DNA from: Bacillus sp. (in: firmicutes)
GTDB taxonomy: Bacteria; Bacillota; Bacilli; Bacillales; Salisediminibacteriaceae
Direction: 5' to 3'
Assembly (NCBI GenBank): GCA_003560495.1
Contig: PWLM01000217.1
Location: 1 to 64,000 of the forward strand
Length of the DNA stretch: 64,000 nt
Below the pieces are notes generated by a model, which was not told the origin of the DNA, searched no databases, and saw only the letters and a list, made by a program, of their open reading frames with translations. How positions within the stretch are numbered: the first letter of the stretch is position 1; every line of letters starts with the position of its first letter. Below, piece after piece: positions 1 through 64,000 of this stretch. A program made the translations under genes and the position numbers.

Positions 1-335
1 ACACGTCCGATTTCTTTCAGATACATTCTTACTGGATCGTTAATTTTAATTCCCGGCGGTACACTGAGATCGTTCAGATCGAACGCCTCTTCTTTTTCCA
101 CCTGCTGCAGACTTGGAACCGTTTCACTTTCGTTAATGATTTCCACGCCCTGCTCACCAAGGTATTCAAAGAATTCATCCATCTGCTCGGAATCCTGATC
201 AAAAGCTCCAAGGCGTTCCGTAATTTCGGCATATGTCAAGGAACCCCTTTTCTTTCCGGATTCCAGAAGCTGCTCTTTTACCTGATCGATGGTCAAATCT
301 CCTTCCGCCAGCGGGCGGATTGGTTTCTCAGCCAT
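1..335 (-). CDS. rpoD: RNA polymerase primary sigma factor, N-terminal part (truncated by window edge)
   Basis: Reverse-strand translation from ATG at 335: [41 protein letters not shown]...[13 protein letters not shown], sigma-70 region 1.1/1.2; adjacent to dnaG. Confidence 0.93.
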
Positions 336-383
336 ACGATCCCTCCTTCCACGTTATCAAGGTGCTTTTCTCCGATGTGCTGA

Positions 384-2180
384 TTACTGCATTTTCGTTT
401 TAAGCTCCAGCATCTTAGCGGCATAATTTTTAAGCTGCTCTACGTCATTTGTCTGTTTCATCAGCTGCTGAAGCTCCTCTATCTGTTTTCTTGCAGGAGT
501 GCGGTGTATAATCTGTCTGGCATAGTCCTCCATCACCTGCTCAGAAAGGTCAACGTGGACCTCCTTCATTGCAAGTGCTGCAGCAGTCTGCTTTAATTCC
601 GCGTCTCCGACTGTTTCCAGAAACCCTGCGGGGTCACTTTCATGCCCGGCTGCATAGAAACTGTAAAGAAGTGCCGCAAGCGCCTGATAAGTTTCGTATT
701 GAAAAGCAGAGCCGATTCGTTTCTCAACATCTTCTGCCGCTTCCCTTGAATGAATCATCATAGCAATAAGATCACTTTCTGCTTTCTCATCTGCTGTAAG
801 CATTTTTCTGACCTGTTCGGCAGTAGCTTTACGGTGAATCTGTTTCTGCTGTTTAGTCCGTGCCTGTACATTATTCTGGACATGTTCCTTCATTTCCTGC
901 TTCAGAACATCATAAGATAAAGAGAATTCCTCTTCCAGACGCCTGATATAATGATCTCTTTCTATAGCTTTAGGAAGTCTGCTGATTTCAATCAGCATTT
1001 CTTCTACGAAACGAAGCTGATCCGCTTCCTGGGACATATTTTTGTTTCTGCGCAGGTAAACAGATTTAAATTCCATTAAAGTGCGGGGCTGGCCAATTAC
1101 AGTATCGGCGAAACGGTCAGCCCCGTACTCTTTAATATAGTCATCCGGATCCATACCTTCCGGAAGTGCAGCTACAAAGACTTCCAGCCCGGATTTTTTT
1201 AAAATCTCCGCATTCTTCCAGGCCGCTTTTTGTCCTGCTTCATCTCCGTCGTAACAGAGAATTACTCTATCAGCATTTCGGCGGAGCATTTTTGCCTGTT
1301 CTTCTGAAAGTGCCGTTCCAAGTGCACCTACTCCATGTTCTATACCCGCACGGAAAGCAGATATAACATCAACGTACCCTTCGAACAGAACGGCTTCATT
1401 TTTGCGTTTTACAGCCGGTCTGGCACCGTGGAAATAGTAGAGAAGCCGGCTTTTATTGAACACCTGGGATTCCGGACTGTTTAAATACTTCGGCTTGTCG
1501 TCCGCTTCCAGTACACGTCCCCCAAAAGCTATGACCCTGCCTGACTTGTCCCATATGGGAAACATAATTCTGTTACGAAAGCGGTCAAATGGCCTCCCGT
1601 CACTTTCTCTTAATGCAAGCAGTCCGCAGGCTGCCATATCATCAGGCTGGAAATTTCTTTTTTGAAGAAAGTCGGTCAGAAACGACCAAGAATCAGGAGC
1701 GTATCCCAGTTGAAACCGTTCAATCATTTCTTTCGTGAATCCACGTTTCCTCAAATATTCACGAGCCCGCCTGCCTTCCGGAGAAGAAACGAGCAGATGG
1801 TGGTAAAGCTTCATAGCCAGTTCGTGACCATCGTACCAGACACCTGCTTCTTCCCGTTCCGCTGTGTTTTGTTCCGGAGCTATTTCCGGAAGTTCGACAG
1901 ATGTTTTGGAAGCAAGCTTCTGAACTGTTTCCAGAAAACTCAGCCCTTCATATTCCATTACAAAAGTAAATATACTGCCACCCGCTCCACAACCGAAACA
2001 ATGATAAAGCTGCTTATCCTGAGATACAGAAAAAGAAGGTGTTTTTTCTCCATGAAATGGGCAGAGACCGGTAAAATTACGTCCTTGTTTTTTCAGCTGT
2101 ACATACTCACTTATGACATCAACTATATCCAGTTCCCTCCGGACTTTCTCCACTGTTTCTTCAGGAATGCGCTGGGCCAT
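384..2180 (-). CDS. dnaG: DNA primase
   Basis: CHC2 zinc finger (CPFHGEKTPSFSVSQDKQLYHCFGCG), TOPRIM (FEGYVDVISAFRAG); next to rpoD. Confidence 0.98.
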   Translation of the reverse strand: MAQRIPEETVEKVRRELDIVDVISEYVQLKKQGRNFTGLCPFHGEKTPSFSVSQDKQLYHCFGCGAGGSIFTFVMEYEGLSFLETVQKLASKTSVELPEIAPEQNTAEREEAGVWYDGHELAMKLYHHLLVSSPEGRRAREYLRKRGFTKEMIERFQLGYAPDSWSFLTDFLQKRNFQPDDMAACGLLALRESDGRPFDRFRNRIMFPIWDKSGRVIAFGGRVLEADDKPKYLNSPESQVFNKSRLLYYFHGARPAVKRKNEAVLFEGYVDVISAFRAGIEHGVGALGTALSEEQAKMLRRNADRVILCYDGDEAGQKAAWKNAEILKKSGLEVFVAALPEGMDPDDYIKEYGADRFADTVIGQPRTLMEFKSVYLRRNKNMSQEADQLRFVEEMLIEISRLPKAIERDHYIRRLEEEFSLSYDVLKQEMKEHVQNNVQARTKQQKQIHRKATAEQVRKMLTADEKAESDLIAMMIHSREAAEDVEKRIGSAFQYETYQALAALLYSFYAAGHESDPAGFLETVGDAELKQTAAALAMKEVHVDLSEQVMEDYARQIIHRTPARKQIEELQQLMKQTNDVEQLKNYAAKMLELKTKMQ

Positions 2181-2213
2181 GCTTTGTCACCACCTCTGTT
2201 AGTCGAAGAGATA

Positions 2214-2663
2214 CTATGTACAATCTGCGGCCGCTTCTCTCAAAGAAGCTGCAAAAGCCTTTTCATCCTCAATTGTCCTTTTGGCAGGGCCTGAACGGTA
2301 CTTCCCCCGTCGACGTTCCTTTTGTGCAGCATGACGAATTTCCAGGAGAAGATCCATCTCCTGATGCTGAACCAGTTTACCGGATGAGTTCACTACTTTG
2401 ACTCCTCCAGAAAGGACTATACCTGAGAGCCCAAGATCGTCTGTAATGACGATATCTCCCTTTTTGGCCCGTCCGGCGATTTCATAATCTGCTGCATCCG
2501 GACCGGACTCTACAATAATTACCTGGACATCCTCCGGCAGAGCTTCTCTGCGCAGGTGAGACCGGGAATGAACGAGAACTACACGCGCTTTCAGTTCGTA
2601 TCTCATGGATAGTACAGTTTTTACAACCGGACTGGCATCCGCATCAATATATATGGTAAGCAT
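2214..2663 (-). CDS. YaiI/YqxD (DUF188) family protein
   Basis: MLTIYIDADASPVVKTV... and DIVITDDLGLSGIVL, typical of the family; syntenic with yqxD. Confidence 0.9.
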   Translation of the reverse strand: MLTIYIDADASPVVKTVLSMRYELKARVVLVHSRSHLRREALPEDVQVIIVESGPDAADYEIAGRAKKGDIVITDDLGLSGIVLSGGVKVVNSSGKLVQHQEMDLLLEIRHAAQKERRRGKYRSGPAKRTIEDEKAFAASLREAAADCT

Positions 2664-2917
2664 AATTATCCTCTTTATCTCAGCTTCTTTAAGCGTCAGC
2701 CGCTGCTATTACGGAACACCTTCGCGGGACTTAATAAATATTCACCTTAAAAGATATTCGTTCTTTATAATAATAAGTCCTGCTCGTTTCGAAAATCTAA
2801 TTTTCTTTTAAACTCAACACTTCATTATAGTAGATTTTCTTAAAAATAGCCAGTGAAAAATCCAAAAGGACCCACCGGCAGTTTAAGTCCGATGGGTGCT
2901 GCTTATGAAATTTCTGC

Positions 2918-3733
2918 CTACTCCGACTGTACCATTTGGAAAATAATATTTGCTGTTTCTTCCACCGCTTTTGCTGAAACATCGATGACACGGCAGCCGA
3001 GACGCTTCATTACTTCTTCTGAATAGCTGAGTTCTTCTTCAATCCGCTGCAGTGTAGCATAGTTAGCTTCTGATTTTAACCCGAGAGCTTTCAGACGTTC
3101 TGTACGGATACCATTTAATTTTTCAGGGCTGATTTTCAGTCCGACCACTTTTTCCGGACTTATATTGAACAGCTCTTCCGGAGGTTCTACTTCCGGGACA
3201 AGCGGAACGTTAGCTACTTTGAGCCGTTTGTGGGCAAGATACTGGGAAAGAGGTGTTTTGGACGTTCTGGAGACCCCCACAAGAACAACATCCGCTCGCA
3301 GCACCCCTCTCGGATCTCTGCCGTCATCGTATTTCACCGCAAATTCTATTGCTTCAACTTTACGAAAATAATCTTCGTCAAGTGTGTGGATCAGACCCGA
3401 TTCATTTTTCGGCGGCACCTGCAGCCGCTCTTCCATCATCGTCAGAAGAGGGCTGAGTATATCATAAACAGGCAGTCCTTCTTCATTGGCACGTTTAATA
3501 ATATGATGCCTTACCTCCGGAAGAACCATTGTAAAGGCAATCATACCCTGATTATCCCGTGCTTCTGCTATTACTTCATCAACAGTTCCTATATCTTCGA
3601 CGTAAGGAATTCTCCGGATAGTCGTTTTATTTTCGTCAAACTGGCTTATTGCTGCTTTTACTACGAGCTCAGCAGTTTCTCCTACCGAGTCGGACAGCAC
3701 ATATACAGTAACGTGGTCCTGCTTCTCAGACAT
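2918..3733 (-). CDS. Pyruvate, phosphate dikinase regulatory protein-like (DUF299/YqfL)
   Basis: [36 protein letters not shown]-loop-like motif; synteny with ccpN. Confidence 0.92.
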
Positions 3734-3756
3734 ACTACCGCTTCCTTTCTTCAGCT

Positions 3757-4392
3757 TTACTCTTCCGCCCCAATGTAAACAAAGGCTTTTGTTATATTAG
3801 TTTTAGTAATGCGGCCGATGACATCATATTCTCCATTATCATCCTTTTTCACTACAGGGAGGCCGTCGATCTGCTTACTTATAAGCTTGTTAGCGATTTC
3901 CAGCATGGAATCCTCTGCTGTACATGTCGTCACGTTCGGCATTCTCGTCATAATAATACCGATGGGCAGAGCTTCCAGATCCTGTTTTCCCATGCTGGCT
4001 CTGAGAAGGTCCTTCCTGGACACAATACCGATCAGCTTCCCGCTTTCATTTACAACAAACAATGTTCCGACATCTTCCAGAAACATGGAACATATTGCAT
4101 CGTATACGGAAGAATTTTCAGGAATGACTACAGGAATGGACTGAAAATCTTTAACTTTCATTTTTAAAAGACGTTCCTGAAAAAGCTGACTTCCTGTTTT
4201 CCCTGTATAGTAATATCCGACTCTCGGTCTGGCATCAAGATAACCGGACATAGTCAGTACGGTGAGATCCGGCCTGAGTGTAGCCCTCGTCAATTTCAAA
4301 ATATCTGCGATTTTTTCACCTGTAATAGGACCGTTTTCTTTAACAATCTCTACGATACGCTGCTGTCTAGCTGATAATTCCACATTTTTCAC
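3757..4392 (-). CDS. ccpN: CcpN-type transcriptional repressor (HTH + tandem CBS)
   Basis: [59 protein letters not shown] plus CBS domains; next to glyS. Confidence 0.92.
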
Positions 4393-4421
4393 CGCCTTTA
4401 CGCACCGTATTCAAGGTGCTG

Positions 4422-6512
4422 TTAACTTTGAGAGTGGAACACAATTTTCTGAAATTCTGCAAAAGAGAGAATCAAGGCAGCTGTCTGTTTCATCTGTGCC
4501 AGTCTGTTCGCCTTTATTTTTTCATCTTCTGCCATCACCATAATATGATCGAAATAATTATGAATATACGGCACGAGCTTCTGTAACGATTCATACGTTT
4601 TTTCTACACTGTCAGATGAAAGACTTTCGGAAGCTTCTTTAGCAGCTTCTTTAACTGCAGCGTCCAAGTCTTTTTCTTCCTGCTGCTCGAATAGACCTTC
4701 GTCCATCGTATGATCCGAATCCGATGCTTTGCGCGAAATGTTTGTTACCCGGCTGAAAGCTTCCACTTCTTTTTTGAATTCTCTGCTGTCCAGACGGTTC
4801 ATTAGAAACTCTGCTTTTTTTACAATGAGTCCTGGGTAGTTCAGCCCGGTCTCCATCACCGCTTCTGCTACATCGTACCGTACACCGCGGTCTTTCAGAA
4901 GGTTTTTCCATCGCAGTTTGAAAAATTCCTGCAGATCTTTCAGAACTGATTCTTTATCTTTTTTCAAAAGACCGAGCGAAGCAGTATGATCCACCGCTTT
5001 TTCTATCAAATCAGATAAATTAAATTCCCAGCCGTCCGTAAGGTAAATCTGAAGAACAGCCGCTGTCTGCCTGCGGAGACCGTGGGGGTCCTGAGACCCT
5101 GTAGGTATATTTCCTATACCAAAACTTGTAACAAGTGTGTCGAGCTTGTCTGCTGCACTTACGAGGCTTCCCGCGTCAGAAGAAGGTGTCTTATCCCCGG
5201 ACTGCTTAGGGAAATAGTGCTCTTTTACAGCCAGGGCAGTCTCCGGTTTTTCTCCATCATGAAGAGCGTAGTATTCTCCCATCCTGCCTTCAAGCTCCGG
5301 AAATTCGTCCACCATATGCGTGACAAGATCTGTTTTACACAGTTGAGCTGCCCGGTCGGCGGTTTTTCTCGTTTCATCAGTTACTTGTGTTTTATCTGCA
5401 AGCAGTGCAGTAATCTGCCGGATTCTTTCAGTTTTATCCGCGACAGTCCCGAGATCCTCGTGATATACAACGGATTCAAGCTTGGGCAGGCGGTCTTCGA
5501 GAGATACCTTTTTGTCTTCGGCAAAGAAAAATTCAGCATCGGACAACCGGGCCCGCAGCACTTTTTCATTTCCTTTCTGGACATTTTCCAGATGACGATG
5601 ATCTCCGTTACGGACGGTGATGAAGTGTGCGAGAAGCTTTCCTTCCTGATTCATGACCGGGAAGTAGCGCTGATGTTCCCGCATAGACGTAATTAATACT
5701 TCTGCAGGAACATCAAGGAAACTTTCATCGAAACCTCCTGACAGAGCGGTAGGGTACTCCACAAGATTATTGACTTCCTCAAGAAGCCCTTCGTTTACAG
5801 GGACGTTCCAGTTTTCAACTCCCGCTATTTCTTTAATCTGGTTATGAATAGCACTTTTTCTTTCTTCCGGATCTGCAATCACATGCTGGGATAAAAGAAC
5901 GTTTTCGTAATCGACAGCGCTCTCCAGTTCCGCGCAGCTTCCAAGAAAACGGTGTCCCCATGTTGTTCGTCCGGATTTCACGTTCGTTACTTCAAAAGGA
6001 ATAACTTCTTCATCAAATAAAGCAGTAATCCATTTGATCGGCCGGACATAACGCAGTTCATAGCTGCCCCAGCGCATGTTTTTCGGGAACGTAAGCTGAA
6101 GCATGACTTCTTTGATTTCCGGAAGAAGTGCTGCCAGATCTTTACCTTCCGTATGCTTTTTAGCAAATACATAATTCTCGCCTTTATATTGTTTCATGTA
6201 CAGGTCGGACGGCTGGACACCCTGGCCGCGTGCAAATCCTTCAGCAGCTTTCGTCCAGCTGCCATCCTTCACGGCAATCTTCTCTGCAGGTCCCTTGGCT
6301 TCTTCTTCCATATCATCCTGTTTTTCCGGGAGACCGGTCACCTGGACTGCCAGCCTTCTCGGAGTGGAGAAACGCTTCACATGATCATAAGTAATGCTCT
6401 GCTCCTCCATCCATTTAATGAGCCGGTCGGCAAGTTCGTTCATAGCATTAGTGACGAATCGCGCCGGCATTTCTTCCAATCCGATTTCAAATAAGAGAGT
6501 TTTTTTATTCAT
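4422..6512 (-). CDS. glyS: Glycyl-tRNA synthetase beta subunit (start trimmed from the 6650 ORF to [19 protein letters not shown])
   Basis: [14 protein letters not shown] start motif, RRLAVQV; overlaps the end of glyQ by 8 nt. Confidence 0.96.
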
Positions 6513-7389
6513 AGCTTTTCTCCTCCTTGCGCATTGGGAAGCCGAGCTTTTCCCGGGATTCATAATAAGTTGCGGCACAGTTTCTTGCGAGCGTCCGGAC
6601 CCTTCCAATATAACCTGTGCGCTCCGTAACAGAAATAGCTCCCTGGGCATCGAGCAGATTAAAAACGTGGGAGCACTTCAGAACATAGTCATAGGAAGGA
6701 ATAACAAGACCGAGTTCCAGTGTTCTTTTCGCTTCTTTTTCGTATGTTGCAAACAGATCGAAAAGCATCGCACGGTCAGCTGCTTCAAATGAATATTTGG
6801 ACTGCTCGTATTCGTTCTGTCTGAATACGTCACCGTACGTAAAATCACCGACCCATTCCAGATCATATACATTTTCTTTGTCCTGAATGTAGGAGGCAAG
6901 CCGTTCAATTCCATAGGTGATCTCCACGGTGACGGGATGTGCTTCCAGCCCCCCGACCTGCTGGAAATAAGTAAACTGGGTGATTTCCATTCCATCGAGC
7001 CACACTTCCCAGCCGAGGCCCCAGGCTGCCAGTGTCGGAGCTTCCCAGTTATCCTCTACAAAACGTATATCATGCTCGTCCGGATTAATTCCTAACTGTT
7101 TCAGGCTTTCAAGATATAACTCCTGAATATTGTCCGGGGACGGTTTCATTACTACCTGAAATTGATGGTGCTGGTACAGCCGGTTAGGATTTTCTCCGTA
7201 TCTGCCGTCAGCCGGACGTCGTGAAGGCTCCACGTAAGCGGCGTTCCACGGTTCGGGTCCGATACTTTTTAAAAACGTCATAGGGTTCATTGTACCTGCC
7301 CCTTTTTCGACGTCGTATGGCTGAAGAAGCAGACAGTTCTGCTTTCCCCAGAAATCCTGCAGTGTTAAGATCATCTCCTGTACATTCAT
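6505..7389 (-). CDS. glyQ: Glycyl-tRNA synthetase alpha subunit
   Basis: [40 protein letters not shown]... Confidence 0.98.
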
Positions 7390-7397
7390 TACAATCC

Positions 7398-7645
7398 CTC
7401 CGTTGTCATTAGTTGACTCCGCGGCAAAAAAACTCCCGCCGCTATATCTTGAGCCAAGATATAGGGACGAGAGTTACCCGCGGTTCCACCCTATTTGTGC
7501 CTTGCCGGCACCACTTTCTGCGTACTGCTCCAAAGCGCCTTCCCCGATCAGTAACCACCCGGCTCACACTATCCCGGACTCGCTGACAAAACGATTCTGT
7601 CTTCAGGTACTATTCTTCTTCTACACAGCTTTTATACGTGTTTAA
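7398..7645 (-). promoter_or_regulatory. T-box leader upstream of glyQS
   Basis: Reverse strand has T-box core AGGGTGGAACCGCG (7479-7492) followed by a terminator hairpin ACTCTCGTCCCTATATCTTGgctCAAGATATAGCGGCGGGAGTTTTTTT (7426-7474), directly upstream of glyQ. Confidence 0.92.
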
Positions 7646-7648
7646 ATA

Positions 7649-8425
7649 CTACGAGAAATCCTTTCCGCTGTCAAGATTTCCTGCTTCAAGATCCTCCATT
7701 TGTTTAAGAAAACGCTTGGCTTTAATATATACTCCGACGTATTCTTCATAATAGGCTTCCAGTGTATCCTTAAGCTCTTTTTTCGTTGACGGCTTTACGG
7801 AAATCTTCCCTATTCGTGAAGGGTTGATCTGCTGGAAAAGGCGGAGCAGCTTTACTGCATGGGGCCCTGCAGGTGAAGGTCTATCATCAATGTGAGCGCA
7901 GTGGCGGCAGAGGACCCCTGCATACTTCAGGGAAAATCGAGTAATCTCATCCATATTTCCACAGTTTACACAGGCATTCAGCACCGGCGCAGCTCCGGAT
8001 ACGTAAAGCATTTTCGTTTCGAAAATACGTATGAGAATTTCCGGATCATCTTCTTCGTTCATTCGTGAAAATATTTGAAGAAGCAGATCGAAAAGCGGAG
8101 CAGCCGGCTGTTTATCCTCCGTTAATTTATCAAGCAGCTCCACAGCATAGGAAGCGTAGGCTGTTTTCATCAAATCGCTGCGTATATAACGAAAAGAGTC
8201 TACTATATCTGCCTGATTAAGACTTCCCATTCCCCGGGACTGGTGGTAAATAAAAACTCCATGGACAAACAGCTGGCTTGCCGAGGCAAATTTACTTTTC
8301 GTTTTTTTAGCACCCCTGGCCATAAGAGCGGTCTTCCCATTTTCACGGGAATATATAGTGATAATTTTATGGTTTTCACCATAATCTGTTGTCCGGAGTA
8401 CAATTCCTTCTACTTTTTGCAGCAT
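7649..8425 (-). CDS. recO: DNA repair protein RecO
   Basis: MLQKVEGIVLRTTDYGENHKIITIYSRENGK, zinc-binding Cys cluster, synteny with era. Confidence 0.95.
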   Translation of the reverse strand: MLQKVEGIVLRTTDYGENHKIITIYSRENGKTALMARGAKKTKSKFASASQLFVHGVFIYHQSRGMGSLNQADIVDSFRYIRSDLMKTAYASYAVELLDKLTEDKQPAAPLFDLLLQIFSRMNEEDDPEILIRIFETKMLYVSGAAPVLNACVNCGNMDEITRFSLKYAGVLCRHCAHIDDRPSPAGPHAVKLLRLFQQINPSRIGKISVKPSTKKELKDTLEAYYEEYVGVYIKAKRFLKQMEDLEAGNLDSGKDFS

Positions 8426-8449
8426 TGAACTCCCTCCGCCCAGCCTGGT

Positions 8450-10145
<1,696 letters not shown>

Positions 10146-10162
<17 letters not shown>

Positions 10163-10613
10163 GAGCTTTCAGTATCTCTTCCTGAAGAGTAAACATTTCT
10201 TTCTCTTCTTCTTCCGACTCGTGAATATAACCGTTCAAGTGGAGAAATCCGTGCACTGCAAGGAAACTGAGTTCCCTCTCGAGAGAATGTCCGTATTCTT
10301 CGGCCTGCGCTTCAGCCCTTTCCATCGATATAATTACATCCCCCATGATGTTCGGAGCATCTTCCATTAACCCCGAATCCTCCGCCCCTTCATTGAGGGC
10401 GAAGGAAAGTACATCTGTCGGCTGGTCTTTTCCCCTGTAGTCGCGGTTTAAATTCTTAATTTCTTCATCATCCACAATACTTACCGACACTTCTGAACCG
10501 GCAGCAACATTTTCTTTTGTCATTGCTGTTGCAATTACCTGTCTGATGAGGCTGCTCTGATCATCCGAAAGTTTCCCGGAATGATCTGTTATTTCGATAT
10601 CAAAATCGTTCAT
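10146..10613 (-). CDS. ybeY: Endoribonuclease YbeY
   Basis: GDVIISMERAEAQAEEYGHSLERELSFLAVHGFLHLNGYIHE (HxxxHxxxxxH-type motif); start trimmed to MNDFDIEITD. Confidence 0.95.
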
Positions 10614-10614
10614 A

Positions 10615-12807
10615 TTATTTCCCCTCCGCTTTCGGAAGTTTGTCATCTTCCGGATAATCTATTCTGGAATGGAACGTCCCTTTTAACGTTTCGCAAATAG
10701 AAGTATAGACGATGTGAAGCTCCTTTAATGTAAGATCACATTCGTCAAACTGGCCGTCTTCCAGCCTGTCGTTAATAATTTTTTTAACAAGTTGTTCAAT
10801 TTTCTGCTGAGTGGGTGCCTGCATTGATCTTACCGCGGCCTCCACACTGTCCGCAACACCTACTACGGCACTTTCCTTTGAAGATGCTTTCGGTCCCGGG
10901 TATCTGTAGTCTTTTTCCTCGGGATCCTCCCCTGCTTCACTGGCTTTAAAATAAAAATATTTTAATAGCGTAGTTCCATGATGCTGCTCTGCGATATCGA
11001 TAATTTCCCGGGGCATCCTCTCTTTTTTCAGCATTTCTGCCCCATCGTAAGGGTGGGCGATTATTATTTCTGCACTCTTCTTCGGAGGAGTCCTATCGTG
11101 CGGATTTGCCATTTTCAGCTGATTTTCAATAAAATATTGAGGCCTTTTCGTTTTTCCTATGTCGTGGTAGTAGGCGCCTACCCTGGCGAGAAGGCCGTTG
11201 GCGCCTATAGCTTCACACGCTCCTTCAGCAAGGTTTGCCACCACCACACTATGATGGTATGTCCCAGGCGCTTCCAGTAATATTTTTCTGAGAAGCGGTT
11301 TGTTCGGATTCGATAGTTCGATCAGTCTTGAAGCTGACAGGACCCCAAACCCAGCTTCAAAAAATGGCAGTAGACCAACAGCCAGGATAATGGAAGTATA
11401 GCCCCCTGCCACGGCAAAACCGGCATAGAATCCGGTTTCAGCAAGAGGAATGGGCAGTCCCTTCAGCAGCAGCAGCGCTGAAACAACACTCAGGTTAACT
11501 GTGGCAATCAGTGTTCCGGTTTTCAGCATATAGGAGAGCCGATTTGATTTGTTCAGGAAAAACACCGAAGCTACCCCGCTGAAAAATACATACAGCATGT
11601 AAGAGTAATCCATTACTGCCGTCGTCTGCTGGTTAAAAACAACTCCTGCAGCGACACTGAGAAGAAAACTAAGAAAAAGCGCTGCCCGCTTCTGAAGCAG
11701 CATGCCTGCAAGGAGAGTTCCGGCAGCTGCCGGGACGACATAGACGATGCCTTCTACATCATACACCTGGAGCAGGCTCGTCAGCTTCATAATAACCAGA
11801 GTAACACTGTATATAAGTACAAAAAGCAGCAGGTGGGTATTATTGGATTGTAAACTCGTATTTGCTTGACTTAAATATTGAGACAGCATCACCATAAGCA
11901 GTGTAATAATCAGTGCAAGACCACTGTATGGGATAAGGGCGGAATTTTCCTCCGTCAATCCTGCCAGATTCAGCTGGTTATATATTTCAGAAGTAATAAC
12001 CTGTCCTTCCTCAACAATGAGTTCTCCTTCACGAATCATTACAGGATCCACTTCGTCGGCAGCTGCTTCACGTGCCTCCATGGTAGCTTCTTCGTCAATC
12101 ATATAGTTCGGAGTAATACTGTGGCGTGCCAAATCTGCCATAGCATCCTCCATTGTTCTTCTGACAGAAGCTGATCTTACCCGCGACTCCGCACTGTCAC
12201 GGGCTTCTGTAACTTCGTTCAGCCCGATCTCTTCGGACATCACATCGTATACAGCACTGCCTACCGTTTCCTGCATATTTTGCAGTTCCTCTGAGGAGGC
12301 TTCCAGAAGTGTCTCAAGTGTTTCGTCTTCCAAATTTTCACCAATCTCCGGAGAAAATCTGGAACGAAGTTCATCCACCTGCTCGGTTCTTGACCAGAGC
12401 TCTGCTTCTTCCGAATTATCTGCTCCTTCATCACCAACCGATGCAAGTTCACCTTCCTGTTCACGGATTTCAAGCTGCACAAGCCGTATAGACTGAAAAA
12501 CATCGTTCAGCCGCTCCAGCTGATTATCAGCATACCTTGTTTTTAATGAATAAACAGGATCCACACTTCCGGCGGCTTCCTGCTCTCTTCTTTCTGTTTC
12601 TTCCCTATCCTCTACAGTAACAGGGGAGCGGATATCTTCAGAAGAAACTTCTCCGGTTTCTATATCGAGATTTTCCGGGGCAGTATTAGTGAACAGAAGG
12701 GCAAATGTTATCAGCCCTGCTGTTAAAAATAATATAAATCGGATGTAGGGATGATCCTTTATTCGCTTCCACCAATTCTGCTGATCTATAGACGAGCGGT
12801 CTGCCAA
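10615..12807 (-). CDS. pgpH: 7TM-HD domain cyclic-di-AMP phosphodiesterase (PgpH/YqfF), probable TTG start
   Basis: 7TM region and HD domain (YHHSVVVANLAEGACEAIG...YYHDIGKTKRPQYF); AGGAGG upstream of TTGGCAGAC at 12807. Confidence 0.9.
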   Translation of the reverse strand: MADRSSIDQQNWWKRIKDHPYIRFILFLTAGLITFALLFTNTAPENLDIETGEVSSEDIRSPVTVEDREETERREQEAAGSVDPVYSLKTRYADNQLERLNDVFQSIRLVQLEIREQEGELASVGDEGADNSEEAELWSRTEQVDELRSRFSPEIGENLEDETLETLLEASSEELQNMQETVGSAVYDVMSEEIGLNEVTEARDSAESRVRSASVRRTMEDAMADLARHSITPNYMIDEEATMEAREAAADEVDPVMIREGELIVEEGQVITSEIYNQLNLAGLTEENSALIPYSGLALIITLLMVMLSQYLSQANTSLQSNNTHLLLFVLIYSVTLVIMKLTSLLQVYDVEGIVYVVPAAAGTLLAGMLLQKRAALFLSFLLSVAAGVVFNQQTTAVMDYSYMLYVFFSGVASVFFLNKSNRLSYMLKTGTLIATVNLSVVSALLLLKGLPIPLAETGFYAGFAVAGGYTSIILAVGLLPFFEAGFGVLSASRLIELSNPNKPLLRKILLEAPGTYHHSVVVANLAEGACEAIGANGLLARVGAYYHDIGKTKRPQYFIENQLKMANPHDRTPPKKSAEIIIAHPYDGAEMLKKERMPREIIDIAEQHHGTTLLKYFYFKASEAGEDPEEKDYRYPGPKASSKESAVVGVADSVEAAVRSMQAPTQQKIEQLVKKIINDRLEDGQFDECDLTLKELHIVYTSICETLKGTFHSRIDYPEDDKLPKAEGK

Positions 12808-12872
12808 GCAGTTCCCTCCTTTCCATACCTTAAGGTAATGGAAAGCGTGCATGAGGTACACTCATCCACGCT

Positions 12873-13931
12873 TCAGATTTTATCCCGCTTTTTCACTTCT
12901 TCATTGTCATATGCATCAATAATTTTCTGTACTAGAGAATGACGGACAACATCTGTTGACTGAAGATAAATAACAGAAATTCCATCAACTTTTTTCAAGG
13001 TCTGTAAAGCTGTTTTCAGGCCGGATTTTTTGCCGGCTGGAAGATCCACCTGCGTTAAATCACCGGTTATAACCATTTTGGAATCGAATCCGAGCCGGGT
13101 TAAAAACATCTTTATCTGCTCAGGAGTGGTGTTCTGTGCTTCATCCAGAATAACGAAAGCATCATCAAGCGTTCTTCCTCTCATATAGGCGAGCGGAGCA
13201 ATCTCTATCGTTCCCCGCTCAATCAGCCTTGCTGTATGCTCAGTCCCAAAGACATCGTGGAGCGCGTCGTAGAGAGGTCTGAGATAAGGATCAACCTTTT
13301 CTTTCAAGTCCCCGGGAAGAAAGCCGAGGCTTTCCCCCGCTTCTACAGCCGGCCGGGTAAGTACAATTCTCTGAACGTGCCCTTCTTTGAGCGCGTGCAC
13401 TGCAAGTACTACAGCGAGATAAGTCTTCCCTGTGCCGGCCGGACCGATTCCAAATACTACATCATTTTTACGAATGGAGGACACGTAGTGCCTCTGCCCT
13501 AACGTTTTAGCGAGTATCGGCTTTCCTTTTGCTGTAACTGTAATTTTATCATCGTACAGTTCGTTCATTTCACCGAGCATGTTTTCTTTAGCCAGCTGGG
13601 CCGCATATATTACGTCGCGCTCATGAATTCTTATTCCTTTGCGGATAAGCTGAAGCAGTGTAACCATTATATCTTCTATCTGATTTGCCTTTTCTTCTTC
13701 CGCCTGGACAATTATGTCCTGTCCCCGTGTTACAAGGGATATATTGTATGCTTCTTCCAGCCGGGAAAGATGTCTGTCGTTCGGGCCGAAAAGGGCCTGA
13801 ACTTCGTTTGCACTATCCGCTGGAATAGCTATCGTACGGTTCAATTCTGTCAATAGCCTCAGTCTCCTTAACTTTAAGAGATGTTTTCTGTAAACTACCT
13901 TTACTTTACCATTCCCACTAACGAGGTGCAA
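12873..13931 (-). CDS. phoH: PhoH family protein
   Basis: GPAGTGKTYLAV, ILDEAQNTTPEQIKMFLTRLG, TGDLTQVDLP; start may be internal. Confidence 0.94.
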   Translation of the reverse strand: MHLVSGNGKVKVVYRKHLLKLRRLRLLTELNRTIAIPADSANEVQALFGPNDRHLSRLEEAYNISLVTRGQDIIVQAEEEKANQIEDIMVTLLQLIRKGIRIHERDVIYAAQLAKENMLGEMNELYDDKITVTAKGKPILAKTLGQRHYVSSIRKNDVVFGIGPAGTGKTYLAVVLAVHALKEGHVQRIVLTRPAVEAGESLGFLPGDLKEKVDPYLRPLYDALHDVFGTEHTARLIERGTIEIAPLAYMRGRTLDDAFVILDEAQNTTPEQIKMFLTRLGFDSKMVITGDLTQVDLPAGKKSGLKTALQTLKKVDGISVIYLQSTDVVRHSLVQKIIDAYDNEEVKKRDKI

Positions 13932-14120
13932 AACGTTTTATAATTATATGTATTCCCGGAAGTTTATAAAAAGTAACGGTTCTTCTTTTTAATCCAGAAC
14001 AGTGGCCGCCGCTTTGAATCTCATCTGTCATTTCCTGCTTCAACTCAGAAAAAAGCGCCGGGACTTTAAAGTCACGACGCCTTTCCATCTTTTCAGATAA
14101 TCCTTTTTTATCCAAAAATA

Positions 14121-14639
14121 TTAACGGTGCTTTTTCTGCCTTGAACGCGGCTTTCCCAGCACTTCAGACCATACTACACCTTTAATGACATCCTGCTTCG
14201 AGATGTTTTTAAAGTCCAGATCTATTTTCTGGTTCGCCTGGCTGGTAATATCTCCTTTCACTATAGGGGAGTTTTCTATTTTCCCGGCAGACTCTTCTGC
14301 CAGGCGCTGCTTTTTCTTCGCTTTTTCATAATGCTCCTGAATAGCAGTCATAGATTTTGAAGACTCAGCCTCGGCAGGTGCATGTCTCTGCGGCTCCTGC
14401 TTTTTCGGTTCCTGTTTTGTCTCTTCCCGTTCGAAAAAGATATCTTTCCAGTCTACGTCAGGACGGCCTTCCCCGGGAGGACGCTGCGTTCTTCCTTGCT
14501 CCTGCTGCTGAGGTCGGGGGCGCTCCCTTGTTTCTTCCTGCTTCGAAGAGTTCCGGGACTGTATAAAACTGAAAATAGCAGCAAGAATAAGAAATAAAAG
14601 GAGCGGCGATTCCAACAAAAGGTTAATAAAACCTGTCAT
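14121..14639 (-). CDS. Hypothetical protein: N-terminal TM helix, disordered Q/E/P-rich linker, C-terminal conserved-looking ...IKGVVWSEVLGKPRSR
   Basis: Intact ORF in the gap between floA and phoH, same strand as its neighbours. Confidence 0.7.
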   Translation of the reverse strand: MTGFINLLLESPLLLFLILAAIFSFIQSRNSSKQEETRERPRPQQQEQGRTQRPPGEGRPDVDWKDIFFEREETKQEPKKQEPQRHAPAEAESSKSMTAIQEHYEKAKKKQRLAEESAGKIENSPIVKGDITSQANQKIDLDFKNISKQDVIKGVVWSEVLGKPRSRQKKHR

Positions 14640-14700
14640 ACTGATCGCTCCTCTCTACTCATCATAGCTTGGAAGTGCGGGACTGCTGGGAATCGTCATC

Positions 14701-15672
14701 CTATCCATCACCAGTCGCTTTACCGATAGAATCACGCATATCAGTGTCCGCTTTAATATTGTTGTAGTTCATATAGTCCATTACTCCAAGATTACCTTGT
14801 CGTAATGCTTCTGACATAGCCATAGGAACTTCAGCTTCAGCTTCCACAACTTTCGCACGCATTTCTTCAACGCGGGCTTTCATTTCCTGCTCCTGGGCTA
14901 CTGCCATCGCACGGCGTTCTTCAGCTTTTGCCTGGGCAATCTTCTTATCTGCCTCAGCCTGGTCAGTCTGAAGACCTGCTCCAATGTTTTTACCGATATC
15001 AATATCAGCAATATCGATGGATAAAATTTCAAATGCTGTTCCGGCATCCAAACCTTTTTTAAGTACAGTCTGGGAAATCATATCCGGATTTTCAAGGACT
15101 GCTGCGTGGCTGTTCGCAGAACCAATTGTCGATACAATACCTTCACCTACACGAGCAATAACCGTATCTTCACCTGCACCACCGACAAGGCGGTCAATGT
15201 TGGCACGGACTGTAATACGTGCTTTAGCTTTTACTTCAATTCCGTCCATTGCTACACCGGCAATAAACGGCGTTTCGATTACTTTCGGGTTAACACTCAT
15301 CTGTACTGCTTCCAGTACGTCCCGGCCGGCAAGGTCAATTGCTGCACATCGTTCGAATGTGAGCTCAATATTTGCACGCTGGGCGGCGATAAGCGCATTA
15401 ACTACGCGGTCCACGTTACCCCCGGCGAGATAGTGACCTTCCAGCTTATTTGTGCTGATGTCCAGGCCTGCTTTAACCGCCTTAATGAGCGGATTGACTA
15501 CACGATGTGGGATTACCCGGCGCAGCCGCATACCAACCAGCTGAAAAATTCCTACCTTTACGCCGGCTGCCCATGCAGAGATCCATAGTGCGACCGGTAC
15601 GAACGTAAATAATACGACGACCCCGATCACGATAATCCCCAGGATGATATACACCCCAATTTCATCTGGCAT
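14701..15672 (-). CDS. floA: Flotillin-like protein FloA
   Basis: [37 protein letters not shown]...; next to nfeD. Confidence 0.96.
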
Positions 15673-17030
15673 TATTCATCTTCCTCCTTCTTTTTTGAAG
15701 TTTCATTTTCCGCTATTTCGCGGACAACAATTCTTGAGCCCGAAACGGAAATGACCTTTATTTTCCTACCTTGTTCAATATATCCTCCCTCAGACACTAC
15801 GTCAAGACGTTCCTCATTAATCAGAGCAGTTCCTGACGGACGAAGGGTAGTAAGAGCTTCTCCTGTACCCCCCTGAAGCTCACTGCGTGTTTCAGTGGAA
15901 ACATAGCCGAGTTCAGAAGATGTAGCATCTGTAAGGATAACCCGTTTCATAGGACCGGCACGGTCTGCGTACTTTATAAGCAGAGCCATTCCGGCAATGG
16001 TAACGAGCATGGCAATTACAAAGGATATAAGAATATTCACCGTTGAAAAAGAGCTGAGTACAAGACTTGCCAGCACCGCGCCGAGCCCAAGTATACCAAA
16101 GATACCGAAACTCGGCGAAAAAACTTCCAAAACGAGCAGTCCGGCTCCTACGATAAATAGAATAAGTGACTCGAGACCAGCAAAACCAGCTACGGTATGG
16201 CCGAAAAAGAATAAAAACAGAGCCGATGCCCCCATAATTCCCGGAATTCCAAACCCTGGTGAGTAAAGCTCCAGGATAAGTCCTAGTCCTCCAATAGACA
16301 GAAGAATCGGAATTACTACCGGATGAGTTACGAGACGGGCGATATTTTCTGCCAGGCTGAGTTCGAATTCTTCCTGGGAAGCTTCCTCAAGTCCTAAATA
16401 CTCCATTAATTCTTCCCGGTCGTCAACTACCGCTTCTGCATACCCTACCGAAAGTGCTTCTGAAGCAGTCAGTGTAAGAAGTTCTCCTTCTCCAACATCG
16501 AGATCTTCCAGCTCAATGGAGGGATCTGCCATTGCGAGAGCATACCGGGGATCCCGGTCATTTATTTCGGCCGCTGACCGCATGTTGCCGAGCCACGCCG
16601 ACTGTGCTTTATCGTCTGCCGCCTGTCCTGTCCCATCGATTACCTGAGCGGACCCCATTTCGGTACCCGGCTGCATGACGATTTCGTTCGCATTAAGCGA
16701 TATATAGGCACCGGCAGACATAGCTTCCCTTACAATGAAAGCTGTAGTGGGAATTTCCGTTTCCCGGACTATCTTAGCTATTTCTCCGGCTGCATCAACC
16801 CGGCCGCCGGGGGTGTTCATTTCAAATACAATGTGATCGACGTTTTCTTCTTCAGCAGTTTCCACTGCCCTTTTCATAAAAGCTTCCAGTCCACGTTCCA
16901 CAGTTTCCTCTACGGGAACAAAGAAGACAGTCTGCCCCTCTCCATCTTCCGCTTGGGATGGTGAAACCCAGATAAGAACAAATGCGACTGCCAGCAGCGC
17001 TGAATACAGGGCAATCCGAGTCAGTTTCAC
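15672..17030 (-). CDS. NfeD-like membrane protein with ClpP-class serine protease domain (YqeZ)
   Basis: [49 protein letters not shown] region, C-terminal NfeD OB domain. Confidence 0.93.
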
Positions 17031-17265
17031 TTTTCCGGCCTCCTCTCCTGTACCTATAGTTACAGTATAGCTTACGTTCGAAACCGGGGAAAGTTTCAGA
17101 GTTTATGTATACGAACCATTTTTTTCATGCTCTTTTCCTTTATTAGTAACGGTGCATTTTTTGAGCTGAAGAGTGTATACAGTAAACGTATCAGAATGAA
17201 AGCCGGTGCAGGTCACTATACTGAGATTCAAAAAGCCTGTCATACAAATTGACAGGCCTTCAGCC

Positions 17266-17297
17266 GGAAGCCGCCCTTATTATCCGGGGCGGCTTTT
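17266..17297 (-). terminator. Rho-independent-like hairpin downstream of the 17324-17644 gene
   Basis: GAAGCCGCCC-ttattatccg-GGGCGGCTTTTC inverted repeat. Confidence 0.6.
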
Positions 17298-17323
17298 CAT
17301 CCACAGGGAAATTCAATTTACTA

Positions 17324-17644
17324 TCAGGATTCGTAATACAGCTCTTCCAGCTGTTTTTTTGTTTTCGTGGAACCATACCTGTAGATTAAATGAAACAAGT
17401 CGTTTTCATCTTCTCCCAGTTCCATTTTTTCTTTCTCATCTTTTGTTTCATCAAATGGAGAACCGAATACCTGTTCAGGCATCACATCTCCACTCCGTAC
17501 TTCTGCCAGTTTGTCTTCCAGATTTCCTTTTTCTGCACTATCAATTTCTACCTCATAGTGGATGAGCTGGGTATCTGGGAGAATTGGAGATAATTCCACG
17601 TATGATCCACTTCTCCAGATTACAAAATGAGTTTCTTTAGTCAT
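17324..17644 (-). CDS. Hypothetical acidic protein (106 aa)
   Basis: Intact ORF with AGGAGGAATAT-type RBS before the ATG and a terminator-like hairpin downstream. Confidence 0.7.
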   Translation of the reverse strand: MTKETHFVIWRSGSYVELSPILPDTQLIHYEVEIDSAEKGNLEDKLAEVRSGDVMPEQVFGSPFDETKDEKEKMELGEDENDLFHLIYRYGSTKTKKQLEELYYES

Positions 17645-17950
17645 TTATATTCCTCCTTTAGCTTATTTTTCTATACCCTAATGTGAAATTCATTATTCAT
17701 CCGTATGCAAATTTCAGGCAGGAAATTACCGGAAACCGAGTCTGACCGGAAAACCGGCTTGAGAATTTAAATATTCCTTTATAACACTGTATAAAAAAGC
17801 TGTTTTGAACGTAAGTATTGTTTCATAAGAACATCTGCGGCTCTTCTGTACTAAAGGCAGTAAAGTTTCGCCCTATTAACAGCAGCGAACATCAATAGAA
17901 CGAAAAACAAAAAAAGCACAGGAACGTATCCCGTGCTTTCATTCGTTAAC

Positions 17951-18400
17951 TTATTTTAAAGACTGTTGAACGAGAGTCCTGACTGCTGTACCATCCGCTC
18001 TGCCTTTTACTTTCGGCATCACGGCTCCCATCACCCGGCCCATATCGGCCTTTGAGGAAGCACCGGTTTCTGCAATCGTCTCGTCGACAACCGCCTGCAG
18101 TTCCTTGTCGGACAACTGTTCAGGCATATAGTCTGCCAGTACAGAGATTTCCTGCTGTATTTTATCCACAAGATCTTCTCTTCCGGCTTTTTCGAACTCC
18201 TGGAGGGATTCGCGGCGCTGCTTCATTTCCCGATTCAACACAGTAAGCACTTCTTCATCAGATAGCTCGTGACCAGCGTTGATCGCTTCATTCTGAACAG
18301 AGCTTTTCACAGAACGGATAACGGTCAGGCGCTGCTTATCTTTCGCGCGCATGGCCTCTTTCATGTCCTGATTAAGCTTATCAAGAATCGATAAAGACAC
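17951..18400 (-). CDS. GatB/YqeY domain protein
   Basis: MSLSILDKLNQDMKEAMRAKDKQRLTVIRSVKSSVQNEAINAG; next to rpsU. Confidence 0.95.
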   Translation of the reverse strand: MSLSILDKLNQDMKEAMRAKDKQRLTVIRSVKSSVQNEAINAGHELSDEEVLTVLNREMKQRRESLQEFEKAGREDLVDKIQQEISVLADYMPEQLSDKELQAVVDETIAETGASSKADMGRVMGAVMPKVKGRADGTAVRTLVQQSLK

Positions 18401-18413
18401 GGCAACCCTCTCC

Positions 18414-18587
18414 TTAGAACTTACGCTTGCGAGCTGCTTCAGACTTTTTCTTGCGGCGAATACTAGGCTTTTCGTAGTGCTTGCGCTTTTTTACCTCCGC
18501 TAAAGTCCCTTCTTTAGACATCGTTTTCTTAAAACGACGAAGAGCAGTATCGAGATTTTCATTTTTGCGAACTCGTGTTTCTGCCAT
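18414..18587 (-). CDS. rpsU: 30S ribosomal protein S21 (start trimmed to [11 protein letters not shown])
   Basis: [41 protein letters not shown]. Confidence 0.97.
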
Positions 18588-18683
18588 TCTGTATCCCTCC
18601 CTCCGGACAACCAGTAACACATACATTACTGCATGTATAGATAGATTATATAAGATTTACTCCTTCAGGTCAATATTGGATTT

Positions 18684-20021
18684 TTATGACAGTACTGAAA
18701 AGGCAGTTTCGTTTTCTGATTTCACAAAAATTCCTTCATTGAATGGATAGCCTGCCTTTGTTATCTTCACTTTTACAATTTCCCCGATAAACTGTTCCGG
18801 CAGATCCACTTTTACCTTCATATAGTTATCCGTATAACCTGTTAACAGACTTCTGTTTTCTTTGTCAGCTTCTTCCGGAATCATTTCCAGTACTTCTCCT
18901 TCAAATAGCGAGGCGTATTCTTTCGCCTGCTGATTCGACAATTCGATCAGGCTGCGCACTCTTGCGTGTTTACGATCGTCATCTACCTGATCGGTCATCC
19001 GTGCAGCCGGTGTACCTGTACGCTTCGAATAAGGGAAGACGTGAAGCTCTGAGAATCCGATATCTCTTACCGCATCGTATGTCTCCTGGAATTCTTCGTC
19101 CGTTTCACCTGGAAATCCAACGATAACATCGGAAGTTACTGCAAGGCCCGGGAGAGCTTCCTTCAGGCGGTCTACGCGCTCTTTATAAAATTCCATCGTG
19201 TATTTCCTGCGCATACGTTTTAACACTGTATCAGACCCCGACTGCATCGGTACATGAAGGTGTCTGACAATTTTATCCGAAGCATCAATCGCCTGAATTA
19301 CCTCATCTGTAATCTGGCTTCCTTCGATGGAAGAAATTCTGATTCGCTTAAGCCCTTCCACGTTTTCAAGTTCTTTAAGAAGCCGGGCGAGATTATAATC
19401 TTTCATATCTTCTCCGTATCCACCTGTATGGATACCTGTTAGAACAATTTCTTTGTAGCCTGCTTCCACGAGCTGCCGGGCCTGTTTCAATACTTCTTCC
19501 GGATCCCGTGAACGCAGCAGGCCTCTTGCCCATGGAATAATGCAGAATGTGCAGAAATTATTGCATCCCTCCTGTATTTTAAGGGAGGCACGGGTCCTGT
19601 CGGTAAAAGAAGGCACATCAAGCTCTTCATACACTCTCGTCTTCATGATATTGCCTACTCCGTTGATCGGTTCTCTCTCCTGCTGGAACTGCTCAATGTA
19701 GGGAAGCATTTTATGCCTGTCCTGAGTACCGACTACTATATCCACGCCGGGTACAGCCATTACTTCCGCTGGAGAAGTCTGGGCATAGCATCCTGTGACA
19801 CATATTACCGCCTCCGGATTTCTCCGAACAGCCCTCCGGATAACCTGCCGGCTCTTTTTGTCGCCTGTATTCGTCACTGTACACGTGTTGATGACATATA
19901 CATCCGCCGTCTGATCAAATTCTACTTTTTCGTAATTTTCTTTTTGAAACAGCTGCCATATCGCCTCTGTTTCATAATGGTTTACTTTGCACCCTAACGT
20001 ATGGAATGCTACTTTACGCAT
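18684..20021 (-). CDS. mtaB: tRNA (N6-threonylcarbamoyladenosine-C2) methylthiotransferase MtaB
   Basis: FHTLGCKVNHYETEA, radical-SAM CNNFCTFCIIPWARG, TRAM domain. Confidence 0.96.
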   Translation of the reverse strand: MRKVAFHTLGCKVNHYETEAIWQLFQKENYEKVEFDQTADVYVINTCTVTNTGDKKSRQVIRRAVRRNPEAVICVTGCYAQTSPAEVMAVPGVDIVVGTQDRHKMLPYIEQFQQEREPINGVGNIMKTRVYEELDVPSFTDRTRASLKIQEGCNNFCTFCIIPWARGLLRSRDPEEVLKQARQLVEAGYKEIVLTGIHTGGYGEDMKDYNLARLLKELENVEGLKRIRISSIEGSQITDEVIQAIDASDKIVRHLHVPMQSGSDTVLKRMRRKYTMEFYKERVDRLKEALPGLAVTSDVIVGFPGETDEEFQETYDAVRDIGFSELHVFPYSKRTGTPAARMTDQVDDDRKHARVRSLIELSNQQAKEYASLFEGEVLEMIPEEADKENRSLLTGYTDNYMKVKVDLPEQFIGEIVKVKITKAGYPFNEGIFVKSENETAFSVLS

Positions 20022-20027
20022 ACCTTT

Positions 20028-20774
20028 TCACCTCAATAATTCAAAATGGTAGGAAAGCACAGACAGTGCATACAGCGGTGCTGTTTCTGTACGGAGTATT
20101 CTCGGTCCAAAAGCACAGCTTATTCCTCCGGCTTTCTGAAGTGCCAGGACTTCTCTTTCACTCAGTCCGCCTTCTGGTCCAATTACTACCATCACCCGGT
20201 TTCCGGGTTCCATTGCTGAAAGCGTACTGTGTAAAGCAGAAGCCTCTCCCTGTTTCGCATCTTCTTCATAGGCGATCAGAACGAATTCTGTTTCCTCCGC
20301 CCTTTTTACGAGCTGTTCAAAGTCCTGCACAGGGAGAACAGAAGGGATTTTCTGACGGTGTGCCTGCTCCGCTGCTTCTTTAGCTATTTTCTGCCATCTG
20401 CCCTCTTTTTTACCTGCCTTTTTTTGATCCAGCTTCACGATCGATCTGTCTGCACGGAACGGAAGGAAAGCTTCTGCTCCAAGTTCTGTCCCTTTCTGAA
20501 GGACAGATTCCAGTTTGTCGCCTTTAGGAAGTCCTTGCGCTATCGTAACTTTTACCGGCAGTTCCACGGACGATGCTTCTTCTTTCAGCAGCATGACGGA
20601 AGAAGCCGGTTCTTTCTCCAGTTCTGCAAGGTAGCAGACCCCGTCCATCCGGCATACAATTAACTGGTCTCCCGGGCTCATTCTCATAACTTTAAGAGCG
20701 TGATGGGAGGATTCCTCGTCAAGCAGCGCCTTCTTCTCCTGAAACAGACTATTGTCCAAAAAATATCGCTGCAT
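20028..20774 (-). CDS. rsmE: 16S rRNA (uracil1498-N3)-methyltransferase
   Basis: QRYFLDN start, VVIGPEGGLSEREV, LGPRILRTETA-type motif. Confidence 0.96.
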   Translation of the reverse strand: MQRYFLDNSLFQEKKALLDEESSHHALKVMRMSPGDQLIVCRMDGVCYLAELEKEPASSVMLLKEEASSVELPVKVTIAQGLPKGDKLESVLQKGTELGAEAFLPFRADRSIVKLDQKKAGKKEGRWQKIAKEAAEQAHRQKIPSVLPVQDFEQLVKRAEETEFVLIAYEEDAKQGEASALHSTLSAMEPGNRVMVVIGPEGGLSEREVLALQKAGGISCAFGPRILRTETAPLYALSVLSYHFELLR

Positions 20775-20775
20775 G

Positions 20776-21729
20776 CTAAACCTCTTCCGGTCTGATGGCG
20801 GCTATGGCGATCCAGTCTTCCATTTCCGTGATTTCCTCAATATAAAAACCTGCCTGAGTAAGTGCTTCTTTCACCATTTCTCTTTTGCGCTGTATAATTC
20901 CAGATACGATGAGCTTACCACCCGGACGAAGTGCTGTATAGGCGTCTTCCGTCATGTTCACGATAACTTCAGCCAGAATATTGGCAGTGATCACATCATA
21001 TGTATCTTCAATGTGATCCAACAGATTGGCTTTCGTCACTTTTACCCTGTTTTCTACGTTGTTCCACTTCACGTTATCTGAAGCCGACTGTACGGCAACG
21101 TCGTCGAGATCGAGCGCTTCGATACTTTTCGCACCGAGCTTTGCAGCAGCTACTGCAAGCACCCCGGACCCTGTGCCGACGTCGATCATTCTGTCTCCAG
21201 GGATCAGATGTTTTTCCATCGCCTGAATACAGAGAACTGTCGTAGGGTGGGTCCCGGTGCCGAAGGCCATCCCGGGATCCAGTTCCACTACCAGTTCCTG
21301 ATTGGTAACAGGCTCATATTTTTCCCAGCTTGGGGAAATCGTAATACGCGAGCCTACCTTTACCGGCTTATAATATTTTTTCCAGGCGGTAGCCCAGTCT
21401 TCTTCATCCACTTCGCTGACAGAAACGAGATTCTTTCCGATATCAATACTGTAACGGCGAAGCTGGGTGATGGACTCCTTAATCTCTTTCACTGTTTCTC
21501 CGAGAAAGCTGTTTTCAGGGAGGTAGGCTTTAAGCAGCACTCCTTCTTCCGGATAATCCTCTGCCGATAAGTAGTATATCTCACCAAAAATGGACTCCCT
21601 GTCCCGGTAAAGATCCTCTCTATCTTCAATTACTACACCGCCCGCTCCGGCTTCGTGAAGAATATTACTGATAGGCTCCACAGCTTCCTGAGTCGTGTGA
21701 ATACAGATTTCAGACCATTTCATTTTCAT
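20776..21729 (-). CDS. prmA: Ribosomal protein L11 methyltransferase
   Basis: DPGMAFGTGTHPTTVLCIQAME, MIDVGTGSGVLAVAAAKLGA. Confidence 0.97.
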   Translation of the reverse strand: MKMKWSEICIHTTQEAVEPISNILHEAGAGGVVIEDREDLYRDRESIFGEIYYLSAEDYPEEGVLLKAYLPENSFLGETVKEIKESITQLRRYSIDIGKNLVSVSEVDEEDWATAWKKYYKPVKVGSRITISPSWEKYEPVTNQELVVELDPGMAFGTGTHPTTVLCIQAMEKHLIPGDRMIDVGTGSGVLAVAAAKLGAKSIEALDLDDVAVQSASDNVKWNNVENRVKVTKANLLDHIEDTYDVITANILAEVIVNMTEDAYTALRPGGKLIVSGIIQRKREMVKEALTQAGFYIEEITEMEDWIAIAAIRPEEV

Positions 21730-21749
21730 TCCAGCTCCCTGTTTTTAAT

Positions 21750-22874
21750 CTATTCCCCGAAGCTCTTAAAGGCTCTTTTTACTTTTGCAAAGAAATTCCG
21801 GCTTTGTTCGTCAGGCGCTTCTGTTCCGCTTTCTTCTGCAAAATCACGAAGCAGCTCTTTTTGTCTGTCGTTGAGTTTTTTAGGCGTAATAATCCTTACC
21901 TGGATATGCTGATCGCCCTGTCCCATTCCCCGGACATTCGGGGCTCCTTTTCCACGGAGACGGAAGTGTGTTCCTGTCTGCGTACCTGCAGGCACTTTCA
22001 CTTTTACTTTTCCTTCAAGTGTAGGCACCTCTATTTCATCGCCGAGAGCGGACTGGACGAACGTAATCGGCATTTCACAATGAATGTCGTCCCCTTCACG
22101 GTGGAAAAATTCATGTTCTTTTACATTAAATACAACATACAGATCTCCTGGAGGTCCTCCATTGACCCCCGGTTCTCCTTGTCCGGCTACGCGGATCTGC
22201 TGACCGGTATCCACTCCGGCAGGAATTTTGATATGAATTTTTTTCCGTTTTTTCACCTTACCGCGTCCGCCGCACGTACCGCACTTATCTTTTACCTGCT
22301 GGCCTGTTCCTTCACAGCGGTCACATACTCTCCGGTTGACTACCCGTCCGAAAGGTGTGTTCTGTTCTACATTCAGCTGCCCTGCGCCGCCGCACTGCCG
22401 GCATGTTTCAGGCTGGGTTCCGGGCTTCGCCCCACTTCCGTCACAGGTGGTACACTCTTCCTCCCTTGGGATTTCAATGTCTGTTTCTTTACCGAATACG
22501 GCTTCTTTGAATTCCAGTGTCATTGTGTACTGCAGATCAGATCCCTGCATCGGGGCGTTTGGATCACGGCGTCTGCCGCCTCCACCGAAAAACATATCGA
22601 ATATATCGCTGAAACCGCCGAAATCACCTGCTCCTGCTCCGCCGAATCCCTGGTTCGGATCTGTATGGCCGAACTGGTCGTAATGTGCCCTTTTGCTGCT
22701 GTCACTGAGCGTGTCATAGGCTTCCTTAACTTCCTTGAATTTCTCTTCTGCATCATCTTCTTTATTTACGTCCGGATGATACTTTCGTGCGAGTTTTCTG
22801 TATGCTTTTTTTATTTCCTGTTCTTCGGCATTTTTATCCACGCCGAGAACATCATAAAAATCTCGTTTACTCAT
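21750..22874 (-). CDS. dnaJ: Chaperone DnaJ
   Basis: J domain with HPD, four CxxCxGxG repeats. Confidence 0.98.
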
Positions 22875-22995
22875 TTTTTACCACTCCCGACTTTTCTCCA
22901 TAACGAGTATCTTATCATCTGTCCGGTGGACAGTAAAGGTGCACTTCAGAGAAAAAAGTCAAAGCCAAGATGCCCTGACTTTGACTTTCTTTCTC

Positions 22996-25397
<2,402 letters not shown>

Positions 25398-25410
25398 CTC
25401 CTTCTACTAG

Positions 25411-26439
25411 TTAATTTTTATTTCTTCTATTCAATAATTCCGACATGTCCCGCGAAAAATATTCCATAAGGCTGATCACCCTTGGATATTCCATTCTTGT
25501 AGGACCGAGCAGACCAATGGTACCTACATACTTACCATCCAGCGTATAGGTCGCTGTAACGAGGCTTAAATCTTCAAACGGCTTGAAATCATTTTCTTCC
25601 CCTATCCTGATGGTGAGTCCCTGATCTTCGGACCGGATCAGCTTTGATACAAGAGCATCTTCTTCAAAAATATTCAGGAGGTTCCGTACTCTTTCGACAT
25701 CATTGAACTCAGGCTGACTTAAAATGTTTGTTTTGCCGCCATAATAAACCTTCTCCTGCTGATGATCCTGGAACACTTCCCGTAATGCCGTAAGCATCGT
25801 TTCGTACTTGGAAACGTATTTTTTAAATACGAATGCAATTTCCTGGGAAAGTTTTTGCTGAAGCTGGTAAATAGGCACGCCCCGCAGGCGGTCATTAAGA
25901 ATGTTCACTACTTTTTCCACATCTGATCCGGAAACATTTTCCGGGAAATAGACCGTCTGATTTTCTACATGACCTGAATCAGTCACGATAATGATAACTG
26001 CCTGGGTGGTGGAAATAGGAATAAGCTGAATCTGCTGCAGTTTCGATTCAAACACTTCCGGCCCAAGAACAATTGACGTATAGGAAGTCAGCTGGGACAG
26101 AATTTTAGCTGACTGCTGTATAACCTGTTCCGACTCCTGAAATTTTTCTGCCAGCTGGGAGCGGATGTCTGTCACGTCCCTGGAAGACAGCTGCGTAGGT
26201 GATAAAAGGTGATCTACGTAGTAGCGGTACCCCTTCTGGGAAGGAATTCGTCCGGCTGAGCTGTGGGGCTTTTCAAGAAAACCCATTTCCTCCAGGTCCG
26301 ACATTTCATTACGTATCGTTGCGGGACTGAAATTAATATCCTGACGCTTGGAAATCGTCCGGGATCCAACAGGCTCTGCATTCGTAATATAATCATCGAC
26401 AATCGCCTTTAATATATACAGCTGCCTTTCTGTTAACAT
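25411..26439 (-). CDS. hrcA: Heat-inducible transcription repressor HrcA (probable start MLTERQLYIL)
   Basis: LTERQLYILKAIVDDYITNAEPVGSRTISKRQDINFSPATIRNEMSDLEEMGFL. Confidence 0.97.
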   Translation of the reverse strand: MLTERQLYILKAIVDDYITNAEPVGSRTISKRQDINFSPATIRNEMSDLEEMGFLEKPHSSAGRIPSQKGYRYYVDHLLSPTQLSSRDVTDIRSQLAEKFQESEQVIQQSAKILSQLTSYTSIVLGPEVFESKLQQIQLIPISTTQAVIIIVTDSGHVENQTVYFPENVSGSDVEKVVNILNDRLRGVPIYQLQQKLSQEIAFVFKKYVSKYETMLTALREVFQDHQQEKVYYGGKTNILSQPEFNDVERVRNLLNIFEEDALVSKLIRSEDQGLTIRIGEENDFKPFEDLSLVTATYTLDGKYVGTIGLLGPTRMEYPRVISLMEYFSRDMSELLNRRNKN

Positions 26440-26453
26440 CATCATCCCTCCTG

Positions 26454-26480
26454 TTAGCACTCTTAATCAACGAGTGCTAA
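26454..26480 (-). promoter_or_regulatory. CIRCE operator
   Basis: Perfect TTAGCACTC-N9-GAGTGCTAA just upstream of hrcA. Confidence 0.97.
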
Positions 26481-26535
26481 ATCTATTATATAAAGTACCA
26501 AAGAAGGATTTGGTTTGTCAACAAATCAGCGCGTA

Positions 26536-27681
26536 TTAATCTGCAGCAAACAGAAATTTTTCAAAAACTTCATTACCGAGAAGAAGACCTTCATCCGTGA
26601 GCATAAACCGCTCCGGTGTTTCATAAAGCCATCCTGCTTTTTTAAGATCTTCCGTAACTCCCGGAAATGCTTCCTGCACTGTCCGGCCGTAGCGGTTCTC
26701 GAAACATTCCTTTGACACTCCTAACCGTTTCCGGAGACCCATAAACATTTCTTCCTCCATTTTTTCTGAAAAAGTTACTTCATGCATTTCCAGGTATGGG
26801 AGCTTTTTTTCTCTGACAGCTTTCATGTATTTCGGAAGCGGACCATGGTTTCTGATCCTCTGTCCCTCTACATAGCTGTGGGCACCCGCTCCAATCCCGT
26901 AATATTCATCGTTGTTCCAGTACGCAAGATTATGTCTGCTGACGGCTCCCCTCCTGGCAAAGTTGCTTATTTCGTAAGCATCGAATTCATTTCCTTTAAG
27001 GAATTCAAGCATGAAAGCATACATATCTGCTTCAAGCTCCTGTTCCGGGAGTTTGAGCTTTCCTTTGTTCATCATTTGATAGAAGACAGTTTTCGGTTCG
27101 ATTTTTAAAGAATAAGCACTTATATGGGTAATAGGAAGAGAGACCGCTTTCTGCAGTGTATCTTTCCACTGCTCCATCGTCTGCCCCGGAAGCCCGAACA
27201 TCAGATCAATCGACAAGTTTTCGATTCCCGCTTCCAGAGCAAGCCGTACTGTTTCTTCCACCTGGTCCGGCTGATGATCTCTATTTATCGCTTTAAGCAG
27301 GACCGGATCAAACGTCTGGGCACCGATACTCAGGCGGTTCACGCCTGTTCTGCGCATCATTGCAAATTTGTCTGCCCCGGCACTTCCCGGATTTACTTCG
27401 ACTGTCCATTCGGTGTCCTCCGCCAGATGAAAATGCTTTGGAACAGCTTCAAGAAGACGCTGGAGCTGTTCTGTCGTCAGCGAAGTAGGGGTTCCTCCAC
27501 CTACGTAGATCGTTTCTACAGTATTTGTCTGCGGATACTTTTTTACCGTATGCTTCATTTCTTCTATTGTTAAATCAATATATTCATCCACCGGCTGGTT
27601 TTCCAGAAAAAATTTATTAAAATCACAGTAATGGCATATCTGCTCACAAAACGGCACGTGAATATAAATTGATTTTCTCAT
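26536..27681 (-). CDS. hemW: Radical SAM heme chaperone HemW (HemN-like)
   Basis: YIHVPFCEQICHYCDFNKF, YVGGGTPTSL. Confidence 0.95.
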   Translation of the reverse strand: MRKSIYIHVPFCEQICHYCDFNKFFLENQPVDEYIDLTIEEMKHTVKKYPQTNTVETIYVGGGTPTSLTTEQLQRLLEAVPKHFHLAEDTEWTVEVNPGSAGADKFAMMRRTGVNRLSIGAQTFDPVLLKAINRDHQPDQVEETVRLALEAGIENLSIDLMFGLPGQTMEQWKDTLQKAVSLPITHISAYSLKIEPKTVFYQMMNKGKLKLPEQELEADMYAFMLEFLKGNEFDAYEISNFARRGAVSRHNLAYWNNDEYYGIGAGAHSYVEGQRIRNHGPLPKYMKAVREKKLPYLEMHEVTFSEKMEEEMFMGLRKRLGVSKECFENRYGRTVQEAFPGVTEDLKKAGWLYETPERFMLTDEGLLLGNEVFEKFLFAAD

Positions 27682-27747
27682 ACATCATTTTCCTTTCTTC
27701 AAGTAAACAAACAGAAAAAGGGTGACCAGGTCACCCCTCTTTTCTGT

Positions 27748-29574
27748 TTACTTATTCTCATCCATGCTGAGAACGGACATGAAGGCCTCCTGGGGAACTT
27801 CCACGTTCCCGACACTCTTCATCCGCTTCTTACCTTCTTTCTGCTTCTCCAGAAGCTTCCTCTTACGTGATATGTCTCCCCCGTAACATTTGGCAAGAAC
27901 GTTTTTACGCATCGCCTTAATTGTAGAACGGGCGATAATTTTCTGTCCGATACTTGCCTGTACAGGCACTTCGAACTGCTGTCTCGGAATAAGGTTCTTT
28001 AACTTTTCAGCAATAATTTTTCCGCGGTCATAGGCGGAGTCCCGGTGAACGATGATGGACAGCGCATCCACCTTTTCTCCGTTCAGGAGAATATCCATTT
28101 TTACGAGATTGCTTTCTTTATAGCCGATCAGTTCATAGTCAAAAGAAGCGTAGCCTTTCGTGTTCGATTTGAGCGCGTCGAAAAAGTCATACACAATTTC
28201 TGAAAGTGGAATTTCGTAAACGATGTTCACTCTGTTCTCGTCAAGATATTTCATATCCAGATAGTCTCCGCGCTTCCGCTGGCACAGTTCCATCACTGGA
28301 CCAACATATTCGTTCGGCACCATGACTTCCGCTTTTACATAAGGCTCGCGTACGTGGTCCACCTGCTGCGCGTCCGGCATTTCGGAGGGGTTATCAATTT
28401 CAATAACTTCTCCATCGGTTTTCGTCACTTCGTAAATAACACTCGGTGCTGTAGTGATGAGATCAATACCAAATTCTCTTTCAATACGCTCCTGAATAAT
28501 CTCCATGTGCAGAAGTCCTAAAAATCCGCATCGGAAACCAAAGCCAAGAGCCTGTGAAGTTTCGGCTTCGAACTGGAGGGAGGAGTCATTCAGCTCAAGT
28601 TTTTCAAGTGCCTCCCGCAGGTCCGTATAATTGTTTGTATCTACAGGATAAAGCCCGCAGAAAACCATAGGATTCAACTTTCTGTAGCCGGGCATAGGCT
28701 CAGCAGTAGGTTTTGCGGCATGAGTCACTGTATCACCGACCTGACTATCCCCCACATTTTTTATGGAAGCAATCATATACCCTACATCTCCAACGGTAAG
28801 CTCTTCTTTAGGAACCGGCTTAGGGGTAAAAACTCCGATTTCCTGCACTTCGAACTGCTTGCCGTTAGCCATCATTTTAACTTTCTCCCCCGGCTTAACA
28901 GTACCTTCCATAATACGGATATACACGATTACTCCTCTGTATGGATCATACAGCGAATCAAAGATCATCGCCTTAAGAGGAGCTTCCGGATCACCGGATG
29001 GTGCAGGCACTTTTTTTACTACCGCTTCAAGAATCTCGTCGATACCGATCCCTGCTTTAGCCGAAGCAGGGATGCAGTCCTCCCCTGGAAGTCCGATGAC
29101 ATCCTCCACTTCTTTGCGGACTCTGTCAGGCTCGGCACTCGGAAGATCAATTTTATTAATTACCGGGAGTATTTCCAAATCATTGTCCAGCGCTAAGTAT
29201 ACATTTGCAAGCGTCTGTGCCTCGATCCCCTGGGCAGCATCAACAATCAGAAGAGCTCCTTCACAAGCTGCAAGGCTCCGGGATACTTCATAGGCAAAAT
29301 CGACATGGCCCGGTGTATCGATCAGATGAAAGATATATTCCTCTCCGTCTTCCGCTTTATAAAGCAGCTGCACGGCATTCAGCTTAATCGTTATGCCTCT
29401 TTCCCTCTCCAGATCCATAGCATCCAGCATCTGATCCTGCATTTCTCTTGAGGTAAGCGCACTCGTTTTTTCCAAAATACGGTCTGCCAAGGTGGATTTA
29501 CCGTGGTCAATGTGGGCGATGATAGAAAAGTTTCTGATTCTGTCCCGCCTGTTAATTCGGTCTTCTGGTTTCAT
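27748..29574 (-). CDS. lepA: Elongation factor 4 (start trimmed to [28 protein letters not shown])
   Basis: [40 protein letters not shown]. Confidence 0.98.
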
Positions 29575-29771
29575 AATCATATCACTCCTACTTCCTGCTT
29601 CCGTGCAATAACACTGCTTTCTATTATAACAAGAATAAAAGCTCTTGTTCAATTATTGTTTATGCAGGCTCCTGAGTAAAATTATATTGCTTTTTAAATT
29701 TGCTTTTGATAAAATCTCTATTGTTGCAATTATTGAGAAACGGTAACGTTGCATCAGAGGAGGTGAAGCAG

Positions 29772-30038
29772 TTGGCAAACATTAAATCCGCTAAAAAGCG
29801 TGTCGTCGTTAACGAACTGGCCCGCGCACGTAATAATGCGTTCAAATCCGACCTTCGTTCTACAATGAAAGGCTTTTATGCAAAAGCTGAAGAACAGGAA
29901 GTAGAAAAAGCACAGGAACTTTTCGTCAGCGCCACTAAAAAGCTGGATAAGGCCGTAGGTAAAGGCCTCCTTCAGCGTAATGCCGCAGACCGACGCAAGT
30001 CGCGCCTGCAGAAGCGCCTGAACGAAATTACTGCATAA
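29772..30038 (+). CDS. rpsT: 30S ribosomal protein S20 (TTG start)
   Basis: GAGGAGGTGAAGCAG-TTG; LANIKSAKKRVVVNELARARNNAFKSDLRS. Confidence 0.96.
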   Translation: MANIKSAKKRVVVNELARARNNAFKSDLRSTMKGFYAKAEEQEVEKAQELFVSATKKLDKAVGKGLLQRNAADRRKSRLQKRLNEITA

Positions 30039-30051
30039 TTTCTTTTAAGCA

Positions 30052-30098
30052 GAAAAAGCTGTACAGAGGTGATAATTCACCTCCTGTACAGCTTTTTT
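30052..30098 (+). terminator. Rho-independent terminator of rpsT
   Basis: AAAAAGCTGTACAGaggtgataattcacctcCTGTACAGCTTTTTT. Confidence 0.9.
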
Positions 30099-30154
30099 AT
30101 TTTTCCCGTGTTTCTTGAGATTTGTTTATAGAGCTCTGCAGCCTCTGCGTTCTC

Positions 30155-31192
30155 CTACGTTCGTTTCTGCACTGACCGGCTTCTTGCCAGGAGGAACATT
30201 TCTACTCCCAGCTCTTCGCTCACCTTCCCGGTTTTAATCCGATAGTCCAACTCTGCAAGGTCATCGAGCAGCTGAAGAAGCATTTCTGCCTGAAAGCTGC
30301 GTGACTGTTTTGCAGCAAGTTTCACAGCAAAAGGATGCAGTTTCAGACGCGAAGCGATCATTTTTTCTCCATAGCCCTGCTGCGCAAGCTGCTTAACCTG
30401 ATAAAGTATACGGAACTGCCGAACCATAAGCGCCAGAATTTTTAAGGGAGCTTCTTTCTGTTTTATTAAATCTCTGTATATACGCATTGATGAAGATACG
30501 TCAGCTTTTACTACGTAATCCACCAGTGCAAATATATCCTGCTCGAGAGACCGGGTAACAAGCTCATTTACCGCTTCTTCCTGAACGATTCCACTCGTTC
30601 CGGCATGAACTGCCAGCTTATTCATTTCAGAAGTAAGCATCAGCAGATTGTCCCCGGCGAGTGTCAGCAGTCTTTCCTTGGCTCGATCATCAATCGAAAC
30701 TTTCAATTCGAAAGCTTTCTCATCCAGCCACTTTCGCAGCTCCCCACTCTGAAGAGGCTTGGCTTCAAGGATACGGCCGGCTTTACGAAGCTGTTTTACG
30801 AGCTTTTTCCTCTCATCCAGCTTTTCGTAGGGAGCTGAAACGATCATAATTGTTTCTTCTGGAATATTTTCCGTATAGGCTGCGAGTTTAGTTGTGTCGT
30901 GTTCTACTTTTTCCCTGTTTTTTTGAGCAGTGAGAAAATAAGCATCCTTTATGATAACTACTTTTCTCCCTCCCATGAAAGGAAACGTGTAGGCCTCTTC
31001 CACTGCGAGGTCCACAGGCTGCTCCGTCATGTCGAAGCGGAGCAGGTTCATTTCCTGCTCTTCAGGGGAGAGGGCGCTGTTCGTCAGTCTTTGAATTAAA
31101 TCCTCCATCAGGTAGGTTTCCGTCCCGTACATCAAGTACAACGGACCCATATTTCCTTTTTTCACTTCTTTCAGCCGTTCTAAATAGGACAT
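30155..31192 (-). CDS. holA: DNA polymerase III delta subunit
   Basis: GPLYLMYGTETYLMEDLIQRL, YTFPFMGGRKVVIIKDAYFL; synteny with rpsT/comEC. Confidence 0.95.
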   Translation of the reverse strand: MSYLERLKEVKKGNMGPLYLMYGTETYLMEDLIQRLTNSALSPEEQEMNLLRFDMTEQPVDLAVEEAYTFPFMGGRKVVIIKDAYFLTAQKNREKVEHDTTKLAAYTENIPEETIMIVSAPYEKLDERKKLVKQLRKAGRILEAKPLQSGELRKWLDEKAFELKVSIDDRAKERLLTLAGDNLLMLTSEMNKLAVHAGTSGIVQEEAVNELVTRSLEQDIFALVDYVVKADVSSSMRIYRDLIKQKEAPLKILALMVRQFRILYQVKQLAQQGYGEKMIASRLKLHPFAVKLAAKQSRSFQAEMLLQLLDDLAELDYRIKTGKVSEELGVEMFLLARSRSVQKRT

Positions 31193-31342
31193 ATATTTCC
31201 CTCCACGTTTTGCTTTCTATATATTATCACACTTGTTTTTACTCCATCACACAAAAAAATTTCCGCCGCTTTACATTTTTATATTCCTCTATGGATTTTT
31301 CTTTAATTTTCGCTTATACTTTTTATGACAGGAGGGATACGT

Positions 31343-31474
31343 ATGAACGAGTTCGAAAAAGACGTGCAGTCGAACCGCAACGATGCGATTGATAGTGGGA
31401 TCGGCTTTGTCGTTTCCTTTGTTTTCTTTATGATTATTTTCTCTATCGGTCATATTGTAGACCTGTTTTTTTAA
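31343..31474 (+). CDS. YqzM-like small membrane protein (43 aa; not in supplied track)
   Basis: GGAGGGATACGT-ATG; MNEFEKDVQSNRNDAIDSGIGFVVSFVFFMIIFSIGHIVDLFF, resembles B. subtilis YqzM; same syntenic slot between holA and comEC. Confidence 0.9.
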   Translation: MNEFEKDVQSNRNDAIDSGIGFVVSFVFFMIIFSIGHIVDLFF

Positions 31475-31487
31475 GAACTTACACAGA

Positions 31488-31533
31488 AAGGCTGCCCCGA
31501 ATCGATTATTATCGGCTTCGGGGCAGCCTTTTT
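31488..31533 (+). terminator. Terminator hairpin between yqzM-like gene and comEC
   Basis: AAAGGCTGCCCCGAatcgattattatcggctTCGGGGCAGCCTTTTTT. Confidence 0.9.
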
Positions 31534-31559
31534 TCTCCGGTACACCTGAAGAAAAAAGT

Positions 31560-33827
31560 TCACCCATCTTCAGGATTATGAAAAAAAGGCAGAGTCTCCA
31601 ATACTCCCTCTTTTACTTTCATTGTTACAGTCCCTTGCAGATTCGTTTGATACACTGTAATCCCCTTTGATTCCATCCGTTCCACCACTTCTTCGTGAGG
31701 ATGGCCGAAGCGGTTATCCCCTCCCGCTGAAATTACTGCGGTATGCGGATCTGAAGCGTTCAGAAAAGTTTCAGATGACGAAGTAATGCTTCCGTGATGT
31801 GCTGCTTTCAGCACGTCAGTTTTTAAAAGCTCCGGATTCTTTTCCAGTTCCTTTTCCGCTGGCTCCTCAATATCTCCTGTAAATAAAATGGAAACACCTT
31901 CTATTTCCGCCTTTAAGACGATAGACCGGTCATTTTCACTCCAACTTTGACTATTTGTAGGATGGAGAATGTGAAACCGGCTCTCCCCCGTTTCCCACCG
32001 GTCTCCTCTACTTACAAAATAAACAGGTACGTTTTGTTCCGCCAGACAGGCGAAAGCTTCCGTTACAATTTCCGGAACCGTTTCGGATACCGGATAAATA
32101 ACCTGACCAATAGAAATTCTACTGCTCAAATAACATATTTCTCCCATATGATCAGCATGGCCGTGGGAAATAATCAAAGCATCAATCTTATCGATGCCCC
32201 GTCCTTTTAAAAACGGCAGCACCACCTGCTTCCCCGGTCCGTTGCGGGATAGCTCCATTCCATCTTCTGTATATTTTACGAGTCCGCCTGTATCGATCAT
32301 ATATACTGCTTCTCTTCCCGGCAGTTCAATTACCGAAGCATCCCCCTGCCCAACATCGAGAAAGTGTATATAGGCGTTTTTATCCAAAACAGGGAGCACG
32401 GTAAGAACGAGAAGTACGGCAGAAGACAGCAGCGCAGCCGCAGCCCATTTTTTCCTTTTCTCCCATATGACGAATCCGATCAATATAAAAACGTACCACA
32501 GGATGATAAATACAGGCAGAGGTTTTCCTGTTGTAACCAGATGCCAGGGGATAAATTCCATCACATCCAGCCACTGATGTAGAATATACATGCCCGTTTC
32601 CACCCGGGAAAATACCCACTCTGTCGCCCATGGAAAGCCAGGCTCCATAAAAACGCCGGCAAACGAAAGCGGCAGAACAATAAATGAAATAACTGGAATA
32701 AACAGAGCATTCGCTGCAAATGTCATCAAAGATATGGAATAAAAATAATATATGATGAGAGGCAGTGATATAATCTGAGCGGCAAATGTTACTTTCATCA
32801 TTAACGAAAAACCGTTTCCCTTTAAAATTCCTGCGGATAAAATCAAACCTGCCGAAGTAACAAAAGAAAGCTGAAAACCTATATGGTAAATAATCGAAGG
32901 CTGCATTAACACATATAAAATACCTGTTACACTGTATATTTCAAGAAGTGGTATCTTTTTGTTACTAAATAGAAAAAGCAGACCGAGCATAGTCATTGCG
33001 CCTGCTCTTATTACAGAAGGCGCTGCTCCGGCATAAACGATGTACAAAGGCATAAGTAAAAAAAGAATGACAGCTGCCGTCTCCCTCGTCATTCCGATTC
33101 TCACGAGCAGAAACCAGACTCCTGCTGTGATCAGCCCTACGTGCAGGCCGGAAACTGCAAGAAGATGAATGACTCCCAGCATCTGGTATTGATCAATTCT
33201 TTCCTCTTCAATAAAACTCCGCTCACCAAAAACAAGTGCAGCTGCAATTGCACCTCCCTGCCCCATCCCTCCTATACGATGAAGCTGCTCAAAACGTCTG
33301 TCGAAAAATTCTGCTTTTAAGCTCCTATCTTCTGAACACTCTACTTTGTCGGCAAATATCTGCCAGTATATGTTCTGCCTCAGCAGATAATTTTTATAAT
33401 CAAACTGGAAAGGACTTCGTGCTTCCTGCGGTTTAATGAGTGTTCCGTACACGAGACACTTATCCCCCGCACCTGGGTGTTCAGAAGCATAGACAGTAAT
33501 TTGGTCCTTTCCTTCTGTCCGGAGTATAAAACGGTATCCTTCCCCGGCCACTTCTGCACTGTCCGCTGTTCCTTCTACGTATTCTTCCTCTCCTGTCAGA
33601 TGACTTGAAAACTCCTCAAAAGCAGGGGCAAACAAAACTCCCAGCAAAAACGCGGCAGCCACTGCCGGCTTCCGGGACACACGTATAAAAACGATCAGAG
33701 CAGCAGCTGCCGCTCCCACTCTCCATTCTATTCCTGTCCCGGAGGCAGCAGCCATTCCGCAGAGCAGAGAAATAAACATATAAAAAAACGGATACACGGC
33801 GCTGCTCCTCCCCTGTTTAAAAAGCAC
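31560..33827 (-). CDS. comEC: DNA internalization protein ComEC/Rec2
   Basis: Competence domain (LLAVSGLHVGLI) plus C-terminal metallo-beta-lactamase-like domain (DVGQGDASVI, SHGHADHMGEI). Confidence 0.96.
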   Translation of the reverse strand: MLFKQGRSSAVYPFFYMFISLLCGMAAASGTGIEWRVGAAAAALIVFIRVSRKPAVAAAFLLGVLFAPAFEEFSSHLTGEEEYVEGTADSAEVAGEGYRFILRTEGKDQITVYASEHPGAGDKCLVYGTLIKPQEARSPFQFDYKNYLLRQNIYWQIFADKVECSEDRSLKAEFFDRRFEQLHRIGGMGQGGAIAAALVFGERSFIEEERIDQYQMLGVIHLLAVSGLHVGLITAGVWFLLVRIGMTRETAAVILFLLMPLYIVYAGAAPSVIRAGAMTMLGLLFLFSNKKIPLLEIYSVTGILYVLMQPSIIYHIGFQLSFVTSAGLILSAGILKGNGFSLMMKVTFAAQIISLPLIIYYFYSISLMTFAANALFIPVISFIVLPLSFAGVFMEPGFPWATEWVFSRVETGMYILHQWLDVMEFIPWHLVTTGKPLPVFIILWYVFILIGFVIWEKRKKWAAAALLSSAVLLVLTVLPVLDKNAYIHFLDVGQGDASVIELPGREAVYMIDTGGLVKYTEDGMELSRNGPGKQVVLPFLKGRGIDKIDALIISHGHADHMGEICYLSSRISIGQVIYPVSETVPEIVTEAFACLAEQNVPVYFVSRGDRWETGESRFHILHPTNSQSWSENDRSIVLKAEIEGVSILFTGDIEEPAEKELEKNPELLKTDVLKAAHHGSITSSSETFLNASDPHTAVISAGGDNRFGHPHEEVVERMESKGITVYQTNLQGTVTMKVKEGVLETLPFFHNPEDG

Positions 33828-33874
33828 TGCGCCGTATATCCGTTCCGCGAAAAAGTCTTTTGAATTCTACTTAT

Positions 33875-34444
33875 TTACATCGGTTGTGTAAAAAGCGAAT
33901 TCGCTTTGTTTCTCATGTCCTGCAGCTCTGCGTCCGAAAGCCCTTTTTCTTCGAGTTTTCCGAGCAGTTCTGCTGTAAAGGCGAGTTTTTCTTTATTTTT
34001 AGTATCGAGTATCATTTCTTCCAGTTCCACCTGAGCCACTTCAACGCCTGCTTCTTCAAATAAGTTTTCAGCGAACGGATGATTTTTATAATCCGCTGCA
34101 TAGTACATTTTCTTAATTCCCGCTTGAATAATCGCTTTACAGCAGTTAAGGCAGGGAAAATGCGTAACGTAGATTTCTGCTCCTTCCGACGCTACACCGA
34201 ACTTTGCACACTGGATTATCGCATTAATCTCAGCATGAATCGTCCGCACACAATGGTTATCAACAATGTAGCATCCGTCTTCAGAACAGTGGCTCCCCCC
34301 GGAGATTGAACCGTTGTACCCACCGGCAATAATGCGTTTTTCTCTTACTATAGTCGCCCCGACCATCAGCCTTGTGCACGTGCTTCTTAAGGCAAGCAGA
34401 TGACTCTGGGCCATAAAATACTGATTCCAGGAAATACGTTCCAT
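33875..34444 (-). CDS. comEB: ComE operon protein 2 / dCMP deaminase family
   Basis: HAEINAIIQCA, FPCLNCCKAIIQAGIKKMYY. Confidence 0.95.
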   Translation of the reverse strand: MERISWNQYFMAQSHLLALRSTCTRLMVGATIVREKRIIAGGYNGSISGGSHCSEDGCYIVDNHCVRTIHAEINAIIQCAKFGVASEGAEIYVTHFPCLNCCKAIIQAGIKKMYYAADYKNHPFAENLFEEAGVEVAQVELEEMILDTKNKEKLAFTAELLGKLEEKGLSDAELQDMRNKANSLFTQPM

Positions 34445-34553
34445 ATCTTTCTCCCCCTTATGATGTCTTTCATCAGTTTAGGGAAAAATATATCCTTTCG
34501 TCAACTTATTGTTTCTGCAGGCTTTTGACAGCGAAGAAAAAGACGTAAACGGT

Positions 34554-35165
34554 TTAGTAAGTTGAAAGATGTTCTCTCAGCGTCTCCATAGTTTTCTCGC
34601 CGATCCCCGGTACATTGATTAAATCATCCACCTGTTGAAATGGACCGGCTTCCTCTCTATAGCTGACGATCGCTTCTGCTTTAGCCGGACCTATTCCCGG
34701 AAGCGTCTCCCATTCCGCCTGTTCCGCCGTATTCATGTTCAGTCCAGCCTTGTCGGTCTGCGCCGGATCTCCACTTTCCACGTCTACTTCGGAAGTGCTG
34801 ACCGCCGGAACGTTTATGACCATCTCATCAAAAGCACGCTGAGCAAGGTTAACTCCAGTTATATCCGCCTCTTCCGTAAGCCCCCCCGCCTCCTTTATTA
34901 CTTGTTCAACCCGCTGGCCGTCCTGCATTTTATATACGCCGGGATATATCACCTCTCCTTTTATATCCACTTTTATATCCCCCTGCTCCGTTAAGACCGT
35001 TTCGTTTTGCTGCGGGCCTTCTGCTGCTGTTTCGGCGAGGGGGCTTTCTGCATCGGAAGGATTCAGTGTGTAAATTATTATCAGCAGCAGTAGTGCAGCG
35101 CCACCCGCAATTTTTATCAGCAGACTCCGGTCGACTCTGATCAGCCAGGATTTCAAATTCTCCAT
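34554..35165 (-). CDS. comEA: ComEA, DNA-binding competence protein (SLBB + helix-hairpin-helix)
   Basis: IKVDIKGEVIYPGVYKM..., LNMNTAEQAEWETLPGIGPAKAEAIVSYRE. Confidence 0.95.
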   Translation of the reverse strand: MENLKSWLIRVDRSLLIKIAGGAALLLLIIIYTLNPSDAESPLAETAAEGPQQNETVLTEQGDIKVDIKGEVIYPGVYKMQDGQRVEQVIKEAGGLTEEADITGVNLAQRAFDEMVINVPAVSTSEVDVESGDPAQTDKAGLNMNTAEQAEWETLPGIGPAKAEAIVSYREEAGPFQQVDDLINVPGIGEKTMETLREHLSTY

Positions 35166-35248
35166 TTTTCCACCTCTTTTACGTTTTTATTTCTACTGAA
35201 TCAATGAGTGTAACGGCGCTTCCCGGAAAAATTACTCCGGCGCATAAA

Positions 35249-35280
35249 AAAACCACCCGGCCGGTCGTCGGCGGGTGGAT
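35249..35280 (-). terminator. Terminator-like hairpin in the yqeM-comEA intergenic region
   Basis: Reverse strand CCACCCGCCGacgaccggCCGGGTGGTTTTTTT. Confidence 0.75.
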
Positions 35281-35373
35281 GCGAAGTTATCAGGTTCTGT
35301 TAAGGTGTACCGCCTAAAGCGGTAATTATTGAGGTTGTCTCTATATTATAAGAAATAAATGGAAAAAAATCCA

Positions 35374-36099
35374 CTATTTTTTCACAGCTTTAAAAAAGTA
35401 CCTGTCATCCTCGGGGCCGGGATTCTTTTTTCCGAAATCTCCGGAAAGTTCAATTTTAAAAAATCCGGCCGATTCCAGCCACTCTTTGTAGAGGGAAGGC
35501 TCAAAGGTCCGCTGATACAGTTCTTCATCATATCTTTCATAATTCCCATTTTCTTTTTTTAGAAAAAAAGTGAGGATGTGATGTACGCTCATTGGTTCTT
35601 CGCCGGGTTCACAATACCACATATATGTGAGGTGATCCCGGTCTTCCCCGTAAAGCTGCTCAAAAAACTCATTTTCCATTTTGTGAACAGAATGTACATC
35701 AAACAGAAAAACTCCTCCCGGCTTTAAACTGGCTGCTGCGCGCCGGAAGGTTTGTTGAACTTCCTCCTTGGAGGGAAGATAGTTTAACCCGTCACAAAAC
35801 AGTGTGACTGCATCCATATTTTCGAAGCCATCCAATTCTGTCATGTTCTGCTCATAAAAAGAAATTCCGCTTCCTTCTGCCCGGGCTTTCTGTTCGGCTT
35901 CCGCAAGCATTTCTCCTGAAATATCGACGCCGTGAGCTTTAAAACCTTCTTTCTCAAGCAGAAGCGTAAAAGACCCGGTACCGCAGGCCGTATCCACTAT
36001 CTCCGCTCCGGCCGGTACGTTCTTTTTCGTATATTCGAGCCATTCCCTGTAAGGGACTTCCTCCATCAGCTCATCATAAAGTGAAGCAAAGTGGCGCAT
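35374..36099 (-). CDS. Class I SAM-dependent methyltransferase (YqeM-like)
   Basis: IVDTACGTGSFTLLLEKEGFKAHGVDISGEML; synteny. Confidence 0.9.
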   Translation of the reverse strand: MRHFASLYDELMEEVPYREWLEYTKKNVPAGAEIVDTACGTGSFTLLLEKEGFKAHGVDISGEMLAEAEQKARAEGSGISFYEQNMTELDGFENMDAVTLFCDGLNYLPSKEEVQQTFRRAAASLKPGGVFLFDVHSVHKMENEFFEQLYGEDRDHLTYMWYCEPGEEPMSVHHILTFFLKKENGNYERYDEELYQRTFEPSLYKEWLESAGFFKIELSGDFGKKNPGPEDDRYFFKAVKK

Positions 36100-36119
36100 A
36101 ACTGAAACTCCTTCCAGGA

Positions 36120-36485
36120 TTACCTTAAAACTTCCTCTGAACTGCTCACTGGAGCATCTCCCCAGAGTTTTTCAAGCTGATAATAGTCGCGATCATCTTT
36201 ATGGAAAACGTGGACGATAACGTCCCCGAGATCGATGAGCACCCACCTTGCTTCTTTCAGGCCTTCCATGCGGTTGATTTCGACTCCGGCTTCCGCTGCT
36301 TTATGCTTAATTTCATTGGCAATGGCCTCCACCTGTGTTTCAGAGTTACCGTGACAAATTACAAAATAATCGGCAATCGAAGAAAGCTGATCCATTTCCA
36401 GTGTAATTATATCCCGTGCATTCTTTTCATCGGCAGCACGCACCGTTAAACCCAGCAGATCTTTATTTTTCATTAATTCATGCAT
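36120..36485 (-). CDS. rsfS: Ribosome silencing factor RsfS (start uncertain)
   Basis: DYFVICHGNSETQVEAIANEI, RWVLIDLGDVIVHVFHKDDRDYYQLEKLW. Confidence 0.95.
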   Translation of the reverse strand: MHELMKNKDLLGLTVRAADEKNARDIITLEMDQLSSIADYFVICHGNSETQVEAIANEIKHKAAEAGVEINRMEGLKEARWVLIDLGDVIVHVFHKDDRDYYQLEKLWGDAPVSSSEEVLR

Positions 36486-37059
36486 CCTTTCTTTTTTGTA
36501 TAAAATCATTATACGCTTCAAATGTATCCGGATACACCGCCGTACGCTTTGAAACCAAAAACTCTATCGTCTGTGCCAGAGCGGTCAAACACCCTTCATC
36601 CAGACTGGATACCGCTGCTTCACGGGCCTTTTCGGCCCCTGAAAACGTTCTTCCGGGCTCAATATAATCTGCAAGAAATAGAATTTTCTCTTCCAGTGTC
36701 ATGTTCTTTCGTCCCGTTGTATGCACAGCTATCATCTGTAGAACATCTTCATCTGTAACACCAAGTTCCTCTTTTACGAATGTCGCCCCGACAAAAGCAT
36801 GCAGCAGTTCATCTCCGTAATCGTTAAGCCGGGACGGAAGCTCTGGATGCTCCTCCACCTTTTTCCTCATTTCTTCTGCCGGCCTGTATTTAGCATAATC
36901 GTGAAGAATTGCTGCCTGACGCACTTTTTCGGTGTCCCCCCCATATTTACGACAGAGTTCTTCCGCTGTCTGTACTACACGCCGGGTATGCTCATACCGC
37001 GCAGGTTTCAGGGCGTTTCTGGCTGCTTCATAAGCTTCTGCTTCATTCATACAGGTCAT
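36478..37059 (-). CDS. HD-domain hydrolase YqeK (Ap4A hydrolase family)
   Basis: YEHTRRVVQTAEELCRKYGGD, ILHDYAKYRP; synteny with nadD. Confidence 0.93.
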   Translation of the reverse strand: MTCMNEAEAYEAARNALKPARYEHTRRVVQTAEELCRKYGGDTEKVRQAAILHDYAKYRPAEEMRKKVEEHPELPSRLNDYGDELLHAFVGATFVKEELGVTDEDVLQMIAVHTTGRKNMTLEEKILFLADYIEPGRTFSGAEKAREAAVSSLDEGCLTALAQTIEFLVSKRTAVYPDTFEAYNDFIQKRKDA

Positions 37060-37624
37060 GCTCCTTTATATAGGCATCGACGTCTTCTGTTACAAGAAAT
37101 TTGTTCCACATCCCCGTCGCTGCTCTATGTCTCAGAGCTGTCGAGGAAATGTTCAGTTCCACCTGGTTCAGGAACAGAATCTCTTTAAAATCTTTTTCCT
37201 CCACCTGCGCCCGTGCAGTTCCCGGTCTTTTCATAACTATGAAAGATACAAGCTGCTGCAGTTTCTCATAATTATTCCATAGATGGAAGTTCTCATAGCT
37301 GTCCCCGCCCATGATAAAGTAAAATTTATCTTCAGGATATAATACAAGAAGAGACTGAAGTGTTTTTGTTGTATAGGAAGGACCTTCCCGTTCCATCTCC
37401 TTCAAGCATAGCTGAAAACTTGAAGATAATCGAACCATGTGCTTAACCATGTCGATCCTTTGTTTTTCCGTTGTATCCGTCCGGGATTTGTGAGGAGGAA
37501 TTTTGTTCGGCATCCACCATACTTCATCCAGTCCGCCTTCCAGCCGGGCCTCTTCCGCCATAATAAGATGTCCAGTATGGGGAGGGTCGAATGTACCTCC
37601 CAATAGACCGATTTTTTTCATCAC
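37043..37624 (-). CDS. nadD: Nicotinate-nucleotide adenylyltransferase
   Basis: IGLLGGTFDPPHTGHLIMAEEA, WWMPNKIPPHK, ISSTALRHR. Confidence 0.97.
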   Translation of the reverse strand: MMKKIGLLGGTFDPPHTGHLIMAEEARLEGGLDEVWWMPNKIPPHKSRTDTTEKQRIDMVKHMVRLSSSFQLCLKEMEREGPSYTTKTLQSLLVLYPEDKFYFIMGGDSYENFHLWNNYEKLQQLVSFIVMKRPGTARAQVEEKDFKEILFLNQVELNISSTALRHRAATGMWNKFLVTEDVDAYIKEHDLYE

Positions 37625-37636
37625 CTATAAACTCCC

Positions 37637-37930
37637 TCAGCCTGGAAGTACTATTTCTTTGTTTTCTTTTGATTCCTTATAAAGAATAATAGTACTGCCG
37701 ATGATCTGTACAATCTCTGCACCGGCTCCTGAAGCAATTTCTTCTGCTGTAGCATTTTTATCGCCAAAGTTATTCTGCAGAATACTTATTTTAATCAATT
37801 CCCGTGCTTCCAGAGCATCTTCCGCCTGTTTAATCAGGTTTGCATTTACTCCGCCTTTTCCTACCTGAAGAATCGGTTTAATATTATGTGCCTGCTTTCT
37901 CAAGAAACGTTTTTGTTTTCCACTGAGCAT
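37637..37930 (-). CDS. yhbY: CRM-domain RNA-binding protein YhbY
   Basis: LSGKQKRFLRKQAHNIKPILQVGKGGVNANLI. Confidence 0.96.
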   Translation of the reverse strand: MLSGKQKRFLRKQAHNIKPILQVGKGGVNANLIKQAEDALEARELIKISILQNNFGDKNATAEEIASGAGAEIVQIIGSTIILYKESKENKEIVLPG

Positions 37931-37932
37931 AT

Positions 37933-38769
37933 TTACACCTCTCTTAATTTTTCCACAACTGTTCTTTCCATTACCTTTACAGGTGCCTGAATACCTGTCC
38001 AGATCTCAAATGCCATCGCTCCCTGGTGCACAAACATCCCTGCACCGTTCATCGTTTCAGCTCCCTTTTTATCAGCTTCCCGAAGAAATCGTGTCTTCCA
38101 CGGTGTATAGATCAGGTCACTGACGAGGGTTCTGCCTGACAGTTTTTCAAGAGAAATCGGCATCTGGCCCGTGTTGGGCGTCATTCCTACGGACGTTGAA
38201 TTAATCACGATATCAAATTCCATCAGCGAAGCCTGGGCGGTTTCCAGAGGGAGGGATCTTACCCCATCGCCGCAGTCTTCGGCCAGCGCCTCGGCAGAAG
38301 AAAGTGTCCGGTTGGCAATCGTAAGCTGCCGGACACCTTTTTTAGCCAGCGTTACTGCCACTGCTCTGCCTGCACCGCCTGCGCCCAAAAGAAGTACTCT
38401 CGTTTCTGAAAGCGGCTTTTTCAGCCGGGGACGTAAAGAACGCAAATACCCTTCGCCGTCTGTATTATAACCTATCAGTTTATTTTGCTTTTTATCATGA
38501 AAAATGGTGTTGACAGCACCTATCAGTTCAGCAGTTTCATCCAGCTCGTCCAGATAGTCCATAACAGTAATCTTATGAGGAACCGTTACGTTGATTCCAG
38601 CGAGTCCGAGCCCCCGTATACCACGCACAGCATCAGCCAGCCCGTCATTTTTTACGTGAAACGGGACGTAGGCAGCACTGATACCCGTTTCCCTGTATGC
38701 TGCTGTATGCATCATTGGTGAAAGACTGTGTGCCACCGGATTACCTATTACTCCAAAAACCTGTGTCAT
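37933..38769 (-). CDS. aroE: Shikimate dehydrogenase
   Basis: GVIGNPVAHSLSPMMHTAAY, LLGAGGAGRAVAVTLA. Confidence 0.97.
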   Translation of the reverse strand: MTQVFGVIGNPVAHSLSPMMHTAAYRETGISAAYVPFHVKNDGLADAVRGIRGLGLAGINVTVPHKITVMDYLDELDETAELIGAVNTIFHDKKQNKLIGYNTDGEGYLRSLRPRLKKPLSETRVLLLGAGGAGRAVAVTLAKKGVRQLTIANRTLSSAEALAEDCGDGVRSLPLETAQASLMEFDIVINSTSVGMTPNTGQMPISLEKLSGRTLVSDLIYTPWKTRFLREADKKGAETMNGAGMFVHQGAMAFEIWTGIQAPVKVMERTVVEKLREV

Positions 38770-38784
38770 CTTATCATTCCTCCA

Positions 38785-39891
38785 CTAAAAAATTGAGTCC
38801 CGCATCGTTACGTGAACACCTTCCGGTACATGAGTACGAATAACGCTTCCTTCACCGCTGACTGTGACCCATCCGAGTCCGGAAAATACAATGTCCACTT
38901 TTCCAGAAGGAAGCTTCCACTCCTTCATTTGAAGCGGAGGAAAGCTTTTTATGTTTTCCACACCGGGAGGGGAAAGCATTTCTCCGGCATGCTTTTCGTA
39001 CAGCTCATCTGCTTTTTCCATTTTAGTTCTATGAATATGCAGTTCATTTGACATATATACGATAAAGGACTGCTTTGGTCCCTCCTGGAAATCCATCCGG
39101 CTCAGTCCGCCGAAGAAAAGTGTCTGGGCTTCCTCCAGCTGGAAAATAATCGGCTTTACTTCTTTACGGGGACTAATAATTTTAAGGTCTTTCTTCGTTA
39201 CGAGATGTGCCATTTGATGATGATTGATTATTCCCGGTGTGTCATAAAGCGTTCTTCCATCTTCCAGTGGAATATCTATCATATCCAGAGTAGTCCCTGG
39301 AATGTTGGATGTAGTGATCATTTCTTCTTCCGCTGCTCCAAACTCTTTGAGAAGCTTATTAATAAATGTGGATTTACCGACATTGGTGCAGCCTACTACG
39401 TAGGCATCGCCGCCGTTTCGCAGCTCATCTATTGCTTTTGCCGTTTCCATTACACCTTCTCCGGATTCTGCACTCATCAGCATGACGTCGACCGGTTTAA
39501 GCCCGTATTCCTTTGCCTGACGGCGCATCCAGTTAATCACTTTGTTTCTTTTGACCGATTTCGGGAGGAGATCAATTTTATTCCCGACGAGAAGCACAGG
39601 GTTTCCTCCTGTAAAGCGGTGCATTCCGTCAAGCCAGCTGCCATCAAAATCAAATAAATCAACAACTTTTACAATAAGTGCTTTTTTCACGGACAGCTGA
39701 TTCAGCATATTTAAAAAATCATCGTCAGTCAGAGAAACATCCTGAACTTCATTATAATGCTTCAGCCGGAAACACCTCTGGCATATTACGATATCTCTTT
39801 TCAGAGCCGAAGGAGGGGCGTATCCCGTTTCCCCTTCATTTTCTGTCTGAATTTCCACTCCGCATCCGGAACAGATTATTTTTTCTCCCAT
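38785..39891 (-). CDS. yqeH: Ribosome biogenesis GTPase YqeH
   Basis: Zinc finger CSGCGVEIQ...CQRCFRLKHYNEVQDV, circularly permuted GTPase motifs (NKID, GCTNVGKSTFINKLL). Confidence 0.96.
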   Translation of the reverse strand: MGEKIICSGCGVEIQTENEGETGYAPPSALKRDIVICQRCFRLKHYNEVQDVSLTDDDFLNMLNQLSVKKALIVKVVDLFDFDGSWLDGMHRFTGGNPVLLVGNKIDLLPKSVKRNKVINWMRRQAKEYGLKPVDVMLMSAESGEGVMETAKAIDELRNGGDAYVVGCTNVGKSTFINKLLKEFGAAEEEMITTSNIPGTTLDMIDIPLEDGRTLYDTPGIINHHQMAHLVTKKDLKIISPRKEVKPIIFQLEEAQTLFFGGLSRMDFQEGPKQSFIVYMSNELHIHRTKMEKADELYEKHAGEMLSPPGVENIKSFPPLQMKEWKLPSGKVDIVFSGLGWVTVSGEGSVIRTHVPEGVHVTMRDSIF

Positions 39892-40394
39892 TCAATTAAC
39901 CCCTTTCGTTTCATTGCCCTGAACACCCGGCGTTCGATCGCCCGGTTAAACTTCGTAGCCAGACCGTCCGTTTCAGCAACTGGAACAACTAAAATTGTTT
40001 GAAACCCCGCTCTGTTGCCTCCCAGAATATCTGTCAAAAGCTGGTCTCCAAGAACTACAACTTCGCGGCGCTGCAGTCCCATCAGTCTGCATGCAGATTT
40101 AAATGCTCTGCTGAAAGGCTTTTTGGCACTATGGATAAATGTCAGGCCATGCGGCGCAGCAAATGTGTGCACTCTTTTCTCGTTATTATTAGATACGATC
40201 ACAACTTCAAACCCAGCTTCCTGCAGTCTTTCAAACCAGTACAGCAGTTCTTCTGTAGCTTCCTTTCTATCCCATTCGACCAGTGTATTATCAAGGTCTG
40301 TAATAATTCCTTTAATGCCCCGCTCTTTCAATTCCTCGATTTGTATATTATATACAGATTGAACATACTGATCGGGTATAAAATTTTTCAGCAT
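39876..40394 (-). CDS. YqeG family HAD-type phosphatase
   Basis: MLKNFIPDQYVQSVYNI...GIKGIITDLDNTLVEWDR, VVVLGDQLLTDILGGNRAG. Confidence 0.95.
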   Translation of the reverse strand: MLKNFIPDQYVQSVYNIQIEELKERGIKGIITDLDNTLVEWDRKEATEELLYWFERLQEAGFEVVIVSNNNEKRVHTFAAPHGLTFIHSAKKPFSRAFKSACRLMGLQRREVVVLGDQLLTDILGGNRAGFQTILVVPVAETDGLATKFNRAIERRVFRAMKRKGLIEWEKK

Positions 40395-40667
40395 AAGCTT
40401 CCTCCATTTCTGCTCATCACAATATCATACATTTATTTTAACAATCATTTCAATCGAAACAACAAAATCTGTTAAAAATATTGTACGTTTTCTGCTTCCT
40501 TTCTGAACTCCATAAATTTTTATGAAAAAATTTTTCTGCGTTTCTACATATATATTAGTTTTATAATTATTCGCCTTACTTACAGCGCCGGGGATGCAAG
40601 GCTTTACGATTTATATTATAATTTACGTTGTGTCTGACTAAAGGATAATACCTTGTCAATTTTGTGG

Positions 40668-40722
40668 AAGGAAGCGCATGCTTCCTTTCTTGTTTTCCCT
40701 GGGGGTAAACGGGGAAAACAAG
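40668..40722 (+). promoter_or_regulatory. Structured leader (two consecutive hairpins) upstream of mrpA
   Basis: AAGGAAGC-GCAT-GCTTCCTT (40668-40687) then CTTGTTTTCCC-tgggggtaaacg-GGGAAAACAAG (40689-40722). Confidence 0.5.
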
Positions 40723-40776
40723 CAGAGCGCTGAATGCACTGGCTAACAAGATAAATTATTAAGGAGGTTATAACCG

Positions 40777-43200
40777 TTGTCGACTTTACATTTTGTTGCT
40801 TTAGCTCCATTTATTATGGCGGTTCTGATCCCGGTATTTTACTTCAAATTCCGTAAAATACATACCGGGTGGTTTGTTCTGCCGCTGCCGCTGGTGCTGT
40901 TCATTTATCTTCTGACATACATACCAGCCGGCGGAGATCCAATGAACCCGGTGCTGAATTCAGTGCCGTGGGTACCTTCTCTCGGTATTGACTTTACTGT
41001 CTACCTGGATGGCCTGAGTTTATTATTCTCCCTTCTGATCACAGGAATTGGTACTCTCGTAGTTCTTTATTCTATCTATTATATTGCGAATAAAAATGGA
41101 GAACCCCTCCATAATTTCTACGTATACCTTCTTATGTTTATGGGGGCTATGCTCGGTGTTGTGCTATCGGACAATCTGATAGTTCTTTATGTGTTCTGGG
41201 AATTAACGAGCCTGGCATCTTCTCTCCTGATTGCTTACTGGTTCCATAAGGAAAAATCCCGGTACGGCGCACTTAAATCCATGCTGATTACAGTTACCGG
41301 CGGATTTTCGATGCTGGCCGGTTTCTCTTTTCTTTATGTACTTACAGGCTCTTTCAGCATACAGGAAATTATTGCTGCCGCCGGAACAATTTCTGGAGAA
41401 CCGCTGTTCATTACAGCAATGCTTCTGATCCTTGTCGGTGCTTTTACAAAATCAGCCCAGTTTCCTTTTCACATCTGGCTTCCTGATGCGATGGAAGCAC
41501 CGACTCCCGTCAGTGCCTACCTGCATTCAGCAACAATGGTAAAAGCCGGTCTTTATCTTGTCGCAAGAATGACACCGGTTTTCGGAATGCTGACAGAGTG
41601 GTTCTGGATTCTTGTCATTTTCGGACTGACAACCCTTTTATGGGGATCCATATCAGCCGTCAGGCAAACGGACTTAAAGGGACTTCTTGCTTTTTCCACC
41701 ATAAGTCAGCTTGGGCTGATTATGTCTCTTCTCGGTATGAGCTCAGCTGCTATGCATTACGGAGCAGCCGGCTCAGAGGCGCTTTACACGACAGCAGCAC
41801 TCGCCGCTGTTTTTCACTTGATTAACCATGCCACCTTTAAAGGAAGCCTGTTTATGGTTGTCGGTATTATCGACCACGAAACAGGAACGAGGGACATACG
41901 AAAACTCGGAGGCCTTATGACGATTATGCCGGTAACGTTTACCGTCTCGCTTATCGGGCTTGCCTCCATGGCCGGTCTCCCTCCGTTTAACGGCTTTTTG
42001 AGTAAGGAAATGTTCTTTACTGCTTCTCTGAATGTGGCAAGTATGGATATTCTTAACCTGGAAACCCTCGGATTTTTCATTCCGGTTGCCGCCTGGACGG
42101 CCAGCGTTTTCACTTTTGTTTACTGTATGATCATGTTTGTCCGTACGTTTACCGGACGGTTCCAACCGGACAATTATGAAAAGCACGTGCATGAAGCTCC
42201 TGCCGGCCTGCTCGTTTCACCGATCATTTTAGGAGGTCTTGTCATTGTGTTCGGTATGTTCCCGAACCTGCTGGCTTACACAATTATTGAGCCTACTATG
42301 CAGTCTATACTTCCGGGTCTTCTGAACGGCGGGGAACAGTTTTATGTTAATATTTATCACTGGCACGGGATTAACGCAGAAATTATGATGACAATCGGTG
42401 TTGTGTTTGCCGGGGCTGCCATCACTCTCAATTTGAAAAAGTGGCAGCAGACTTTCTTTTTCAACCGGGAACGCGATCCTCTTAATGCAGTCTATGATTC
42501 CATGCTCGATAATCTCGTTACAGGTTCCCAGATTGTTACGAGAGCCCAAATGACAGGGCGTCTCAGAGACTATATGGTGTATATGTCCGTTTTCATCAGT
42601 GCTCTCGGACTTTGGACATTCTTCCGCTATGATTCATTCGCGGTGGATTTAGGAGCTCAGACTCCGGTGCCGGTTTACATGTACATCATTACGGCTGTAC
42701 TGCTGATTTCTACACTGGCACTGCCGTTCGTGACACACCGTATTACGAATATTGTTCTGATTGGAGTCGTAGGATTTGTTATTGCCCTTCTTTTCGTTGT
42801 ATTCCGGGCACCGGATCTCGCGCTTACTCAGCTGCTCGTAGAAACGGTCGTAGTCGTTCTTTTCCTTCTGGTATACCGTCACCTGCCGGAAATTAAAAAA
42901 GAAAGCGTCAAAGGCTGGTCAAAGGCAGTGAATGCGATAGTCGCTGCTTCCGTAGGAGTCTTCGTAATTCTCGCTGGACTATCTGTCCATGCAATGCGGA
43001 CTGCTTCCGATATCACACCAATTTCAGACTTTTTCATTGAAAACTCTTATACTCTGGCAGGCGGAAAAAACATGGTTAACGTAATCCTTGTTGATTTCCG
43101 GGGCCTCGATACACTGCTTGAAGTACTCGTGCTTGGAATTGCTGCTTTAGGTGTAGTAACACTCGTTAAACACAGAATGAAGGGGGATGAAGACGTATGA
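40777..43200 (+). CDS. mrpA: Na+/H+ antiporter subunit A (TTG start)
   Basis: 807-aa NuoL-like MrpA with MrpB-like C-terminal region; AAGGAGGTTATAACCG-TTG; first of seven overlapping genes. Confidence 0.96.
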   Translation: MSTLHFVALAPFIMAVLIPVFYFKFRKIHTGWFVLPLPLVLFIYLLTYIPAGGDPMNPVLNSVPWVPSLGIDFTVYLDGLSLLFSLLITGIGTLVVLYSIYYIANKNGEPLHNFYVYLLMFMGAMLGVVLSDNLIVLYVFWELTSLASSLLIAYWFHKEKSRYGALKSMLITVTGGFSMLAGFSFLYVLTGSFSIQEIIAAAGTISGEPLFITAMLLILVGAFTKSAQFPFHIWLPDAMEAPTPVSAYLHSATMVKAGLYLVARMTPVFGMLTEWFWILVIFGLTTLLWGSISAVRQTDLKGLLAFSTISQLGLIMSLLGMSSAAMHYGAAGSEALYTTAALAAVFHLINHATFKGSLFMVVGIIDHETGTRDIRKLGGLMTIMPVTFTVSLIGLASMAGLPPFNGFLSKEMFFTASLNVASMDILNLETLGFFIPVAAWTASVFTFVYCMIMFVRTFTGRFQPDNYEKHVHEAPAGLLVSPIILGGLVIVFGMFPNLLAYTIIEPTMQSILPGLLNGGEQFYVNIYHWHGINAEIMMTIGVVFAGAAITLNLKKWQQTFFFNRERDPLNAVYDSMLDNLVTGSQIVTRAQMTGRLRDYMVYMSVFISALGLWTFFRYDSFAVDLGAQTPVPVYMYIITAVLLISTLALPFVTHRITNIVLIGVVGFVIALLFVVFRAPDLALTQLLVETVVVVLFLLVYRHLPEIKKESVKGWSKAVNAIVAASVGVFVILAGLSVHAMRTASDITPISDFFIENSYTLAGGKNMVNVILVDFRGLDTLLEVLVLGIAALGVVTLVKHRMKGDEDV

Positions 43201-43622
43201 GAACGAACTTTTTAATGCTTCATACAATCACGAGAATCGTTTCGTTTATCGTAATCTCCTTCTCTGTCTACCTGTTCTTTGCGGGGCACAACGCCCCGGG
43301 AGGAGGGTTTATCGGCGGCCTGATGATGGCCGGCGCCCTTATTCTGCTCTATGTATCATTTGATTTAGCCACGATTAAAAAGGTGCTGCCTTTTGATTAC
43401 ACATTTATTATCGGCCTCGGTCTGCTCATAGCTATTCTGACCGGCCTCAACAGCATGATTTTTGGCGATGCTTTTCTTACACAGTATTTTGATTATTATC
43501 AGATTCCTTTTATCGGTGAAGTGGAGCTCACAACGGCTCTCCCATTTGACCTGGGTATCTATCTGGTAGTAATCGCCATTACACTGCTGATTATTCTAAC
43601 TATTGCAGAGGATGTTTCATAA
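43197..43622 (+). CDS. mrpB: Na+/H+ antiporter subunit B
   Basis: GHNAPGGGFIGGLMMAGALIL; overlaps mrpA by 4 nt. Confidence 0.96.
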   Translation: MRTNFLMLHTITRIVSFIVISFSVYLFFAGHNAPGGGFIGGLMMAGALILLYVSFDLATIKKVLPFDYTFIIGLGLLIAILTGLNSMIFGDAFLTQYFDYYQIPFIGEVELTTALPFDLGIYLVVIAITLLIILTIAEDVS

Positions 43623-43960
43623 TGGAAATTTTAATGATTGTAACATCTGGCGTTATTATAGCTGTTGGTGTCTATCTGCTTATGACACGAAGCATTCTGC
43701 GCGTAGTGTTTGGTATAGTCATGCTTGCTCATGGAGCACACCTCCTTATATTGACTTTATCAGGGCTGCAGCAGGGAGCACCTCCTCTTCTGACAGAGGA
43801 AGCCGCTTCCTACGCAGATCCGCTCCCACAGGCTGTAATTCTTACAGCTATTGTTATAAGCTTCGGTATTACAGCGTTTCTGCTTGTTTTATCCTATCGA
43901 ACGTATAAAGTACATCAAACTGACGACTTAGAAGAATTGAGAGGTAATGCTGATGAATAA
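43622..43960 (+). CDS. mrpC: Na+/H+ antiporter subunit C (NuoK-like)
   Basis: LMTRSILRVVFGIVMLAHGAHLLI, DPLPQAVILTAIVISFGITAFLL. Confidence 0.96.
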   Translation: MEILMIVTSGVIIAVGVYLLMTRSILRVVFGIVMLAHGAHLLILTLSGLQQGAPPLLTEEAASYADPLPQAVILTAIVISFGITAFLLVLSYRTYKVHQTDDLEELRGNADE

Positions 43961-45437
43961 TATTGTACTGCTTCCAGTTCTTATACCGTTTATAGCTGGA
44001 ACGCTGCTTATTCTTTTCCGCCATTACCCGCGGCTCCAGCGGATTTCCAGCGGAATCGTAGTTTTTCTCCTGCTGTTTAGTGCAGCTTTCCTTCTTTATT
44101 TAGTTTATCAGGAAGGCATACAGACCATCGCTCTCGGAAACTGGCCCGCACCATTCGGAATCGTGCTGGTAGCGGACCTGTTTTCCGTACTTATGGTCGT
44201 ACTAAGCAGTATTGTCGGAGTAGCGTGTTTATTTTTCGCCTACCAGACTCTTTCTCCGGAAAGGGAAAAATATTTTTTCTATCCTTTTTATTTCTTTCTG
44301 TTAACAGGAGTTAACGGTTCCTTTTTAACAGGAGACCTTTTTAACCTTTTCGTATTCTTTGAAGTTATGCTTATTTCATCGTTTATTTTGATTGTTATGG
44401 GAGGAACTAAGTATCAGCTCAGAGAATCTTATAAGTATGTAGTAATTAACATGTTCGCATCTATACTGTTTCTCGTGGCCCTCGCGTTAATCTACGGATT
44501 GACAGGAACACTGAATATGGCACATATCGCTGTACAGGTAGCCGAACTGGAGCAGGCGGGAGTGCTGAATGCAGCTGCCATGCTGCTGCTCGTCGTATTC
44601 GGAATGAAAGGAGCCCTGTTTCCACTTTACTTCTGGCTTCCGAAATCCTACTACGGCCCTCCGGCAGCAATTGCCGCCCTGTTTGGCGGACTGCTGACGA
44701 AGGTTGGAATTTATGCAATAATCCGGACATTTACACTTATATTTGTTCATGACACTGGATTTACGCATACAGTTATTCTTGCACTTGCCGGCTTTACAAT
44801 GTTCTTTGGAGTACTTGGAGCTGTTTCCCAGTTTGATTTCAAACGAATTCTCTCCTATCACATTATCAGCCAGGTAGGTTATATGGTAATGGGACTCGGC
44901 CTCTTTACTCCATTGGCGCTGGCCGGGGCAATCTACTATATTGCCCACCATATTATTGTTAAATCCGCCCTCTTCTTATTTGCCGGTGCCACACAGAAAA
45001 TTACCGGCACGACGGATTTAAAAAAGATGAGCGGACTGCTGAAAACACATCCGGTGCTCGCATGGACATTCTTAATCACAGCAATATCCCTTGCGGGCAT
45101 CCCCCCGCTAAGCGGCTTTTTCAGTAAATTCCCGCTTATACTTTCAGGTATTGAACAGGCGAGCTATGCCATCGTCGTCGTTGCTCTGATCGTGGGACTG
45201 CTTACACTATTCTCTATGATGAAGATCTTTATTTACGTTTTCTGGGGCACGCCATCTTTAAAGAAAAGCGATTATGAGCATATTAAAATGAAGCCGCTGC
45301 TTCTCCCGATTATGCCTCTGGTAGCTCTGACCATCATTCTCGGTTTTGCAGCCGAGCCGATCTTTTCTTTCTCTGAAGTAGTCGCCGATCAGATTATAGA
45401 CCCTTCGATTTATATCGATGCGGTATTGGAGGAATAA
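43947..45437 (+). CDS. mrpD: Na+/H+ antiporter subunit D
   Basis: 496-aa proton-translocating NADH dehydrogenase-like membrane protein; position in operon. Confidence 0.96.
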   Translation: MLMNNIVLLPVLIPFIAGTLLILFRHYPRLQRISSGIVVFLLLFSAAFLLYLVYQEGIQTIALGNWPAPFGIVLVADLFSVLMVVLSSIVGVACLFFAYQTLSPEREKYFFYPFYFFLLTGVNGSFLTGDLFNLFVFFEVMLISSFILIVMGGTKYQLRESYKYVVINMFASILFLVALALIYGLTGTLNMAHIAVQVAELEQAGVLNAAAMLLLVVFGMKGALFPLYFWLPKSYYGPPAAIAALFGGLLTKVGIYAIIRTFTLIFVHDTGFTHTVILALAGFTMFFGVLGAVSQFDFKRILSYHIISQVGYMVMGLGLFTPLALAGAIYYIAHHIIVKSALFLFAGATQKITGTTDLKKMSGLLKTHPVLAWTFLITAISLAGIPPLSGFFSKFPLILSGIEQASYAIVVVALIVGLLTLFSMMKIFIYVFWGTPSLKKSDYEHIKMKPLLLPIMPLVALTIILGFAAEPIFSFSEVVADQIIDPSIYIDAVLEE

Positions 45438-45440
45438 ACT

Positions 45441-45917
45441 ATGCAGTTTCAAATACTTGTAAACATTGTCATAGCGTTTATATGGATGTTCCTTCAGAAT
45501 GAGTTCAGTGTTGTACAGTTCATGTTCGGCTACATCGTCGGTCTCGGAATGCTGTTCTTCTTAAGAAGGTTTCTCCGATACGAATTTTACTTTAGAAAAG
45601 TTGTTGCGGTTTTTAAATTGATTTTTCTTTTCATTTACAAGCTCATACTGGCTAATATTGATGTAATCAAAGTCATTATCAAACCAAAGCTTGACATTGA
45701 GCCCGGTATTATTGCAGTTCCCACTGCGCTTAAGACTGACTGGGAAAAAACACTGCTTGCTAATTTGATCTCTCTCACTCCAGGAACTTTAACGATGGAT
45801 TTTTCCGAAGATGGACAGACACTTTTTATCCATGCTCTTAACGTTCCGGATAAAGAAGCGGCAGTGAGAGAAATTCATGATTCTTTTGAAAAAGCTATTT
45901 TGGAGGTGACAGAATAA
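45441..45917 (+). CDS. mrpE: Na+/H+ antiporter subunit E
   Basis: LLANLISLTPGTLTMDFSEDGQTLFIHAL. Confidence 0.95.
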   Translation: MQFQILVNIVIAFIWMFLQNEFSVVQFMFGYIVGLGMLFFLRRFLRYEFYFRKVVAVFKLIFLFIYKLILANIDVIKVIIKPKLDIEPGIIAVPTALKTDWEKTLLANLISLTPGTLTMDFSEDGQTLFIHALNVPDKEAAVREIHDSFEKAILEVTE

Positions 45918-46202
45918 TTGCTGCCAATCGTAACTCAAATCTCAATAGTTTTTCTGTCCCTTTCCATGTTTTTTCTATTGATCCGTCTCGTGAAAGGTCC
46001 TTCCATGGCGGACCGGGTCGTAGCGCTTGATACGATAGGTATCAACCTGATCGGTTTTATCGGGCTGCTTATGATTATGCAGAATACTATTTTATACGCA
46101 GAAGCTCTGCTTATTATTGCTATTCTCGCCTTCATCAGCACCCTTTCCTTCGCGAAATTCCTGGAAGGAGGGATTGTCATTGATAGTGGAAATTCTGATT
46201 AG
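45918..46202 (+). CDS. mrpF: Na+/H+ antiporter subunit F (TTG start)
   Basis: LIRLVKGPSMADRVVALDTIGINLIGFIGLLM. Confidence 0.94.
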   Translation: MLPIVTQISIVFLSLSMFFLLIRLVKGPSMADRVVALDTIGINLIGFIGLLMIMQNTILYAEALLIIAILAFISTLSFAKFLEGGIVIDSGNSD

Positions 46203-46530
46203 TATTTTCCTTCTTCTCGGATCCGGTCTGAGCCTGCTCGGTTCATTCGGCATTCTGAGGTTTCCTGATGTTTACGGAAGACTCCATTCTGCTACAAAAA
46301 GTGCTACTCTTGGCGTTATCGGAATTCTTACCGGAACGTTTATCTACTTTATAGCAGTCGAGGGGGTTTTCGCAGGCAAAATCCTCCTTGGAATATTGTT
46401 TGTTTTCCTTACGGCACCGCTCGCAGGCTTTATGATTTCACGGACAGCATACAGAATGAACGTGAAAATTTCAGACAGAACAGTCCAGGATGATTTAAAA
46501 AAATACCGGGAAAACCCTCCGGAAAAATAA
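46174..46530 (+). CDS. mrpG: Na+/H+ antiporter subunit G (non-ATG start; TTG 46174, TTG 46180 or GTG 46186)
   Basis: LGSFGILRFPDVYGRLHSATKSATLGVIGIL; GGAGGGA immediately upstream. Confidence 0.93.
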   Translation: MSLIVEILISIFLLLGSGLSLLGSFGILRFPDVYGRLHSATKSATLGVIGILTGTFIYFIAVEGVFAGKILLGILFVFLTAPLAGFMISRTAYRMNVKISDRTVQDDLKKYRENPPEK

Positions 46531-46532
46531 TT

Positions 46533-46566
46533 AAAAAAAGCTGTCCTCACGGGGACAGCTTTTTTT
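46533..46566 (+). terminator. Terminator of the mrp operon
   Basis: AAAAAAGCTGTCCtcacgGGGACAGCTTTTTTT. Confidence 0.92.
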
Positions 46567-46719
46567 CAGGCTATTTGTAAAAGAAGTTCAGTATAGAATG
46601 GCTGCCGGCTTCGGGGAGCGACGGTTTCCAATTCGTTTTGCCTCCCATTATAGTGGGACGTGACTAAAGTTTACTCTGCTTAAAACGGCCGCCCAGGTGA
46701 CTTTTTCAAGACAGCTATT

Positions 46720-47505
46720 TTATTTATGAACCTTTTTAAAAAATCCGGCAGCCTCTCCCTGCTTAAGAAAATCTCCTTCCTCTCTACTCCATTTCATTAC
46801 GCCAGGCTCAGCAAGCAGGATAACACTTGATCCAAAACCGAAAGAAGCAAATTCCTCCCCTTTCGTTAACTCGTGGCGTGTATGCGTGTAGTGAACACTG
46901 TTCACGTTCAAAGCTCCTACTTTAACAATTGCAAGACTGCCGCCGGGGGTATCCACCTCCGTTATAAGGCGGTAGTTGGAAGCAAGCGGCTGAACCCCAA
47001 ATTGAAAAGCCAGATCATTAACAGGTTCAGAATAATCTCCCAGAGCCCACCTCGCAGTAACTACCCCATCCGCCGGGCTGTGAATCCTGTGGTACTCTTT
47101 GGGTGAGAGATAAAACACTCCATACGTCCCCCCGGCGTATTTCTCCACCTTATTTTCCAGACGAAGAAGCGAAGCGAGGCTGTGCTCTTTTCCCTTAACT
47201 GAAAAGTGATCATCCGCAGTTAATTCTCCACATGCTGTCAGCACTCCATCGACAGGACTCACCACTGATTTTTCCAGCTGGGATACCGGGCGTGATCCCG
47301 GCTTCAGCTCTCTCATAAAGAATTCCTGAAGGGAACCGTACTGCTTAAGCTCCTCTGCAAGCTCTGCTTTGTTTATATTGAACGTATCTGCAAATGATGC
47401 AATTAAATATCTGCTTGCACCGCTCTCTGCCATCTTTTTCAGAAGAAAGGCATAGAAAGGATTGTGTGATAAATCCATCAGCAGACGATATGTTTCTTTT
47501 TTCAT
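46720..47505 (-). CDS. psd: Phosphatidylserine decarboxylase
   Basis: VSPVDGVLTACGEL, YHRIHSPADGVV, SFGFGSSVILLAEPG pyruvoyl-forming cleavage motif. Confidence 0.94.
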   Translation of the reverse strand: MKKETYRLLMDLSHNPFYAFLLKKMAESGASRYLIASFADTFNINKAELAEELKQYGSLQEFFMRELKPGSRPVSQLEKSVVSPVDGVLTACGELTADDHFSVKGKEHSLASLLRLENKVEKYAGGTYGVFYLSPKEYHRIHSPADGVVTARWALGDYSEPVNDLAFQFGVQPLASNYRLITEVDTPGGSLAIVKVGALNVNSVHYTHTRHELTKGEEFASFGFGSSVILLAEPGVMKWSREEGDFLKQGEAAGFFKKVHK

Positions 47506-47695
47506 AACCGGCACCTCATTTATCTCCCTCACTATTTGTTTTATACTGAAGACAGTATAACCTTATAGAAAAGTATTTTGTATATCCGCGGAATTCATTA
47601 TACCAGAAAAAAACGTTAGAAAATAAACTGTCTGCCTCTTTGTAAATGTCCGGTCTTTCCGGTACAGCCCTGCGGCCGGCGAAAGGAGTAAAATT

Positions 47696-50278
47696 ATGCA
47701 GGTCATACTATCACATAACAATCTGGACTTTGACGCACTTGCCTCTATGATTGCTGCAGGCAAGCTGTTTCCTGACGCCGCCGCAGTGCTGCCCTCAAGA
47801 ACGACTTCTGAAGTAGAACACTTTATAACTATTTATAAAAACGTTTTCCCTTTCCTTCGGCCAAATGAATGTTCCTGGGAAGAGGTTACTGAAGTCATTC
47901 TCGTGGATACGTCTCTTATCGACAGACAGCTGCCCGAATATCTCTACAACCTCCCCGTCCATATATATGATCATCATACGGACCAGGAGCCTCCGATGAA
48001 AAATATTCTGACCTATCAGTGCGAAGGCGTCGGAGCCACTATTACACTTTTAAGTGAAAAACTGCGGACCGAAAAATTCTCTGTTACGCCGCTCGAGGCT
48101 ACTGTTTTCGCACTTGGCCTTTATTCAGATACAGATTCCTTTACCCTTCCGGGAACAACACCGCGTGATCTGCAGGCAGGCGCCTACTTTCTCACTCAGG
48201 GCGCGAACCTGAAAGTAGTCGATCAGTTCCGGGAGGTCCCACTGACCCAAAGCCAGCAGCACCTTTTTCAAAAACTGCTCGAAGAAAGCGACGTTCACAC
48301 TGTTCACGGTATGGAAATTATGACTTCCTTCCTCGAGCAGGACGAATATACTGGCCACCTCGCACACATTACGAGAAAACTGCTTCAAATATCGGGTCTC
48401 GATGGTGTTATTGCTGTAGTTAGAATGGGCAGGAAAATATTCGTGACCTGCCGTGCCCAGACCGAACACATCGATTTCAGACCTATCGTAAAAAAACTTG
48501 GGGGAGGAGGACATCCCCAGGCAGCTTCCGCCACTCTGAAAGATAAACAGCTTCACGATGTGCGCGGAATCATTGAGGAAACACTTCCTGATTCTATTCT
48601 CCCTGCTCTTACAGCCCGGGACATCATGACTTCCCCCGTCCGGGTTATTGCGCCGGAAACAGCAGTGGAAACTGCCTCAAAAATGCTCTACCGTTACGGT
48701 CACAGCGGATTTCCTGTAGCTGATAACGGCAGGCTGGCCGGAATTATTTCACGAAGAGATATCGACAAAGCCCTTCATCACGGCCTCGGCCATGCTCCTG
48801 TTAAAGGATTTATGCAGCATGACCCATTCTGGATTACCGAAAATGCCCGCCTGGAATCTATACGCACGATGATGATGGATGAACAGATCGGCCGTCTTCC
48901 TGTACTAAAAGAAGGAGAAATGATTGGGATCGTTTCACGGACAGATGTTATTCAGGCAATGCATGGTTTTTCCGTGTATGACCGGCCGGCAGAATTTTCC
49001 TCACCGGTAAAAAGGCAGGTAGCCAAAACTATGGAACACAGCTTTCCTCCCGGACTTCTGGATCTTTTGAAGAAGGTTCAGAAAAAATGTGACGAGCTGG
49101 AAGTAAAAGCTTTTTTAATCGGCGGTATTGTCAGGGACATGTTTTTAAATATTCCGAACGAAGATCTTGATATTGTCGTTGAAGGTGATGCGGTGACTGC
49201 AGGAGAAAAACTCGTAGAGGAATACGGCGGAAAGCTCCGCTCCCATGATATTTTCCGGACAGCTACCTGGTCCCATCCTGGCGGCTATAAGATTGATCTT
49301 ACAAGTGCAAGAACGGAATATTACGATTTTCCTGCCGCTCTTCCAAATGTAGAACCTTCTACTATTAAGGAAGATCTTTACAGAAGAGACTTCACCGTTA
49401 ACACATTGGCTGTATCTATTAACCGGGCAACGTACGGCGAGCTGACGGATTATTTCAACGGGTTAAAAGATATTTACGCTAAAAGGTTAAAAGTACTTTA
49501 CAATTTGAGTTTTGTGGAAGATCCTACAAGAATTCTTCGGGCACTGCGCTTTGAATCGCGTTTTGGTTTCCGGATGGAACCTCAGACGAAATTCCTCGCT
49601 GAGGAAAATATGCATCTTCTCGGGTCCGTTTCCTATGCACGTCTTTCGGACGAACTGTCCCGGCTTTTTTTAAATTCAGACCCCCGTACAGGGACAGAGC
49701 GGCTTATTGCTTTTTCAGCAGGAAGTGCTCTTTTTAAAGAAACAGCTGCCCATACGCTTACGTCTCTCCGGGTCCGGAGATTAAGCAGGTATGAAATGTT
49801 ATTTAAAAAATGCGGATGCGGTTTTCCCTCCAGCATATGGATCGGCTACTGGCTCCAGTTTCTTCCGCCTAAACTGAAAGCCGTGCAGGAGCTTCCCGCA
49901 TATTCTCTGAATAAACAGGATGAAAAAACTACCCTGACCTGGGTCCAGTGGCTGCAGGAAAACCGCATTCAGGAGTGGGATCATTCAGATACCGCGTCTC
50001 TCCATAAAATTTTCGTTCATGTCCCGGTCCACATTGTTCTTCCTTTTGCAGCAGCATTTGCACCAAAAAAACTTCTGCAGAAAATAACCCGTTATCTTTA
50101 CCGCAGGGAAACAACTTCGGACTGGCTCACCGGGAAGGATTTAATTCAGGCAGGCTACCGTCCCGGACCGGCTTTTTCAAAAATACTTTTTGAGGCGGAT
50201 ATAAAAAAATTAGAATGTCCGGAAACGACAAAAACGGAGCTGCTCGATTACGTTTCAGATCTTTCTTTCAGCAAATAA
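47696..50278 (+). CDS. DHH/DHHA1 - tandem CBS - class II tRNA nucleotidyltransferase/poly(A) polymerase fusion (860 aa)
   Basis: HNNLDFDALASMIAA (DHH N-term), LGGGGHPQAASATL (DHHA1), two CBS repeats, AFLIGGIVRDMFLNIPNEDLDIVVEGD and DPTRILRALRFESRFGF nucleotidyltransferase motifs. Confidence 0.92.
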   Translation: MQVILSHNNLDFDALASMIAAGKLFPDAAAVLPSRTTSEVEHFITIYKNVFPFLRPNECSWEEVTEVILVDTSLIDRQLPEYLYNLPVHIYDHHTDQEPPMKNILTYQCEGVGATITLLSEKLRTEKFSVTPLEATVFALGLYSDTDSFTLPGTTPRDLQAGAYFLTQGANLKVVDQFREVPLTQSQQHLFQKLLEESDVHTVHGMEIMTSFLEQDEYTGHLAHITRKLLQISGLDGVIAVVRMGRKIFVTCRAQTEHIDFRPIVKKLGGGGHPQAASATLKDKQLHDVRGIIEETLPDSILPALTARDIMTSPVRVIAPETAVETASKMLYRYGHSGFPVADNGRLAGIISRRDIDKALHHGLGHAPVKGFMQHDPFWITENARLESIRTMMMDEQIGRLPVLKEGEMIGIVSRTDVIQAMHGFSVYDRPAEFSSPVKRQVAKTMEHSFPPGLLDLLKKVQKKCDELEVKAFLIGGIVRDMFLNIPNEDLDIVVEGDAVTAGEKLVEEYGGKLRSHDIFRTATWSHPGGYKIDLTSARTEYYDFPAALPNVEPSTIKEDLYRRDFTVNTLAVSINRATYGELTDYFNGLKDIYAKRLKVLYNLSFVEDPTRILRALRFESRFGFRMEPQTKFLAEENMHLLGSVSYARLSDELSRLFLNSDPRTGTERLIAFSAGSALFKETAAHTLTSLRVRRLSRYEMLFKKCGCGFPSSIWIGYWLQFLPPKLKAVQELPAYSLNKQDEKTTLTWVQWLQENRIQEWDHSDTASLHKIFVHVPVHIVLPFAAAFAPKKLLQKITRYLYRRETTSDWLTGKDLIQAGYRPGPAFSKILFEADIKKLECPETTKTELLDYVSDLSFSK

Positions 50279-50475
50279 TAATCCGGCCGACTGCACATAC
50301 GCTCATGTGTTTTTTCCAAAAAAATGGAAAGTTGTCTTTCACTATTCGAAGATAAACCGTTTTTTTATTGGATATAATCGCGTAAAAAACTTACTCGGCT
50401 GAAGACCATAAATTACATTCAGCTATTCCGCCAGAGACATCTTTTTTGCCAAATGAACGTTAGGGGGTTGGGATT

Positions 50476-50919
50476 ATGAAATTGCATGAAACAATGCCTG
50501 AACTTGCGGGTGTTTCGGGCTGGCTCAATTCAGACGGAAAAGAAGAACCTGCAGGACAAAAACCGGTATTGATTCATTTCTGGTCTGTCAGCTCTCCTCT
50601 CTGCTTTGAAGCAATGCCTGAATTAAATGACATACGGGATGATCTTGAGTCAGATCTGCATTTTATTGCAGTACATGTTCCTCTTTTGGAGAAAGATGTT
50701 AATTTATCCGTTATTAAAGAATCCGCCAACCATCTGAATATTACCCAGCCGGTCGCTTTGGATAATCAGAGGGTGCTTGCTGACGCTTTTGAAATCCCAA
50801 AGGTCCCTGCCTATTACGTCTTTGACAGCGGAGGCAGACTGCGTCACTTTCAAAAAGGCGGCCGCGGTATAAAAATGCTGCGAAGACGCATCGAGCGTGT
50901 TCTGAAGAGCGGTGACTAG
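50476..50919 (+). CDS. YkuV-like thioredoxin-fold protein with SxxC in place of CxxC
   Basis: MKLHETMPELAGVSGWLN...VLIHFWSVSSPLCFEAMPELND...VPAYYVFDSGGRLRHFQKGGRGIKMLRRRIERVL, similar to B. subtilis YkuV. Confidence 0.85.
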   Translation: MKLHETMPELAGVSGWLNSDGKEEPAGQKPVLIHFWSVSSPLCFEAMPELNDIRDDLESDLHFIAVHVPLLEKDVNLSVIKESANHLNITQPVALDNQRVLADAFEIPKVPAYYVFDSGGRLRHFQKGGRGIKMLRRRIERVLKSGD

Positions 50920-51116
50920 GAACGTTTCAGAAGCTGGATTCTGACGTAAAGTAGTAATACTTTTCATATTCTACTCAGTACTCCTTTCTCTCTTCCACTA
51001 TATGAACGGCTCTGGGCCGGAAAAGCATTCTTAAAATTTTCAGCTGTCTGCTTGGCATGCCGGTCCCTGCTGTGTTAGATTTATAAAGAAGACTTATGAA
51101 TGAGGAGATGAACAAA

Positions 51117-51830
51117 ATGAGTGTACATATTGGAGCCAAACAAGGAGAAATCGCAGAGGCTATTCTGCTTCCAGGTGATCCCCTGCGGGCCAAATATATT
51201 GCCGACAACTTTCTTGAAGATGTAACGAAATACAATGATGTCCGGGGAATGTATGGATTCACCGGCACTTATAAAGGAGAGCGTGTGTCAGTACAGGGTA
51301 CAGGTATGGGCGTCCCTTCAATCTCGATTTACGCCCATGAACTGATTAACAGCTATAACGTTAAAAAACTTATCCGTGTAGGCACGTGCGGGGCGATTCA
51401 AAAAGATGTTAAAGTGCGTGACGTTATTATTGCGATGAGTGCTACAAGCAACTCCGGCGTTAATAAACAGTACTTTAACGGTATCGACTTTGCACCTACC
51501 GCCGATTTCGGCCTTCTAAAAAAAGCTTACGATGGTGCCGTTGCCCAGGGACTTCAGGTGAATGTCGGAAATGTCTTTACGAGCGATGTATTTTATAATG
51601 AGGACGAAAACCTTATTCCGATGCTTGCCCGCCACCAGGTACTGGCAGTAGAAATGGAAACTTCCGCCCTGTACACAATTGCAGCCCGCTTCAACGTACA
51701 GGCTCTGTCTGTTCTCACTGTAAGTGACCATATTATCACTGGCGAAGAAACATCTTCGCAGGAGCGTCAGGAAACATTTAATGAAATGGTCCATGTAGCT
51801 CTCGCAGCCGCGGTTGACCAGCAGGATTAA
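51117..51830 (+). CDS. deoD: Purine-nucleoside phosphorylase, DeoD type (start [15 protein letters not shown])
   Basis: [52 protein letters not shown]. Confidence 0.97.
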
Positions 51831-51848
51831 AGATATCCAAGCCCGCTA

Positions 51849-51898
51849 CCAAAAAAAGCTGTCCACGTCGAAAATTCGACTGATGGACAGCTTTTTTG
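51849..51898 (+). terminator. Terminator downstream of deoD
   Basis: AAAAAAAGCTGTCCacgtcgaaaattcgactgatGGACAGCTTTTTT. Confidence 0.88.
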
Positions 51899-51962
51899 AT
51901 TATGCTTCCCTTCTGCTGCTGCAACATGAACAGTGAGGCTCTTTACAACAGAGCAAAAGCCA

Positions 51963-52952
51963 TTAATAGATGAGTTCGACGAGACTTTCTTTTTCTACAG
52001 GTCCAAAATAATAAGAAGGATCAATCCCTTCCAGTGCCTGATGAATAGCATTTTTTTCATATTTCGTTCCGGTCAGACGCTGTTCAATTTCCTTAACATC
52101 TCCGACACCGAAGAAATCCCCGAATATTTTACTTTCCGTAATTTTCCCTTTGGAAACATTCAGCCGCACATCGATCGTCCCTGCTCCTTCAAACCTTTTG
52201 GAACGCTGAAGATCAAACTTCGGAGATTTTCCGTAATTCCACTCCCAATTTTTATATCTTTCTTTTGAGAGTTCCTCAATTTCCTTCCATTCTTCCGGAG
52301 TGAATCTTTTTACCGGGATATCCCCCTCCTTGAAAATATAGCTGAGAATAATTTGTTTCAGCTCTTCCACGTCAATATTTTTTTCAATAAGTTCGTTAAT
52401 ATTTGCCACTCTCGAACGGACAGATTTAATTCCTTTAGAACGAATTTTTTCTTCGTTGACGTTAAGTGCATCTACAATATTCTCCATTGTCACATCAACG
52501 AGCAGCGTGCCGTGACTGAACATCTTACCTTTAGTAGAGTACTGGGCATTCCCGGAGATTTTTCGTTCTCCCACCTGAATATCATTCCGCCCGCTCAACT
52601 CAGCGTTCACACCGAGTTCCTGAAGTGCCTCGATCACAGGACGGGTAAACTTCGCATAATTGTGAAAACTGTTTCCGTCGTCCTTAGTTAAAAAACTGAA
52701 GCTTAAATTACCTAGGTCCTGGTATACTGCTCCTCCACCGGATAACCGGCGTACAACTTTCACTCCATTTTCCTCTACAAATTTTTTATTGATTTCCTGA
52801 TGGGTATTTTGATTTTTTCCTATAATAATGCATGGCTCGTTGACGTAAAAAAGCAGGTACGTCTGATCCGCAGGAAGCTGCTTCAGGGCGTATTCCTCAA
52901 GAGCGAGATTAATTCCCGGATCGGTTATATTTTCATTATCAATAAAAATCAT
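51963..52952 (-). CDS. Lipoate--protein ligase
   Basis: NLALEEYALKQLPADQTYLLFYVNEPCIIIGKNQNTHQEIN, VVRRLSGGGAVYQDLGNLSFSF. Confidence 0.94.
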   Translation of the reverse strand: MIFIDNENITDPGINLALEEYALKQLPADQTYLLFYVNEPCIIIGKNQNTHQEINKKFVEENGVKVVRRLSGGGAVYQDLGNLSFSFLTKDDGNSFHNYAKFTRPVIEALQELGVNAELSGRNDIQVGERKISGNAQYSTKGKMFSHGTLLVDVTMENIVDALNVNEEKIRSKGIKSVRSRVANINELIEKNIDVEELKQIILSYIFKEGDIPVKRFTPEEWKEIEELSKERYKNWEWNYGKSPKFDLQRSKRFEGAGTIDVRLNVSKGKITESKIFGDFFGVGDVKEIEQRLTGTKYEKNAIHQALEGIDPSYYFGPVEKESLVELIY

Positions 52953-53273
52953 GATTCTTCCTCCTTATAAAATAGCTCTACTTATTTTATCATATTTTTT
53001 GATTATCCATGTGAGCAGACTCCCACAGCTTCTTAGCGTTGCAAAAATATATACTGCAACAAAAAAACGCAAATTTAATGTTTCCTTTCTACAAAAAAGG
53101 TCTATTAAGAATAATGCAGGGATTTAGAATTATAAGCTGTGTCTGCCGAACTGTTTAAACAAAATAACAGTGCGTCCAGCACGAAGGAAATAAGATTCCC
53201 TGTTTGAGAAATGTCCATTGCCAATGATTTTTTTTAATCTTAAAAGTTATTTTATTATTCAGGAGGCGTTTGT

Positions 53274-54098
53274 ATGGAATATGTTACTTTAAATAATGGC
53301 CTGACTATGCCGCAGCTCGGGTTTGGCGTATGGCAGGTAAAAAACGATGAAGCCGAGAAAGCGGTAAAAAATGCAGTAAAAGCCGGTTACCGCTCGATTG
53401 ACACGGCGATGATCTATAAAAATGAAGAAGGTGTCGGAAGAGCGCTTAAGGCAATTGATGTTCCGCGCGAAGAAATGTTTATAACTACAAAAGTGTGGAA
53501 TGCCGATCAGGGCTACGACAATACGATTAAAGCGTTTGAAGCCAGTCTGGAGCGTCTCGGCCTGGACTATGTGGATATGTATTTAATCCACTGGCCGGTG
53601 CCCGAACACGATAACTACGTGGAAACATATCAGGCAATGGAAAAACTGTACGAACTTGGCCGGGTAAAAGCCATCGGCGTGTGTAACTTTGATCAGAACC
53701 ACATTGAAAGGCTGCTGGAGGAGTGCAGCGTGCCCCCTGCTGTCAACCAGGTGGAGTGCCATCCTTTTCTGGCCCAGAATGAATTGAAGGACTTCTGCCG
53801 GAGTAACGATATTTTTATAGAAGCGTGGAGCCCTCTTATGCAGGGGGGAGAGGTTCTGAATCATCCTGTTATTCAGTCCATTGCAGACGATCACTCGAAA
53901 ACGGGTGCACAGGTTATTCTCCGCTGGCACCTTCAAAACGATTCCATCGTTATTCCTAAATCAGTTACTCCCGAACGAATTAAAGAAAATATTGATGTTT
54001 TTGATTTCGAACTTTCAGACAATGAAATGGATCTGATCAATAATCTTGACCGGGGTATCCGCAAAGGTCCTAAACCTGCTGAAATGAATCGAACTTAA
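53274..54098 (+). CDS. Aldo/keto reductase
   Basis: LGFGVWQVKNDEAEKAVKNAVKAGYRSIDTAMIYKNEEGVGRAL, YLIHWPVP. Confidence 0.95.
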   Translation: MEYVTLNNGLTMPQLGFGVWQVKNDEAEKAVKNAVKAGYRSIDTAMIYKNEEGVGRALKAIDVPREEMFITTKVWNADQGYDNTIKAFEASLERLGLDYVDMYLIHWPVPEHDNYVETYQAMEKLYELGRVKAIGVCNFDQNHIERLLEECSVPPAVNQVECHPFLAQNELKDFCRSNDIFIEAWSPLMQGGEVLNHPVIQSIADDHSKTGAQVILRWHLQNDSIVIPKSVTPERIKENIDVFDFELSDNEMDLINNLDRGIRKGPKPAEMNRT

Positions 54099-54136
54099 AA
54101 ATTTACAATGGGCACTGTTGTTAAAAATGTGCTGAG

Positions 54137-54186
54137 AAAGGTCAGGCCTGCCGGTAAATCCGGCAGACCTGACCAATGTTTTTTGT
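54137..54186 (+). terminator. Terminator hairpin downstream of the aldo/keto reductase
   Basis: GGTCAGGCCTGCCGG-taaa-TCCGGCAGACCTGACC followed by a T-rich tract. Confidence 0.85.
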
Positions 54187-54298
54187 TGGGGTATTGGTAT
54201 GGCCCTGTCATGTAAATGCATATCTCAAGCGCCCGGCGGCAGCCAGAAGCTTCTTTATCAGCAGTCCAGGATCTTTTTTCTGAAGGGCTATTTTAGTC

Positions 54299-55276
54299 TC
54301 AGTGTGCCTGAACACCACTTTCAGCGGCATAGCGTGCCATTTTTTCGTAAAGTTTTTTTTCTTCAGGAAAGTCTTTTTTCTCCAGTACACTCGTTCCCGA
54401 TGGGTTCTCCAGGTCGAGGGAGACGGTACCTTCAAATTCGTAAGTCGCATTTCCCCTCAGCTTAATAAAAAAGTTTTCGTCTTTTTTATTCACAATTGTC
54501 TGGACCATGCCTCCCGGATTATACACAGTAATAACTTCATTAAACGGCTGATGTCCGAGAAGGCACGATACAAGCGTGGACGCTGACATTGCTGTTCCGC
54601 AGGCGTTCGTCAATCCCACGCCCCGTTCATAAGTCCGTACAAAGATTTTTTGGGCTGAGAGGCTTTTTATGAAGCTGACGTTTGTACCGTTCGGAAAAAG
54701 CTGCTTGCACTCGTTCGCCCGTTCCCCCGAAATCTGAACTGCGCTGTCGTCCACATAATTCACTACTGCTGCCAAGTGTGGATTAGGAACACTCAAAGCA
54801 GTGAAGGATATCTCTTCCTGAATTTCAGGAATAGGAGTGTTTATCCACTCATTTTTCTTCGTGCTCATTGGAAGAGAAGCGGGATCGAATGAAACGGGTT
54901 CAATTGCCACTTCAAAAGTACGGATGCCTTCATAAATTTCCGGAACTTCCGCTACCGGCAGATCCGCTTTCATCGTTTCAAATACGAGTTCTTTTTTACC
55001 GGTACGATCAATGGCATATCTGGCTGCACAGCGTAATCCATTTCCGCACATTTCTGCTTCACTTCCGTCAGAATTGAACATGCGCATCCTTGCATCAGCC
55101 GATTCACTGCTCATTACAAAGAGAATTCCATCTGACCCTATCGGTCCACCCCGGCGGCTCAGCTGAACCGCAAGCTCTTTTCTTTCTTCCTCTGAAAATG
55201 AATAATCGTTATTCCATTCATCGATGATTATAAAATCATTGCCTGAACCGTGACATTTTAAAAATTCCAGTTTCAC
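54299..55276 (-). CDS. dapF: Diaminopimelate epimerase (GTG start)
   Basis: FLKCHGSGNDFIIIDEWN, MCGNGLRCAARYA, TNACGTAMSAS; GTG at 55274-55276 preceded by AGGAGAGGG. Confidence 0.96.
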   Translation of the reverse strand: MKLEFLKCHGSGNDFIIIDEWNNDYSFSEEERKELAVQLSRRGGPIGSDGILFVMSSESADARMRMFNSDGSEAEMCGNGLRCAARYAIDRTGKKELVFETMKADLPVAEVPEIYEGIRTFEVAIEPVSFDPASLPMSTKKNEWINTPIPEIQEEISFTALSVPNPHLAAVVNYVDDSAVQISGERANECKQLFPNGTNVSFIKSLSAQKIFVRTYERGVGLTNACGTAMSASTLVSCLLGHQPFNEVITVYNPGGMVQTIVNKKDENFFIKLRGNATYEFEGTVSLDLENPSGTSVLEKKDFPEEKKLYEKMARYAAESGVQAH

Positions 55277-55516
55277 TTTACCCTCTCCTTTTATTAAGTT
55301 TCGCTCTGTTAAAGCATTCTTGTTGGCGACTGGAGAGAAACTTCGCTTCCATCCGGACGACAGGGAAGCCGCATACTTTCTCCATGGCAGGTGTAAAGAG
55401 CAGCAGGCAGGCACCCCCAAAACAACACAGAGCCTTAAGTTTTAACGGCATGCTTCTATAGATTTCTATATGGATTTATAGGCGTTTGCAAATAGATGGC
55501 GGCCTGAGTGTTCCAT

Positions 55517-55557
55517 AAAAAAGCCTTCATAACACACAGTGTTATGAAGGCTTTTTT
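55517..55557 (-). terminator. Perfect 19-bp inverted-repeat terminator downstream of the UGA-containing hesB-like gene
   Basis: AAAAAAGCCTTCATAACAC-aca-GTGTTATGAAGGCTTTTTT. Confidence 0.93.
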
Positions 55558-55585
55558 GAACGGGAAAGGATTTAACCCTCCAGCT

Positions 55586-55870
55586 TTAGCAGCAGTCGCT
55601 GCTGCCATTATTCATGACAAGTCCGCCGCCGTCGTCTGTCTGCTGAAAAGCGAGTTCCAGGTTTCCGGACTGCTCGTGGGCAATCCGGTCGAACGCTACC
55701 TGCAGCCCGTTAATTTCTTCCACAATATCTTCTTCTGCCGGCGCATCCAGCGCCAGTCCCAGCTGAGGACCTCCTCAGCCCATACCTGCTGTGAAGATTT
55801 TAATATTGGAAGCTTCGTGTTCTTTCATAATATCAGTAATATACTGCTTTGCTTTTTCAGTAATCTGCAT
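55586..55870 (-). CDS. HesB/IscA-like protein with in-frame UGA at codon 32; candidate HesB-like selenoprotein
   Basis: Reverse-strand reading: MQITEKAKQYITDIMKEHEASNIKIFTAGMG[UGA]GGPQLGLALDAPAEEDIVEEINGLQVAFDRIAHEQSGNLELAFQQTDDGGGLVMNNGSSDCC, stop TAA. RBS AGAGGTG before ATG, same frame on both sides of the UGA, terminator after it. UGA at 55775-55777. Confidence 0.85.
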
Positions 55871-55892
55871 GATTTCACCTCTTTTACAGCTT

Positions 55893-55921
55893 TTCTTCAA
55901 GTATTTTATCAATTAAATACT
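55893..55921 (-). promoter_or_regulatory. Candidate sigma-A promoter for the hesB-like gene
   Basis: Reverse strand TTGTTT-17 nt-TAAAAT, about 22 nt upstream of the start codon. Confidence 0.5.
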
Positions 55922-55931
55922 AAGAAAACAA

Positions 55932-56855
55932 TTACTCTGCCTCATTTCTGCTTAAACCTTCTATAAAGGTTTCAGCATTATGTCTCATCATATCTATATA
56001 CGATGCAGCTTCACTTCCTTCTTCTCCTATTGCATCAGTATATACTTCCCCGGCAATTTCCACTCCGGAGTTGTCCGCCACCGTTTCCATATAACGTGGA
56101 TCAACAGTTGACTCCACAAACACCGCCGGTACTTCTCTTTCCTGAATGACATCGATGATCCGGTTGATCTGTCCGCTCGTTCCCTCCTCATGAGAATTCA
56201 TTTCCCATATTCCGTCAGAGTCAAAGCCGTAATCTTCCGCAAAATATTTAAACGCATTTTCACTGACAATGATCATACGCTGATCTTCATCAATTTCCGC
56301 TGTACCTTCTTCGATTTCAGCTGAAAGCTCTTCTATCTCCTGTTTATAATTTTCAGCGTTTTCCTCAAATATATCTGCTCCTTCCGGGTCTCTTTCTGAA
56401 AGATCGGCTGTAATATTATCAATATAATATTCTGCATTTTTCGGACTCAGCCAGGCATGGGGATCCGGAACATCCTCTCCTTCCAGCGGAATCGGTTCAA
56501 CTCCTTCTGATATTTCAATAATTTCCGTATCTGCCGCATTATCCATTATCCGCTCCAGCCATTCTTCAAGATTGAGTCCATTCGTGTAAAATACATCAGA
56601 TTCGTTTACTTTTCTGAAATCGCTCGGCACAGGTTCGTATTCATGGGGTTCTTCCCCGATCGGTACGATGTAATCCACTTCGCCCCGTTCTCCTAGAACT
56701 GCCTCGGTCATGTCTGCCAGTACAGAAAAACTGGCTGTCACATAAAGACCTTCACCGTTATTACCTTCATTTCCGCCTTTGGCTTCCTCATTATTACTTC
56801 CGCACGCCGAAAGCAGGAAGAGCGACAGGCCAAATAAAACAAATATTTTTTTCAT
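55932..56855 (-). CDS. Metal (Mn/Zn) ABC transporter substrate-binding lipoprotein, ZnuA/TroA family
   Basis: Lipobox LSAC; IVPIGEEPHEYEPVPSDFRKVNESDVFYTNGLNLEEWLERI, DPHAWLSPKNAEYYIDNI, cluster A-I fold motifs. Confidence 0.94.
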   Translation of the reverse strand: MKKIFVLFGLSLFLLSACGSNNEEAKGGNEGNNGEGLYVTASFSVLADMTEAVLGERGEVDYIVPIGEEPHEYEPVPSDFRKVNESDVFYTNGLNLEEWLERIMDNAADTEIIEISEGVEPIPLEGEDVPDPHAWLSPKNAEYYIDNITADLSERDPEGADIFEENAENYKQEIEELSAEIEEGTAEIDEDQRMIIVSENAFKYFAEDYGFDSDGIWEMNSHEEGTSGQINRIIDVIQEREVPAVFVESTVDPRYMETVADNSGVEIAGEVYTDAIGEEGSEAASYIDMMRHNAETFIEGLSRNEAE

Positions 56856-56901
56856 GTGCATGTTCCTCCACTTCTCCTAACGTATCTTTACTCTGGTTAT
56901 A

Positions 56902-56923
56902 AATGTTTCACTAAGGAAACATT
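56902..56923. promoter_or_regulatory. Candidate MntR-like operator 1
   Basis: AATGTTTC-actaag-GAAACATT palindrome upstream of the metal-binding protein gene. Confidence 0.5.
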
Positions 56924-56961
56924 TTCTCAATTATAATAATTAAAATGTTTGTTGTAAAGGA

Positions 56962-56989
56962 AAATAATTTGCCCTCAGGCAAATTATTT
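56962..56989. promoter_or_regulatory. Candidate MntR-like operator 2
   Basis: AAATAATTTGCC-CTCA-GGCAAATTATTT, perfect 12-bp arms. Confidence 0.55.
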
Positions 56990-57051
56990 ATATTTCGTTT
57001 CTCGAATTTTTCTGCTACGATATACATAATTCAATTTCAAGGAGGCATTTG

Positions 57052-59004
57052 ATGAATAAACGGACAGTAACGATCAACGATTTGGATAAACTACATATGA
57101 TACAGGAACCAGTCTTTTCCCCTGACGGTAAAAAGCTGGCATTCGTACGAAAGAAAATAACGGGGGATGACTACTGCTCCCACCTCTTTGTGCAGGATGT
57201 GTCTTCGACTGCATCCGTACAATGGACATTTGGAAACGGCACAGCAGGGAGTCCCCAGTATTCACCGGATGGAAAATGGCTTATTTTCAGTGGGACTAAA
57301 AACGCCGGGGATAAGCCCCAGCTGTTTCTTTTTGCAGTAGACGGTGGAGAAGCAGAACAGTTAACGTACCTTCCTGAAGGAGCGTATCGTCCAAAATGGA
57401 ACGAAGAGTCTTCCGAAATCCTGTTCTCGACTCCACTTGTACCCGGAGAGGACCCTGCCGTTCCTGAGGAAAAATCAAAAAAGCCGGAGCCGCTAATAAT
57501 TGACTCATTAAAATACAAATCAGATGCTGCGGGATTTTTTACAAACAAACGGAAGCAGCTGGCTGTTTTATCTCTTTCCACAAAAAAAATAAACGTGCTT
57601 ACAGAAGAAAATTTTGATCTGGAACCTGCTGACTGGGACAAAAAAGGCAGTCAAATTCTTTACCTTGCCGATAAACATGAAGATTCCTCCGTTGGTACCG
57701 AACTTTATCTTTTTAACAGAAAAAGCGGCCAGCATAAGAAAATTATGCATGGGGCTTTTTCACAGGCTTCCTTTTCACCGGACGAGACAAAGATAGCGGT
57801 TCTCGGGCACGAACAGAAATTTAAAGGAGCAACGCAGACTGAAGTATGGGTATATGATATTGAAGCAGCACAGGCCTTCAGTCTCACAGCCCGTACCGAC
57901 CTGGGCTTTACTGATACAATGATTGGTGATATTCAATCTGCTTCTGCCAGTTCCGGCCCGTATTGGAGAGAGGATGGGAAAGCAGTTTATGCTCCTGCCT
58001 CCTATCACGGCAGTACTAATTTATATGAAATTACAATGGACGGTACCGTAACGCCAATAACGAAAGGAAACCAGCACATCTTTGCTTCTGCTGTTCACTC
58101 TCCGTCTGCTACAGCAGCCGCAGCCATCAGCCGTCCGGACGATCCAGGAGAAATCTATATCTCATCTCTTAATGCCCCCGACTGGAAGCAGCTCACTTCG
58201 CTGCACGAAGATTTTCACGCGGAGATTCAGCTGTTTTCTCCGGAGGAAATCTGGTTCAAAGCAAAAGACGGTCTGAATCTTCAGGGATGGATCATTCGAC
58301 CAGATCATTCGGCCGGTCAGGGGCTGCTTGAGATTCATGGTGGTCCCCACGCGATGTACGGCAACACGTTTTTTCACGAAATGCAGCTTTTAGCTGCCCG
58401 GGGTTATACAGTGTTTTACTGTAATCCACGGGGCAGCCACGGCTATGGCCAGCAGTTTGTTAATGCTGTACGAGGGGATTATGGAGGTATGGATTATGAG
58501 GACATTATGAGCTTTACAGATGAAGTCCTTGGCCGCTTTAACGAAGTGGATAAAAACAAGCTTGGAGTTACCGGAGGCAGCTATGGAGGATTCATGACTA
58601 ATTGGATAACAGCCCATACAGACCGCTTTAAAGCAGCTGCTACGCTGCGATGTATATCCAACTGGATCAGTTTTTATGGTGTTAGTGATATCGGCTACTT
58701 TTTTACAGAATGGGAAGTTGGCCGGGACTTCCTGGACGATCCGGATACGCTGTGGAAGCATTCACCTCTCAACTATGTCAGCCGGATAAAAACGCCTTTA
58801 CTGATAATGCACGGCGAACAAGATTTAAGATGCCCGATTGAACAGGCAGAACAGCTTTTTGTTTCCCTGAAGAAGCTTGGACGCTCTACAAAATTTATAC
58901 GCTTTCCGGAAGCAAATCATGATCTGTCACGCAGCGGCCCTCCTCATCTCCGCAGGAGGCGTCTGGAGGAACTTGCAGGCTGGTTTGACGAGTACCTGCG
59001 CTGA
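57052..59004 (+). CDS. S9 family peptidase (prolyl oligopeptidase / acylaminoacyl peptidase-like)
   Basis: N-terminal WD40-like/TolB repeats and catalytic GGSYGGFMTNW, HGEQDLRCPIEQAEQLF, EANHDLSR. Confidence 0.94.
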   Translation: MNKRTVTINDLDKLHMIQEPVFSPDGKKLAFVRKKITGDDYCSHLFVQDVSSTASVQWTFGNGTAGSPQYSPDGKWLIFSGTKNAGDKPQLFLFAVDGGEAEQLTYLPEGAYRPKWNEESSEILFSTPLVPGEDPAVPEEKSKKPEPLIIDSLKYKSDAAGFFTNKRKQLAVLSLSTKKINVLTEENFDLEPADWDKKGSQILYLADKHEDSSVGTELYLFNRKSGQHKKIMHGAFSQASFSPDETKIAVLGHEQKFKGATQTEVWVYDIEAAQAFSLTARTDLGFTDTMIGDIQSASASSGPYWREDGKAVYAPASYHGSTNLYEITMDGTVTPITKGNQHIFASAVHSPSATAAAAISRPDDPGEIYISSLNAPDWKQLTSLHEDFHAEIQLFSPEEIWFKAKDGLNLQGWIIRPDHSAGQGLLEIHGGPHAMYGNTFFHEMQLLAARGYTVFYCNPRGSHGYGQQFVNAVRGDYGGMDYEDIMSFTDEVLGRFNEVDKNKLGVTGGSYGGFMTNWITAHTDRFKAAATLRCISNWISFYGVSDIGYFFTEWEVGRDFLDDPDTLWKHSPLNYVSRIKTPLLIMHGEQDLRCPIEQAEQLFVSLKKLGRSTKFIRFPEANHDLSRSGPPHLRRRRLEELAGWFDEYLR

Positions 59005-59075
59005 GACAGCGCAGAGGACAGGGTGGCCTCTCCATGCTACAATACAGTCAGTAACTGTTGAAAGGAGGCTGCTTT

Positions 59076-59711
59076 TTGTCCTGTCTTCCCGAAAATCTGT
59101 ATCAATACTTTAAACAGCGAAAAGCCGGCGTACTTGATTCTGAACAGTACAGACGATACGCCATCTTTGTACCTCTTGCGATGCAGGATGGAGAACTAAG
59201 CGTCATTTTTGAAGTACGTTCCGAATTTGTACCACAGCCGGGAGAAATTTGTTTTCCCGGCGGCAAGATCGATGATGGCGACAGCGGTGCGTCCGCCGCC
59301 GCAGAAAGAGAACTCTGTGAAGAACTGGGTTTGTCTCCGGAAGATGTGGAAATCACTGGAGATTTGGATTACATGGTCACTCCCTCCAAATCCATGATTT
59401 TTCCTTTCCTTGGAGAAATTAAGAGCAGCGCTGAACTGAAACCGAATCCTGGAGAAGTAAAAGAGATTTTTTCAGTGCCTTTAAAAGACCTGCTCGAAAT
59501 GAAACCTAACGAGCATCGTATTCAGCTCGCAGTCAAGCCGGAGGATGGGTTTCCCTATCACCTGATTCCGAACGGCGAAGATTACCCGTGGAGTGCGGGG
59601 GTTATATACGAACATTTTTACCAGTATAAGAACTATATTATCTGGGGGCTTACCGCACGCATTCTTACACATGTTCTGGAAGAAATGAAAAAAGCCCGGA
59701 CTACAGTTTAA
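59076..59711 (+). CDS. NUDIX hydrolase (CoA pyrophosphatase-like), probable TTG start
   Basis: Nudix box GGKIDDGDSGASAAAERELCEELGL; AAAGGAGGCTGCTT-TTG. Confidence 0.92.
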   Translation: MSCLPENLYQYFKQRKAGVLDSEQYRRYAIFVPLAMQDGELSVIFEVRSEFVPQPGEICFPGGKIDDGDSGASAAAERELCEELGLSPEDVEITGDLDYMVTPSKSMIFPFLGEIKSSAELKPNPGEVKEIFSVPLKDLLEMKPNEHRIQLAVKPEDGFPYHLIPNGEDYPWSAGVIYEHFYQYKNYIIWGLTARILTHVLEEMKKARTTV

Positions 59712-59737
59712 TGTGGCCGGGCTTTCTATATGTCGTG

Positions 59738-60439
59738 TCAGCCTCTGCGGCGTATTTCCTCCAGCATAAGCAGTACCATTTTAGCTGAGTTTACAGAAGC
59801 TGTTTCTAAAAACTCATCGTAGGAAATTTTGGCGTCCTGTCCCGCAATGTCTGACAAAGAGCGGATAATAACGAATGGGCACTGAAACTGATAGCAGACC
59901 TGGGCGATCGCCCCTGCTTCCATTTCCGAGGCATAGGCATCTTCAAATCGGCTGCGCATTAGAATTTCCTGTTCAACACTGCTGATAAAAGAGTCTCCGG
60001 AAATAATCAATCCTTCCGCAGAATTAATACCAACTTCTCCAGCACATTCCTTCGCCACTCCGACTAAAAATTCATCCGGCTCGTAAAAAGCCGGCATACG
60101 GGGAACCTGTCCGTATTCATACCCAAACACAGTAGCATCCACATCATTGTAGCGCACTTCGCTGGATACGACGATATCCCCGACGTTCAGGCTTTTATAA
60201 AACCCTCCCGCTGAACCGGTATTTATAATATAATCCGGATAAAAGAGCTGGTTGAGAAGTGTCGTACTCACAGCAGCATTTACCTTTCCAATTCCGGATT
60301 TACCGACTATTACGTCTAATCCATGAAGCGTTCCTTCGTAAAATTCACATCCAGCGATCACAGTTTCAGAAACATTTTTCAATTCTGACTTCAGCATCTC
60401 TACTTCTTCCTCCATAGCACCGATTATTCCAATACGCAT
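59738..60439 (-). CDS. mtnN: 5'-methylthioadenosine/S-adenosylhomocysteine nucleosidase
   Basis: [60 protein letters not shown]. Confidence 0.97.
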
Positions 60440-60703
60440 GTAAACACCCTTCCTGCCGGTTTATTTCATTTTTTTATCTTAACCTACAAATAAAACATAG
60501 ACAAGCAGTATCTGGAATGCAGAAAGAAACTTCCCTGAATTTTCCCCCGGATAAAATATCGTCGGCAACGAAATTTCTTTTATTTATTCTTTCACTAAAG
60601 ATTACAATAAGAACGGTATGATATTTGAAAAAGTTTATACTGCGTAGTTATTTAAATTGCAGAGCTGTTCCGATAAAATTAAATTTGGAACAGGAGGTAT
60701 ATT

Positions 60704-60919
60704 ATGATTTTAAGACCTGATGCGATCCATGATAAAGTGGAATTTTTTGAAGCGGAAAATCTCCAGAGACTGGAAGAGAAAATTCAGCAGAAAATTGATA
60801 TTAATGCTGATCTGCTCCTGGAAGTTTATCACGTAGCTTATCAAATAGTACCGGACGATAAAACAGGCAGAAACTACGCAACAGCTTCTGTTCATTTTAA
60901 ACAGCGCAGCAGCCGGTAA
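60704..60919 (+). CDS. YrzA-like DUF2536 family protein
   Basis: DKVEFFEAENLQRLEEKIQQKIDINADLLLEVYHVAYQ; RBS GGAGGTATATT; near mtnN as in Bacillus. Confidence 0.85.
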   Translation: MILRPDAIHDKVEFFEAENLQRLEEKIQQKIDINADLLLEVYHVAYQIVPDDKTGRNYATASVHFKQRSSR

Positions 60920-60958
60920 CCGTAAGCTTACACGTGAATAACAAATCCACAAACAGCT

Positions 60959-60991
60959 GGAAACCCTGCCGGATAAGATCCGGCAGGGTTT
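60959..60991. terminator. Hairpin terminator between the yrzA-like and yrrS-like genes
   Basis: AAACCCTGCCGGAT-aag-ATCCGGCAGGGTTT. Confidence 0.85.
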
Positions 60992-61166
60992 CCAGTTTGT
61001 TTATTAAATCTTATTTCTCGAATAATTATTCTGCCGTACAGGCCATCCTGCCCGGAAAAGCATCCCACGGAGGCGAAAGCAGAGAACCAACGATCTATAC
61101 ATAAAAAGTTCTTTTTCAAATTCGTGAAGCTTTACTCCACTTAAGAGGACACCCTCTTTTGATTTT

Positions 61167-61922
61167 TTAATAAGGATTGGAATTGAGTCGTTCTACACTT
61201 ACAGGCTGCCAGCCTTCGTTTTCAACCCACTCCAAGTGAACACGGTAAGGCCGGTCACGATCTCCGTCTGAAGCACTGACAGTGCCTACAGCTGAATACT
61301 GATCGCCGCCGTTTTCAAGCCGGTGGACATTCAGTTCATCTTCATTCGAAGGAAGTCCAGTGGCATAGCTGATTGCTTCGATCATTTCATTCCAATTCTG
61401 CCCTCCGCGGTCAAAGTTCAGAGAAAAATTTTCCTGCGATGTTCCTATTGGCTCCCATTCCCCGTCTTCAGGGGCTTCATTGTTTTCATTGTTTTCATTG
61501 TTTTCGTTACTTTCGTTGTTTTCATTGTCTTCATTGTTTTCGTTATTTTCATTGCTGCTGGTGTTTTCATTATTCCCGTTGTTTTCTTCATTCGAATTAT
61601 TTTCGGAATTATCGTTGTTGTTTTCGACATTTTCTCTTCCGGCATTCAGGTTATTATTAAAGCTGTTATCACTATTATTCATGCCGGCATCTGATCCGTC
61701 GTTTACTGAAATATTTTCTGTGCTGTTATTTTCAGCGTCATCAGTTGCTGCTTCATCCGAGCCCCCTCCTATAATCAGCCCAATGCTTACGACTACTATG
61801 AGAAGTGCTACCATGCCTATGGATAAGTTTAAAACTGTATTCAGCTTCCGGTTTTTTTTCTGTCCGGAGCGCTGTGGAATATTATTACTCACTTTATTAA
61901 ATCCTCCCTTGCCTGCATTCAT
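61167..61922 (-). CDS. YrrS-like DUF1510 protein with N-terminal TM and Asn/Glu-rich linker
   Basis: LNTVLNLSIGMVALLIVVVSIGLIIGG TM, N/E-repeat linker, C-terminal domain WNEMIEAISYATGL...RPYRVHLEWVENEGWQPVSVERL; next to greA. Confidence 0.85.
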   Translation of the reverse strand: MNAGKGGFNKVSNNIPQRSGQKKNRKLNTVLNLSIGMVALLIVVVSIGLIIGGGSDEAATDDAENNSTENISVNDGSDAGMNNSDNSFNNNLNAGRENVENNNDNSENNSNEENNGNNENTSSNENNENNEDNENNESNENNENNENNEAPEDGEWEPIGTSQENFSLNFDRGGQNWNEMIEAISYATGLPSNEDELNVHRLENGGDQYSAVGTVSASDGDRDRPYRVHLEWVENEGWQPVSVERLNSNPY

Positions 61923-62140
61923 ATTCTTTCGTTATTATAAGCTATTTCGGCTTAAAATTCGACATAATGAAAGACTTTCAACTTTTTTTTGCAATTGCTT
62001 CTTTGAAATTCACCTTTATTCCCGCTTGCAGCAGATGCAAAATCCGCCTCTTCCCTTTCTTCTGGAAGCCGAGTTTCAACAGGCCTTTTAACATAACTAA
62101 AAAAAGAGGAGCTGCACAGCAGCCCCCTCTCAATTTCTCA

Positions 62141-62611
62141 TTAAAATATTTCAAGTATTTCCACTTTCATGTCCCCTCCGGGAGTTGCTACAAGTACTTC
62201 TTCTCCCGGTCCTTTGCCGAGAAGACTTTTAGCCATTGGAGAGTCGTTGGAAATTTTCCCTTCAATCGGATCGGCTTCTGCACGTCCCACAATTGTATAT
62301 TCTTCTTCATCCCCATCAGGAAGTTCTTTGAATTTGACAGTTTTACCTACCTGAACTGTAGAAGCATCCGTGTCTTCTTCAATAATTTCCGCGTTCCGGA
62401 TCATTGTTTCCAGCTGCTGAATGCGTCCTTCCACAAATGCCTGTTCTTCTTTGGCAGAGTCATACTCCGAGTTTTCGGAAAGATCCCCGAAGCTCCGGGC
62501 CACTTTGATTCTCTCTACTACTTCTTTACGACGTTCTGTTTTTAATAGTTCAACCTCTTTTTCGAGCTTTTCTTTTCCTTCTTCAGTCATAAAATGTTTT
62601 TCATCTGTCAT
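62141..62611 (-). CDS. greA: Transcription elongation factor GreA
   Basis: [58 protein letters not shown]. Confidence 0.97.
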
Positions 62612-62810
62612 ATGGTTCCTCTCCTTCATTCCGATAAAATATGCAGGCAGCGTTTACAAAATCAAACAATCCACCGTATATAAAGGGTAAGCGCCCAACA
62701 GCTGTCCTAAAAAAGGCAGCTTGTCAGGGCGCTTCATAACTGGCTATTTGATTAATATTCCTGCTGTACAAATGCTATTATAAAGAAGTTTGGTATAAAT
62801 GCCAAATTTT

Positions 62811-63449
62811 TTATAACATTGCTTTAGATTCCAGTATAGTTTTTATCTTTGTAACCATCAAATCGATTGCCACGTGATTGTGTCCGCCTTCCGGAACGAT
62901 GATATCTGCATATCTTTTCGTCGGTTCTATAAACTGCAGATGCATTGGTCTAACTACCGATGTATACTGATCTATTACTGAGTCAATCGTCCGGCCCCGC
63001 TCATTTATGTCCCGCAGCAGTCTGCGGATGATACGCATATCCGAGTCAGTATCGACGAATAATTTAATATCCATCATATCACGCAGCCGGTCGTCTTCCA
63101 AAATCATAATGCCTTCCAGAATAATTACGTCTCGCGGTTCTACAGGAATTATTTCTTCTGCCCTTGTATGGTTAGGATAATCATATACCGGTTTTTCTAC
63201 ACTTTTTCCTTCACTAAGCTCCTGAAGATGTCTGATCAGAAGGTCGTTATCAAACGCCAGAGGATGATCGTAATTTGTTTTCAACCGTTCTTCCATAGGA
63301 AGGTGCGCCTGATCTTTGTAGTAGGCATCCTGTTCTATCATCAGAATTGACTGCTCAGGAAACTGTCTGTAAACTTCCTTCGCCACTGTTGTTTTTCCTG
63401 AGCCGGAACCTCCGGCTACACCGATAATAATAGGTTTTTTATGCATCAT
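62811..63449 (-). CDS. udk: Uridine kinase
   Basis: [34 protein letters not shown]. Confidence 0.97.
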
Positions 63450-63493
63450 CCTAAATCCTTTCCTATCCTAATTCAAATATTTTCAGGCGGTAG

Positions 63494-64000
63494 TTATCTG
63501 CCACTGCTCACTGCGTGTTTTTGTTTCCGGGAGACGAGCAGGCCGTCTCCTGCCGGAAGCAGAAAAGTGTGAAAACGAGGATGGTTCATCAGACTTGTAT
63601 TGAAATCGTGTATGCGATCCACCATTTTTTTCATTCTTCTGCTTTCCGGTTTGTTTTCTCCAGTAACAAAACCTTTGAAAAGCACGTTATCTGACACAAT
63701 AAGCCCTCCTTCTTTTACGAGCGGCTCGTAAAGCTGGAAAAACTTTTCGTACTGACCTTTTGCAGCATCAATAAAAAGCACATCATAGGGGGCAGAAGCT
63801 TCCACTTCGGCAAAAACATCGAGAGCATCCCCCTCTATAAGCTGAAAACGGTTTTCCATCCCTGCTTTTTGAATATATTCTCTGGCAGTGGCTGCCCTGC
63901 TTAGATCCCGTTCCAGAGAAATAACCGCTGACCCCGGCAGGAATTCAAGCATTCGAATAGCAGAATAACCGATTGCCGTGCCGATTTCAAGAATTTTTTC
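63494..64000 (-). CDS. O-methyltransferase (YrrM-like), 5' end beyond window
   Basis: Reverse-strand frame open to window edge: EKILEIGTAIGYSAIRMLEFLPGSAVISLERD...PYDVLFIDAAKGQYEKFF...GGLIVSDNVLFKG. Confidence 0.93.
   Translation of the reverse strand, partial: EKILEIGTAIGYSAIRMLEFLPGSAVISLERDLSRAATAREYIQKAGMENRFQLIEGDALDVFAEVEASAPYDVLFIDAAKGQYEKFFQLYEPLVKEGGLIVSDNVLFKGFVTGENKPESRRMKKMVDRIHDFNTSLMNHPRFHTFLLPAGDGLLVSRKQKHAVSSGR

Follow-up and report, generated by a model that had tools for sequence, protein, structure and literature searches.

The question raised by this locus is whether a reading frame interrupted by a single in-frame UGA codes for a selenoprotein and, if so, what that protein does. 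The frame lies on the minus strand of a 64,000-nucleotide stretch of DNA (hereafter, the window; positions are those of the window), and a sequence-only reading had proposed that it is a hidden HesB-like selenoprotein gene. The read-through translation of positions 55870 to 55586 agreed with the frame then described: it gives a single frame of 94 codons plus TAA, in which the sole UGA is codon 32, and a product, MQITEKAKQYITDIMKEHEASNIKIFTAGMG-U-GGPQLGLALDAPAEEDIVEEINGLQVAFDRIAHEQSGNLELAFQQTDDGGGLVMNNGSSDCC, where the UGA is embedded in GMG-U-GGPQLGLALD and the C-terminus is DCC, i.e., the vicinal Cys pair already noticed. The ribosome-binding site before the ATG and the long terminator-like stem after the gene are also present (Table 1). 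The TTGTTT-N17-TAAAAT promoter suggested beside the gene is weak, with three of six positions matching in the first hexamer, and absent from the promoter-scan list. ORF callers halt at the UGA; the antisense ORF that they give at 55508-55966 (plus strand) is a mechanical listing with no further support. The neighbors of the UGA-containing gene are a binding-protein gene and dapF.

Table 1. Features of the selenoprotein candidate locus, with the evidence for each (all on the minus strand of the window).
Feature	Position	Strand	Evidence
HesB/IscA-like gene, very probably a selenoprotein gene (94 codons + TAA)	55586..55870	-	UGA frame; family matches; frame kept in relatives; dN << dS on both sides
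UGA codon 32, almost certainly read as selenocysteine	55775..55777	-	UGA shared with more than 30 relatives; Cys codon in its place in seven genomes without selA
SECIS-like hairpin (stem CUGGCGC / loop UGGAU / GCGCCGG)	55738..55756	-	pairing; covariation; presence in UGA members
Ribosome-binding site AGAGGTGA	55875..55882	-	sequence; GAGGTGA-type site retained in most relatives
Terminator-like hairpin 3' of the gene (19-bp stem AAAAAAGCCTTCATAACAC, loop TGT)	55517..55557	-	sequence
Upstream partner, manganese-type (PsaA/MntA-like) substrate-binding lipoprotein gene	55932..56861	-	PF01297 at 7e-84; solved relatives; adjacency
Putative promoter of the two-gene unit, TTTACA-17-TATAAT	56930..56958	-	11 of 12 consensus positions; consensus match only
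Putative MntR-like operator, TGTTTCCTTAGTGAAAC on this strand	56905..56921	-	conserved palindrome just after the -10 box

In principle, the UGA might terminate translation in a dead gene, or be a sequencing error for TGC/TGT in an ordinary one; the halt of the ORF callers would fit this explanation, as would the lack of selA and selD in the organism's own assembly (see below). The distribution of the codon argues against it. In 33 of the 61 genomes searched, the closest family member carries an in-frame TGA at this position, and distant TGA relatives were found in two more; a Cys codon occupies the position in the closest homolog of seven genomes, all of them without selA. When the count is limited to the 58 genomes that are at least 90% complete, the same UGA is present in the ortholog of 30 and distant UGA relatives in two, with selA in all 32, so that TGA forms occur in 32/43 selA-bearing genomes and in none of the 15 selA-less ones. 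Among the clear family members the split is perfect (UGA in 30/30 with selA, Cys only in 7/7 without it; Fisher p about 1e-7, which overstates the independence of the data because the genomes are related), and tRNA-Sec shows the same pattern as selA in the genomes checked. Cys is thus found at position 32 of homologs, as the sequence-only reading had anticipated, in genomes without the Sec machinery. The relatives share the UGA and show no further stops or frameshifts, except for a break near the 3' end of the UGA form in one genome (G051), in which selA, selD, and tRNA-Sec were not found and which, being only 76% complete, was excluded from the statistics. In the tree, the clade holding the window gene is all Sec (23/23 rows). 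Furthermore, dN is far lower than dS both before and after the UGA (0.26/1.7 and 0.17/0.95, respectively, for L019 versus L022); since it is well below dS in the segment after the UGA, this segment appears to be translated.

The RNA downstream of the codon adds a further line of evidence. A 7-bp stem begins 18 nt after the UGA (55756-55738); its pairing holds in 97.3% of cells over 26 distinct sequences, with changes on both sides in four of the seven pairs, as at the pair beside the closing pair, where U-A and G-C alternate along with a Glu43/Ala43 switch. The covariation score is 0.437; shuffles give 0.197 and slid partners no more than 0.106. RNAalifold recovers the same stem. The hairpin was found in 35/35 Sec members, in which 6.71 of the seven pairs form, versus 4.04 (sd 0.17) when the codons are redrawn synonymously; in the ten Cys homologs 2.60 pairs form, no better than in synonymous redraws (2.94). 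One codon of the hairpin, Leu41, is CTG in 32/32 sequences. This SECIS-like element supports UGA decoding independently of the evidence in the sequence-only reading. With this UGA recurring in more than 30 genomes that were sequenced separately, no other disruption, purifying selection on both sides, the U/Cys split by selA, and this covarying hairpin, the pseudogene or sequencing-error explanation appears in practice refuted by conservation, and we assign it hardly any chance of being correct.

The genome to which the window belongs is closest, by protein identity, to Alkalicoccus (99% to Alkalicoccus sp. LCM1.Bin51, 98% to A. saliphilus 6AG, and 73% to A. urumqiensis), and on these values the organism is an Alkalicoccus. 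Its assembly is 80% complete and consists of 256 contigs. The selABCD set, whose presence the sequence-only reading implied, was recovered in part: selB (316.9 bits) and tRNA-Sec (59.6 bits) were found over cut-off on the same contig (C18); the family search of this 80%-complete assembly returned nothing over cut-off for selA and a true selD, and a contig end falls at their expected place. This contig is collinear with contig 56 of G001 (96.5% over 12.6 kb), where selD and then selA directly follow selB, and both genes are over cut-off in 7/7 other genomes of the genus. Since C18 stops inside selB, where selD and selA follow in the relatives, the two genes probably lie in an assembly gap; the contig end accounts for the missing hits, which were not read as a true absence.

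In most of these Bacillales, selD too contains a UGA codon (GUGCK), which is followed at a distance of about 25 nt by a stable hairpin (L061-L066, L089, and L090). Two genomes (G056 and G031) harbor a selD over cut-off and lacking a UGA (L059 and L060, respectively), without a selA over cut-off, and possibly use selenium for something other than Sec.

The conservation of the UGA, its co-occurrence with selA, the covarying hairpin, and the presence of selB and tRNA-Sec all favor the hidden selenoprotein first proposed: the frame is very probably a functional selenoprotein gene, and the insertion of selenocysteine at UGA-32 we regard as close to certain on this comparative evidence. Two points weigh on the other side: the organism's own assembly yields neither selA nor selD, and the protein falls under the cut-offs of TIGR01911 and NF038090. 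According to the proposed mechanism, tRNA-Sec carried by SelB would decode UGA-32 as selenocysteine, directed by the hairpin just downstream.

Concerning the family, the product with U32 replaced by Cys matched the IscA_HesB_Se (E = 1.2e-12) and HesB_rel_seleno (E = 6.7e-11) profiles; on TIGR01911 and NF038090 the product scores 42.7 bits against a cut-off of 66.35 and 47.9 bits against a cut-off of 85, respectively, and six other members tested likewise fall under both cut-offs. The window protein is a relative, with significant E-values, yet not a filed member of TIGR01911 or NF038090. The match is not a chance one, because the HesB E-values are significant and more than 30 other genomes contain this frame together with its UGA. 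The motif listed for HesB-like selenoproteins, UxGP with Sec (PMC13188914), was found in the HesB domain as UGGP (GMG-U-GGP). G052 (L086) and G032 (L087) harbor members of a HesB-like UGA family that is more distant (MGIG-U-GGPQLRL) and in which a stem of this kind likewise follows the UGA; L086 is also under the NCBI HesB selenoprotein cut-offs.

The predicted structure matches E. coli IscA (1r94; Foldseek E = 1e-6, TM 0.78), as well as IscA with a [2Fe-2S] cluster, SufA, and DsrR. The model (pLDDT 78, pTM 0.63) was built from four sequences only, and residues 91-94 are poorly modelled; as modelled, the product has the IscA (A-type-carrier) fold. Two A-type carriers of solved structure, AQ_1857 and ErpA HI1723, have their conserved Cys at the position aligned with residue 32, in agreement with the earlier statement that HesB/IscA-like proteins normally have a conserved Cys where the UGA lies. 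The 94-residue product would hence place a selenolate where IscA/SufA/ErpA hold a conserved ligand Cys, together with a vicinal Cys pair at the C-terminus.

This raises the possibility of a true A-type carrier, one that holds iron or an Fe-S cluster and passes it on, and in which Sec replaces the first ligand Cys. The IscA fold of the model, the alignment to ErpA HI1723 and AQ_1857, and the match of the Cys-substituted product to Pfam Fe-S_biosyn (PF01521), which falls exactly at the cut-off, are in its favor. However, the three-ligand Cys pattern of the A-type carriers was not found: Sec is at the first position, and the C-terminal CxC is replaced by a CC at the extreme end, of which a single Cys is left in L036 and L043. 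Moreover, the same genome also codes at another locus for a classical A-type carrier (L088), with CGCG at its end, and the neighbors are Mn or ars genes rather than suf/isc ones. We therefore consider this role unlikely, albeit worth keeping in mind.

The genomic context offers other clues. The sequence-only reading had pointed to a metal-uptake gene next door, and this pairing turned out to be conserved: 61 bp upstream of the selenoprotein gene there is a gene for a ZnuA-family (PF01297) lipoprotein, whose closest relatives among solved structures are manganese-binding lipoproteins, PsaA among them; in 17 genomes of the family the two genes are immediate neighbors in the same orientation, and G049 holds a further, fragmentary case. 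No ATPase or permease gene was found among the locus neighbors beside the lipoprotein gene. Co-transcription with the lipoprotein gene is at least as likely as expression from the gene's own weak promoter, because the promoter upstream of the preceding gene is a better match than the gene-adjacent one. Just after its -10 box lies a palindrome, GTTTCACTAAGGAAACA, found in 16/17 loci versus 0.15 in shuffles, a contrast inflated by the fact that the motif was drawn from these related loci; it resembles the MntR site of mntH, AATTTGCCTTAAGGAAACT (PMC9861239). The simplest reading of this arrangement is that the lipoprotein and the selenoprotein would form a Mn-repressed unit, and co-regulation of the selenoprotein gene with the Mn-type lipoprotein gene is likely. 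A second palindrome, AAATAATTTGCCTGAGGGCAAATTATTT (minus strand), lies at 56962-56989, between the divergent peptidase and binding-protein genes, and has the look of a hairpin as well as of an additional MntR-type site.

Sister copies, Sec or Cys, occur in arsC-arsD-arsA operons. All ten Cys homologs examined adjoin arsD, arsA, arsC, acr3, or other arsenic-efflux-like genes, and the Sec copies in G009, G017, G029, G034, and G041 are also beside such genes; ArsD, ArsA, and a low-molecular-weight-phosphatase-type ArsC were confirmed with Pfam for L112, the other ars neighbors being named by eye from sequence similarity. HesB-like copies L101-L114 and L121 (some Sec, some Cys) are in or beside ars operons, and in some cases they overlap with the arsA end. 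L085, a second and fast-evolving Sec copy of G009 located in an ars locus, lacks the C-terminal Cys pair and retains the UGA and the hairpin. In the tree, two Cys copies from selA-less genomes (L073 and L078) are nested in an otherwise Sec ars clade, a placement that points to a Sec-to-Cys switch, with moderate support (84/91 to 86/95). A location of the window copy in an ars operon was ruled out by its neighbors, such a location being confined to the sister copies.

Position 32, the CC tail, and the neighboring Mn and ars genes lead us to infer a small A-type-carrier-like protein that would bind a metal or a metalloid through Se and two S. In the window lineage it would be expressed together with the Mn-type binding lipoprotein under a MntR-like repressor, and the sister copies would serve arsenic operons. 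Metal or metalloid binding is, on these grounds, the most likely role, and we advance it tentatively as the main one; against it, the CC tail is not shared by all members (L036 and L043 keep one Cys at the end, L085 none), residues 91-94 are modelled poorly, and the two contexts, Mn and ars, suggest that the metal differs between clades.

A redox role has also to be weighed, with Sec-32 and the C-terminal Cys pair forming a selenenyl-sulfide, so that the protein would reduce or sense an oxidant such as peroxide, in coordination with the supply of Mn, as part of the defense against oxidative stress. Sec and a vicinal Cys pair are a plausible redox set, and Mn import is generally linked to oxidative stress. 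Moreover, most selenoproteins with a known function are redox enzymes (PMC9312934). On the other hand, homologous folds have a metal ligand at position 32, the sister copies are in arsenic-efflux operons, where metalloid binding by thiols is usual, and the protein has neither a UxxC nor a CxxU motif. This interpretation is improbable in our view; it and the plain Fe-S carrier are nonetheless real rivals of metal or metalloid binding. Extending the binding hypothesis to the whole group, the Bacillales HesB-like selenoprotein clade might represent a selenium-based metal/metalloid module, composed of a Mn-regulon branch with a dedicated lipoprotein and an ars branch partnering ArsD/ArsA, in which Sec and Cys swap with the Sec machinery and the protein is a carrier of the A-type-carrier fold with a Se ligand; we offer this broader picture as a speculative one, rather doubtful as a whole.

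The HesB-like selenoproteins are an established family, catalogued for about 20 years without a function; the window gene belongs to a Bacillales subgroup that scores under the cut-offs of this family, carries a CC at its C-terminus, and has Mn/arsenic neighbors. Its members fall under both NCBI cut-offs and have therefore probably been missed or truncated in annotation. In the literature searched, with most subscription papers outside the search, no report was found linking HesB selenoproteins to manganese or ars genes, nor was one found in the literature searched on Alkalicoccus with selenocysteine. The genomic partners in Bacillales (the Mn-type protein with the MntR-like operator, and arsC-arsD-arsA) make the function testable in culturable bacteria, e.g., Alkalicoccus saliphilus, and the Sec/Cys swap in ars operons represents a natural test of the contribution of selenium to a metal-binding site.

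Lastly, the locus can be compared with known systems. With the A-type carriers IscA, SufA, and ErpA the window protein shares the predicted fold and the position of U32 on the first conserved Cys; unlike them, it has no C-terminal CxC, carries Sec for Cys, and lies outside any isc/suf context. In the ars1 operon of Bacillus sp. CDB3, the HesB-like Orf7 (PMC4562236), and in Exiguobacterium ars operons, hesB (PMC8779447), are beside arsD and arsA, as are the sister copies described here; Orf7 of CDB3 is followed by a gene for a dual-specificity phosphatase, and such a gene stands before the Sec copy in L121. The CDB3 and Exiguobacterium proteins were not called selenoproteins in those papers, and the window copy differs in being outside an ars operon. 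MMJJ_08070 of Methanococcus maripaludis was identified by mutagenesis and 75Se labelling as a HesB-like selenoprotein (PMC11097638), as proposed for the window gene, but it is archaeal; it was called distantly related to IscA, and its disruption mutant was unimpaired in nitrogen fixation (unpublished observation cited in PMC11097638). The closest likeness is with the HesB-like selenoproteins of TIGR01911 and NF038090 (PMC1794560, PMC13188914): in both cases we find a small IscA/HesB-like protein with Sec in UxGP, Cys homologs elsewhere, and a SECIS downstream, whereas the window gene differs from those members in its scores under both cut-offs, in the terminal Cys-Cys, and in the genomic partners of its family, a Mn-type binding-protein gene or ars genes.
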